Positions 1 to 38,259 of a DNA stretch of 38,259 nucleotides are shown piece after piece. The position numbers were made by a program, and so were the translations under genes. The stretch is from the IMG/VR virus record IMGVR_UViG_3300031576_000175, positions 1-38,259 of that record; one strand, given 5' to 3'. The notes beneath the pieces were generated by a model, which did no database searches, had not been told where the DNA came from, and saw only the letters and a list, made by a program, of their open reading frames with translations. The first letter of the stretch is position 1, and each line of letters opens with the position of its first letter. Source of the stretch: a virus.

Positions 1-244
1 GAGAACACCGGTTGTGCCCGTCAAGAGTTCCACGCCTGGCTCGTCGTCGGACACGAGCAACACCTTCTGTCCGACTCCGCGCACTACCACATTGGTTGAG
101 AGCGTGGTGATGCCGTTGATAGGCGCTACCGCCGCCGTTCCTTTCAACACGATGTCAGGGTTCTCAATAATCACGTCATTGGATGCACCCGTGAGGCGAA
201 TCCCGGCGATGTAGCCTGCGGCAGAGGCATGCTGGCGTTGTTTG
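1..244. repeat. Terminal direct repeat, left copy (circular overlap)
   Basis: The first 244 bases match 38016-38259 at a constant offset of 38015, with a single mismatch (a at 128, g at 38143). The repeat lies inside one continuous reading frame that crosses the junction, so the simplest reading is redundancy of a circular or circularly permuted genome, not a duplicated gene. The mismatch changes Val to Ala in the encoded protein. A real direct terminal repeat on linear virion DNA cannot be excluded. Confidence 0.95.
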
Positions 245-786
245 TAGTTGCGAACTGTCGTCCGCGAACAGCCAGCTTTGATGTCAATTCCCAATGCCAG
301 ATCATCCACACCAGCGCCATCCTCGCCTGGCAAGGATTCGACATTTTCAATCAGAGTGTCCGTAGCCGCCGCCATCACGTCAATGCCAATCAGGACATCG
401 GTCACACTCGGCAACAGGCGCAAATTTCGGAGCGTGCAACCGTTCGCGCTGACATCAATTGAGGCGTTGGCATGGTCGAAGTCAATGCGCGGCGCGTTGG
501 AGCCGCGCCCGAGGCCAATGATGGAAATGCCGGCAATATCCACCGTGATTTGAGCGTTGCCCAGGCCCTCGTTGTGACCGGGCATGACATAGATGATGTC
601 ACCCTTGTCGGCAGTACACTGGCCAATCGCGTAATCAATGGTTGCCAGCGGCGCATCCGGCCTCTTACCGTGATCGGTATCGTCCACGCCCGTAGCGTTG
701 CGAACGAAAAACACCGAGCCGGTCATCATCGGCCCGCCCACCGGTACACCGCCATATTGATAGAGTTGATCGCCAAAGGTTGTCAT
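1..786 (-). CDS. Beta-helix (pectate-lyase-like) virion protein, N-terminal part; crosses the circular junction
   Basis: The gene starts at the ATG at 786 with a good ribosome site (AAGGAG), runs off the left edge in frame and continues at 38015-37875 in the circle, giving 308 residues. The sequence has many short hydrophobic strands spaced like right-handed beta-helix coils (for example ITVDIAGISIIGLGRGS, then NGCTLRNLRLLPS, TDTLIENVES, DVIIENPDIVLKG). Such folds are known in phage tail spikes and capsid-associated proteins. The position immediately after the major capsid gene (9 bp) suggests a highly expressed head or decoration protein. No catalytic residues of a lyase can be assigned, so enzymatic activity is not claimed. 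The fold call is inference from sequence pattern. Confidence 0.75.
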   Translation of the reverse strand, partial: MTTFGDQLYQYGGVPVGGPMMTGSVFFVRNATGVDDTDHGKRPDAPLATIDYAIGQCTADKGDIIYVMPGHNEGLGNAQITVDIAGISIIGLGRGSNAPRIDFDHANASIDVSANGCTLRNLRLLPSVTDVLIGIDVMAAATDTLIENVESLPGEDGAGVDDLALGIDIKAGCSRTTVRNYKQRQHASAAGYIAGIRLTGASNDVIIENPDIVLKGTAAVAPINGITTLSTNVVVRGVGQKVLLVSDDEPGVELLTGTTGVL

Positions 787-795
787 GGTCGCTCC

Positions 796-1689
796 TTAGG
801 TGTTGCCCATAGCAATCAAGGCCCAGTCACCGTAATCCACCACGTAGCGCGCATGATATTGGAAGTACCAGACGCCGCCGTCGCCGTCCTGCGCGTTGAA
901 CCACGTATCATTGAGCGCCGGTCGCTCACGAATGGCAACGAACATCGGCTTGGTCGGCTCGCTAGAAGCGACGAGCACCCAGGCGGTGGTGTTCATCTGC
1001 GGCTTGACGATGTAATCGATCTTGCCGCTGTAGGGATTCATTGCCCGATTGCCAGTTCCGTAGTCCTGCGGGTTGCCGGTGATATTGGCCGCATCCACGT
1101 TGAGTACCGGGGGAACCACCAGTAGGTCAAAGACAAAGCCATAGTAATTGCCCTGGTCGTCACGATGCTGAGAAGCCGCCGTCCAGACTGTATTGAAATT
1201 TGCAAGCCCGGCTACCGATAAACTGAGCGCGCTCACATTGTCCTGCGCCGTCTGATAGGCCGCACCCTTATAGATGTGCGAGCCGGAGAACAGCGCCAGA
1301 CCATCAATGCTTGTGCCGTAGGTCGTAGTATCACCCGCATCGAGCAGGGTGAACACGCGAGCGTCAATGTGGCGCTGGAAAGCCGGAGTGAGATTTTGAA
1401 ACTCACGCTCCAGCCGCCCAGTTTGATCGTCGTTGATGTCGTTCTGGCTGATATGAAGCGTCAGATACCAGTCCTCAGGCGCGACGGTCTTGCTCTTTTC
1501 AATCAGCGTGTCAACCTGCTTGGCATTGCGCGTCGGCGCGGGCATTCCGCCCAAGTCAACCAGCGTGGTTGACTTCGCGGTCAGGTCAACCTCGTCGGCG
1601 ATGCGGCGATAGGGCATATCATCGCGCGCCGGAGAACTGAGGACGCCCGTCCGGGCCGCCACCTCTAAATGTTTTGGTAGATTGGACAT
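796..1689 (-). CDS. Major capsid protein, Mu gpT-like
   Basis: 297 residues, starting at an ATG with GGAGA upstream. The middle contains DWYLTLHISQNDINDDQTG, resembling the Mu gpT major head subunit family, followed by a GDTTTYGTSIDGLALFSGSH stretch of the type seen in that family. Its place after a protease/scaffold gene and a small decoration-type gene is the usual head order. It would form the icosahedral shell in the infected cell. There is no obvious long N-terminal delta domain, which fits scaffolding being supplied by the C-terminal half of the upstream protease gene. Family assignment rests on motif memory and synteny. Confidence 0.85.
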   Translation of the reverse strand: MSNLPKHLEVAARTGVLSSPARDDMPYRRIADEVDLTAKSTTLVDLGGMPAPTRNAKQVDTLIEKSKTVAPEDWYLTLHISQNDINDDQTGRLEREFQNLTPAFQRHIDARVFTLLDAGDTTTYGTSIDGLALFSGSHIYKGAAYQTAQDNVSALSLSVAGLANFNTVWTAASQHRDDQGNYYGFVFDLLVVPPVLNVDAANITGNPQDYGTGNRAMNPYSGKIDYIVKPQMNTTAWVLVASSEPTKPMFVAIRERPALNDTWFNAQDGDGGVWYFQYHARYVVDYGDWALIAMGNT

Positions 1690-1707
1690 CGAATTTTCTC
1701 CTATGCC

Positions 1708-2175
1708 TTATGCGCCGGTACAAACCTGCGGGCTGATGAGCTGAACGAATGCATAACCATCTTCAACCCGATGCAGTTTGCCGATTTGTGGGTTGGCGGT
1801 TGCGGTTGCGCTGAGCACTGCCGAGTCGCTCATGTAGACCGTCTTGCCTAAGTCGGCGTTGGTGTAGACCGCGCTTTTGAAGCCGACGATGGTGGGCCAG
1901 GTCAGCACGTAAACGCGCTTGATGGTTTCACTGTCGGTCGTGGCAACGGCATATCCGCCCGGCTCGATTTTGTAGGCAATGCCGATGAACACATCGGTCG
2001 CGACTACAGCCGTTGCATCCACGTAGGCACGGAGATTAACTGTGTCTACTGACTGGTCAATAATCATCGGCTGGCCCTGATAAATCGTCTGGGCCGCCGA
2101 AACGTCGAGATACCATTCCTCGAAGCGGGCTTCGCCAAGAATCTTGATGTAGGCGTTTTCAGTTAGGTCTGCCAT
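1708..2175 (-). CDS. Capsid decoration-like protein
   Basis: 155 residues with a strong AAGGAG ribosome site. Rich in beta-strand-forming residues, with the order expected of small head-stabilising proteins (lambda gpD or the small beta-barrel decoration proteins found beside gpT-type capsids). It lies 5 bp downstream of the protease/scaffold gene and 18 bp upstream of the major capsid gene, so it should be co-expressed with them at high level. No catalytic motif is visible. The role is inferred from size, beta content and position; a head fibre or minor head protein is the alternative. Confidence 0.65.
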   Translation of the reverse strand: MADLTENAYIKILGEARFEEWYLDVSAAQTIYQGQPMIIDQSVDTVNLRAYVDATAVVATDVFIGIAYKIEPGGYAVATTDSETIKRVYVLTWPTIVGFKSAVYTNADLGKTVYMSDSAVLSATATANPQIGKLHRVEDGYAFVQLISPQVCTGA

Positions 2176-2180
2176 GTCTA

Positions 2181-3515
2181 TTACTCCTTGCCTTTGCCAT
2201 TCGCCGGTTTCGCAGATGCAAACGGCGTCAGGTCGTAGTGAGCCGGGTCGCCCAGGCCCGCCAATTCAAAGTATTTTGCGGGCGTTGAACCTGCCTTGAG
2301 AGCGGCAATCAATGACGCTTTGGCGAAGTCGGGAACGGGCTGGAGCGTTGTCATCTTGCGCCCATGTCCGAGTTCGGTGAATTCCACCAGGCCATCTCTG
2401 ACGATGCCGCCCAAGAGGTCACTGAAGTATTTCGCCTCATCTGATGGAAGCGCCGTCAGATGCTTTTGCAGGTCATCGGCGGTGACGTTCTTTAGGCCGC
2501 GCGGGGCTTCGAGCGAACCTTGCACGAGGCGGGCGCTGAGTTCGGCGATGCCGCCCTCACGCTGGACACGCTCTGCCTGTTGCCGGAATTCAGTCAGCGC
2601 CTGCTCGCGGGTGTCCTTGATGAGCTTGGCGGCCAGTTCTGAAAGTTGGCCGCTGTTGGTGGTTTGCAATTTTGCCGCCAGCTCAGTGACGAGCGTTTCT
2701 CGCTCGGCTTGAGTGAGACCAGATAATTTCATTTCTCTCTCCTTACGAAACTGTGGTTTTTTGAATAGGCCATTGAGGAATTTCATTGCGGCCTCGACAA
2801 CGGTCGGCTCGATGGTCTCCCACTCTTCGCGGGGGGCAAAGACCGGGCCGGTTTTAGACATCGTATAGGGGACTTTGTGAAGGCCGTCATCGGACTTGCA
2901 AATCAGGTAGCCGTCTGCAACCTCGACCACCTCGTGTTGTTCGTCGGGATAAGCGGCCATCATGCTGTCCACGAACGCCTGCCCGATTTGTTTCATCATT
3001 TCTTCATCCATTGCCGCCTCCGCTAATTCGTAGAGTGATTTTGATAACTCAATTGGCCGCAGAAGCATCTTGCCCTGCGCGTCTCTTACGGCAGGCCAGT
3101 TGGTGAGCGTGCCGCCCAGGATGACCTTGTTCACGGTATCCGCAGTGGCCGAGAAAAAGCGCCGGATGGATTTGCTGATTAGTTCTTTACCAAGTTCCGT
3201 CCATTTCGGAACGAGCCTCAGCACGTTGCCCGCCAGTTCAACGCCGACAATCCAGCCGCCTGCATCGCCCTTGTCGTGGTCGCCGGTCTTGCCTGCGTCA
3301 ATCGGCAGGCCGACTACCTCACCCGATTGACCGACCGCCGCTTTGATTGCCGCCTGAGTATTCGCCAGATAGAGCGGAAGTTCTTCAGCGGTGACGGTCA
3401 CGGGCCGCCCGTTCATGTCAAGCGTTTCGACGACGGTCAGGCCATCGAATGCCTTGCCGGGCGCGAGGTTGGCTGTAGAGAGTTGAGAGAAGAGAAAGTG
3501 ACGGGTGATTGTCAT
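2181..3515 (-). CDS. Mu gpI-like prohead protease fused to scaffold
   Basis: 444 residues. Residues about 1-160 carry the Mu I protease pattern: a GDHDKGDAGGWIVGVE segment holding the probable catalytic His, then PKWTELGKELI, a FFSATAD segment holding the probable Ser, and LTNWPAVRD. Residues about 250-360 are charged and helical (repeated LAAKL, coiled-coil-like), as expected for a scaffold that is cut and expelled during maturation. The gene begins just after an intrinsic terminator, and no Shine-Dalgarno sequence lies before the ATG at 3515, which is unusual for this genome. A later Met (about residue 34) also lacks a good ribosome site, so 3515 is kept. Confidence 0.85.
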   Translation of the reverse strand: MTITRHFLFSQLSTANLAPGKAFDGLTVVETLDMNGRPVTVTAEELPLYLANTQAAIKAAVGQSGEVVGLPIDAGKTGDHDKGDAGGWIVGVELAGNVLRLVPKWTELGKELISKSIRRFFSATADTVNKVILGGTLTNWPAVRDAQGKMLLRPIELSKSLYELAEAAMDEEMMKQIGQAFVDSMMAAYPDEQHEVVEVADGYLICKSDDGLHKVPYTMSKTGPVFAPREEWETIEPTVVEAAMKFLNGLFKKPQFRKEREMKLSGLTQAERETLVTELAAKLQTTNSGQLSELAAKLIKDTREQALTEFRQQAERVQREGGIAELSARLVQGSLEAPRGLKNVTADDLQKHLTALPSDEAKYFSDLLGGIVRDGLVEFTELGHGRKMTTLQPVPDFAKASLIAALKAGSTPAKYFELAGLGDPAHYDLTPFASAKPANGKGKE

Positions 3516-3521
3516 TAGAAC

Positions 3522-3558
3522 AAAAAAAGGCCGGGCAACTCGTTAGAGTCGTCCGGCC
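3522..3558 (-). terminator. Strong intrinsic terminator (attenuator) before the capsid operon
   Basis: Read on the minus strand, GGCC-GG at 3558-3553 pairs with CCGGCC at 3534-3529. Pairing continues inward with one mismatch to a GTTA-size loop (3545-3542), and seven U residues follow (3528-3522). The U run ends 6 bases before the ATG at 3515. A second small hairpin (CGCAA/TTGCG, 3580-3565) precedes it. The arrangement is typical of factor-independent termination or transcription attenuation. Confidence 0.85.
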
Positions 3559-3590
3559 AGCTTTCGCAAGAGCGGTTGCGTTGTCAGGAT

Positions 3591-3617
3591 ATTATGCCAG
3601 TTTCGGCTAAATGTCAA
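3591..3617 (-). promoter_or_regulatory. Sigma70-type promoter for capsid block or a small RNA
   Basis: On the minus strand TTGACA (3617-3612) is followed after 15 bases by CATAAT with a TG extension (3596-3591), or after 17 bases by TAATAT (3594-3589). The predicted start is near 3583, giving a leader of about 60 nt made of two hairpins and a U tract before the protease gene. It lies in the 114-bp gap between the upstream 70-residue gene and the protease gene. Confidence 0.65.
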
Positions 3618-3629
3618 ATGGGCGTTTAG

Positions 3630-3842
3630 TCACTTGGCCGCCTCGGATTTGCGTATCGTCTCTACCCGCGCCGTCTCAATCTGCATCGGCTGGCCGGGAA
3701 CGATGATTAGATGTACTACGTACCGCCCCGGCAGGGCGCAATCCCTCGCTATCATCCGGGCAAGCCTGACAATGTGCGGCGGTAGGTCGTTGATAATCCT
3801 GCCGTCTATAAGTTGCGGAGCGCGAGTTGCAATCTCAGTCAC
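3630..3842 (-). CDS. Small hypothetical protein of the head gene cluster
   Basis: 70 residues if started at the GTG at 3842, which overlaps the upstream stop as GTGA; a longer ATG start at 3887 would overlap the previous gene by 49 bases and is less likely. The C-terminus is rich in beta-forming and basic residues. I do not recognise a family. It is the last gene before the promoter/terminator that precedes the protease gene. Its place between head morphogenesis and protease genes suggests a virion or assembly role, but nothing in the sequence proves it. Confidence 0.6.
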   Translation of the reverse strand: MTEIATRAPQLIDGRIINDLPPHIVRLARMIARDCALPGRYVVHLIIVPGQPMQIETARVETIRKSEAAK

Positions 3843-4501
3843 GCGATCACCATCTCGCCCGTTGAATTGTAAAAATGATGATGGCAATTATCCCAACGAC
3901 CACAACCGTAATTATCATTTCCATTGCGCTTGGTCAGGTTGCGCTTTTCCCACCACGATAGCCGGTGCGATTGCTCCTTGTACTCTTGGCATTCGTCGCA
4001 ACTCTCACTTCCGTCGTCTCCATCATAGGTTAGCATCGGATCGCCCTCAGCCCGGAGTTTGACGCGCTCTATAAAGTTGACGAATGAAGATACCCAGGCG
4101 TCAATGCGGCTATCCACTAAGTCCAAGTCGCTATCTTTGTCTTTGAGCCAATCGGAAAAATCGTTTACAAATCCCTGTTGCTCTGTGCGCCACTCGTCAA
4201 TCATCGCAATATCATCAGACTCGGTTTCTTCTACGTTGCCGCCGCCCTCCTCCCACGCTGTCCGGAAACCCTCTCTGGCATAATCCTTGATAATGCCCTT
4301 CATATCGTGCCGGAATTGCGCCTTACTCAGTCGCCCGCTACCGCGCAATAATTCTTGAACGAGATTGCCAATGTCGTTCTTGTAACCATCTGCCAACGTA
4401 TCACTGACCGCTAGGTTTCGCAGACTGTTCAAATACGAATCGACCTGCGTCAGGGCAGACTCAAGGCGCTGGATTGCCAGATTGAACCGCGCTGTTTGCA
4501 T
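3839..4501 (-). CDS. Head morphogenesis / minor capsid protein (Mu gpF or SPP1 gp7-like)
   Basis: 220 residues. The N-terminal two thirds are helical and charged. The C-terminal part has a Cys/His cluster, CDECQEYKEQSH followed about 25 residues later by GCGRWDNCHHHF, the arrangement seen at the end of phage head morphogenesis proteins where C-x2-C and C-x-C-H groups probably bind metal. Such proteins sit inside the capsid near the portal and are often packaged or injected. Gene order (terminase, portal, this gene, protease, capsid) supports the call. Family known; exact member not determined. Confidence 0.75.
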   Translation of the reverse strand: MQTARFNLAIQRLESALTQVDSYLNSLRNLAVSDTLADGYKNDIGNLVQELLRGSGRLSKAQFRHDMKGIIKDYAREGFRTAWEEGGGNVEETESDDIAMIDEWRTEQQGFVNDFSDWLKDKDSDLDLVDSRIDAWVSSFVNFIERVKLRAEGDPMLTYDGDDGSESCDECQEYKEQSHRLSWWEKRNLTKRNGNDNYGCGRWDNCHHHFYNSTGEMVIA

Positions 4502-4713
4502 CAGTGGCTATTGCCCTTGAGCGCGCTGGGCGGAATGATGCTCGGCACGATGATGCCGGAGCCGGAAAGCGCATGACTGATTTGATTAGCGGCCTCGGAT
4601 ACGAGCGGGATGACTACCCGGATGCCACTTTTGTCGGTGAATATCATTACCTTTTGCCCTGTCAGATTTCCGGCAATCTGTACCTGACAATCGTGAAGGG
4701 TAATTTCAATCAT
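4501..4713 (-). CDS. Small hypothetical protein between portal and head morphogenesis genes
   Basis: 70 residues starting at ATG 4713, overlapping the end of the portal gene by 8 bases and ending exactly at the next gene's start region. The first 40 residues alternate hydrophobic and polar residues as in a small beta domain (EITLHDCQVQIAG, KVMIFTDKSG); the rest is a Pro/Ser-rich tail. No known family. Tight translational coupling to the portal gene supports it being expressed. Confidence 0.6.
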   Translation of the reverse strand: MIEITLHDCQVQIAGNLTGQKVMIFTDKSGIRVVIPLVSEAANQISHALSGSGIIVPSIIPPSALKGNSH

Positions 4714-6190
4714 GCCTCATTTCCTTTCGCGCCAGCGCCAACTCGCGCCGCGCCTCGTTGACCGCCCGTGTCAGGCCAGACGTGCTGTTTGCATCGGGCG
4801 ATGATTGCTCAGTTGTCGGCAATGTCTCCGGCAGGAAACCCGTCCGCTTGCGGAACTCCAGGTAATCGTCATCTCCGAGTGGCATCACGTCCTTGAGGGC
4901 CTGCATGAATACGCCCAACTCTTGCAGATCAATGAGCTTTTCGACTTTGCTGATTTTGAGCGCCGGGCGGCGGGTGATGCCGGGAAATTTCGCCGCATTC
5001 CACTTGAGCAAGCGCGGCCCGATCTGATTGTCCAGCTGTTGAACGCCGTTCGCCATCATCTGATTGAACGCCACTAACCAGAGCGCGGTCGAGTCCTTGA
5101 GCGCGGCGTAAGAGCCGGTTGCGCTGACGGTGGACATCGCCACCCACTGCATGTTGTAGAGCGCCAACTTTAGCATGCTGTAGTGTTGGATGGCAGAGAG
5201 GATTGACGGCGCGGCGCTGAATGGCACGTCAATGACCGAGCCGGTGAAACCGAACGGCCAGGCGGCATAGTTGCCTTCCTGCGCGGTGAGAATGGCGCGG
5301 GCGGCGGCCTTGATATTGGACTTGTCGCCTTCAGTGAGCGCGCCCGCTTCCGTTTTCGTCACGCTCAGGTGTCCAGCGGCGTGCTCGAAGCCGATGCCTT
5401 GCACAATCTCCAATCCGTATTTGATTCGCTCCAGCCGCCACATGGCCTCTAGCGGCGTGAGGCCCTCAGGATTTTCCACATCGCCGAAGGCAACGTGAAC
5501 GCTGTTTGCCAGCGGCAGGAGGATACGCGGGTTGGGCGCGTCCAACTGCCACATCCCGGACAGCCGCCCACTGCTTTCGTTGATCTTCCACGAATCGAAT
5601 GAGGAGTGATCGCGGAAGGCAAAGCGGCGAAAGCCGGTCAATCCATCGTCATACTTCGAGCGCCAGGGGTCATCATCAGGCGGTATCCAGTCGCGCTGGC
5701 GGACGGCAGGCACAGCCTCCCACCAGGCCCAACCCATGAACGGGACGTAGGCCACGAACGTATCACGCCAGCGGTCAATGCCGCCCTCGAGGTCATCTAT
5801 CACCTCTGAGTAAAACTCCTGAAATCGCTTGTCGTCGTCGCTTGGCTTATCCGGTAAGTCCGGCTCGATGCGAACGCCAGAGGCAACCGTGCCGAATATC
5901 TGGCGGGTGATGGTCACTTCCGGGTCGCTTCGGCGTAGGCGGTTGTATAGCTCGTACACTCCCGGCCAGTAAAGGTCAGCATTGTAAGCCTGATAGACGA
6001 AGCCATACCAAGCATCGAGGCCCGAGGAGCCAATCTCCTCGAACATCCGCGAGCGGATATTCTCTGGCCGCCCATTGCCATTCTGCGGCGGGGTTGCCAG
6101 TTCTTTCACCGGCGGCGCGGCAGTGATTTTGACCACCTGAGTTTTGGCGGCCTTCGGCATCCACCTGTGAGCTTTATATTTCACTGCCAT
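4706..6190 (-). CDS. Portal protein (DUF935 / Mu gp29-like)
   Basis: 494 residues from the ATG at 6190, which overlaps the terminase stop by 10 bases and has GAGGAG upstream. Directly after the large terminase gene, it has the size of portal proteins. Features include a Trp/Tyr-rich segment (DAWYGFVYQAYNADLYWPGV), GGIDRWRDTF, YVPFMGWAWWEAV and a long helical region near ERIKYGLEIVQGIGFEHAAG. These fit the DUF935/Mu gp29 portal type that accompanies gpF-, gpI- and gpT-like head genes, as here. It forms the dodecameric DNA entry ring and docks terminase. An upstream in-frame Met at 6238 would overlap the terminase gene more and is less likely. Confidence 0.85.
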   Translation of the reverse strand: MAVKYKAHRWMPKAAKTQVVKITAAPPVKELATPPQNGNGRPENIRSRMFEEIGSSGLDAWYGFVYQAYNADLYWPGVYELYNRLRRSDPEVTITRQIFGTVASGVRIEPDLPDKPSDDDKRFQEFYSEVIDDLEGGIDRWRDTFVAYVPFMGWAWWEAVPAVRQRDWIPPDDDPWRSKYDDGLTGFRRFAFRDHSSFDSWKINESSGRLSGMWQLDAPNPRILLPLANSVHVAFGDVENPEGLTPLEAMWRLERIKYGLEIVQGIGFEHAAGHLSVTKTEAGALTEGDKSNIKAAARAILTAQEGNYAAWPFGFTGSVIDVPFSAAPSILSAIQHYSMLKLALYNMQWVAMSTVSATGSYAALKDSTALWLVAFNQMMANGVQQLDNQIGPRLLKWNAAKFPGITRRPALKISKVEKLIDLQELGVFMQALKDVMPLGDDDYLEFRKRTGFLPETLPTTEQSSPDANSTSGLTRAVNEARRELALARKEMRHD

Positions 6191-7554
6191 TTGGATTTGA
6201 ACTCCTCGACGTGACCCAGGCCGGAGACTGCGCCCCAATCATCGCCCGTACCCGCATCAACCGAACGGACGGCGTATCGCTTTGCATCCATGCCGTGATT
6301 GTTGGCATCAATCGGAATTTCCTTGAGCGACTTTCCGTCCGCGCCCTTCGGCCACGAGTAAACGTCTTCTTCCTCAAGCGTGGAGGTCGGCAAATGCCTA
6401 TCCCTGAGCGCCGGGTCAATCTCTACCGTTGCCCCGCGCAAGATGAACAGGCGCGGCCTGCCGTCACCCGCTTTCGCCAGCCGCTTTTCCACCGCCTGAA
6501 TACCAACACCGATTTCCTTTTTAGCCTTGAGGGTCGTCACTCCATGCCGCTCCAGCGTTGCCCTGTCCTCCGCGTCATGGTCGGCAACCGTGTATTCAAT
6601 TTGTTCGCCCATGCTTAGAGATTTGATTTGTTCCGCGTGGTCTTCCACCAATCGCCCGCTCACGTAAATCTCGCGATAGAGATACATCCGCCCATCCGGG
6701 TCAATCGCCCACCACTGGCAAACGAATGGGTTGGTATACCCGAAGTCAACTGCTCGAACTTTGCGCCAGTTCTGCCAGCCTAGCGGCATCTCATCAATCA
6801 GATGCAAGGCCGGGTCAAAGGCGTACACCGCGCCCTCGGCGCTTACCCATCGCCCGAAGCGAAGCCGCTCCTTACGAACACCAGTCAGCGCGTCGAGGAC
6901 GGTCATTGTCCGCCTGCCCTGTTCCATGATTTGCCCATCATCGTCATAGAGCGCCGGATTGTCTTCGTGCCGTGATTCAAGCATCGCGATTTGCGGACGC
7001 GCCTTGAGCCAATGCGTCGGCGGCCCAGGGTTACAGTCGCCCAGCATCAGGCCCGGTTGAAGCGCACCCGCCCGTCCGGTGACACGGGTGGTAAACGTCT
7101 CCCAATCGGGCAATGACAACTCCTCTGCCTGATTGACGTAGACCAGGTCGAGCGAACCTGACAACACTCTCCCCGGCCTGTCCATGCCGCCGACGTAGAG
7201 GATTGAGCCATTCGGATACTCGTACCACTCCGGCTTCGACCCGCCGAACACGGTAACGTCTGGCCTCTGAATGTGCCGCTTGAAGATGTCCAGCACGGTT
7301 GCATCCATGTCCACCCGCATTTTGCGGACAATTGCCCCACGCAGTTTCGGATTTTCCCGCGCCAATCTGTCCACCAGAGCGAGGGCCGCTATCGTCTTGC
7401 CCGTTTCCGATGGGCCGCTGATGACAACCTCGCCGTCCCGGACGGATTGCAGGGCCAGCGCCGCGCCCCTGAATTTCATTTTCGGCGGGCGATTGGCAAC
7501 CATCTGCAAAGCGCGGGCAGTAACGACTTGGGCAAAGACGAGCGAGAGGGTCAT
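6181..7554 (-). CDS. terL: Terminase large subunit
   Basis: 457 residues, starting at ATG 7554 in an ATGA overlap with the upstream gene. The ATPase domain has a Walker A-like SGPSETGKT at about residues 45-54 and a Walker B-like DLVYVNQAEELSLPDWE where the acid pair follows the hydrophobic strand. The nuclease domain shows VRAVDFGYTNPFVCQWWA and YTVADHDAEDRATLERHG, matching the acidic residues of the RNase H-like headful nuclease. It would cut and pump DNA into proheads through the portal encoded next. The intact motifs and full length make this one of the surest calls here. The packaging type (cos or headful) cannot be told. Confidence 0.92.
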   Translation of the reverse strand: MTLSLVFAQVVTARALQMVANRPPKMKFRGAALALQSVRDGEVVISGPSETGKTIAALALVDRLARENPKLRGAIVRKMRVDMDATVLDIFKRHIQRPDVTVFGGSKPEWYEYPNGSILYVGGMDRPGRVLSGSLDLVYVNQAEELSLPDWETFTTRVTGRAGALQPGLMLGDCNPGPPTHWLKARPQIAMLESRHEDNPALYDDDGQIMEQGRRTMTVLDALTGVRKERLRFGRWVSAEGAVYAFDPALHLIDEMPLGWQNWRKVRAVDFGYTNPFVCQWWAIDPDGRMYLYREIYVSGRLVEDHAEQIKSLSMGEQIEYTVADHDAEDRATLERHGVTTLKAKKEIGVGIQAVEKRLAKAGDGRPRLFILRGATVEIDPALRDRHLPTSTLEEEDVYSWPKGADGKSLKEIPIDANNHGMDAKRYAVRSVDAGTGDDWGAVSGLGHVEEFKSKWQ

Positions 7555-7877
7555 GTCTCAAATTCGTCCTTCACCCGCCAGTAAGCGGCAAATGATTTAG
7601 TATCCAGCGGGCCGGTATAGGTTGCCACGAACCGCACCAAGTAATCGCCGACCGTCGCCACATCTGCCGCCGAACGCGCCCACGAGAATATCCCGCTGGC
7701 CGCCGTCACGAGTGCCAATGTGCCGGAGATCGACGTCTCAGCGCTGGTGCTCATGTTTTTGATCTCGCCGGTAATCGTCGCACCGGTGAGATCGACGGCA
7801 ACCTCATTAGTATCCGTCCAGGTGATGGTCATCGTCCGCTTGCGGTCGCCGACGACGATGGGAGGCAGAGTAACCAT
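7551..7877 (-). CDS. BppU N-terminal-like / Ig-like minor structural protein
   Basis: 108 residues, all beta-type. The pattern TMTITWTDTNEVAVDLTGAT then ITGEIKN resembles the N-terminal domain of baseplate upper proteins (BppU), a small fold found in phage tail appendages. It overlaps both neighbours by ATGA-type junctions. Odd placement: it lies between fibre-like genes and the terminase gene, not in the tail-tip cluster, so the fibre set of this phage may be encoded at the start of the late operon. Assignment is by pattern and uncertain. Confidence 0.55.
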   Translation of the reverse strand: MVTLPPIVVGDRKRTMTITWTDTNEVAVDLTGATITGEIKNMSTSAETSISGTLALVTAASGIFSWARSAADVATVGDYLVRFVATYTGPLDTKSFAAYWRVKDEFET

Positions 7878-8299
7878 CAGACAATCTGTAGTACGCCATT
7901 CGTGGCGTCAAAGTCCAATGTCAACGTCTCGCCGTTGGCAAGCGTGAGGGCCGAGCCGTAATCGTACCAAGCAATGAGCGGATCGGCGGGCGAAGTCGGC
8001 GTATCGTTGTAGATGACGACGTATTGAAATGCGGCAACAGCACCGCCTGAGGCGGTCAGCACCAGATCAGCCAGCACCAGCTTGTACGTGCCGCTTGTTT
8101 GCGATGAACTGGAAATGGTCAGCACCCGCGCCGAGAGGTTGGTATAGCTGATTTGTGTCAGGTCGGCCAACACGCTGTTGGTCGCTACCGGCGCATTGGC
8201 AGTCGCGCACAGCGCCACCGTCAGCGCATCGGCGCTGAGGTTGTGCACTTTCTCGGCCACGTGCTCTACGAACGCTTGAAATTTGTTATAGGTCGCCAT
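7877..8299 (-). CDS. Hypothetical virion-associated protein
   Basis: 140 residues with AGGAGTAATAATC before the ATG. A helical N-terminus (KFQAFVEHVAEKVHNLSADAL) leads into a beta-rich body with Ser/Thr-rich segments and a C-terminal GETLTLDFDATNGVLQI. I recall similar proteins near tail fibre genes of environmental phages but cannot name the family. It is in the same transcription unit as the repeat-rich protein upstream (5 bp apart) and the BppU-like gene downstream (overlapping). A minor tail or fibre component is the likely role. Confidence 0.6.
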   Translation of the reverse strand: MATYNKFQAFVEHVAEKVHNLSADALTVALCATANAPVATNSVLADLTQISYTNLSARVLTISSSSQTSGTYKLVLADLVLTASGGAVAAFQYVVIYNDTPTSPADPLIAWYDYGSALTLANGETLTLDFDATNGVLQIV

Positions 8300-8304
8300 G
8301 ATTA

Positions 8305-9225
8305 TTACTCCTGAATCGTGATAGTCGCCGCGCCGCTTTCGATCTTCGCCGTTGCCGCGCCGCTTTCAATAATGATAGTTGCCGCGCCCGAATAGATTTT
8401 CGCGACCTGGGTCAACAGGACAACTGCCCCGCTGTAATTCAGATTGGCGCTCTGGCCTGTCAGCACGTACGCGCCGTAGGCCATTATCAACATCCGCGCC
8501 AGTGTAAAGTTCAACGTCTGCCCGGTGAGCGTGTAACTCCCCTGTCCGGCAGTAAGCAATCGGGCGACAATGAGCAGAGCCGCTTGCCCGGCCAATGTGT
8601 AACTCCCCTGTCCGGCAATAAGCAGGTGAGCGGCTACGAGTCCAGCGCTTTGGCCCGTCAGCGCATACGTACCCTGCCCCATCGTGAGTGATACGCCGCG
8701 CCGGAGTATCACTTCCTGACCCGTGAGACTGTAGCTTCCTTGCGCCAACGCCAATATCAGGCCGCGAAGCAGGCCAACATTCTGCCCGCTCAGAGTATAC
8801 GACCCCTGTGCCATTGTTAGCAAGCGGGCCGCGAGTAATCCCGCCGCTTGCCCGGTAAGGGTATAACTCCCCTGCGCCAGGATTAGGATAAAGCCGTGAT
8901 TGAGCGCGAGCGCTTGCCCAATTAAGGTATAGCTTCCCTGCGCCGCCGTCAACAGCCGGGCGGCCAATAGTCCAGTGGCCTGCCCGGTGAGTGCGTACGC
9001 ACCTTGAGTCAGTGTCAGAATAAAACCATGATTCAACGCGAGCGCTTGCCCGGTCAGTGTGTAACTGCCTTGAGCCGCCGTAAGCAGACGGGAGGCTATA
9101 AGACCGGTCGCCTGTCCGGTGAGAGCGTAGCTCCCCTGTCCGGCGGTCAACGTGTAAGCATTGACGCCCGGCAGTAATTTCGGGAGATGCGCCCGGATCG
9201 GAAACGAGCGGCCAAAGCGAGCCAC
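8305..9225 (-). CDS. Repeat-rich structural protein, eleven 22-residue repeats
   Basis: 306 residues, started at the GTG at 9225, 3 bp after the previous stop. After a basic N-terminus (about residues 1-22) come eleven 22-residue units of the form L-T-x-A-Q-G-S-Y-T-L-T-G-Q-A-x-x-L. A short second repeat (IESGAAT, three times) closes the C-terminus. Regular Gly, Tyr and Gln positions imply stacked beta strands, as in a solenoid or fibre shaft. The gene lies among fibre-like genes before terminase. Function is probably structural, possibly tail fibre or adhesin; this is inference. The repeat number may vary between strains because the DNA units are alike. Confidence 0.7.
   Translation of the reverse strand: MARFGRSFPIRAHLPKLLPGVNAYTLTAGQGSYALTGQATGLIASRLLTAAQGSYTLTGQALALNHGFILTLTQGAYALTGQATGLLAARLLTAAQGSYTLIGQALALNHGFILILAQGSYTLTGQAAGLLAARLLTMAQGSYTLSGQNVGLLRGLILALAQGSYSLTGQEVILRRGVSLTMGQGTYALTGQSAGLVAAHLLIAGQGSYTLAGQAALLIVARLLTAGQGSYTLTGQTLNFTLARMLIMAYGAYVLTGQSANLNYSGAVVLLTQVAKIYSGAATIIIESGAATAKIESGAATITIQE
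8427..9156 (-). repeat. Eleven tandem 66-bp coding repeats
   Basis: The DNA beneath the 22-residue protein repeats is an imperfect 66-bp tandem array. Two units (near 8890-8960 and 9020-9080) share the same ALALNHGFI spacer, showing recent duplication of a pair of units. Boundaries are approximate. Confidence 0.85.
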
Positions 9226-9228
9226 GAC

Positions 9229-9753
9229 TCAGACCTCAAATACAACGTAACACAATGCGTTGATCGCCGCCGCGAAATGAACCCGGACGCGAAGTGAATT
9301 GCCGGGAACAACTTTCGGAAATTGGCCGAGCGGGAATTGTTTGACGTAGGGACCGGTCGGCGGCAGAAGTTGAATGTCGAGTAGGCGAGTCGCAACGATT
9401 GTGCCTTCAGCGGTGGATGTAAAGCCGCTTGCGGTAGTCGTCATATTGAGCGGCACACTGGTTGCTCCAGCGGCGGTGTTGGCTGGCGCATTGGGATCGT
9501 TGTATGGCATCGCATCCGCCGCCGCGAATGAGGTGACAGTAGCAAATACTGTGCCAGCGTCAATAAGTTCGACTTTGCCCGGCGTGGCCGCCGCGCTTCC
9601 GTCAAACGAGATGCCCCATTCGACAACGGACAGCGGGAAATTGGCCGCCGGTTTGAGTTGGAGTAAAGTCTTGATGGACGTGCCGGTCGTCACTGAAACC
9701 GGCGCGGCAGTCGTCACCATTGGCCCATTGTAAACGATGTAAGTGTTTGCCAT
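9229..9753 (-). CDS. Hypothetical structural protein
   Basis: 174 residues, good ribosome site (AGGAGTTTATC before ATG). Beta-rich, low in charged residues and rich in Ala/Thr/Val, as in many virion surface proteins: segments KVELIDAGTVFATVTSF and NSLRVRVHFAAAINALCYVV. No signal peptide or catalytic motif. It lies between the fibre-like gene upstream (10 bp) and the repeat protein downstream (3 bp). I would expect a jelly-roll or tail-associated fold; unproven. Confidence 0.6.
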   Translation of the reverse strand: MANTYIVYNGPMVTTAAPVSVTTGTSIKTLLQLKPAANFPLSVVEWGISFDGSAAATPGKVELIDAGTVFATVTSFAAADAMPYNDPNAPANTAAGATSVPLNMTTTASGFTSTAEGTIVATRLLDIQLLPPTGPYVKQFPLGQFPKVVPGNSLRVRVHFAAAINALCYVVFEV

Positions 9754-9762
9754 GATAAACTC

Positions 9763-11049
9763 CTAATAGGTGGAGGCCCGATTGACCGCTTGAGAAATAA
9801 TCTTTTGCTTAAATGGTAGAACAGTCACCACCGTCCCGCCTCCGAAGTCATCGCCGCGATAAACGTTGTTGTATATTCCATGTGCGATATTTCCAGCGGC
9901 GGTGTACGTCGAATCAGTGCGAGTTCCCAACGAAGCCCAACTACCTGCGGTCTTATAGTATTGTGTCAATGTGCTCCCTATCATTTCGAGGCCGTAAGAA
10001 TCTCCGTTAGTCACCTCTTGCGACATATTTGCCCCTAAAGTTGTTGTAGCGCCATTGTCTATCCGTCGGATTTGAAAAAAATCCGTACCCGCAGAGACTT
10101 CAAAAACACTGGTGTAACAATCTAACGTAGATGCGCCGGGATTCACACAACGCAAAAACAGATAGATTCGCACACTACTTTGTTTTGTGACGATAGTTTC
10201 AAAAACTTCGGAATCCGGGCCGTAAGTCGCCGGACTCCAATAAGCACTTGCGCTTGTACTAGCCCATACTGTGTTTGATACGATTGCTGGCGATCCATCC
10301 CCCCAAAACGTGGAATTCCAGTTTGCGCCGTCATCGCCGTCTGCTCGATTGAAGTTGTCCAGCACGCCCGTCGTCGGGAAGGTGTCCGGTTTGATCTTGT
10401 CGAAGGCATATCCGGCGCGTCCGCACAGGGCGAGAATAGCGGCGCGCTCATGTTTCGGCAAATTCGGCAATCGTTGCGAGAGGCGGATAGTCTGGAGCGT
10501 AGCATCGTACTCGGCCAGTAACGTATCGCGTATTGATTTTATTCGCGTCCAGTCAACATCACCGAAACACGTCTGATGGACATCGTTCACGTCGCGGCAC
10601 GCCTGAACGACTCCGTCACAGATGATGTTCGCGCCGTCAAAGCGCGGCTTTTGTCGGCGGCTGGCCGCGAAACGAATCACGTCGCCCAGCGTGAAATCCT
10701 GAATGCGATTGCCGAAGCGGGTTTGTATCTCGGCCAGCGTGTAGCCCATATCCTCGAGTTCGTCCCTGACTGCTGTTCTCTGCGCGGGCGAGAGGTCGGA
10801 CAGCGGGTCATCGAGCGCGTTCTTCGGCAGGCGGAGGAACATCGTCGCAATGTCGGCGAGGGTGGCCGCCGACGCTCTAACTTTGACGATTGCTTTTCCG
10901 ATTCTCCCGGAGTGCAAGACTTCCGTTTCCTGCCAGTCGCCATCATCCAGGCGGATGACGCTATCCGCGTCCTGCATGGCGCAGTAGCGAGACGGGGCAG
11001 TGTCAGCCAAATCGCGCTTGTAAGGAGTGATGAACCAGCCGATAGGCAT
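9763..11049 (-). CDS. Fibre-like protein with C-terminal LamG/jelly-roll-type domain
   Basis: 428 residues from the ATG at 11049, which overlaps the small terminase stop (TGATG). Residues 1-230 begin MPIGWFITPYKRD and hold a helical region (LSDLSPAQRTAVRDELEDMG). Residues about 245-410 start VLDNFNRADGDDGANWNSTF, the usual opening of a concanavalin/laminin-G-like domain found in phage fibres and extracellular carbohydrate-binding proteins, with alternating strands and a final GDDFGGGTVVTVLPF. The domain could bind cell-surface glycans. An upstream start would overlap the terminase gene by 168 bases and give an unlikely Arg-rich leader, so it was not used. Confidence 0.65.
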   Translation of the reverse strand: MPIGWFITPYKRDLADTAPSRYCAMQDADSVIRLDDGDWQETEVLHSGRIGKAIVKVRASAATLADIATMFLRLPKNALDDPLSDLSPAQRTAVRDELEDMGYTLAEIQTRFGNRIQDFTLGDVIRFAASRRQKPRFDGANIICDGVVQACRDVNDVHQTCFGDVDWTRIKSIRDTLLAEYDATLQTIRLSQRLPNLPKHERAAILALCGRAGYAFDKIKPDTFPTTGVLDNFNRADGDDGANWNSTFWGDGSPAIVSNTVWASTSASAYWSPATYGPDSEVFETIVTKQSSVRIYLFLRCVNPGASTLDCYTSVFEVSAGTDFFQIRRIDNGATTTLGANMSQEVTNGDSYGLEMIGSTLTQYYKTAGSWASLGTRTDSTYTAAGNIAHGIYNNVYRGDDFGGGTVVTVLPFKQKIISQAVNRASTY

Positions 11050-11621
11050 CAGTCCGATTCTCCCTGTGCGACTTGCGACTTGCCGGTCATGATCTCTTCG
11101 AGCAACGTGGCCGATTCGGGGAGCGCCGCCAGCCGCGTTGCCGTTTGTTCGACTAGGGCGCGGGCTTCGGATTCGGTGACGCCCATCTCGCGGGCGAGTT
11201 GGGAGATAGATAACCATTCGCTTTGGCCGTCGGGCGTGGTCGGGGCGATCTTGGTCGGGGCATATAAGCCAATGAGTTGCGCCTCGTCGCGAGCGGCGGC
11301 GAGTTCGGCTTTCATGTCACCGGCGGCCTGAGCGCGGCGGCGGATGTCACGGCGGATGGCAATATGCTCGGCAAACATTTCAGCCTCTATGAAGTCATGA
11401 TAAGCCTGATTTTTCTGGCGTGCCACCATCATATATTTTCGCGCTTGCCGTTCTGTAACTCCCCACATTTCGGTAACGTTTTGAACGATAGGGGCGCTGT
11501 CCATCCCGGAGAGAATCAGGCGGCGAACGGTCTCGACGCGCTTCTGATACTCGATGGCACTCGATTTGGCGAAAGTGCGCCGGGTCTGCTTGCGGTCAGT
11601 GGGTGGGATGGAGTCTGTCAT
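11049..11621 (-). CDS. terS: Terminase small subunit-like protein
   Basis: 190 residues from ATG 11621 (a GTG at 11630 in frame is possible). The N-terminal region about 30-65 reads as a helix-turn-helix, GMDSAPIVQNVTEMWGVTERQARKYM, followed by a long charged helical segment and a second possible helix-turn-helix (SISQLAREMGVTESEARALV). This is the usual build of small terminase subunits that recognise the packaging site. It is the first gene of the late operon but is separated from the large subunit by five structural genes, which is unusual and lowers certainty. Confidence 0.7.
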   Translation of the reverse strand: MTDSIPPTDRKQTRRTFAKSSAIEYQKRVETVRRLILSGMDSAPIVQNVTEMWGVTERQARKYMMVARQKNQAYHDFIEAEMFAEHIAIRRDIRRRAQAAGDMKAELAAARDEAQLIGLYAPTKIAPTTPDGQSEWLSISQLAREMGVTESEARALVEQTATRLAALPESATLLEEIMTGKSQVAQGESD

Positions 11622-11652
11622 TTTACACACTACCCGATAATTTACATGATAA

Positions 11653-11682
11653 AGTATAAAACCTTAAAATATCAAATATCAA
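11653..11682 (-). promoter_or_regulatory. Candidate late-operon promoter
   Basis: In an AT-rich divergent gap, minus-strand TTGATA (11682-11677; a second copy at 11675-11670) is followed after 18 bases by TATACT (11658-11653). The predicted start is about 25-30 bases before the small terminase gene. It is the only obvious promoter for the long structural operon besides the one at 3.6 kb. A phage-specific late promoter would not be recognised. Confidence 0.5.
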
Positions 11683-11735
11683 TCGTCGGAGGTTCAAAAC
11701 TGTTATAAAGTAAGTCCGGAGAGGATTGAACAAAA

Positions 11736-12290
11736 ATGTATCAAATAAAAACAAAACGCGGGTACAATCTTCTTGAAGTGTCATCGGCGCTTCAAAAATC
11801 GATCCGGCGCGGGGATGCAAAGCTCGCCGGATATTTCGCCGTAGAACTGTTTGAAAGCAATTTTGCCGAATATGCTTGGCGGCGTCTCCTAACCATCTCA
11901 GCTGAGGACTGTTGGGGTGTGATAACCCACGAAATAGAATCGCTGTACCGTTCATGGCAGGTAATCAATAAACACAAAAAAGGCAGGGGTCGAATCTTTC
12001 TAGCCAAAGCGACTATTTTGCTGGCAATGGCAAGAAAGTGTCGGGACGCCGATCATCTGACCAATCTCGTGTATGACCAGAAAAACATAAATGACGATGA
12101 TGTAAACAGCATTCTATCAGAATGCAGCGACGTGAGCGGCATAGAGATTCCCCAGTACGCCTACGATGTGCATACTGCTTTCGGCAAGGCCAACAGTAAA
12201 ACCAAAGCCGACTTTTTCAGAGATGAACAAGCGGCTTTGTTGCCCAGGGAGGCGGGGCTGTTTGACGATCTCATCAACCCAGCCACTTAA
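11736..12290 (+). CDS. Standalone MgsA/RarA C-terminal-domain-like protein
   Basis: 184 residues, start with GGAGAGGA upstream. Residues about 10-60 read YNLLEVSSALQKSIRRGDAK followed by an ELFES...AWRRLLTISAEDC segment, the helical pattern of the C-terminal domain of MgsA/RarA clamp-loader-like ATPases, which supplies tetramerisation and replication-fork binding. No Walker motifs are present and the gene is too short to encode the AAA+ part, so this is a free-standing domain. It could bind or mimic host RarA or replication proteins. It is alone on the plus strand, transcribed away from the late operon, and its end overlaps the glycosyltransferase gene by 17 bases tail to tail. Confidence 0.65.
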   Translation: MYQIKTKRGYNLLEVSSALQKSIRRGDAKLAGYFAVELFESNFAEYAWRRLLTISAEDCWGVITHEIESLYRSWQVINKHKKGRGRIFLAKATILLAMARKCRDADHLTNLVYDQKNINDDDVNSILSECSDVSGIEIPQYAYDVHTAFGKANSKTKADFFRDEQAALLPREAGLFDDLINPAT

Positions 12291-13020
12291 TAGACCGGGC
12301 GCGCCGGACATTTAACAGAAGTCTTATCTCGCGGCCTTTCGTAAGTGAAATTGACAAGTACCTGCCCCACTTCTGGAGCAGGTATTTTATTTCGGCAACG
12401 TCGCGCTCGCGTGATCTGTTAATGGAGTTTCCGCCCGTCGCCGATGCGCGATTCTGAACGAAGGCGTATCGGCTGTCCTGCCAAACGACACGATGGGTTA
12501 CGAGCGATTGCAGACAATAATCAATGTCAACCCTCAGACAACGATCGGAATACCGTACGTCTTTGCTCCGTCCAACGAAACCGATAACTCCGCCGAACCA
12601 GGTACAAAGAGAAAAAGGGTGCAGGGCGTTGTATTTCCTGACATCCCACGACTGGCTAAATCCAAAAACGTGAGCGCCTAAATCGCTGGCGACGTTGGCC
12701 GTATTCACCAAGACTGAGGTTATCACTTTTGAATCAGTTACCATACGCCCAAATTCTCCGGTATTGACCCACATTCCAGTTACGTCGTCGTCAACCATAA
12801 CCACGACATTGTGCTCGAAGTTGTCGAGAATCCATTTTCGCATTTGGCCGATACCATTTACGGCGTCAGGATGTGAAATGAGATTATCAACGTTGCGGCT
12901 TCGGTATTCGTCTATTTCACTTTCCGCAACGCAGACAAACGGATTGTGAAATAAAAGCGCGCACGCCCTGGCTGTGAAGGGCCTGCTCCGCGATGGGATT
13001 ACAACAGCAAAATCATCCAT
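12274..13020 (-). CDS. GT-A glycosyltransferase, TET-associated (TAGT)-like
   Basis: 248 residues from ATG 13020; an ATG at 13050 is possible, but the conserved fold begins right after 13020. FAVVIPSRSRP at the N-terminus and VVMVDDDVTGMW (about residue 80) are the nucleotide-sugar strand and DDD metal motif of GT-A glycosyltransferases; the spacing and the IGQMRKWILDNF helix before it match TET-associated glycosyltransferases of phages, which add sugars to modified DNA bases. It follows the ParB-like gene with an 8-base overlap. No TET/JBP hydroxylase is visible in the window, so the acceptor is unknown. Surface-glycan or protein glycosylation is an alternative. Confidence 0.7.
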   Translation of the reverse strand: MDDFAVVIPSRSRPFTARACALLFHNPFVCVAESEIDEYRSRNVDNLISHPDAVNGIGQMRKWILDNFEHNVVVMVDDDVTGMWVNTGEFGRMVTDSKVITSVLVNTANVASDLGAHVFGFSQSWDVRKYNALHPFSLCTWFGGVIGFVGRSKDVRYSDRCLRVDIDYCLQSLVTHRVVWQDSRYAFVQNRASATGGNSINRSRERDVAEIKYLLQKWGRYLSISLTKGREIRLLLNVRRARSIKWLG

Positions 13021-13699
13021 GACGCATAAGCGACAGCGCGCGTTCTCCATTAATACACCGGCCCACCCCGAATTTTCTCAGGTCATCCCGAATTGTAACG
13101 GCGCTTTTCTTGATTTTCAACAAGTCAACCATTTGCAGAAAATCGAGCTGGCTTTTAAAAACTAGAACAATGTAATCGTAACTCTCCCCTAGTTGCAATT
13201 CCATTTCCGGTATTTCGTTATCGATCTTGCTTTTACTTATTTCTTCAAAGTCACCGGATTGCGCTTGTTGAGAAAAACCAAGCACCGCGTCCAAACTCAT
13301 CTCGTCGGCCTCAATCATCCGCTTGAGAATATCGTCATCGGCGGCATTAGCCAGGGCCGCGAGCAGTTCGCCGTCTGCATCATAATTATTGCGAGGAGCG
13401 ATATTCGCAACGGCGCTAAGTTCCTGGGCCTTTGGGTCGTCGGCATTCGGGATGTCCATGCGCTTATTGACGAGCAGAGTTTTGCCGTGAGTTTCCACCT
13501 CTACGATTGTCACATCCGGCATAATATCAGCCAGCGTTTCAATACGAGCCGAGCCGCTAATGCTCTCGCCATCGGCGGCAACGGTAATGCCATCGGCAAC
13601 GCCATATTTGCCGATGCCATCAGCCAAGTGTTTCATACCAAGCGGACGATGCCGATTTGCATTTTTGCGCTGAGGGCGATAGGCGGAGAGTTTGGTCAT
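13013..13699 (-). CDS. ParB/Srx-fold domain protein
   Basis: 228 residues from ATG 13699, which overlaps the stop of an upstream micro-ORF as ATGA. Residues about 10-75 follow the ParB N-terminal plan: RKNANRHR, then LADGIGKYGVADGITVAADG, then SGSARIETLADI and a hydrophobic strand. The middle is helical and acidic; the C-terminal domain (YDYIVLVFKSQLDFLQMVDLL) occurs in phage ParB-like proteins linked to DNA modification. It probably acts with the adjacent glycosyltransferase as a DNA- or nucleotide-binding partner. A true partition role is unlikely without a ParA gene. Confidence 0.65.
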   Translation of the reverse strand: MTKLSAYRPQRKNANRHRPLGMKHLADGIGKYGVADGITVAADGESISGSARIETLADIMPDVTIVEVETHGKTLLVNKRMDIPNADDPKAQELSAVANIAPRNNYDADGELLAALANAADDDILKRMIEADEMSLDAVLGFSQQAQSGDFEEISKSKIDNEIPEMELQLGESYDYIVLVFKSQLDFLQMVDLLKIKKSAVTIRDDLRKFGVGRCINGERALSLMRHG

Positions 13700-13767
13700 C
13701 GCAACACCCCGGCGCAGAACAGGAGATAGGCAATCATGCGAAGAAAGCAATTGAGGCGGTCAATCAT
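13696..13767 (-). CDS. Micro-ORF, 23 residues, hydrophobic
   Basis: Begins at ATG 13767 inside an ATGA overlap with the previous micro-ORF and ends in an ATGA overlap with the ParB-like gene. The peptide (IDRLNCFLRMIAYLLFCAGV core) could form one membrane helix. The unbroken chain of four-base overlaps is the main evidence that it is translated; it may exist only to couple translation. Confidence 0.4.
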   Translation of the reverse strand: MIDRLNCFLRMIAYLLFCAGVLR

Positions 13768-13862
13768 TTCGGTAGAGGCCTGTTGAAAATCACCGCCAGG
13801 AGCAGGCGCGCGAACCAGAGTTTATGCGCCAACCAGGAGCGGAGACGGCGGACGTAGTTCAT
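13764..13862 (-). CDS. Micro-ORF, 32 residues, basic and hydrophobic
   Basis: ATG 13862 overlaps the previous stop (ATGA) and the stop overlaps the next micro-ORF (ATGA). The peptide has a basic first third and a hydrophobic stretch (LWFARLLLAVIF), so it may be membrane-associated. No family known. Real translation is suggested only by the overlap chain. Confidence 0.4.
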   Translation of the reverse strand: MNYVRRLRSWLAHKLWFARLLLAVIFNRPLPK

Positions 13863-14158
13863 TCGCTCACCGTGAGTCGCGGCGCGTAAATCCACATCTG
13901 CACCGGGCCGACGATGACTAGCGGCGGCGCGGTATCGTTGAGTTCAGTTATCAGCGTTTCGGGAGCGGCGTGTGGTTCGGAGCGGGCGCGAGCCAGGCCG
14001 TTGATTTTGCCGAACCTGGGCGCGGGTGTTGGCGTCGGCAGGGTCGGCCACTCGCCGCCATGTTCATTATGCCACTGAATCATATCGGCGAATTTGGCGA
14101 TGATCTGCATCGGATCGTCGGCGGAGAAGGCGAACATGGTAATGATACTGTCAGCCAT
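13859..14158 (-). CDS. Hypothetical protein of the modification operon
   Basis: 99 residues from ATG 14158, overlapping the zinc-ribbon gene's end by 8 bases. A helical N-terminal half (PMQIIAKFADMIQWHNEHGG) is followed by a Pro-rich linker and a short beta segment (PLVIVGPVQMWIYAP). Not recognised. Its overlap with both neighbours puts it in the same translation-coupled operon as the ParB-like and glycosyltransferase genes. Confidence 0.6.
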   Translation of the reverse strand: MADSIITMFAFSADDPMQIIAKFADMIQWHNEHGGEWPTLPTPTPAPRFGKINGLARARSEPHAAPETLITELNDTAPPLVIVGPVQMWIYAPRLTVSE

Positions 14159-14369
14159 CGGCCTGTTCAACTCTCATCCCGGTAATTTGCAAGCCGCCCT
14201 TGCCGCCGACGTGATTTGCCGTTTCGTCGCCAGGAATGCCGACCAGGGTTTCGTATCTCGGAGACCAGGTAACTACTATCCGGCGTCCACAATCCGGGCA
14301 TATCCATAGCTCGTTGCCGGATGGGTAGGTTTTGGCGATTTGCATGACGTGAATCGGAGTGGTCATCAT
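14151..14369 (-). CDS. Small zinc-ribbon-like protein, first gene of minus-strand operon
   Basis: 72 residues from ATG 14369 (ATG 14366 also possible). One CxxC pair (ICPDCGRRI) lies in the middle; a second metal pair is not evident. The predicted transcription start falls on or next to the start codon, so the mRNA may be leaderless. It heads an operon of overlapping genes that leads to the ParB-like and glycosyltransferase genes. A small regulatory or DNA-binding role is possible but unproven. Confidence 0.6.
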   Translation of the reverse strand: MMTTPIHVMQIAKTYPSGNELWICPDCGRRIVVTWSPRYETLVGIPGDETANHVGGKGGLQITGMRVEQADG

Positions 14370-14373
14370 TGCG

Positions 14374-14401
14374 ATTGTATCACCGTTCGCAGTCGGCGCA
14401 A
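14374..14401 (-). promoter_or_regulatory. Sigma70-type promoter with extended -10, possible leaderless start
   Basis: Minus-strand TTGCGC (14401-14396), 16-base spacer, TACAAT (14379-14374) preceded by TGA (extended -10). Only four bases separate the -10 box from the first ATG (14369), so transcription would begin at or within the start codon pair. Confidence 0.55.
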
Positions 14402-14517
14402 ATATGCGGTTTGACGGGCAGGCGGAATCATACCAACCTTAAATTATCCAGGCCGCGAAAACCGCTTATTTTCAGGCTATTTCGCGGTATCACGGATGGC
14501 AGGACGAGCGGGAAAAC

Positions 14518-14547
14518 TTGACTCTGGTGAGCAATTCGTGGTATCAT
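14518..14547 (+). promoter_or_regulatory. Sigma70-type promoter
   Basis: TTGACT (14518-14523), 18-base spacer, TATCAT (14542-14547). The predicted start near 14554 lies before a strong AGGAGATAAGGA ribosome site and the ATG at 14571. It fires divergently from the minus-strand operon promoter about 120 bases away. Confidence 0.65.
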
Positions 14548-14570
14548 TATTTCAAACAGGAGATAAGGAA

Positions 14571-14897
14571 ATGGCTACCAGAAGCACAAAACAAGCGGCA
14601 CAGGGAATGATAGATTTCATGATTGCGAAGCGACCACAAGCCGAATTTAAAATCGCGGAAATCAACTACGTTCGCGGCAATGGCAAAGCGGATGTGATGT
14701 ACGAAGTTTTCGAGAAGTCGGTTTGCACGAAATGCGGAGAGTTAGTATGGCACATTGATTACGGCAACGAATTGGTAGAACACGAAAATTGCGAGATTGA
14801 GGCTGAGAAGAAATTCAACGAGGAATTCGCAGAACGAATCGCGGAGCAAGATAAGCGAAATGCGATTCTCAATTACATCGCGGAAACTGACAAATAA
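14571..14897 (+). CDS. Small zinc-ribbon hypothetical protein
   Basis: 108 residues; the ATG at 14571 is chosen over 14496 because of the ribosome site (AGGAGATAAGGAA) and the promoter lying inside the longer version. A CTKCGEL...HENCEIE pattern (C-x2-C, then H-x2-C about 25 residues later) suggests a bound zinc; the C-terminus is a charged helix (KKFNEEFAERIAEQDKRN). It has its own promoter. Likely an early regulator or host-interaction protein, function unknown. Confidence 0.65.
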   Translation: MATRSTKQAAQGMIDFMIAKRPQAEFKIAEINYVRGNGKADVMYEVFEKSVCTKCGELVWHIDYGNELVEHENCEIEAEKKFNEEFAERIAEQDKRNAILNYIAETDK

Positions 14898-15054
14898 ATT
14901 GAAAACTTATTCAGTCTGCTCAGATAGGAGATTAGGAGATATGGAAATGACACAAATTACTGACTCTCACTACAAATAGTAACTACCATTCTAAACCAAC
15001 TCGGCGGGCGCAAATTTACACCATGACCGGCGCTTACAACCTAAGAGAATCGCA

Positions 15055-15246
15055 ATGACAAAACCAACTATTACCAAACGCAACAAACCCGGCCCGAAGC
15101 CCAAGCCCGTCGGCACGCGGGTGAGGGACTGGCCGACGCTCAGCATCAGAATTGACCCGGTACTGTACCGGGAATTGAAGAGGCGGCAAATCTCAATCAA
15201 TGCCGCAATCAACGCCGCGCTGAGAACGGCGTTGGGGATGATGTAG
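15055..15246 (+). CDS. Ribbon-helix-helix / AT-hook-like DNA-binding protein
   Basis: 63 residues with AAGAGA before the ATG. A basic, Pro/Lys-rich N-terminus (KRNKPGPKPKP) resembles an AT-hook or DNA-tracking tail; the rest (LSIRIDPVLYRELKRRQISI then NAAINAALRTALG) has the strand-helix-helix plan of Arc/MetJ repressors. It probably works as a dimer or tetramer on an operator in this region. Targets unknown. Confidence 0.6.
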   Translation: MTKPTITKRNKPGPKPKPVGTRVRDWPTLSIRIDPVLYRELKRRQISINAAINAALRTALGMM

Positions 15247-15292
15247 GCAATGTGCCAAACGGTGTGAACAGACCCGCTACGGCGGGAGCGAT

Positions 15293-15317
15293 AAGCGGCG
15301 CGCGGGCGGCCTACAGC
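15293..15317 (+). repeat. 25-bp direct repeat, copy 1
   Basis: Identical to 15880-15904. It contains GCGGCGCGCGGGCGGCC. The two copies bracket the two small genes whose initiation regions are themselves duplicated. They could be traces of duplication or shared regulatory sites. Confidence 0.8.
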
Positions 15318-15345
15318 CCGCAGGAGATTGACGATGAACGAGAAA
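15317..15345 (+). repeat. 29-bp direct repeat over start codon, copy 1
   Basis: Identical to 15580-15608. It holds the ribosome site CAGGAG, the ATG and the codons for MNEK of the first of two adjacent small genes. Confidence 0.85.
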
Positions 15346-15594
15346 ACGAAAATTGAATTTATGATGTCTCAACTCGACAACCTGGACGGCCTGGGCTTGA
15401 AACTCTACTGGACGCCCGGCGCGGCCAGGCCATACTGGGCCAGTCAACCATCGTTCGCGTTCGACGTATGCGTTGCCCATCCGAGCGATTTCCTTGAGGC
15501 AGCAGGTTACAACTGTTTCGTGGATGATCGCGATTATAGCGGATACGACGAATTGCTGTCGCTGGAGATTGAGCCTCCACCCGCAGGAGATTGA
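15334..15594 (+). CDS. Small hypothetical protein (first of a pair sharing initiation sequence)
   Basis: 86 residues from ATG 15334, 7 bases after AGGAG. Aromatic-rich (LKLYWTPGAARPYWASQPS, FVDDRDYSGYDELL), acidic overall, with one Cys pair in the middle. No family recognised. Its 3' end contains the ribosome site of the next gene, only 2 bp downstream. The start region is duplicated there, suggesting regulation copied with it. Confidence 0.6.
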   Translation: MNEKTKIEFMMSQLDNLDGLGLKLYWTPGAARPYWASQPSFAFDVCVAHPSDFLEAAGYNCFVDDRDYSGYDELLSLEIEPPPAGD

Positions 15595-15608
15595 CGATGA
15601 ACGAGAAA
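15580..15608 (+). repeat. 29-bp direct repeat over start codon, copy 2
   Basis: Exact copy of 15317-15345, overlapping the end of the first gene and the start of the second. Confidence 0.85.
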
Positions 15609-15860
15609 TCAAAGACGCTCAAAGGCGAAATCAAACCCAACGGCGTTACCATTACACGACCCTGGAAGGGCGCATGGATGCCCACGCTCGGAATGGAGCT
15701 TGAGTACAAGGGACAGAAATACATCTTGACTGGATACGATAAAGGCCGAGATGATGACACCGGCCCGATTCTGTGGTGGTTGTATCTATGCCCAATCAAG
15801 TCTCACGGCGAGAGAGACGGCGTAGCGCAGACGGTGTTGACCCGTTGCGCGGTAGATTGA
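15597..15860 (+). CDS. Small hypothetical protein (second of the pair)
   Basis: 87 residues from ATG 15597, same ribosome site and first four codons as the gene before it, but then a different sequence. It contains a small beta motif (LEYKGQKYILTGYDKGRDDD) that looks like a KOW/SH3-type or YopX-like phage domain; this is a guess from pattern. It ends about 40 bp before a possible convergent gene. Confidence 0.55.
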   Translation: MNEKSKTLKGEIKPNGVTITRPWKGAWMPTLGMELEYKGQKYILTGYDKGRDDDTGPILWWLYLCPIKSHGERDGVAQTVLTRCAVD

Positions 15861-15879
15861 CCGGGTACGCCCGGAACGG

Positions 15880-15904
15880 AAGCGGCGCGCGGGCGGCCTA
15901 CAGC
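15880..15904 (+). repeat. 25-bp direct repeat, copy 2
   Basis: Exact copy of 15293-15317, just downstream of the second small gene. Confidence 0.8.
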
Positions 15905-16080
15905 ATACGCCAGTCGAGCGGAGTAATTGCACGCACGATTAGCGCAAGTTCCCCCCCCGCCGCCAGAGTCCCCAGGGAGACTGTGGCGGCTTTTGATTCC
16001 AGCGGTACAGAGTTCGCAGAAAAGCCCGAACGCCGAACGCGCCAATCTACGCCCAAGCCAAGCCAGCCACTACAGACCAT
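15898..16080 (-). CDS. Doubtful small ORF after the RusA-like gene
   Basis: 60 residues from ATG 16080, overlapping the RusA-like gene's end by 11 bases. It is the only minus-strand frame that fits the gap between the convergent gene pair. The sequence (VSLGTLAAGGELALIVRAI in its middle) has no recognisable motif. It may be real or chance; the remaining 15861-16069 region shows nothing else. Confidence 0.3.
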   Translation of the reverse strand: MVCSGWLGLGVDWRVRRSGFSANSVPLESKAATVSLGTLAAGGELALIVRAITPLDWRML

Positions 16081-16435
16081 CGGTGCTCAGGCGGAGTCGA
16101 ACCTGCCCGCCAGCCACTGGATTTCCCCGATCCAACATGACCGGCCAGAAACGCCAGTCGTCAATGACAAGCGCATCGGCCACGCCGTCTAGCTGCGCCT
16201 TCAGCATGTAGTGCACGCTGAGAGCGTCCAAATGACGCGCATATGGTGGATAGATGGTGATCGTCAGCGGGATGTCGCCAGGGGGAAACGTGGGGAGCGG
16301 GGAGAGTTGGGAGAGGACGGCCTGACGACCAACCTCTCTATCGTCATGTTCGTGGCCGGTACGGGCGGACAAGGGAACAGTGCGCGCCCGGTTGGGGGAG
16401 AGCGAGACGGGACATGGCAGGATAATCTCAATCAC
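16070..16435 (-). CDS. RusA-like Holliday junction resolvase
   Basis: 121 residues. It starts IEIILPCPVSLSPNRART, like the RusA N-terminus, and has the C-terminal signature LTITIYPPYARHLD followed by LKAQLDGVADALVIDDWRF, where the spaced Asp residues and Lys correspond to the metal-binding and catalytic acids of RusA. RusA nucleases cut four-way and branched DNA in phage recombination, replication or before packaging. It is last in the minus-strand group that starts near 18.3 kb, 33 bp after the jelly-roll protein gene. Length matches the family (about 120 residues). Confidence 0.75.
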   Translation of the reverse strand: MIEIILPCPVSLSPNRARTVPLSARTGHEHDDREVGRQAVLSQLSPLPTFPPGDIPLTITIYPPYARHLDALSVHYMLKAQLDGVADALVIDDWRFWPVMLDRGNPVAGGQVRLRLSTDGL

Positions 16436-16468
16436 CGCTAGGAAGCCTCTGAGAGAGATTTACAGCCG

Positions 16469-17323
16469 CTAATCAGCAGGCAGGTTGCGTATCCTCAGCA
16501 GTTCAGTGAGAATCGCATCCCGGTCAGCCTTGAGGCCGTTCACCACCGCCTCTACCAGCCCGATCCGCACATCGAGCGCGGTGACGAGCGTAGTTAGGAG
16601 CGCTAGCTTATCAGTAGCTACGCCCCCGCCTGGGGGAGGCGTAGGGGGAACGGGCGGCGTCGGCGGCGCATTCAACGCCACGAGCGATGGGCGGCGCAGG
16701 AACGCACCAACGGTATCCACGCCCCACCGCGCCCGGACTTCGAGCGAAACGTCCAGCTGACCGCCCGGATGGATGAATGTGCGCTCGACTGTGCGCCATT
16801 TGCGAAATCCATCATTAGATGGCATCCAGGCTATGGCCTCGTCGGTATCCGTACCAAGAGAAATACGCCACTCCATAGCTCGCGGATCATCAGGCGGAAC
16901 TTTCTGTTGATTGCGCGAGAAATAGACATCGTTAAAAAGCTCAATCGAAAATTTGTAGTCTCCAGCCGGACGCACATCTCTGGTGCCAAGTTCCCACATT
17001 TGAATCCCAAACGCTTTGAACGCATGGTAGACCACAGGCGCATCAGGGGCCAAATATAAATCCAACTCGCTAAGTGGAAGCGCCTCGGTCGCGGTCTGAC
17101 CGTGTACCGCGCCATTGGCCGAGCGAAATGTAAGCTCAGGAGCCAGCCAGGGAGCATTAGCATCCTGTTCCGGAAGACGTGGATGCAGACCCTCGACAAA
17201 TTCAAAATACCAGCCATTCGGGACGCGCATGTTACCGCGCACGACGTTGCCATGAGCCGGGTCGGTAAATGGAGTAGACGTTCCTTTCGTCCAATCTGGG
17301 TTAGCGAGTAAATTGGTAGTCAT
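16469..17323 (-). CDS. Jelly-roll-like protein with Pro linker and C-terminal coil
   Basis: 284 residues, overlapping the previous gene by 4 bases. Residues about 1-215 begin NLLANPDWTKGTSTPF, typical of carbohydrate-binding-like jelly-roll domains, with regular strands ending VSLEVRARWGVDTVGAF. A Pro-rich linker (PPTPPVPPTPPPGGG) leads to a helical C-terminus with hydrophobic heptads (LALLTTLVTALDVRIGLVEA). Context next to holin-like and membrane-coil genes suggests a part in lysis, surface binding or a virion appendage. No muramidase or amidase motif is seen, so it is not called an endolysin. Confidence 0.6.
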   Translation of the reverse strand: MTTNLLANPDWTKGTSTPFTDPAHGNVVRGNMRVPNGWYFEFVEGLHPRLPEQDANAPWLAPELTFRSANGAVHGQTATEALPLSELDLYLAPDAPVVYHAFKAFGIQMWELGTRDVRPAGDYKFSIELFNDVYFSRNQQKVPPDDPRAMEWRISLGTDTDEAIAWMPSNDGFRKWRTVERTFIHPGGQLDVSLEVRARWGVDTVGAFLRRPSLVALNAPPTPPVPPTPPPGGGVATDKLALLTTLVTALDVRIGLVEAVVNGLKADRDAILTELLRIRNLPAD

Positions 17324-17664
17324 CCGATGCTATCCTTTGGCTTCCAGAGCGGTCGTTCGCCGGCAGAAACAATCTGACTGATGAGGACGCGGATACCGGC
17401 CAGGTATTCTTCCTCGCGCACCCGCATCAGATCAAGTTCTTTTTCGAGCCGGGTCGCCTTCGCGTCCGACACGGCCAATTTCTCCTCAAGGTCTTTGACC
17501 CGCATTTCCAGCGGTTCAATGAGCGTTTGATAGGCCTCGCTGATGTCGCGTGCGGCAGAGGCGTCGCCTGCCCGGACCGCGGCCCGTCCATTGCGCCATT
17601 GAATCAGCATACCGCCCAGGGCGACGACGGCCATCACGATTGCGGTCAGTTCGGGCCAGGTCAT
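17320..17664 (-). CDS. Membrane-anchored coiled-coil protein (spanin- or holin-like)
   Basis: 114 residues. One N-terminal membrane helix (LTAIVMAVVALGGMLI, about residues 6-22) is followed by a long charged coil (EMRVKDLEEKLAVSDAKATR, LEKELDLMRVREEEY). That build matches inner-membrane spanins of the Rz type, which link membranes at lysis in diderm hosts, but small phage coil proteins of unknown use look the same. It sits directly before the jelly-roll gene (4-base overlap) and after the holin candidate and a micro-ORF. No partner lipoprotein was found. Confidence 0.55.
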   Translation of the reverse strand: MTWPELTAIVMAVVALGGMLIQWRNGRAAVRAGDASAARDISEAYQTLIEPLEMRVKDLEEKLAVSDAKATRLEKELDLMRVREEEYLAGIRVLISQIVSAGERPLWKPKDSIG

Positions 17665-17703
17665 AGGTGATTGTTGCGCCAGTTGATAACATGATTCAAA
17701 ATC

Positions 17704-17793
17704 TCAACCGACAGGAGAAAGACCAATCCGATTCGCAAATAGCGCCACGTCAACAGCGAACAGGAGCGCGATCCCCGCCGCTTGCCAGTTCAT
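17704..17793 (-). CDS. Small membrane peptide, 29 residues
   Basis: ATG 17793 overlaps the holin-like gene's stop (TGATG). One hydrophobic segment (GIALLFAVDVALFA) spans most of the peptide. Translational coupling and position in the lysis-like group are the only support. It may modulate the holin or have no function. Confidence 0.45.
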   Translation of the reverse strand: MNWQAAGIALLFAVDVALFANRIGLSPVG

Positions 17794-17999
17794 CACTTAC
17801 TTTTGAATGGCGGCAGAGGGCCAGAGTTTGATTCAATCGCCGTGCCGAGAATGTAGGCGACGATGACGTAGACCACGTTGGTGAGCTGGTCTTCAGTGAG
17901 CGGAAAATCGGGCTGATACGCTTTGACTACAACCAGACCAGTGCCAACAGCCGCCGCCCAAAACTTGCGGGATGCGAGTAATGCCTTGAATTTGTCCAC
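17793..17999 (-). CDS. Holin-like small membrane protein
   Basis: 68 residues with AAGGAG upstream. Two hydrophobic segments (FWAAAVGTGLVVVKAY, residues about 14-29; VVYVIVAYILGTAIE, about 43-57) are separated by a polar loop with a Pro (DFPLTEDQLTN), and the tail is basic. This pattern is common in phage holins, which form pores to release the lysin. It is preceded by the first copy of a duplicated structured leader that may hide its ribosome site. Holin function is inferred. Confidence 0.65.
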   Translation of the reverse strand: MDKFKALLASRKFWAAAVGTGLVVVKAYQPDFPLTEDQLTNVVYVIVAYILGTAIESNSGPLPPFKSK

Positions 18000-18003
18000 G
18001 AGA

Positions 18004-18104
18004 TTCTCCTTATTGAAATAGGGGCAGGGGGACGATGAGAGGAGACCGCTTGGCGCGAGGAGGAAACCCGCCCCGCCCTGCCCGATGGGGATAGTCTAGC
18101 ACAA
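18004..18104 (-). promoter_or_regulatory. Structured leader module A upstream of holin-like gene
   Basis: Minus-strand leader homologous to 18305-18421. It begins with TGCTAGACT (possible extended -10), has a closing stem GGGCAGGG/CCCTGCCC, contains TTTCCTCCTCGCGCC and TCTCCT, and ends with AAGGAG just before the holin-like gene. TCTCCT can pair with the AGGAGA ribosome site. Shared blocks between the two copies are GGCGCGAGGAGGAAAC and GTCTAGCACA (plus-strand sense). A cis-acting translation control RNA is inferred. Confidence 0.6.
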
Positions 18105-18130
18105 CATGATGTTATCTCCTGTAATTGGAT

Positions 18131-18167
18131 TGCCCGATTCTAATCACGAGGCGATTAGAATCGGGCA
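18131..18167. repeat. Perfect 15-bp inverted repeat
   Basis: TGCCCGATTCTAATC at 18131-18145 is the exact complement of 18153-18167, with a 7-base loop. There is no U run on either side, so it is not a standard terminator. It lies between the 36-residue ORF and leader module A; it may be an RNA-stabilising hairpin, a terminator of another type or a protein-binding operator. Confidence 0.85.
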
Positions 18168-18188
18168 GGTCCGCAACCAACGAATGGA

Positions 18189-18299
18189 TTATACAGTCTC
18201 GCGCATAAATCGCATGCCGAAAAAGTCCACGCGCTCAGTTGTGCCAACGCGCGAATGCTTGCCGAAATGCCAAGCCAGCCAAAACACGATCTTGAACAT
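18189..18299 (-). CDS. Small protein, 36 residues
   Basis: ATG 18299 lies 8 bases after AAGGAG. The peptide starts hydrophobic and aromatic (FKIVFWLAWHFGKHS) and ends basic (FFGMRFMRE). It is preceded by leader module B, the second copy of the structured leader that also precedes the holin-like gene, which supports its being a real, regulated gene. It may be a small membrane-active peptide. Confidence 0.5.
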   Translation of the reverse strand: MFKIVFWLAWHFGKHSRVGTTERVDFFGMRFMRETV

Positions 18300-18304
18300 A
18301 ATGT

Positions 18305-18421
18305 AATCTCCTTGTCGAATAGGGCAGAACGAGACGGCGAGAGGAGAACGCATCCTGAGCGATAGCCGAAGGCGCGAGGAGGAAACCGCCCCGCCTGCCC
18401 AACTGCGTAGAGTCTAGCACA
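18305..18421 (-). promoter_or_regulatory. Structured leader module B upstream of 36-residue ORF
   Basis: Second copy of the leader at 18004-18104, about 16 bases longer because of an insert matching CCTGAGCGATAGCCGAAGG (18354-18372). It keeps the GGGCAG/CTGCCC closing stem, TTTCCTCCTCGCGCC, the TCTCCT tract that complements the AGGAGA ribosome site, and the TGCTAGACT box. TTGCGC lies 16 bases before TAGACT, giving a possible promoter. Confidence 0.6.
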
Positions 18422-18490
18422 TTTCGGGCAAGGCGCAATTGTGACGGGAGTCATACCCTGGTTAGGCAGGCGGGGTCTGAAAATTGGGTG

Positions 18491-18519
18491 TTGACAAAAG
18501 TAGCAAATAGTGGTAAAAT
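18491..18519 (+). promoter_or_regulatory. Consensus-like early promoter with operator-like repeats
   Basis: TTGACA (18491-18496), 17-base spacer, TAAAAT (18514-18519). The ATG of the next gene is at 18526, exactly where transcription should begin, so the message is probably leaderless. AGTAGCA occurs at 18499-18505 and 18520-18526, 21 bp apart, flanking the -10 box, and could bind the encoded ribbon-helix-helix protein. The 18000-18525 gap otherwise holds the leader modules, inverted repeat and 36-residue ORF. Confidence 0.8.
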
Positions 18520-18525
18520 AGTAGC

Positions 18526-18723
18526 ATGAGACAGAAAAATAGTAAGCGCCCCGTGAAACGAAAAATGTCCGTCAGCCTGGCCGCCGAGGACGAAAAGATT
18601 GTAAATGCTCTCTCGAAAGAGATGGGCTATTACAATTTTTCGCTGGCTCTACGCCAGATTATTCACGAGTGGGCAGTGAAGCGGGGCATGCCATTCCCGC
18701 CAGCGGGGAGCGAATTGAAATGA
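18526..18723 (+). CDS. Ribbon-helix-helix-like regulator, first early gene
   Basis: 65 residues. A basic N-terminus (RQKNSKRPVKRKMS) then a VSLAAEDEKIVNALSKEMGY segment and FSLALRQIIHEWAVKRG give the strand-helix-helix plan of Arc/MetJ-type repressors. It is first in the plus-strand early operon, behind a near-consensus promoter with two 7-bp repeats that may be its own operator. No ribosome site exists before the ATG, consistent with a leaderless transcript. Function as autoregulator is inference. Confidence 0.65.
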   Translation: MRQKNSKRPVKRKMSVSLAAEDEKIVNALSKEMGYYNFSLALRQIIHEWAVKRGMPFPPAGSELK

Positions 18724-18959
18724 CTACCCAAGCCCATCCCGACGTAGTCATTTTCAAAAATGGCTGGATTAGTCCCTGCTCTCCTGCTGGAAACAAGGCC
18801 TGCAAACGCGGCGGTGTCCAGTGTCTCAACGAGGCGGCGGCAATCACATTCGTTCAGGCGCGGAGCCTGACCTATCAGACCGCCGAACAAGCCGCCGCCA
18901 AACGCGACGGACGCAAGGTAGCGACCCTCAGGTCGCAAATGCGATGGGAGGCGAAATGA
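18720..18959 (+). CDS. Small Cys-containing hypothetical protein
   Basis: 79 residues from ATG 18720 (ATGA overlap with the regulator). It has three Cys residues (ISPCSPAGNKACKRGGVQCL) that might hold zinc, then a helical Ala-rich end (TAEQAAAKRDGRK). Not recognised. Coupled to both neighbours by four-base overlaps. Confidence 0.6.
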   Translation: MTTQAHPDVVIFKNGWISPCSPAGNKACKRGGVQCLNEAAAITFVQARSLTYQTAEQAAAKRDGRKVATLRSQMRWEAK

Positions 18960-19147
18960 GCGTCAAACAAAAACCAGTCAGCAGGTGCTACGCCTGCAAA
19001 AGTGAAATCAAGCCGCTCTATCTCCCGTACTACTGGATATCTTTCCGGGGTTACGAGCGGGCGCACTGCTCCGGGACGTGCCGGGCTAAGACGCGGGAGC
19101 GGGCGCGGAAAGAACAGGAAAAGGGTTTACAGGAGATAATGAAATGA
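18956..19147 (+). CDS. Small zinc-ribbon protein
   Basis: 63 residues from ATG 18956 (ATGA overlap). CYACKSEI and, 25 residues later, HCSGTCR give a C-x2-C...C-x3-C type metal site; the C-terminus is a charged helix (RERARKEQEKGLQEI). The end overlaps the next gene by four bases. Probably an early nucleic-acid or host-factor binding protein; no family known. Confidence 0.6.
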   Translation: MSVKQKPVSRCYACKSEIKPLYLPYYWISFRGYERAHCSGTCRAKTRERARKEQEKGLQEIMK

Positions 19148-19404
19148 CACAACAAATGGACACCGCCATCCGAAACCTAATCGTCGCCGCCGACATCGCC
19201 GCCAACCACTGGCGGACGGCCAGCGCGGTTGCGCTCCCGCTGAGGGCGGCAATCAAAGCAGTTGAGGCGGCGCTGGCGGAATTGCCGCCGATAACAGACG
19301 ATGACATAATTCGAATGTTTCCGGTTCGAAGCGCCGACGAACTCGCGGACGTGGCCGACCGCCTGGCCGAGAGCGAGTACTCACGTTCGGAAGGAGCGCA
19401 CTAA
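19144..19404 (+). CDS. Hypothetical helical early protein
   Basis: 86 residues with AGGAGATAATGAA before the ATG. Mostly helical and Ala-rich (LIVAADIAANHWRTASAVAL), with acidic C-terminal half. It overlaps the preceding gene (ATGA) and the following one (TAATG). No recognisable family. The tight overlaps mark it as part of the early operon. Confidence 0.65.
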   Translation: MTQQMDTAIRNLIVAADIAANHWRTASAVALPLRAAIKAVEAALAELPPITDDDIIRMFPVRSADELADVADRLAESEYSRSEGAH

Positions 19405-19550
19405 TGATTCAGCCCATTCCAGACGAAGAGGCCGAGCGCATCGAGTCTGTCGCATATGAGGCATTCTTGCTGATGACGCTGAACGTTGAGCTAAACTCCG
19501 ACGATGCGCTGGAGTTGGCGGAGATGATTGTTGACGGTCTGTTGGCCTAA
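19404..19550 (+). CDS. Small acidic helical protein, 48 residues
   Basis: ATG 19404 overlaps the previous TAA by one base, with AAGGAG upstream. The peptide is strongly acidic (PIPDEEAERIESVAYEAF, LNSDDALELAEM) and predicted helical. Last gene of this early block before a 360-base region without clear genes. Possibly a DNA mimic or host-protein inhibitor; speculative. Confidence 0.55.
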   Translation: MIQPIPDEEAERIESVAYEAFLLMTLNVELNSDDALELAEMIVDGLLA

Positions 19551-19895
19551 CCGGGGCGTGTGGCAAATGCCAATCCGCAACCGCGTTTCAATTTCCGTAT
19601 CCTGCGGCGGAATGCCGAAACAGGATCGCCGCTGTGCCGGGCGGCGGGTTGGCAGATAGCATCGGCTGAGAAGTTGGCGCAGTGTTACCGAAATCAGTCT
19701 ATATAGCTGAGATGGGCAAAGGTACAGCATGGTTGCTGAGTCATGCCACTGTCAGCCAGCCAACAAGTGAGCCAGCTTGAAGTTAGGTTTAGCTGAATTG
19801 CTTACAGGAAAAGGAAAGCCGAGCCGGACGTGTAACTGGCAGTAGGATTTTCCCGCCCGCGTCGCACAGGGCGCGGGCAACCCTAACAACAGAGA
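19551..19895 (+). other. Non-coding region with several strong hairpins
   Basis: No convincing gene on either strand. Perfect short hairpins are present: TGGC/GCCA with AAAT loop (19561-19572), TTCCG/CGGAA (19592-19611), CGCCGC/GCGGCG (19627-19646) and GCCCGCG/CGCGGGC (19855-19878). None is followed by a U run. It may encode a structured RNA or a processed leader of the next gene, which has a strong AGAGAGGAG ribosome site. Confidence 0.45.
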
Positions 19896-19910
19896 GGAGA
19901 TGAAAAACAC

Positions 19911-20141
19911 ATGGAACAAACGATTACACGCGCCGAGCATTTAGCATGGTGCAAAGAGCGGGCGTTAGAATACGCCAACGCCGGAGACTTGACGAGTTCA
20001 ATGGCGTCTATGCTATCCGATCTTCGCAAGCATACTGAAACAGAGAACCATCCCGGCGAAAAACTTTGGGTAATGATGGTGTTGGGTGGCCTACTCAACA
20101 CCAAAGAGGAAGTTATCAAATTCATCAACGGATTCAATTAG
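19911..20141 (+). CDS. Conserved-type phage hypothetical protein
   Basis: 76 residues, ribosome site AGAGAGGAG. I recall similar short proteins, with AEHLAWCKERALEYANAGD, a SMASMLSDLRKH helix and a C-terminal EEVIKFINGFN, as widespread unnamed proteins in tailed phages and prophages. All-helical and soluble. Role unknown. It precedes a Cys-rich micro-protein and the homing endonuclease. Confidence 0.75.
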   Translation: MEQTITRAEHLAWCKERALEYANAGDLTSSMASMLSDLRKHTETENHPGEKLWVMMVLGGLLNTKEEVIKFINGFN

Positions 20142-20162
20142 CGCGGCGCAAGGAGAATGAAA

Positions 20163-20270
20163 ATGTTCAAATTCTTATCGGGCATTTGCTGGCGGTGCGT
20201 GCTGGCGTGGTATGGCTGGCAAACTCACTGCGGCCACTGCCGGTGTTGCAAAGAGCATAAGGGAAAATAA
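20163..20270 (+). CDS. Cys-rich micro-protein, 35 residues
   Basis: The ATG at 20163 is 7 bases after AAGGAG; an ATG at 20157 is too close to the ribosome site. The peptide has six Cys and two His close together (GICWRCVLAWYG then THCGHCRCCKEHK), suggesting one or two metal sites. Stop is 4 bases before the endonuclease ATG. Too short for family assignment, but the good ribosome site and composition argue against chance. Confidence 0.55.
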   Translation: MFKFLSGICWRCVLAWYGWQTHCGHCRCCKEHKGK

Positions 20271-20274
20271 TAAC

Positions 20275-20724
20275 ATGTCAGAGCCTACCGAGATAGATTT
20301 GAGTTATCTGGCTGGATTCTTTGACGGAGAGGGTTGCATTGACACGACTCGTCGTTCGTTAAGAGTTACCCTTACTAATATTCAAACTAAAGTCCTTGAG
20401 ATTAGTCAAAGATTTTGGGGAGGGAGTATTCAATCAATTGGTAAAGCAACTAAGGCCCGCGCTTGGCAATTGCATGGCAAAGACGCCGTTGCCTTCCTAA
20501 AAGATATTGTGCCCTATCTACACATCAAACATGCTCAAGCGATATTAGCAATAGAATTGAATAGTAGAGGGAATTTACGACACTTACAAACATTGGATAC
20601 GCCTACTAATATCCTTGAGGAGGAAAAATCTTATAGAGATTGGCTAAAATACAAAATGAGGTATCTTCGGGGAAGAGGCACAAAGACGCGAGAAATTCCA
20701 TCCCGACAACATCATGGCGCGTAG
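20275..20724 (+). CDS. LAGLIDADG homing endonuclease
   Basis: 149 residues from ATG 20275. One motif, YLAGFFDGEGCI (about residues 11-22), is the LAGLIDADG helix with its catalytic acid; the following RVTLTNIQTKVLEISQRFWG and the second half fit the alpha-beta fold. One-motif enzymes act as homodimers cutting long asymmetric DNA sites. The last nine bases overlap a tRNA-like element, so the gene is inserted exactly against it. A selfish insertion is likely; its lower GC and AT-rich codons set it apart from neighbours. Confidence 0.85.
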   Translation: MSEPTEIDLSYLAGFFDGEGCIDTTRRSLRVTLTNIQTKVLEISQRFWGGSIQSIGKATKARAWQLHGKDAVAFLKDIVPYLHIKHAQAILAIELNSRGNLRHLQTLDTPTNILEEEKSYRDWLKYKMRYLRGRGTKTREIPSRQHHGA

Positions 20725-20790
20725 GCCGCCGAAAGGCTGAGCAGGGTCGGCCTGCCCCACGCCCTCCGAGTTCGAATCTCGGACGCGCCA
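20716..20790 (+). tRNA. tRNA-like element, anticodon uncertain
   Basis: GGCGCGT (20716-20722) pairs perfectly with ACGCGCC (20783-20789), followed by A. The T arm is perfect: CCGAG, TTCGAAT loop, CTCGG. The D arm is short (GCC/GGC) and the anticodon arm is poor (GCAG/CTGC around a 7-base loop without U33), with a long variable part. It may be a degenerate or unusual tRNA, a tRNA-like RNA, or an attP-type copy of a host tRNA end. No CCA is encoded. Confidence 0.5.
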
Positions 20791-20891
20791 CTAAAAGCTG
20801 AAGGAGCAACAGGCTCGGTAATCGGCCCGGCCAGCCAGAGCGCGAACGCGGCGCGCGTAGACCGCGAAACATTGGCGCAGAGGAGACAACT

Positions 20892-21659
20892 ATGAACTCA
20901 AAAACTACAGCTTTAACTCAGTGGGCAAGCCGGGATGATGTGCGGGAAATCAATGAGCGGCTCGGAATGATGATATTGCCCGGTGGAAAGAAACTCGACG
21001 GCGAGCAACGTCTAGCCCTGGCCCAGGCCAGCGTGATGCACGGTCTTGACCCATTCAACGGCGAAATCTGGATTATCCCCGGAAGCGGCGTTATGATCGG
21101 AATCAAGGGCTTACGCAAAAAGGCGCGTGAGCAGGTTCAAGGGAATTTTTGGTGTAACTTCATCGAGATTACCAACCCTGAACAGCGCAAGCGGTATGGC
21201 ATCCCCGAGGGGTGTCTGGCGTTTGAATGCCGATTGTTTGACACCGAAACAATCATGCAATACGTGGGCGCGATTGAGAAATTCACCAAGCTTGGCATGA
21301 AATTCGAGCAGGCCTCCGGCATGATGGGCGATCAACCCTACACACTCGGCATTGGTTTCGCCAATCCCGCCGAAAATAGCAAGATGACTCTTATTCAACG
21401 CGCAATGAAGCGCGCCGAGGCTGATGCAATCAAGCGGCGCTTTGACGTGCCTTTCGGCTTGGCTGTGAGTGAGAGCGATACAGATGATGTGCTAGGCGGA
21501 GAATGGATTGAGCATCAGCCACAAGCTGGACCTGTCGAAGCTGAACAGCCGTCTGCCGATGATGAATATAAACCAGACCCCGCCGCCATTGACGCGGCAC
21601 TCAAGACCAAGAACGAGCGTGATAGCGCGGCGCTTTACGGCGAGGAATACCCGCGCTAA
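20892..21659 (+). CDS. RecT/Redbeta-like single-strand annealing protein
   Basis: 255 residues with GAGGAGACAACT before the ATG. The segment LALAQASVMHGLDPFNGEIW and the following VMIGIKGLRKKAREQ match the opening of the RecT/Redbeta fold (residues about 40-80), and NSKMTLIQRAMKRAEADAIKR is the later helical part. These proteins coat and anneal complementary single strands in phage recombination and replication. The C-terminus (about 210-255) is acidic and flexible, as expected for contact with SSB. No exonuclease partner was recognised nearby. Single-strand annealing superfamily is sure enough; the exact subfamily is not. Confidence 0.7.
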   Translation: MNSKTTALTQWASRDDVREINERLGMMILPGGKKLDGEQRLALAQASVMHGLDPFNGEIWIIPGSGVMIGIKGLRKKAREQVQGNFWCNFIEITNPEQRKRYGIPEGCLAFECRLFDTETIMQYVGAIEKFTKLGMKFEQASGMMGDQPYTLGIGFANPAENSKMTLIQRAMKRAEADAIKRRFDVPFGLAVSESDTDDVLGGEWIEHQPQAGPVEAEQPSADDEYKPDPAAIDAALKTKNERDSAALYGEEYPR

Positions 21660-21723
21660 CCGGGGGCGCGGCACTCGGCGGCCCGCGAGCAGGGAGCGGG
21701 CCGCCGAAGCGAAAGGAATTGAC

Positions 21724-21942
21724 ATGTTTGACATTTACACCAAATACTCGCCTCAAGGAATCATAGACCGAATTGGCTGGAAGAATTGTGTTGAGATAGA
21801 AGATTTGTCTACCGCTATCATGGTTTTGTGCGACATCGTCATCGCACTCCAGGCCAGGGTGAATAAGCTGGAGAAAGCCGCCAAATCACCCGACCCGCTA
21901 GGCGAAGCACTCAACAGCGGTGATGGCTCATACAGTCCATGA
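21724..21942 (+). CDS. Small hypothetical protein with coil
   Basis: 72 residues from ATG 21724 with AAAGGAATTGAC upstream; a longer frame to 21508 would overlap the annealing protein gene. A helical segment with heptads (IVIALQARVNKLEKAAK) suggests a short coiled coil. The first half holds IYTKYSPQGIIDRIGWKN. Overlaps the next gene by four bases. Not recognised. Confidence 0.6.
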   Translation: MFDIYTKYSPQGIIDRIGWKNCVEIEDLSTAIMVLCDIVIALQARVNKLEKAAKSPDPLGEALNSGDGSYSP

Positions 21943-22187
21943 CCGCTTCCGCCCAGAGCCGCGCCGTCGCCCGCTACGGTCTGGAATGGACTGCCGAATT
22001 AGCGGATTGGCTGATCAGGTGGAGCACGTGGCGGGCGTCAATGGGGATGGCGGCGGATGACGATTATTTCACGTGGGCGCGGCTGAGACACCGGCGGCGG
22101 GAACTGCTGGAAGTGCTGGATTATCTCAGGGCCACGCGGCCCGAAGTGACTCGTTTCCCGCTTGCGCCCGGCGGCGGGCGGGTGTAG
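21939..22187 (+). CDS. Small hypothetical basic protein
   Basis: 82 residues from ATG 21939 (ATGA overlap). Trp- and Arg-rich and helical (WTAELADWLIRWSTWRAS, RLRHRRRELLEVLDYLRA). Not recognised. Last gene before the strong internal promoter at 22201, so it closes the recombination block. Confidence 0.6.
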   Translation: MTASAQSRAVARYGLEWTAELADWLIRWSTWRASMGMAADDDYFTWARLRHRRRELLEVLDYLRATRPEVTRFPLAPGGGRV

Positions 22188-22200
22188 ACTGGCGAGCATG

Positions 22201-22229
22201 TTGACAACGACAGGCGAAAAGAGTAAAAT
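22201..22229 (+). promoter_or_regulatory. Strong sigma70-type promoter for replication genes
   Basis: TTGACA (22201-22206), 17-base spacer, TAAAAT (22224-22229): the same hexamers and spacing as the early promoter at 18491. Transcription should start near 22236 and give a leader of about 165 nt before the initiator gene. Confidence 0.8.
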
Positions 22230-22237
22230 ACTTATGC

Positions 22238-22371
22238 TCGGATAAAGAACGGGCAAGCCCTACCAGATGGTGCTGAGGGCGAAGGAAAACAGGTCAAGGA
22301 ATCAGACTCCTTCATTTGTGGGAGTCGGACTAGCGAGGGCCTCACCAGCCCACCCTTGACCGGCTATCCGA
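22238..22371 (+). ncRNA. Structured leader RNA before the replication initiator
   Basis: A closing helix TCGGATA (22238-22244) / TATCCGA (22365-22371) encloses a hairpin GCCCT(ACC..GGT)AGGGC (22257-22280) and a three-way junction: GGTCAAGG (22292-22299) / CCTTGACC (22354-22361) holding GACTCC/GGAGTC (22305-22326) and GGGC/GCCC (22337-22351). It begins at the predicted transcript start and ends just before the ribosome site GAAGGAG. It matches no riboswitch I can name. The GGGC and GCCC segments could swap partners, so a switch is possible. Confidence 0.7.
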
Positions 22372-22401
22372 CTACCACAAGCGAAGGAGTTTTTTGTTGC
22401 C

Positions 22402-23319
22402 ATGCGAAAGAAATTCAACCCCAAAACGAATGAGGTATCAGAGCAAGAGTTAGCCGACTTACAAGAATTGTCCGGCCTGCCCATCATCCAATTCGAGCGG
22501 CCCTCCGTCCAGCTCATTGACACTGGCAAGGGAACATTTAAAACCGTTACCACCGCTGGGTGGATAAAATTCGGGATTGCCTTCCGAAACGTGATGCACC
22601 AACTCAGAGGCGCAAAGTTGGCGGTGTACATGGCGGTTTGCCTGCACGTCAACGAGGAGGGCGAGGCCTGGCCCGCCGTGCGAACCATCGCCCTGGAGAC
22701 GGGATACGATAAGGTAACTGTATCGCACTCCGTTCTAGAACTTGAAAAAATCCCCGGATTGCTGGAGATTGTCAGACGGCCCGGCACGAGTAATCTATAT
22801 CGCCCATCTTTTGCCGTGTATGGAAAACACATACACACCCCCCCCGAAAACACATACACACCCCCCCCGAAAACACATACAGAAGTAGAATCATTAAGTA
22901 GAACCAAAGAAGTAGAACCAAAGAAGAGGGGCGCGAAACCCCCCGCGCCCGCCCCACGCCAACCCGATGAACTCTTTGACGCCATTACAGTCTGTTGTCA
23001 GGTAGACCCTAAAACCGCAGGGGCTTCTATTGGCAAGGTTCGGGCCGTTCTTTCAAAAGCAGAATATTCCGCCGCCGACATTGAATCCTTCCGCCAGTGG
23101 TGGTGGGGCGATGATTGGCGGGCCAAGCAAGGGAAGCCACCGACGCTCTGGAAATTACAGGAGCAAATCGGCATTATCAGACAAGGAAACAACGGACATG
23201 CAATCTATCCAACTACTCGCGGCAAAGCAATTAGCCAGCCAATCGGCAACGCCATCGGGGAGCAACAGCGTGCCGACGCTCTCGCCCTTACAGCCGGCCA
23301 GCCCATATCTTGTGATTGA
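22402..23319 (+). CDS. Replication initiator (lambda O-like) with winged-helix domain
   Basis: 305 residues. Residues about 60-125 form a winged-helix pattern (KLAVYMAVCLHVNEEGEAW, RTIALETGYDKVTVSHSVLE, then LLEIVRRPGTSNLY) as in phage replication initiators. A low-complexity Pro/Thr linker (about 140-200) is encoded by tandem repeats that probably form the origin. The C-terminal domain (DIESFRQWWWGDDWRAKQGK, TLWKLQEQIGII) resembles the part that contacts the helicase loader. It is followed, with overlap, by a DnaC-like gene, the usual O/P order. Ribosome site GAAGGAG lies 12 bases before the ATG. Confidence 0.75.
   Translation: MRKKFNPKTNEVSEQELADLQELSGLPIIQFERPSVQLIDTGKGTFKTVTTAGWIKFGIAFRNVMHQLRGAKLAVYMAVCLHVNEEGEAWPAVRTIALETGYDKVTVSHSVLELEKIPGLLEIVRRPGTSNLYRPSFAVYGKHIHTPPENTYTPPPKTHTEVESLSRTKEVEPKKRGAKPPAPAPRQPDELFDAITVCCQVDPKTAGASIGKVRAVLSKAEYSAADIESFRQWWWGDDWRAKQGKPPTLWKLQEQIGIIRQGNNGHAIYPTTRGKAISQPIGNAIGEQQRADALALTAGQPISCD
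22823..22923 (+). repeat. Iteron-like tandem repeats; candidate replication origin
   Basis: Two exact 23-bp units plus 13 bases of a third (GAAAACACATACACAC followed by C8; 22823-22881), then an AT- and purine-rich set with AAGTAGAACCAAAG twice in tandem (22896-22923) after a weaker copy (22883). Both unit lengths are not multiples of three, so the repeats are read in different frames. This argues for a DNA function such as initiator binding and strand opening. Confidence 0.7.
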
Positions 23320-23929
23320 CAGCGCTTTCACCGCCTTCAATCCGGCCATACACCGCGCCGCCAGCGCGGCGCTGGCGGCGGTCAAGCAATGGACGAAAGA
23401 TGCTTACTCCGGCGATGGGCGGGGATTGGTATTGTGGGCAAATGTTCAGGGCATACCGGGCGGGGTGGGCTGGGGCTACGGCAACGGCAAGACGCTTCTT
23501 GCCCGATGCGCGGCTAACGCGCTGTACGCAACTCTGACCATCTCCACGCCGGGCGGCGAGATACCAGATCGGACAGGCGTTTTTCTCACCACCGAACAAT
23601 TCAAGGATGCGATCATGCAGTCCTATGACTCTCATTCGACGTCCGATTATCTGCGCCAGTTCCGGCAGGCGCGCTTTGTCATCATGGATGATTTCGGCGT
23701 GGAGCATGTCCGACCCGACTCACTGGGCTGGTGGCAGGAGCAACTCTACAAGCTGACGAACTATGCTTACGATGCCCATCAGCCGTTCTTGCTCACCAGC
23801 AACATGACGCCCGATGAGATGCAGGCCCGCATGGGCGGCAAGAATTGGAGCCGCCTGTTCGGGATGTGTCAGGAGCGGGGATTTATCAACGTGAGCGAGA
23901 TACCAGACCAAAGGCGCAAGCCGCGTTGA
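23198..23929 (+). CDS. DnaC-like helicase loader ATPase
   Basis: 243 residues from ATG 23198 with AAGGAAAC upstream. The AAA+ core shows GWGYGNGKTLLARCA (Walker A, GxGxGKT form as in DnaA/DnaC), ARFVIMDDFGVE (Walker B), PFLLTSNMTPDEM (sensor I) and RLFGMCQERG (arginine-finger region). It would load the host or phage replicative helicase at the origin with the initiator. The first 40 residues are Ser/Gln/Pro-rich and are encoded inside the end of the initiator gene (122-base overlap). A GTG near 23311 could remove the overlap but has no ribosome site. Confidence 0.8.
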   Translation: MQSIQLLAAKQLASQSATPSGSNSVPTLSPLQPASPYLVIDSAFTAFNPAIHRAASAALAAVKQWTKDAYSGDGRGLVLWANVQGIPGGVGWGYGNGKTLLARCAANALYATLTISTPGGEIPDRTGVFLTTEQFKDAIMQSYDSHSTSDYLRQFRQARFVIMDDFGVEHVRPDSLGWWQEQLYKLTNYAYDAHQPFLLTSNMTPDEMQARMGGKNWSRLFGMCQERGFINVSEIPDQRRKPR

Positions 23930-24166
23930 ATGAGTATTATCAAAATGAGCGTTGACATTCTCGCCTTCAAAGAATGGATGAACACAAGACCGCGCCCGCC
24001 GTATCCGGTGACGCCGGGCCGGGTGCAGTCCATCCGCATTCACTTGAGCGAGCTATGCGACGGCGATGATGATGCCCGCCACGAGTTTTTAGATTTCGTC
24101 TTTGGCGTTCGGTCATCTAAGGATTTGACCGATACCCAACCTGCCGCTCCCGGAGATGCCCGATGA
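23930..24166 (+). CDS. Hypothetical protein downstream of helicase loader
   Basis: 78 residues; the ATG directly follows the loader's stop. Contains a helical segment (ILAFKEWMNTRPRPPYPVTP) and an acidic stretch (LCDGDDDARHEFLDFVFG). Overlaps the next small membrane gene by four bases. Not recognised; position suggests a replication accessory or regulatory role. Confidence 0.6.
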   Translation: MSIIKMSVDILAFKEWMNTRPRPPYPVTPGRVQSIRIHLSELCDGDDDARHEFLDFVFGVRSSKDLTDTQPAAPGDAR

Positions 24167-24312
24167 AAATTGACAGGTACATCGCCCGCAACAACTCGCG
24201 CACCCGCCGCCAGCGCCGGGCGGTCGAGGCGGTGCTATTCCTGATTGTGGTCTGCTCGTCTTGCGTGGCGGCCCTGGCCGTCTGCGGCGCGATTATCGGA
24301 GCGGGATTGTGA
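24163..24312 (+). CDS. Small membrane protein, 49 residues
   Basis: ATG 24163 overlaps the previous stop (ATGA), and its TGA overlaps the methyltransferase GTG (GTGA). A basic N-terminus (RNNSRTRRQRRAVE) is followed by one long hydrophobic segment (AVLFLIVVCSSCVAALAVCG), so it should sit in the membrane with the N-terminus inside. No family. Translational coupling supports expression. Confidence 0.6.
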   Translation: MKIDRYIARNNSRTRRQRRAVEAVLFLIVVCSSCVAALAVCGAIIGAGL

Positions 24313-24974
24313 AACTCCTTGACCTTTTTTGCGGCGCTGGCGGAAGCGCAGTCGGATACAACCGCGTTGGTTTTGACGAGATTGTGGGCGTGGACAACCG
24401 ACCCATGCCGCGCTACCCGTTTGCTTTCGTCTTGGGCGATGCGCTGGAGTACGTCCGTGAACACGGCCACGAATTTGACGCCATTCACGCCAGCCCGCCA
24501 TGCCAGGAATATAGCACTCTGGCAAGTTTGAAGAACGGCGATTATCCGAAACTTATAGAGCCTGTCAGAGAGGCGCTGGTGGCAACCGGGAAACCCTACG
24601 TAATCGAAAATGTAAAAGGCGCGCCGCTTGTCAATCCGCTTACGCTATGTGGTTCAATGTTCGGCCTGCGCGTCCAACGACACCGGTTGTTTGAATGCAA
24701 TCCAGTTATCTGGTTTCCACCCCATCCCTGCAATCATTGGGGAAAGGCAAGCGGCGGGCGAAACTTTACCGGAATAAGAAAGACTCTTGAAAATTTTTCT
24801 TTTCTAACCATCGCCGGAAACGATTATATTGTTGGCGATGGACGCCGAGCAATGAGCATTGATTGGATGACGCGCACAGAATTATCACAGGCTATTCCGC
24901 CGGCCTATACCGAACACATCGGCAAGTTTCTGATGAGCATCATCTGCGGGACGGTGGCGATAGGAGGAGGCTGA
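24309..24974 (+). CDS. Compact C5-cytosine DNA methyltransferase
   Basis: 221 residues from GTG 24309. Motif I LLDLFCGAGGSAVGY, motif IV ASPPCQEYS with the catalytic Cys, motif VI ENVKGAP, motif VIII RVQRHRLFE and motif X QAIPPAYTEHIG are all present in the usual order. At 221 residues it is much shorter than host enzymes (often 330-400), with a small target-recognition region, as seen in phage versions. It may methylate phage DNA against host restriction. A base-hydroxymethylating or nucleotide-level activity is not suggested by the motifs. Recognition sequence cannot be read from the protein. Confidence 0.85.
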   Translation: MKLLDLFCGAGGSAVGYNRVGFDEIVGVDNRPMPRYPFAFVLGDALEYVREHGHEFDAIHASPPCQEYSTLASLKNGDYPKLIEPVREALVATGKPYVIENVKGAPLVNPLTLCGSMFGLRVQRHRLFECNPVIWFPPHPCNHWGKASGGRNFTGIRKTLENFSFLTIAGNDYIVGDGRRAMSIDWMTRTELSQAIPPAYTEHIGKFLMSIICGTVAIGGG

Positions 24975-24978
24975 GAGG

Positions 24979-25161
24979 ATGAATAGTTTAGAGATAGCTA
25001 TAAGCGCACTTAAAGAAATCATTCGTTTGCATCAACGCAGCAATAAACACGATCACCATACTTGCTATCAGATGTACCGAACAGCGCAACGGGCACTGAA
25101 AAACCCGGCCATCATGCTAGAGACTGCGCCGGTTTACCCCGCGCCCGAGGAGACGAAATGA
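24979..25161 (+). CDS. Small hypothetical protein
   Basis: 60 residues, GGAGGCTGAGAGG before the ATG. Helical and His-rich (RLHQRSNKHDHHTCYQMYRT); a Cys/His group could bind metal. Overlaps the HAD phosphatase gene by four bases. Not recognised. Confidence 0.55.
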   Translation: MNSLEIAISALKEIIRLHQRSNKHDHHTCYQMYRTAQRALKNPAIMLETAPVYPAPEETK

Positions 25162-25595
25162 GCAAACCAATCTTGTGCTTGGACTTCGATGGAGTATGTC
25201 ACTCCTATACGAGCGGTTGGAAAGGCGCTGAGGTCATTCCCGATCCAGTCGTACCTGGCCTATTCGATTTCCTGGAAACAGCCAAAGAGCATTTTGAAAT
25301 TATTATTTTTTCATCGCGCAGTCATCAGCCAGATGGAATACGCGCTATGCGCGCCTGGTTCGCAGAGCAATTTACGATCTGGATGTTTAAAAAGCGCCCG
25401 GAACTAAAAGAGAAGTTTGAAGCGTTCATATGCTCGGATTATCTGTTGTTCCCAGAACACAAACCAGCCGCTTTCATCACGATAGATGATCGTGCATTCG
25501 CGTTCAACGGCAAGTGGCCGGATGTCAAAATGCTCAAATCGTTTCAACCCTGGTACAAGCAGACCGCGCCCGCCGGGGAGAGGGCCGAGACGTGA
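25158..25595 (+). CDS. HAD-family phosphatase
   Basis: 145 residues from ATG 25158 (ATGA overlap). Motif I LCLDFDGVCHSYTSGWKG, motif II IIIFSSRSH and motif IV ITIDDRAFAF are placed as in short HAD hydrolases common in phages. The nucleophile is the first Asp of DFDG. Substrates of such phage enzymes may be nucleotide or polynucleotide 3' or 5' phosphates. Its place between two DNA methyltransferase genes could mean a link to DNA repair or nucleotide modification. No cap domain is present (too short). Confidence 0.8.
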   Translation: MSKPILCLDFDGVCHSYTSGWKGAEVIPDPVVPGLFDFLETAKEHFEIIIFSSRSHQPDGIRAMRAWFAEQFTIWMFKKRPELKEKFEAFICSDYLLFPEHKPAAFITIDDRAFAFNGKWPDVKMLKSFQPWYKQTAPAGERAET

Positions 25596-25732
25596 CACAG
25601 CAGGACGCCGATAGAATTAAGCAGTGGCTAGATGGGCTGACCATTAGACAATTTGGCCTGTTGTGGCGCTGGATAACTCGACTCTATTTCCTGCGTTTGC
25701 ACGAAGCAAGAGGGGAGAGGGCCGAGAGGTGA
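25592..25732 (+). CDS. Small hypothetical protein, 46 residues
   Basis: GTG 25592 overlaps the HAD stop (GTGA), and its own stop overlaps the next GTG (GTGA). Helical and Trp/Arg-rich (DRIKQWLDGLTIRQFGLLWR). Not recognised. It is supported mainly by perfect coupling on both sides and the repeated GAGAGGGCCGAGA ribosome context. Confidence 0.5.
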   Translation: MTQQDADRIKQWLDGLTIRQFGLLWRWITRLYFLRLHEARGERAER

Positions 25733-26493
25733 GCGAGTACAAGCTGTACTGTGGTGATTGCCTCGCCATCCTGCCCACGCTTGAGGCCGGGAGCGTGGAC
25801 GCGGTGATTACTGATAGTCCATATTCTGAAAAGACGCATGCGGGCGCTCGTTCGGTTTATGATTATGGGCCGAAGGGTGGAGTAATTGCAATTGATTTTC
25901 CATCAGTAGACGCGAGTTATATCAGACAAGTATTGTCTGTCTGTTGCCCGCGCAAATGGTGCATATCATTCGTTGATTGGCATCACGCCCTACCACTTGA
26001 GGAAAATCCGCCAACAGGGTTAGAGTTTATTCGCTTGGGCATATGGGTGAAGCGAAACCCTATTCCACAACTTACCGGAGATCGCCCGTCAACAGGATGG
26101 GAGGCTATCGCCATTTTTCACGTACCCGGACGTAAAGAATGGAATGGCGGAAGTGGTCCAGCCGTTTGGGATAATGGCACAAGCCGATGGGGTTACTTCG
26201 GGCCAAGCAATCACCCAACGGAGAAACCGCTTGGGCTTATGAGTAAACTAATCCTTCAATTTACTGATAAGGGCGATACGGTTATCGATCCGTTTATGGG
26301 ATCGGGTAGCACCGGCGTCGCTTGCATGCAGTTGGGCCGCAACTTCGTTGGAGTGGAAATCTTACCTAAGTACTTCAAGATTGCCGAGCGCCGCATCGAG
26401 CAGGCCGCCCGCCAGCAACCGCTGTTTGCTGAAACCGGGGCAGATGGGGCGGAGACGACGAGGGCCGAGCAGAGCGAGATGGAGTTGAGATGA
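25729..26493 (+). CDS. Adenine/N4-cytosine DNA methyltransferase, beta-type order
   Basis: 254 residues from GTG 25729. Catalytic motif IV is TDSPYSE (a DSPY variant of DPPY/SPPY), near residue 30, and the AdoMet motif I DPFMGSGSTGVACMQLG comes near the C-terminus, giving the beta order. NHPTEKPLGLM precedes it, as in many phage N6/N4 enzymes. Middle part has the target-recognition region. DSPY is not the most common form, so whether it makes N6-methyladenine or N4-methylcytosine is open. Together with the C5 enzyme it could protect phage DNA from restriction. Last 35 residues are an acidic tail. Confidence 0.85.
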   Translation: MSEYKLYCGDCLAILPTLEAGSVDAVITDSPYSEKTHAGARSVYDYGPKGGVIAIDFPSVDASYIRQVLSVCCPRKWCISFVDWHHALPLEENPPTGLEFIRLGIWVKRNPIPQLTGDRPSTGWEAIAIFHVPGRKEWNGGSGPAVWDNGTSRWGYFGPSNHPTEKPLGLMSKLILQFTDKGDTVIDPFMGSGSTGVACMQLGRNFVGVEILPKYFKIAERRIEQAARQQPLFAETGADGAETTRAEQSEMELR

Positions 26494-26852
26494 ATAAACA
26501 ACGCGACGTCGGCAGTAGAATAGTAGCCAGTCACATTCCACCTGAGTATAAAGTTAAACTGCAAGAGCAGGCGTGGCGCGATATGATAACGAACTTCGCC
26601 GACACAATGCAAACCGGGAAATGGTACGCTATCCGACGACGAGAGCGAAGCGGAATTGAGCCAGTAAATGGCGAACCGGATACGGCGATTGAGATGAACC
26701 TGGATGTCAGACTCGTCACAGAGCAATACCGGATGACGTATGCCGAAATGTCAACTGCGATGGTCTATCGGTCTGCCGTTGAGGAGTTGAAATCTAGGGT
26801 GAGAAATTGGCTTTGGCGGACTCTTCGATTTCTGCCGAAAAACAAGGGGTAA
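26490..26852 (+). CDS. Hypothetical protein
   Basis: 120 residues from ATG 26490 (ATGA overlap with the methyltransferase). Mixed helix and strand, basic C-terminus (ELKSRVRNWLWRTLRFLPKN). A MNLDVRLVTEQYRMT segment in the middle is of unknown type. Not recognised. Its coupling to the methyltransferase suggests a joint role or simple early-operon membership. Confidence 0.6.
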   Translation: MNKQRDVGSRIVASHIPPEYKVKLQEQAWRDMITNFADTMQTGKWYAIRRRERSGIEPVNGEPDTAIEMNLDVRLVTEQYRMTYAEMSTAMVYRSAVEELKSRVRNWLWRTLRFLPKNKG

Positions 26853-26858
26853 AACGAG

Positions 26859-27185
26859 ATGAAATTGAAGCACGTGCCACGTCGCCCTATCGTAAAGCCT
26901 TTTGACGCCATACGTAGGCGAATGCAGGAGCGGTACGCCGCCACTGCCGACGATAATGGAAATAAAAGCTACAGGATCGTTTCTGACACGTTCGGCATTT
27001 CAAAGCCGATGGCACGGCTGATTATCAAGGATGGTTACGAGCCAAAAAGTAATGCCATCCGCCGCGCTCTCGATCTCCCGACAATCCGCCTTGTCCGCGC
27101 CAACCCGCCGACCAAATGGCGCGATTTGCCGGTGGCTGAGTTGCGATGGGCAATTGAGAATAGAAAGGAATACAATGGAAAATGA
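26859..27185 (+). CDS. Helix-turn-helix-like DNA-binding protein
   Basis: 108 residues, short gap after the previous gene. The segment YRIVSDTFGISKPMARLIIK then NAIRRALDLPTIRLV reads like an XRE/phage-type helix-turn-helix with a following helix. The N-terminus is basic (HVPRRPIVKPFDAIRRRMQE). It probably binds DNA as a regulator of this operon or late genes. Overlaps the next gene by 11 bases. Confidence 0.6.
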   Translation: MKLKHVPRRPIVKPFDAIRRRMQERYAATADDNGNKSYRIVSDTFGISKPMARLIIKDGYEPKSNAIRRALDLPTIRLVRANPPTKWRDLPVAELRWAIENRKEYNGK

Positions 27186-27501
27186 ACACGATCCATATCA
27201 AGAATTAGCCACCGCTGTCATCGCCCAGGCGACAAGAGACTGGCGTAAATCTCCAAAAGAGCGCCCGTCAATAGAAGTGTTTTTTGCCAGCGAATGGTTT
27301 ATAACTCTCTGCGACATAGCTATAATAAATCCGGTCGTCGGCAGGGAAATCTGCAAACTCGGAACGAAGCATTTCGAGAAAACGAAACAGACGATGAAAA
27401 CGAATCGGATGATGAAAAAAGCAGCGGCCCAAAAAAAGGCGCAGAAACAGACGATGAAAAAAGCAGCGGCCCAAAAAGCAGCGGCCCAAAAAGCGGTCTA
27501 G
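27175..27501 (+). CDS. Protein with histone-H1-like Lys/Ala tail; possible -1 frameshift product
   Basis: 108 residues from ATG 27175 with AAAGGAA upstream. A globular helical half (YQELATAVIAQATRDWRKSP, FFASEWFITLCDIAI) is followed from about residue 72 by a basic repetitive tail (KKAAAQKKAQKQTMKKAAAQ) resembling histone H1 tails that bind DNA nonspecifically. At 27432-27438 the sequence AAAAAAG lies in the A-AAA-AAG register of classic -1 slippery sites; a -1 shift would swap the last 20 or so residues for an acidic and SGPK-repeated end stopping at 27515. Confidence 0.6.
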   Translation: MENEHDPYQELATAVIAQATRDWRKSPKERPSIEVFFASEWFITLCDIAIINPVVGREICKLGTKHFEKTKQTMKTNRMMKKAAAQKKAQKQTMKKAAAQKAAAQKAV

Positions 27502-27530
27502 GTTACAAAACCTAGAGTCTATTATTTTCT
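27498..27530 (+). terminator. Candidate intrinsic terminator
   Basis: CTAGGTT (27498-27504) pairs with AACCTAG (27509-27515) around ACAA, followed by a T-rich stretch ending near 27530. It overlaps the stops of both possible C-terminal frames of the preceding gene. The T run is broken, so termination may be partial. Confidence 0.5.
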
Positions 27531-27542
27531 CCGAGGTGCGGC

Positions 27543-27758
27543 ATGGTTAGGTTGCAAGTGACACTTGATGAAAATGAGGCTAGGCTTTTGGTTCGGTGGG
27601 CGGCCCTGGAATTGCGAGACCCGCGAGACCAAATCCGCCTCATAGTTCGGCAGGCATTACAACAACGCGGCCTCCTACCCGCCGAAACGAAGGCGGCCCA
27701 GGCCGAGGGCGAATCGAGGGAGGCGGCCAATGAAGCAGAACGCGAGAGCGGATTATGA
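27543..27758 (+). CDS. Ribbon-helix-helix-like small protein
   Basis: 71 residues, GAGGTGCGGC before the ATG. VRLQVTLDENEARLLVRWAA then DQIRLIVRQALQQRG fits the strand-helix-helix plan; the C-terminus is an Ala/Glu tail. A similar protein is encoded at 29297-29506, so these are probably paralogous small regulators. Overlaps the next gene by four bases. Confidence 0.6.
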   Translation: MVRLQVTLDENEARLLVRWAALELRDPRDQIRLIVRQALQQRGLLPAETKAAQAEGESREAANEAERESGL

Positions 27759-27892
27759 ACGGCAAGAAACGCTCATATTTTGACACATTCCTTTTGACAG
27801 GCTTTGAAAAGTCGCCAGAAGAGGCCGAGCGGGATGCCTGGATTGGACTTGTTGTTTTAATCGTCATCGTCGTAGTTTTATTTCACACCTGA
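27755..27892 (+). CDS. Small single-pass membrane protein, 45 residues
   Basis: ATG 27755 overlaps the previous stop (ATGA). A soluble first half (SYFDTFLLTGFEKSPEEAER) is followed by one strong membrane helix (WIGLVVLIVIVVVLFH) at the C-terminus. Tail-anchored type. No family. One of three membrane proteins in this block. Confidence 0.6.
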   Translation: MNGKKRSYFDTFLLTGFEKSPEEAERDAWIGLVVLIVIVVVLFHT

Positions 27893-27894
27893 TC

Positions 27895-28263
27895 GTGAAC
27901 GCATCCGGCTACAAATACAAGATTAACACTTGCAAAAAGTGCAGTTGCGAAGTAGCCGAGAATTGGCATGTTGCACATCTCAAATCAGGTTGCAAGCGTG
28001 GCATACATCGCTTGCCAACGATAGCTCAGCTTCGGCGGACGCTGGTGAACGGAGAGGAAATGAGCAATAAACAATACTTCACAAATCCGGTTTATTATCT
28101 GCGCAAGATGGAAGAGGTCTTGCGACTGGCCGAAAGGAAAAACAACCTGAACGGCCTATACATCGAAATCGGGAATGATACGGCAAACGCCTGGTGTGAA
28201 TTTCTACGAGAGATCATCGCCGCTCAAGAAACAACGTCACCAGAGTCAGCAAAACAGAGATAG
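27895..28263 (+). CDS. Zinc-ribbon hypothetical protein
   Basis: 122 residues from GTG 27895; an ATG at 28060 with a stronger site (GGAGAGGAA) would give a 67-residue version. The longer N-terminus has a clear metal pattern (CKKCSCEVAENWHVAHL then GCKRGIH), which favours it, and both forms may be made. The second half is helical (YYLRKMEEVLRLAERKNN) and alone recalls small phage proteins of unknown use. Confidence 0.55.
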   Translation: MNASGYKYKINTCKKCSCEVAENWHVAHLKSGCKRGIHRLPTIAQLRRTLVNGEEMSNKQYFTNPVYYLRKMEEVLRLAERKNNLNGLYIEIGNDTANAWCEFLREIIAAQETTSPESAKQR

Positions 28264-28277
28264 ATTAGGAGGAGACA

Positions 28278-28403
28278 ATGAGTTTCCCATTTACAACGCA
28301 GGAAGTCGTAATCATTTTGGCTCTGGCCGGTATCGTCGTCAGCATCTTCATGGCTGTCCTCGGCATTGTCGAGATGATCGCCAAACGACCTAAGAATTCG
28401 TAA
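28278..28403 (+). CDS. Small membrane protein, 41 residues
   Basis: A very strong ribosome site (TAGGAGGAGACA) precedes ATG 28278. Nearly the whole peptide is one hydrophobic helix (EVVIILALAGIVVSIFMAVL) with a basic end (MIAKRPKNS). High predicted translation and form suggest a holin- or pinholin-like or regulatory membrane peptide; unproven. Confidence 0.6.
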   Translation: MSFPFTTQEVVIILALAGIVVSIFMAVLGIVEMIAKRPKNS

Positions 28404-28405
28404 CG

Positions 28406-29071
28406 ATGTTCCGCCTATCATTGGCAGTGGGGTTTCTGTCCGCTTGCCTGATCGCAGTCGGGTACTCCCCCTTTCATCCTACTGTGAGGCCGGGAGATTA
28501 CTGGTTCGCTCTGCCAGTGTGGGGAATTGTTTCATCATTGACCTACATCATTTTGTTATGGCCGAGAATCTGGCATGAGCTACAGTCTGAATTGACTGAA
28601 GTACAACGACTAAAAACCGAGGCGCATCACTATCGCCAGGAGCGCGAAGCCCGCCCCGCTGTCTCTGCCTATCTCACGCCTCAAGTCACGGTGCTATCCG
28701 ACCATGACCGCGCTTGGAAGCATTGGCTAATCCGATGCGCCGCTGAAAGCGAACGGGTGGGGGGGATTAGCTGGCAGAAAATGAAATCCTTTTTCGGGGA
28801 TGATGACAAATGGCGGATATACGTGGACATCCTGGAGCGATGGGGGAAGTCATGGCCCCGCCAGCCGAGGGTCGAAACTTTCCTCAGGCCGGGAGTGACA
28901 ACGGCGCTTCTATGCGACTTGTTGGTAGGCGGCGAACTCCCCCCACTCCTCCCGGATGGGCCGCCGCCTGTGCTAGAACAGCGCAGACAGGCCGATCCGC
29001 AGACAACCGATTACAGCGAGGAAACAGGCGCAGATAGCCTGAATACAGCGCCGACAGGCTATGCGGCGTAG
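28406..29071 (+). CDS. Membrane protein with C-terminal soluble domain
   Basis: 221 residues. Two N-terminal membrane helices (LSLAVGFLSACLIAVGY and FALPVWGIVSSLTYIILLW) are followed by a charged coil (LQSELTEVQRLKTEAHHYRQ) and a soluble domain (KHWLIRCAAESERVGGI, WRIYVDILERWGK) that might be winged-helix-like. Ends in a Pro-rich, acidic tail. Starts 2 bp after the small membrane gene. Not recognised; last gene before a terminator-like hairpin. Confidence 0.6.
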   Translation: MFRLSLAVGFLSACLIAVGYSPFHPTVRPGDYWFALPVWGIVSSLTYIILLWPRIWHELQSELTEVQRLKTEAHHYRQEREARPAVSAYLTPQVTVLSDHDRAWKHWLIRCAAESERVGGISWQKMKSFFGDDDKWRIYVDILERWGKSWPRQPRVETFLRPGVTTALLCDLLVGGELPPLLPDGPPPVLEQRRQADPQTTDYSEETGADSLNTAPTGYAA

Positions 29072-29194
29072 CATTGAGACTGTTACCTCTGGGCCGGTCG
29101 CGACACGCTTCACAAGGGCGATGGTTCTGTTCGGCAGGAGTTTATGCCTATCGGCCAATTTGAGACTCAAATCCATGCCCTCGGAGTAGCAATT

Positions 29195-29213
29195 ACTGCC
29201 ATTTGGCAGTTTT
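29195..29213 (+). terminator. Small hairpin with short T run (terminator or operator)
   Basis: ACTGCC (29195-29200), ATTT loop, GGCAGT (29205-29210), then TTT. It closes the membrane-protein block and directly precedes TTGACA at 29212. The rest of 29072-29296 shows no gene. Confidence 0.45.
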
Positions 29214-29228
29214 GACAGTTATTGCACG

Positions 29229-29257
29229 CTGACAACCGCATAGCCCCCCTATAGAAT
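29229..29257 (+). promoter_or_regulatory. Candidate promoter
   Basis: CTGACA (29229-29234), 17-base spacer, TAGAAT (29252-29257); start predicted near 29264, 33 bases before the next ATG. An alternative TTGACA at 29212 has no well-placed -10 box. Confidence 0.5.
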
Positions 29258-29296
29258 CGCTTCAGATTGACGGCGATTTTGTTTTAAGAGGTACGT

Positions 29297-29506
29297 ATGC
29301 AACGGCGAATCATCAGAGTCGGGTTACTACTGACACCGAACGAAAAGAAGTTGCTTATCCAATTGGCGGAAAGTGAGGGCTTGAGCGAAGCCGCAACTCT
29401 ACGGTGGTTATTGCGGCAAGCCATGAAACAAGTTCCCGCCGACCCCGCCCCGGCGCAGGCCGAGAGCGAATTGGCGGAGGTGCAACGTGAAGCGCAATCC
29501 GTCTAA
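29297..29506 (+). CDS. Ribbon-helix-helix-like small protein (paralogue-like)
   Basis: 69 residues with AAGAGGTACGT before the ATG. RRIIRVGLLLTPNEKKLLIQ then ATLRWLLRQAMKQVP shows the same plan and similar tail as the 71-residue protein at 27543. It has its own promoter, and is the last sizeable plus-strand gene before the convergent late operon end. Likely a regulator. Confidence 0.6.
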   Translation: MQRRIIRVGLLLTPNEKKLLIQLAESEGLSEAATLRWLLRQAMKQVPADPAPAQAESELAEVQREAQSV

Positions 29507-29567
29507 CCCTGCGCCCCCGCACAAGCTGGCCCGCTATCTCGCGGCGCGGCTTGCCTTACCGGTGTAG
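29487..29567 (+). CDS. Doubtful micro-ORF, 26 residues
   Basis: GTG 29487 has GGAGGTG close upstream and overlaps the previous gene by 20 bases. Basic, Pro-rich N-terminus then a short helix (LARYLAARLALPV). It overlaps the end of the convergent minus-strand gene by 12 bases. Weak case. Confidence 0.3.
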   Translation: MKRNPSNPAPPHKLARYLAARLALPV

Positions 29568-29756
29568 GCCCCGCCACACGTTAGGACGACGGCCCGGAGG
29601 TGTTCTGAAATCCTCGAGCGCCGGAGTCGGCCATATTCCAACTCGCGCCGGAGTCGGCGTGTTCGTCGGCCACATCTCGACTGGCGGCCTGCCCGAGGTG
29701 ATCATTGACGCCCACCACAAATAGATCGCCGTCAAAAATAGAATCGCAAACCTCAT
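29556..29756 (-). CDS. Small exported or membrane-anchored protein, last late gene
   Basis: 66 residues from ATG 29756, overlapping the tail gene by four bases. A hydrophobic N-terminus (RFAILFLTAIYLWWASMI) is followed by a Pro-rich polar body (PTNTPTPARVGIWPTPALED). No lipobox Cys. It ends the late operon, tail to tail with the early operon. It could be a lysis helper or chance; function unknown. Confidence 0.45.
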   Translation of the reverse strand: MRFAILFLTAIYLWWASMITSGRPPVEMWPTNTPTPARVGIWPTPALEDFRTPPGRRPNVWRGLHR

Positions 29757-30910
29757 AGCATCCTATCCCCCCGGTACGCCATCCGCGCAACCAGCACTTG
29801 CAGGTTGTCGCCCGGCGATCCCTCGATATTGAGGTTGTCCGGTTCGCTCCACGATACCGACTCGATATATTTGCTCTGATAATCTTCCGGGTGCGTGAGC
29901 GGCGTTGGCTTCCAGCCGTGCAGGTCTACTGTTTTAATCCATTTGTTGGGCCGCAGTTCCCAGGGTCTAATGAGTTTCCCGGACAGGTCTCGTATCTCTT
30001 GCCGAACATCGCTCTTGCGTCGAACATAGTCCACCACGTTATCATTGATGTCGTAAGCCTGGGCAAATGTAACTCTTCGATTCTCGTACATAGCGCATAG
30101 CCAACGATTGTCGGCTGAATCCCCTCTCGCCGCAATTTGTTGAATGATGTCCAGCGCCGTATCATCACGATTGTAATAATTTTGTGAGCTGCGTCCGGTT
30201 GTAGCTGACGTATTACGCGAGGCCACGTACTGCCCTGCCGGTGACGATGCCAGAATCGCATCAATCACCACCTCGTTAGCCGATTGCCCGCTGCTCCCGG
30301 TCTGATTATAAATCGCCCAACCGAGGGTGTGCATATACCCTTCGCTCTGAATGCTGAGCTTCGGCTCGGCACTAGCTGTCGTGATCTGTCCTTTGCGGCG
30401 CGGCTCTTTGTATTGCTCCAGCAAAACAGTTCCGGTCTCCGCGGCCGCTGTTGCCGTCATCCGGTCTACGTGAGATGGTCGGACGACGATTTGCTTCACC
30501 CCATATTTTCCCTGGCTGACCGTATCGTTCACAACTGCCGTGCTGGTCTCGGCGCTTTCAGTCGGCGGATTAACGCTAGTGTCAATCGGCGTATAGCGCA
30601 CGCTGATGCGGTTGAACATCTCGCGCAGGCTGATGACCTCTTGCGACCCTGGTTGAGTCAAAGTCATCTCGACAATCTGACCCTGCCAACACACGAGGTT
30701 GCCGTCATCTGACCAGCGTGTGATCATCCGGCCCAGGCCATTGTAAAAAAAATCCTCAAGCTCCTCAATCGACCCCTTCAGATCAAACGAGCAAGTGTCA
30801 AACCCGATTGTAGCCGTGAGGCGATGACTGTAGTTGTCAACTTTCCAATCCTGATAGTATTGCTGACGGACGGTCGCAATCGGATTGTGAGTGATGGTAA
30901 CGATGGTCAT
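29753..30910 (-). CDS. Tail-tip / baseplate hub-like protein
   Basis: 385 residues. Position after the long Dit-like protein, size and beta-rich sequence with WDPW-type segments (KLIRPWELRPNKWIKT, GYMHTLGWAIYNQTG) suggest the siphovirus Gp37-type tail protein that forms the hub at the tail end. Near the C-terminus a segment ESVSWSEPDNLNIEG is of the kind seen there. No peptidase motif is evident, so cell-wall cleavage is not claimed. Upstream gene ends 3 bp before its start. Confidence 0.6.
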   Translation of the reverse strand: MTIVTITHNPIATVRQQYYQDWKVDNYSHRLTATIGFDTCSFDLKGSIEELEDFFYNGLGRMITRWSDDGNLVCWQGQIVEMTLTQPGSQEVISLREMFNRISVRYTPIDTSVNPPTESAETSTAVVNDTVSQGKYGVKQIVVRPSHVDRMTATAAAETGTVLLEQYKEPRRKGQITTASAEPKLSIQSEGYMHTLGWAIYNQTGSSGQSANEVVIDAILASSPAGQYVASRNTSATTGRSSQNYYNRDDTALDIIQQIAARGDSADNRWLCAMYENRRVTFAQAYDINDNVVDYVRRKSDVRQEIRDLSGKLIRPWELRPNKWIKTVDLHGWKPTPLTHPEDYQSKYIESVSWSEPDNLNIEGSPGDNLQVLVARMAYRGDRML

Positions 30911-30913
30911 CGC

Positions 30914-32878
30914 TCACTCTGCCCCACGCATGAACGCCCATCGCTCGTGAACGTAGAGCTTGAATGAGCCGCCGAGATACTCGCGGGCATAGTAGATGTT
31001 GGTATTGACCGAAGCCATGATGAAATGGATTTGAAATGCCTTGTCCGGTGGTAGACGCATTGACTGACCGCGATGTTCCCAGTCGCCAATCGTCGTGCTG
31101 GACGGCGCGGCATCCGTCCCGCCTTTGTAGACTGCCGCACCATCTCTGAATAGACCGCCGTCAATATCCAGCCCTGTCTCTCTCTCTAAAATTTCAAGGG
31201 TGCCATCGGGAATGGAGACGACCAGCGCCGCCTCGTCAATCGGAATCAGCGCTAGATCGTAAATATAGAGGTCGGGCGTCGAACTGGTGGCCGAAGCGAT
31301 GACGCTGAATCGCAAATCAAGATTGCCGGTCTCGGCGCCGAGAATTTTCGAGCCAAGCACTTCGACCCGGCCCACGTCCAGAATCTCAATCCCGCCGCCC
31401 ACCACTTTTGGCGATACCGTCGGGCCATCAGTGATCAGAGTATAGGTCTGTCGTAGATAAAGGCTGACTGCTCCAACCGTACCGCCAATCTGCTGGCATC
31501 TCAGATAGGCGTGATACGTTCCCTCCAAGTCGATGATATTCTGGTTCGTCCCGGTACTGACCCGTACCCGCTCTGCCGCCGCCGTCGTTCCGGCAAACGT
31601 GCAACTGGCTCGACTTCCGCCCGGTGACTGCGTATCGGCTACGGTCGTCGTGTCCGAGCCGTTGGTAATCGTCCAGGCCGCCGGGTTGCCCGCTCCGAAA
31701 TTTAGCCGACTAGTAAACGATGTCAGGCCGTGCGACTTCACCCCCAGCGCCACGAAGTCCAGCCCGCCCGACGTTCGCACCTGCTTGAAATAACGCAACA
31801 GAGCAATTGCGTCAACGTCGCCATCTATCTGTGTATTGGCAACCGAAATATAGACGTCACGAGCGTTGTAGACCACTTGCCCGGTCTGCGTCGGCGAACT
31901 ACTCCAGCTCGTGAATGACGTAATCCTCACCCGAATCCAATAGGCACTCACGCCGTTGATCGTCGTCGTCGTCCACCCCGTCGGACTGTCCACTACTACT
32001 ACGTGCGTTCCGGTCGGACTGGATCCGCTTTGCAAAACGAGCGTGTCGGTCGAGATATACAGAGACGTGCTTACCCAAGCCGCACCTGTCCATATCTCCC
32101 AGGTCATGGCCGCGTTGAATGTCCCAGCGCTTCCGATATTGATCACCACCTGCCGAAACGGGCCTTGCGTCGAACCGAAATAAACGATGTCGTTCAGCGC
32201 CGGTGAAGCGGGGAAATACGAGAACGACGACGAAGCAATCAAGTTGCTCGAAAACGTCGCCGCCGAATCATCGTAATTATATAGATGCGTCAGAGCAAAT
32301 GTATCCCGGAAGTTGGCGACGAATTGTTCAGTCGCATCGGCCTGTGTCCCTGGCGCTTGCGGCGCGCTAATCGTTAGGGCCGAGGGCAAAGCCGACATTG
32401 GAATCACGCCTCTCCAATACGGCTCACGCTCGACGATCACTGTCGCCTGAGGAATTGCGTTTTGACTATTGAAAAATATATCTTGCAACGACGGCAGATT
32501 GACAATGCGAATCTGAATTACCAACGCATAGCGGGTATTCGTTTCGTCGGCGGTCTTGGCCGTCACGTAGACCGGCGTGGTCTGCCAGCGCGTCGTCTGA
32601 AATTCCTTCGCCTCGCGTTGCAGGGTTGCCAGCTTCTGCAAGTTGGTTGCAACCGCGTCGTGGGACGCGCCGTAGATTGCGATGGTAAACGTCTCGATGA
32701 CGTTGCTGGGATTGGATAGAATGATTGATTCGCCATCGGCAAATTGGCTCTGCCGCCGCACCTGCTTCAACTCCGGGTCAGACTGTGACCAACCTCTGGC
32801 GCGCAGTTGGTAATCCACCTTTGCGCTGAGAAGGTTTATCGTCGTTGTGCCATCAGTGATATTGAGCGTGGCGGCCAT
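30914..32878 (-). CDS. Distal tail (Dit)-like protein with large beta insertions
   Basis: 654 residues. The N-terminal 150 residues (INLLSAKVDYQLRARGWSQS, ETFTIAIYGASHDAVATNLQ, PYWRGV at about 155) resemble tail-tip proteins next to the tape measure in Actinobacteria- and Chloroflexota-type siphophages. The middle and C-terminal parts are jelly-roll-like (TCTFAGTTAAAERVRVSTG, GNLDLRFSVIASATSS), perhaps carbohydrate binding. It would form the ring joining tube to hub. No enzymatic motif visible. It directly follows the tape measure gene (2 bp). Confidence 0.65.
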   Translation of the reverse strand: MAATLNITDGTTTINLLSAKVDYQLRARGWSQSDPELKQVRRQSQFADGESIILSNPSNVIETFTIAIYGASHDAVATNLQKLATLQREAKEFQTTRWQTTPVYVTAKTADETNTRYALVIQIRIVNLPSLQDIFFNSQNAIPQATVIVEREPYWRGVIPMSALPSALTISAPQAPGTQADATEQFVANFRDTFALTHLYNYDDSAATFSSNLIASSSFSYFPASPALNDIVYFGSTQGPFRQVVINIGSAGTFNAAMTWEIWTGAAWVSTSLYISTDTLVLQSGSSPTGTHVVVVDSPTGWTTTTINGVSAYWIRVRITSFTSWSSSPTQTGQVVYNARDVYISVANTQIDGDVDAIALLRYFKQVRTSGGLDFVALGVKSHGLTSFTSRLNFGAGNPAAWTITNGSDTTTVADTQSPGGSRASCTFAGTTAAAERVRVSTGTNQNIIDLEGTYHAYLRCQQIGGTVGAVSLYLRQTYTLITDGPTVSPKVVGGGIEILDVGRVEVLGSKILGAETGNLDLRFSVIASATSSTPDLYIYDLALIPIDEAALVVSIPDGTLEILERETGLDIDGGLFRDGAAVYKGGTDAAPSSTTIGDWEHRGQSMRLPPDKAFQIHFIMASVNTNIYYAREYLGGSFKLYVHERWAFMRGAE

Positions 32879-32880
32879 AG

Positions 32881-34248
32881 TTAACTCTGAACAGCCTGCC
32901 GGAGCAGGGCTTTGAATTCCGCCAAGTCCATGCCGTTGTTGATGTTCACGTTGCCGACTGAAACTGCCCCGCCGCGCCCACCCATCATGGCTTGCATTTG
33001 TTGATTGGTCAGCACCGTGCCGCCGCCGCCGGGACTGGTGACAACCGTTTCGGGCGCAGTGGCCCGCGATTCGTTGATGAAATATGCGCCGCCCGCTGAG
33101 AATGCGCCGCCGTGTTGACGACGGCCCGGCTCGCCGATAGTGACCGGCGGTAATCCCAAATCCCGTCTAAGGATTTCAGCCTCGTTGACCCGGCCCAATG
33201 CCTCGGCATACTCCAGTGCCGCCCGTTGCGCCTCGTAGAATTTGTCTGCCTCTTCTCTCAATCTATCGTTGAGTTCGGCAATGGCAATTGAATTGTCCAC
33301 CGTTGCCGTGCGAGCATTCTCCAGCGCCGTCAGAGCATCCTCAGATGCGATCCTGCTCCGCTCATAAGCGATACGGAGATTTTCAACTTTCCAGGTCATT
33401 TCCTCCGTAACTTCCTGTCCGGCATTTTGCGCATCTCTGATGTCCTGCTCCGCCCGCCACAGCTGGCGAGCCGATTCAAGTTCGCTGACTCTTGCTGAAT
33501 CTAAGTCCAGTCCCATCTCAGCTAAATCGCGTTCGGTGAAGATCGCTTTACCCTGCTCCTCTTGTAGACGCTGAATTTCGGAGCGCAAATCAAACAGAGT
33601 TTTCTCAGAATCCCGCGCCGCTTGCTGTGAGGCCTTATAGCCGGCCGTGTTTTTCATCACGTCCTGAAGCCGCTTCTCGGCTTTGGCCTGCGCCTCGGAT
33701 GCTTCCGCCGCCGCTTCCTTTTCTTCGGTAAGTTCTGCTGCCGCTTCCGCCGCCTCATCCGTTACTAACGCATTGATTTGCTGAATGGCCGTCTCCTGAT
33801 CAATGATACCGAACGTCAATTGCGCCTGAATGCCAAGCGCGCCAATCATCCGCGCCAGGTTCGCCAGGCCAGCCGCGCCATCACCCATCCATTGCAGGAA
33901 GTCGCGCCCGCCAACAGGGATTTGTACTAGCACGTCGGACAGGCCGGAGAGCGCGTTTTTGGCGTCGTCAATGTTCGTGACGACATCCACTCGGCCAAGT
34001 TTTTCAGCCTCCGCGGCCGCGAACGTGAAGGCTTGCTCGACGAAGGCCAGCGCAATCTTTGCCCCGCCCGCCGCCACCTTCATCTGGTTGACGGCTTTCG
34101 ATGCGGCTTTCATGGCCTTGTCCATACCGCCGATTTTCTTCGCCGTCTTGTCGGCGGCAGTACCCGGCCCGTCTATTTCGTCAGAGAGTTTGTCGAAACC
34201 TTCGGCAATCGCCTGCACGATAAGATCGGTCTGTAGCTCGTCAGCCAT
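32881..34248 (-). CDS. Tape measure protein (short)
   Basis: 455 residues from ATG 34248, overlapping the chaperone frame by 8 bases. Long helical and Ala/Glu/Lys-rich coil (about 160-370; EEKEAAAEASEAQAKAEKRL), with hydrophobic segments before it (MKVAAGGAKIALAFVEQAF, about 56-76) and a Gly-rich C-terminus (GGGGTVLTNQQMQAMMGGRG). Position after the chaperone pair and before the tail-tip genes fixes the role: it sets tail length and may help DNA enter the cell. It is short for a tape measure, implying a short tail. No lysozyme or peptidase domain is seen. Confidence 0.8.
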   Translation of the reverse strand: MADELQTDLIVQAIAEGFDKLSDEIDGPGTAADKTAKKIGGMDKAMKAASKAVNQMKVAAGGAKIALAFVEQAFTFAAAEAEKLGRVDVVTNIDDAKNALSGLSDVLVQIPVGGRDFLQWMGDGAAGLANLARMIGALGIQAQLTFGIIDQETAIQQINALVTDEAAEAAAELTEEKEAAAEASEAQAKAEKRLQDVMKNTAGYKASQQAARDSEKTLFDLRSEIQRLQEEQGKAIFTERDLAEMGLDLDSARVSELESARQLWRAEQDIRDAQNAGQEVTEEMTWKVENLRIAYERSRIASEDALTALENARTATVDNSIAIAELNDRLREEADKFYEAQRAALEYAEALGRVNEAEILRRDLGLPPVTIGEPGRRQHGGAFSAGGAYFINESRATAPETVVTSPGGGGTVLTNQQMQAMMGGRGGAVSVGNVNINNGMDLAEFKALLRQAVQS

Positions 34249-34543
34249 CGCTATCGCGCCCCAACCAGCGAATCAAATCCGCCTGGAGTTTCGTCAACTT
34301 GCCCCAATTTGATTCTTTGCTCATCAAATACGTTTTCGTGTCCACCGTCAATTCAATCGCTTTCATTTGCACCAGCAACGAAAGAGGCTGGTCTAGCCAG
34401 CCTCCCGCGCGCGGCCAGATTCCCGTCCGCCGATTCTCGTACCACATTGTGAAGACCGCTGCCGAGGGCGCGGCCTCTACCGCGTCCCTGCCGAACTGCC
34501 AGCCGTGATTTGATTCCGTATCGTCATCAGTAGTCCCCTCCAT
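34241..34543 (-). CDS. Tail assembly chaperone, downstream frame (T-like)
   Basis: 100 residues if begun at ATG 34543, overlapping the upstream frame by 67 bases. Relative to the upstream gene it is in the -1 frame. In most siphophages this position holds two overlapping frames made as a short protein and a -1 frameshifted fusion (lambda G and GT). The overlap contains a G run (AGGGGA, near 34535-34540) that could permit slipping, but no perfect heptamer was found. Sequence (LVQMKAIELTVDTKTYLMSK) is typical of short chaperone tails. Separate initiation is also possible. Confidence 0.6.
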   Translation of the reverse strand: MEGTTDDDTESNHGWQFGRDAVEAAPSAAVFTMWYENRRTGIWPRAGGWLDQPLSLLVQMKAIELTVDTKTYLMSKESNWGKLTKLQADLIRWLGRDSDG

Positions 34544-34875
34544 CCACGCGGCAACTGCGCCGAGGATGCTTTTGGGACGGTGAAGGCCTTTGCGAAATCG
34601 TCAAACACCACTGTCTCCAACCAGACGATCAGCACGATGGGTAGAAGGAGGAAATCCCACTGCGCCGGGTCGCGGCCCTCCAGCCCCGGAATGCCGCCCC
34701 AACCGTCAACAATGCAAAGCGAAATCGCGGCGATAGTAATCTTGCCATCACGATATTTCGAGGCGGCCCGCACCGCCTCGTCGCGTCGCGCCAAATGTCT
34801 GCCCAGCCACTCATCCGGCAAATCCACCCAGGCCGCCTCGTAACCCGGCAGAGCGCATTGGATGCGGCGGCTCAT
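34477..34875 (-). CDS. Tail assembly chaperone, upstream frame (G-like)
   Basis: 132 residues from ATG 34875, overlapping the tail protein stop (TGATG). Contains WVDLPDEWLGRHLARRDEAV and a hydrophobic helix (FLLLPIVLIVWLETVVF). Location between tail-tube and tape measure genes and the overlapping downstream frame identify the chaperone. It should bind the tape measure during tail assembly and not remain in the virion. Confidence 0.65.
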   Translation of the reverse strand: MSRRIQCALPGYEAAWVDLPDEWLGRHLARRDEAVRAASKYRDGKITIAAISLCIVDGWGGIPGLEGRDPAQWDFLLLPIVLIVWLETVVFDDFAKAFTVPKASSAQLPRGWRGLLMTIRNQITAGSSAGTR

Positions 34876-35330
34876 CAGGCCTTCGTTCCCCAAACGGGCG
34901 CGGTCGAACCGTAAGGCGCAAACTCGCAATCGTGCGTCAGCCGCCCGCCGTCCTGTGAAAGCGTAGCCGAGAGGCAGGTGTATTCGCCGGCCCAGGAGAG
35001 GTCACCCGTCACCGGCGCAGCTCCCGCCGAGCCAATCTCGACCGTGACTGTGATCGAGGAGAGGCCCTCGATGCCATGCAAAACGGTTGACGCGCCGGTC
35101 AAGGCAGTGTCGTTGGCGTGGAGTTTGAATTTCAGATTGTTTTTCTTTCGCCCACCCATGCCGTTTTCTACCGCATCGCTCTCGCCGGTCATGTCAATCA
35201 GGTCGGCGTTGAAGCCCAGACCCGAAAGTGAATCAGGAACGAGATCGCCTGAGACATCGCGGGCCGTGCCTAACGCGGCATCGTCAACGAAGAGCCGCAC
35301 ACCTCTTGAAAGTTTGTCTTTTGCCGCCAT
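34875..35330 (-). CDS. Tail tube-like protein, short paralogue
   Basis: 151 residues, AGGAG before the ATG. It shares with the longer protein upstream the N-terminal plan MAAxKxKLxRxxRL and a DMTGExDAVEN motif (about residues 45-58), so the two are paralogues. Beta-rich (SSITVTVEIGSAGAAPV). It lies just before the chaperone gene, the usual place of the major tail protein. Whether this or the 247-residue copy forms the tube, or both do, cannot be told. Confidence 0.7.
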   Translation of the reverse strand: MAAKDKLSRGVRLFVDDAALGTARDVSGDLVPDSLSGLGFNADLIDMTGESDAVENGMGGRKKNNLKFKLHANDTALTGASTVLHGIEGLSSITVTVEIGSAGAAPVTGDLSWAGEYTCLSATLSQDGGRLTHDCEFAPYGSTAPVWGTKA

Positions 35331-35346
35331 TGTTTACTCCTATGTT

Positions 35347-35368
35347 ATCCTTCGACTTCGCTCAGGAT
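35347..35368. repeat. Short interspersed-repeat-like element
   Basis: CCTTCGACTTCGCTCAGG, flanked by AT/AT, sits in the 39-bp gap between the two tail-tube paralogues. A variant (CCTGAGCGATAGCCGAAGG, opposite orientation) is inserted in leader module B at 18354-18372. Resembles short interspersed repeats I recall from several bacterial genomes. Confidence 0.6.
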
Positions 35369-35369
35369 T

Positions 35370-36113
35370 CTAATTTCGCGCAAACGCGCAAGCAACCGTA
35401 CACGTGCCGCTGGTTCGCGTTGCGAGTAATCGGGTATACCGGTTGACCGTGCCGCTCACTGTCTTGTGTTCGGCAATCACACTATTGCCGGTTGCCGCAA
35501 ACGTCAACAGCGTTGCCCAGGTACTATCATTGGTCGAATGCTCCAGGGTGAACGCCCACGTTCCGCCGCTGGACACGAATACGTGCAGATTGGCGCGGCC
35601 TCCGAGAGTCGTCCCGGCCACGCCGTCAACGCTCGTGCCGGTCGTGGTAATCGTCAGCGCCGTCTTCGGCATGAGGACGCGGGCAATCGGCGTGTCCACC
35701 AGGCTGGACATCTGCGCCGCGTTCATCTCGAAATCAGTCGAGAGCGCGCCCACCCCGGTGTTGAATTCGGTCGTGTCAGCCAACTGCACGGCGGGCAGGA
35801 TGTAGGCCATGTCCCCCACCGTTGGCACGTCGCCGCCGCCGAGATAGACTGATACGATTCCGGTCTGCGGCGCATTCTTCAAAATGGTGTGTGCGCCCGC
35901 CGCCGCGTTATTCAACAGCGCCTGATAGCCCTTCACGCCAACCTTGCGCCGTTTGCTGGAAAGGAAATTCTCAACGGCGTCTTTCTCGCCAGTCATGTCA
36001 ACCGGGTCGAAGCTGTTCACAAGTTCTCCGAATGTGCGCTGATCGCCGCTCAAATCGTAACCGCCGAAATAGAGCCGGGTGAAACGCACCAGTTTGTTTT
36101 TTCCAGCGGCCAT
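35370..36113 (-). CDS. Major tail tube-like protein with C-terminal Ig-like domain
   Basis: 247 residues. The N-terminal 150 residues are related to the shorter protein downstream (MAAGKNKLVRFTRLYFGGYD, DMTGEKDAVENFLSSKRR). The rest adds a beta domain (NLHVFVSSGGTWAFTLEHST, RYTRLLATRTSGTCTVACAF) like surface Ig folds on phage tail tubes. Gene order (terminator protein, tube, tube-like, chaperones) supports a major tail protein. A short CCTTCG repeat lies between the two copies. Confidence 0.7.
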   Translation of the reverse strand: MAAGKNKLVRFTRLYFGGYDLSGDQRTFGELVNSFDPVDMTGEKDAVENFLSSKRRKVGVKGYQALLNNAAAGAHTILKNAPQTGIVSVYLGGGDVPTVGDMAYILPAVQLADTTEFNTGVGALSTDFEMNAAQMSSLVDTPIARVLMPKTALTITTTGTSVDGVAGTTLGGRANLHVFVSSGGTWAFTLEHSTNDSTWATLLTFAATGNSVIAEHKTVSGTVNRYTRLLATRTSGTCTVACAFARN

Positions 36114-36575
36114 TTAGAATTCCTCGCAAGAGAAAATCATGTGCTGAATGAGATAGCGCGGTAGGACTTCGGAGGTGTACCCGTCACGGTTGTAGATGGG
36201 GTTGTAGGGAATGATGCCACCCTCGCTTCTGATGTCCAGTATCATCGTCCCGGCTATCCCGCCGGCGCTCCCGGCGTTGGTCAACCGCGCCGCGTCAATG
36301 ATTGCCTGCCGCCGTGTTCGGAAATTGTCAAGCGTCGTCGGCCAGTCCGTGAACCACTCGCAGAGCGTCACTACCTCGTCCCACGTCCCGCCCTTGCTGG
36401 CGGTTGTGTTGAGATTGGCCCGAAAGATGTCGGCGTTGGAGATGATGACGTAAGGCGCGTTACTCATCTCGCCATCCAACACCGACCAATCATTGATAAC
36501 AATGTCGGCAGCGCTGAATTCTGACATGGCCTGTAACCACGTTTGTATCCCGGATTGAATCGCGGCCTCGCTCAC
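36114..36575 (-). CDS. Tail terminator / head-tail completion-like protein
   Basis: 153 residues, overlapping the gene upstream by four bases. Middle segment (EWFTDWPTTLDNFRTRRQAI) and the C-terminal strand-rich end (LIQHMIFSCEEF) fit small tail completion proteins placed before the tail tube gene. No catalytic motif. Called from position and size, so moderately sure. Confidence 0.6.
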   Translation of the reverse strand: MSEAAIQSGIQTWLQAMSEFSAADIVINDWSVLDGEMSNAPYVIISNADIFRANLNTTASKGGTWDEVVTLCEWFTDWPTTLDNFRTRRQAIIDAARLTNAGSAGGIAGTMILDIRSEGGIIPYNPIYNRDGYTSEVLPRYLIQHMIFSCEEF

Positions 36576-37072
36576 AGCGTCCCGCCTTTCTTCCCGCTGG
36601 CGAGCGTCCGGCTGTAGCGAAGCGCAACCTTTCGCAAGTTCTCGCCCGCCCCCGCGAACCAGCGCCGATAAGCGCGGCCCAGGTAAGCATTCGGCCTCAC
36701 GCCGCGCACCCAGGCCCGAAAGAATTCCGTACCGTCAACGAAGAAATGAAGCGCCCGCGCCGACTTCGGACGGATGACCTGACCCAGCGGCCCGTACAGT
36801 CCCGTACCAGTGGATTGCCACGATGCAATTTTTCCGAGCCGGGTACGGAAGCCCAACACATTGCCTTCGACAAACGTTTCGTAGCCGATTTGATTGGCGA
36901 CGGTATGCCCTGGTCCACCCGGCGCTTCCTCGCCTGCCAACTCCACGTAGCGCCGCGCTTCAATCCGCACTAACTCGCGGCGGATTTCAAATAAGTCCTC
37001 ATTAGCAACGGCGAATCGCCCGCGCAAATCGCGGAAGGATGGCTTTAGCTCGAAGGTGAATCCTGATGGCAT
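36572..37072 (-). CDS. HK97 gp10-like minor tail/neck protein
   Basis: 166 residues. Basic, with ELVRIEARRYVELAGEEAPG (about 28-47) and a C-terminal helical part (AYRRWFAGAGENLRKVALRY); HK97 gp10-type proteins with this length and basic character lie between connector and tail terminator genes. Starts 1 bp after the connector's stop. Assignment by synteny plus composition. Confidence 0.6.
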   Translation of the reverse strand: MPSGFTFELKPSFRDLRGRFAVANEDLFEIRRELVRIEARRYVELAGEEAPGGPGHTVANQIGYETFVEGNVLGFRTRLGKIASWQSTGTGLYGPLGQVIRPKSARALHFFVDGTEFFRAWVRGVRPNAYLGRAYRRWFAGAGENLRKVALRYSRTLASGKKGGTL

Positions 37073-37073
37073 C

Positions 37074-37580
37074 TCAGCTATCCCACTCCCTCACGTCGTC
37101 GCCAAACGCCTTGCGCTCGAATAGTGGCGCAACCGCCTCGCCGCTTTCGTCACTATCACGGTAGGCGATGCTTGAAGTCACGTCGTACGACCGCTCCGCG
37201 CCAAGCCGCTCGAAGCCCGCCTTGTTACCCTCCACGAATGCCTTCACGTCTTCGAGCATGAGCGCGAACCGTCCTTGCTTGCCAACCTGCTTTGACGTTG
37301 GACCGAACCGGCCTGAGCCGTTGACCCCCTCGCAGATGGAGGCCACTTCCTGATTGACGAAAAAATCCAGCGCATCTTTCACGTCATCATCCGTGACCGG
37401 CACGGTGAATCCGGCCTCGGCCAGAATTGAATTGAGAATGCCACTGACTGAATCAATCCAGCTTTCCACCTGGGCCAGAGTCGGGCGGGTCGCGGCGTTG
37501 AAGTTTCCGCCCGCCGGATAGTTGGGGACGAAGGCGGCAACACCTACGGCACTTCCGTATGAGTTAATTCCAATACTCAT
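37074..37580 (-). CDS. Head-tail connector (gp6/gp36-like)
   Basis: 168 residues. Helical with an early ATRPTLAQVESWIDSVSGIL segment and VTDDDVKDALDFFVNQEVAS, the build of adaptor proteins that sit beneath the portal. The long C-terminal tail (ESGEAVAPLFERKAFGDDV) is typical. The ribosome site is weak (AGGC). A strong hairpin sits 20 bases before the start. Confidence 0.65.
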   Translation of the reverse strand: MSIGINSYGSAVGVAAFVPNYPAGGNFNAATRPTLAQVESWIDSVSGILNSILAEAGFTVPVTDDDVKDALDFFVNQEVASICEGVNGSGRFGPTSKQVGKQGRFALMLEDVKAFVEGNKAGFERLGAERSYDVTSSIAYRDSDESGEAVAPLFERKAFGDDVREWDS

Positions 37581-37599
37581 TTCATTGCCTCAAACGAAA

Positions 37600-37630
37600 A
37601 GCGGCTGGCGACTTGCGCCGCACAGCCGCT
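37600..37630 (-). terminator. Strong hairpin in the late operon (partial terminator)
   Basis: On the minus strand AGCGGCT (37630-37624) pairs with AGCCGCT (37606-37600), with an inner GGCG/CGCC stem, followed by TTTTCGTTT. It overlaps the stop codon of the preceding gene and precedes the connector gene. The broken U run suggests partial termination or RNA processing that would lower tail gene expression relative to capsid genes. Confidence 0.55.
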
Positions 37631-37874
37631 ACTTGATACTCAACCCTCGCGGTGGTTCATCACATACGAACAGATGATAAACCGCTTTGCCATCTACAAG
37701 TTCACTGGTGGGCGGGAAACATTGCACCGCCCAACGATTCGGATATGCCTTTGCAAATGCCTCCCACACTTCCCGCCACGAGAGAGCGCGATAATGCTCT
37801 TCAAAGATTTTGATTTGCAGAACGCGGCCCAGGGCGGTGTTCTCCCGGTAGCCGCGCTCTGTAATCGTAATCAT
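37629..37874 (-). CDS. Small hypothetical protein after beta-helix gene
   Basis: 81 residues; ATG directly follows the beta-helix stop (TAAATG). Helix then strands (YRALSWREVWEAFAKAYPNR, KAVYHLFVCDEPP). Not recognised. In the late operon between capsid-associated and connector genes, so probably a virion or assembly protein. Confidence 0.6.
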   Translation of the reverse strand: MITITERGYRENTALGRVLQIKIFEEHYRALSWREVWEAFAKAYPNRWAVQCFPPTSELVDGKAVYHLFVCDEPPRGLSIK

Positions 37875-38259
37875 TTAGTCGTCAATGCTGGCCGTCTTAA
37901 CCGTAGCGTCGGATTCGTTGCCAACTTCGACGTAGCGCACTCGGAAGTGAGCCATGCCATCAGCTACCGTCGCCGCCGCAATCGTCGCTAAATCGGTGAA
38001 GATGTCAACGTCTTCGAGAACACCGGTTGTGCCCGTCAAGAGTTCCACGCCTGGCTCGTCGTCGGACACGAGCAACACCTTCTGTCCGACTCCGCGCACT
38101 ACCACATTGGTTGAGAGCGTGGTGATGCCGTTGATAGGCGCTGCCGCCGCCGTTCCTTTCAACACGATGTCAGGGTTCTCAATAATCACGTCATTGGATG
38201 CACCCGTGAGGCGAATCCCGGCGATGTAGCCTGCGGCAGAGGCATGCTGGCGTTGTTTG
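37875..38259 (-). CDS. Beta-helix virion protein, C-terminal part (continues from left edge)
   Basis: Right-edge copy of the gene begun at 786. The stop is at 37875. From 38016 on it duplicates bases 1-244. The C-terminal 47 codons (37875-38015) are found only here; they end with VEVGNESDATVKTASIDD. In this copy a residue is Ala where the left copy has Val. Family and role as described for the left part. Confidence 0.75.
   Translation of the reverse strand, partial: KQRQHASAAGYIAGIRLTGASNDVIIENPDIVLKGTAAAAPINGITTLSTNVVVRGVGQKVLLVSDDEPGVELLTGTTGVLEDVDIFTDLATIAAATVADGMAHFRVRYVEVGNESDATVKTASIDD
38016..38259. repeat. Terminal direct repeat, right copy (circular overlap)
   Basis: Matches 1-244 with a single substitution (g at 38143 versus a at 128). 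See left copy. Marks the place where the circular genome was opened for the assembly, within the beta-helix gene. Confidence 0.95.

Follow-up and report, generated by a model that had tools for sequence, protein, structure and literature searches.

An extended -10 promoter, a 5' leader, and an AAGGAGA ribosome site occur together twice on the minus strand of a phage genome, and this duplication of a control cassette is beyond chance. The DNA analyzed (the window) is the 38,259-bp IMG/VR virus record IMGVR_UViG_3300031576_000175, which encodes a Mu-gpT-like capsid protein, a large terminase, and a RecT-like protein. We tentatively propose that the leader is a cis-acting folded 5' UTR that was duplicated along with its promoter and ribosome site.

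Layout and strength of the duplication

Both units lie in an intergenic stretch, flanked on one side by rightward early-type genes and on the other by a short cassette of small membrane-type genes that reads leftward. The features, in the order of minus-strand transcription, are as follows.

18526-18723, plus strand: first rightward gene, downstream of a strong TTGACA/TAAAAT promoter
18411-18421, minus strand: promoter P1, extended -10 TGTGCTAGACT, with TAGACT at 18411-18416
18300-18405, minus strand: leader 1, 5' UTR of the 36-aa ORF; predicted to form a long hairpin in which two CU-rich strands are opposed
18386-18400, minus strand: 5' arm of leader 1, GGGCAGGCGGGGCGG; predicted partner 18322-18337
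18376-18385, minus strand: 5' CU tract of leader 1, TTTCCTCCTC; predicted largely unpaired
18339-18347, minus strand: 3' CU tract of leader 1, TCTCCTCTC; predicted unpaired, its TCTCCT complementing AGGAGA
18322-18337, minus strand: 3' arm of leader 1, with CTGCCC at its end
18307-18313, minus strand: ribosome site 1, AAGGAGA, serving the ATG at 18297-18299
18189-18299, minus strand: 36-aa ORF (MFKIVFWLAWHFGKHSR...), start ATG at 18297-18299
18131-18167, minus strand: perfect 15-bp hairpin without T-run, 3' of the 36-aa ORF and between the two units
18093-18103, minus strand: promoter P2, extended -10 TGTGCTAGACT, without a good -35
18000-18087, minus strand: leader 2, 5' UTR of the holin-like gene; layout as in leader 1, apical part 17 nt shorter
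18067-18083, minus strand: 5' arm of leader 2, GGGCAGGGCGGGGCGGG, doubling as a canonical G-quadruplex motif
18057-18066, minus strand: 5' CU tract of leader 2, TTTCCTCCTC
18037-18045, minus strand: 3' CU tract of leader 2, TCTCCTCTC
18022-18035, minus strand: 3' arm of leader 2, with CTGCCC at its end
18005-18011, minus strand: ribosome site 2, AAGGAGA, serving the GTG at 17997-17999
17793-17999, minus strand: 68-aa holin-like protein, start GTG at 17997-17999; probable membrane segments
17320-17664, minus strand: 114-aa protein with one membrane segment and a coiled coil

The first-pass annotation had described two minus-strand leaders with common blocks, and this was borne out. Comparison within the genome gave 87% identity over ~52 nt (E 1.9e-10), and 72 of 86 aligned letters were identical from the stem to the start codon in a hand alignment. 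The local alignment score of the copies was 65, and none of 500 shuffles exceeded the top shuffled score of 31. The blocks GGGCAG/CTGCCC, CCTCCTC, TCTCCT, and AAGGAGA were found in both copies and in the same order. Conservation covered the two arms and the two CU tracts as well as the ribosome site; the apical part differed by a 17-nt indel. Copy 1 is composed of TGTGCTAGACT, GGGCAGGCGGGGCGG, TTTCCTCCTCGCGCC, the longer apical part (+17 nt), GCGTTCTCCTCTC, CGTC, CTGCCC, AAGGAGA, and the ATG at 18299, and copy 2 of TGTGCTAGACT, GGGCAGGGCGGGGCGGG, TTTCCTCCTCGCGCC, AAGCGG, TCTCCTCTC, CGTC, CTGCCC, AAGGAGA, and the GTG at 17999.

The repeated unit exceeds this first description, from which the extended -10 element TGTGCTAGACT was absent. 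The element is identical at the head of both copies, and these are its only two exact occurrences in the window. Because promoter, leader, and ribosome site are all repeated, the duplicated thing is all three together. The letters TGTGC-TAGACT of P1 and P2 agree with an extended -10 element; searching the window on both strands for the pattern TRTGnTAnnnT gave four matches, of which P1 and P2 alone were identical. P1 is preceded by a weak -35-like TTGCGC at 18433-18438 with a 16-nt spacer and was not recovered by a stricter -35/-10 scan. A 15-nt inverted repeat with 14 matches (18461-18475 and 18389-18403) flanks P1 and is a possible operator pair.

The genes downstream of P2 encode the 68-aa protein, two tiny ORFs, the 114-aa protein, and a 284-aa protein, and the set looks like a lysis cassette. 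The 114-aa protein is a probable member, with a weak XhlA-like match that fell below the cut-off (E 0.048). No member of the putative cassette passed the Pfam cut-off, and the 68-aa holin-like protein gave neither a Pfam nor a PHROGs match. The 36-aa ORF had no family match and no homologue among the retrieved loci. No intrinsic terminator was found in a scan of the region; the 15-bp hairpin at 18131-18167 may mark the end of the first transcript or protect it.

Two further observations concern the flanks. TTACAGGAGATAA followed by ATG occurs at two places, 18105-18124 and 19127-19139. The former lies directly 5' of P2 and creates a three-codon ORF (ATG TTG TGC TAG) within the promoter; the latter precedes a rightward gene at 19144. 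Insertion of copy 2 may have separated an older ribosome site and ATG from the holin-like gene. On the other side, the strong TTGACA-17-TAAAAT promoter at 18491-18530 serves a 65-aa possible ribbon-helix-helix protein by a predicted transcript that is almost leaderless, and AGTAGCA/ATAGTGG/ATAGTAGCA repeats within it resemble operator half-sites.

According to our proposal, promoter, 5' leader, and ribosome site would have been duplicated together within the phage lineage. Each of the two identical extended -10 promoters would give rise to one transcript, and the leaders of the two transcripts would be nearly identical; one leads to the 36-aa ORF, the other to the holin-like gene and the small genes that follow. 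Close to its 5' end, each leader most likely forms a long hairpin with the CU-rich strands opposed in an internal loop, and the ribosome site would lie in the tail, beginning 8-10 nt past the hairpin. The leader would work in cis. In the simplest case it would shield the 5' end of its mRNA and give both genes a common translation level; extra control may come from the CU-rich loop strands, through the binding of a factor or through transient pairing with the ribosome site. We infer from the sequence the transcription starts, an effect on stability or translation, and a link to lysis, the timing of which the leader might influence. If control does operate at the RNA level, the phage copied a whole control cassette, putting two small genes under one rule, and the two copies constitute a natural test of which leader letters matter.

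Predicted fold and its alternatives

The first-pass annotation had called the leaders structured, a description that was upheld in part. It is supported by the consensus of the two copies in the hand register, in which GGGCAGG and CTGCCC were aligned by identity. This consensus comprised 18 pairs at -26.3 kcal/mol, with a z-score of -3.5 against column shuffles for the full leader and of -3.85 to -3.9 for the hairpin part alone; one of 1000 shuffles was as good in the former case and none of 1000 in the latter. The reverse strand of the same alignment reached a z-score of only -1.9. All 18 pairs hold in both copies. Four of them vary (U-G/U-A, G-C/G-U, and G-U/G-C twice) and none is broken; each variation is a one-sided change, and two-sided covariation between the two copies was not seen. 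The signal was lost in the MAFFT registers, in which the 5' arms are offset by one letter (z-scores of -0.7 and about -1.1). Single copies scored weakly: the z-score of copy 1 was -2.2, and that of copy 2 was -0.2 to -1.6, according to which stretch was folded. As the stem was known beforehand to the aligner, the hand register, albeit based on identity, gives support rather than proof. Thus, a common fold of both leaders is supported by computation, conditional on the alignment.

In the predicted ensemble, calculated without the quadruplex option, the closing stem had a probability of ~1.0 in both copies, with the two CU-rich strands on opposite sides of an internal loop. Once the quadruplex option was enabled, copy 2 favored a G-quadruplex over the stem (-44.4 versus -41.2 kcal/mol). 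Copy 1 has just two-layer G-runs, and a G-quadruplex was not favored there; in these predictions the G-quadruplex is therefore not a shared feature. The motif in question, at 18067-18083 (G3-CA-G3-C-G4-C-G3), lies directly downstream of P2 on the non-template strand and is one of five canonical G-quadruplex motifs in the window.

The strongest competing explanation is control at the DNA level, given the local cluster of TGCCC/GGGCA words and the inverted copy of the leader 1 arm located 5' of P1. The conserved blocks would then be DNA signals, namely a duplicated promoter with TGCCC/GGGCA operators for a phage regulator, and the apparent stem would consist of inverted half-sites. We regard this as possible but rather unlikely. 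The promoter core is identical in both copies. TGCCCGA occurs 11 times in the window, with four occurrences within this 0.5 kb, and TGCCC occurs seven times in 490 bp here, the top count among 756 sliding windows. The inverted copy of the 5' arm matches at 14 of 15 nt and falls outside the transcript, and the region borders on a divergent early promoter and a small gene for a possible ribbon-helix-helix protein. Moreover, the ESAS repeats beside ribosome sites of cluster K phages were judged likelier to be DNA sites by their authors (PMC3203893). However, two of the four local TGCCCGA copies are the arms of one hairpin, the CU tracts and the leader as far as the ribosome site are also conserved although operators alone would not need them, and the transcribed strand gives the better fold.

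A neutral or recent duplication of the promoter region, with a fold that has no function and reflects only the folding of any G+C-rich sequence, appears unlikely. The modest single-sequence z-scores and the nonsignificant MAFFT-based consensus are consistent with it, as is the lack of conservation beyond this genome, and the high identity across the unit could also reflect fairly recent copying without constraint. Against this stand the differences at paired columns, four of four of which keep the pairing, and the hand-aligned z-scores below -3.4.

Complementarity between the CU tracts and the ribosome sites

Built-in anti-Shine-Dalgarno tracts directed at each leader's own ribosome site had also been claimed. 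TCTCCT is indeed complementary to AGGAGA in both copies, but such a 6-nt complement to the ribosome site was present in 31% and 34% of dinucleotide-shuffled leaders. When the complement was required to be nested within a 6-bp GC-rich stem, the proportions were 4.5% and 6.5%. The two leader copies are related, so their complements are not independent events. Real phage leaders from 2.5 Mb of retrieved phage DNA showed no excess; a 6-nt complement to the ribosome site occurred in 11.0% of them versus 10.3% after shuffling (1,375 starts with a ribosome site). TCTCCT was predicted to be unpaired, and its pairing probability with AGGAGA was 0.00 in both copies, in an ensemble computed without the quadruplex option and with pseudoknots outside the model. 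The anti-Shine-Dalgarno claim is thus possible yet unsupported, as the complement is no better than chance.

Given the predicted fold, contact between TCTCCT and AGGAGA could be made solely as a pseudoknot. By geometry, copy 2 could form an H-type pseudoknot with 6+6 bp, whereas copy 1 would need a longer second loop. Pseudoknots of the 6+6-bp H type were found in 16 real and 18 shuffled leaders of 2,290. For the two tracts, duplex energies were calculated at -7.7 to -11.0 kcal/mol, similar to the -8.9 kcal/mol of a generic 16S tail. A switch in which the loop TCTCCT and AGGAGA form a pseudoknot and delay translation of the small membrane proteins is improbable. It is favored by the presence of the complement in both copies, by duplexes between the TCTCCT tract and the ribosome sites of -8.9 to -11.0 kcal/mol that are comparable to that of the 16S tail, by the attainable H-type geometry, and by a stronger 9+9-bp version in unrelated phage leaders (the L202 group, see below). 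It is disfavored by the chance level of the complement in shuffled and real leaders alike, by 6+6-bp pseudoknots that are no commoner in real leaders, and by the predicted absence of pairing, a prediction that is blind to pseudoknots.

The more ambitious idea that a new kind of phage regulatory RNA has its founding copies in these leaders, in which two anti-Shine-Dalgarno loop strands and a loop-to-tail pseudoknot would switch the ribosome sites between blocked and open and keep the 36-aa and lysis proteins in step, is very unlikely. Should the leaders have no role at the RNA level, they serve as a warning: since chance alone makes about one-third of CU-rich leaders complementary to their own ribosome site, an anti-Shine-Dalgarno reading requires more than a 6-nt complement.

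A leader for early termination or antitermination, with the CU-rich 3' half loading Rho or a phage antiterminator recognizing the hairpin, is also highly doubtful, for although the leader lies immediately downstream of the promoter and has a C-over-G excess of 13 and 16 in 60 nt with 18-21 YC steps, the C/G imbalance is moderate and not among the genome extremes, much of the stretch is predicted to be paired, and the region is without an intrinsic terminator.

Relatives and comparable systems

Five gapped pattern scans over IMG/VR, blastn against isolate phages and over all retrieved loci, and a sequence-only model run over 50 related virus records recovered no homologue of the leader. The searches returned just chance matches or non-homologous analogues. 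The best match of the sequence model, L172 (15.5 and 16.3 bits), was rejected since it lies antisense within a coding gene. Relatives identified by the holin (L003, L004, and L005), RecT, or the terminase were not syntenic and carried no such leader; the holin-like relatives in L003 (61% identity) and L004 (49%) have other genes upstream. Terminase and capsid relatives had little else in common with the window, and a scan of genome contigs gave only weak Clostridia holin relatives. Because patterns, blastn, and the sequence model yielded no homologue, the element is known from two copies in one genome, and it is best read as lineage-specific.

It had also been stated that no described family was known for the pattern. 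This holds at the level of Rfam, which gave no match in the window, only chance-level matches with E up to 5; related kinds of control are nevertheless known. In Helicobacter pylori, aapA3 mRNA has metastable anti-Shine-Dalgarno hairpins (PMC6733600). The phage leaders resemble it in the small membrane-active product, in CU-rich stretches near the ribosome site that are able to pair with it, and in possible transient folding during transcription. In aapA3, however, the anti-Shine-Dalgarno stretches form hairpins directly with the Shine-Dalgarno sequence, and a further one at the 3' end locks the mRNA (PMC6733600), whereas the phage tract is enclosed in the loop of a closed hairpin, with no antisense RNA seen. 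The aapA3 structures have covariation and in vivo probing behind them; the phage fold is a prediction from two sequences.

The alpha-r14 sRNAs, e.g. NfeR1, have CCUCCUCCC loops (PMC10746234). Hairpins, unpaired anti-Shine-Dalgarno motifs of the CCUCCU type, and variable stems are common to both. The alpha-r14 sRNAs act in trans and have three hairpins and an ultraconserved CCUCCUCCC (PMC10746234), whereas the phage element is part of an mRNA leader with CCUCCUC and UCUCCU. The absence of an Rfam match, the motif CCUCCUC, and the lack of an intrinsic terminator place it outside this family. The T4 gene 32 leader contains a proven pseudoknot bound by gp32 (PMC3014915). It likewise is a phage leader structure upstream of a ribosome site, with translational control there; in the present leaders the pseudoknot is hypothetical, and no autoregulator is known. 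None of these three systems agrees with the phage leaders in its defining features.

The SAS/ESAS elements of cluster K mycobacteriophages are similar in that a repeated element with inverted repeats lies directly 5' of several ribosome sites in one phage. ESAS arms are 17 nt long with a spacer of mostly 4-13 nt, and RNA hairpins were little supported according to the authors (PMC3203893). In contrast, the unit described here includes the promoter, and its arms are ~31-48 nt apart. It does not belong to the ESAS/SAS elements: the 13-nt SAS is GGGATAGGAGCCC, as compared with the ribosome sites AAGGAGATTACATT and AAGGAGAATCTC, and arms and spacer differ.

Several leaders in other phage contigs are analogous. 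Most came from the search patterns used here and are thus analogies, not evidence. The hairpins with CCTCC in the loop (L259 and L178/L194) and the leaders pairing with the Shine-Dalgarno sequence (L202 type and L079/L081) were rejected as not homologous. L259:2566-2660 contains two neighboring intergenic hairpins, 3' of TGTGCTAGACT, with CATCCTCCTCCCTGAG and TTTTCTCCTTTCA in their loops. The second is terminator-like (T-run), there was no Rfam match, and the pair looks, from its sequence, like a small RNA with anti-Shine-Dalgarno loops. The phage contigs L194 (4360-4420) and L178 share a 10-bp hairpin, GGGCAGGTCA/TGACCTGCCC, with the loop GCTTTCCTCCTCCTTTCA. In L079:3380-3555 and L081, the leader of a methyltransferase-like gene has nested hairpins whose loop region TTCCTCCAAACG complements the downstream CGTTTGGAGGA, an 8+8-bp pseudoknot candidate in a terminase relative. 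Finally, six actinophage-like contigs (L202, L209, L216, L230, L237, and L255) carry a leader of a Cas4-family-exonuclease-like gene, exemplified by TGTGCTACACT in L202 (minus strand, start codon at 3576). The stem GTGGGCTGG/CCAGCCCAC encloses the loop GTCTCCTTT, an exact 9-bp complement of AAAGGAGAC just before the start. The two helices adjoin without a linker, making this a textbook candidate for an H-type pseudoknot at a ribosome site, with 9+9 bp.
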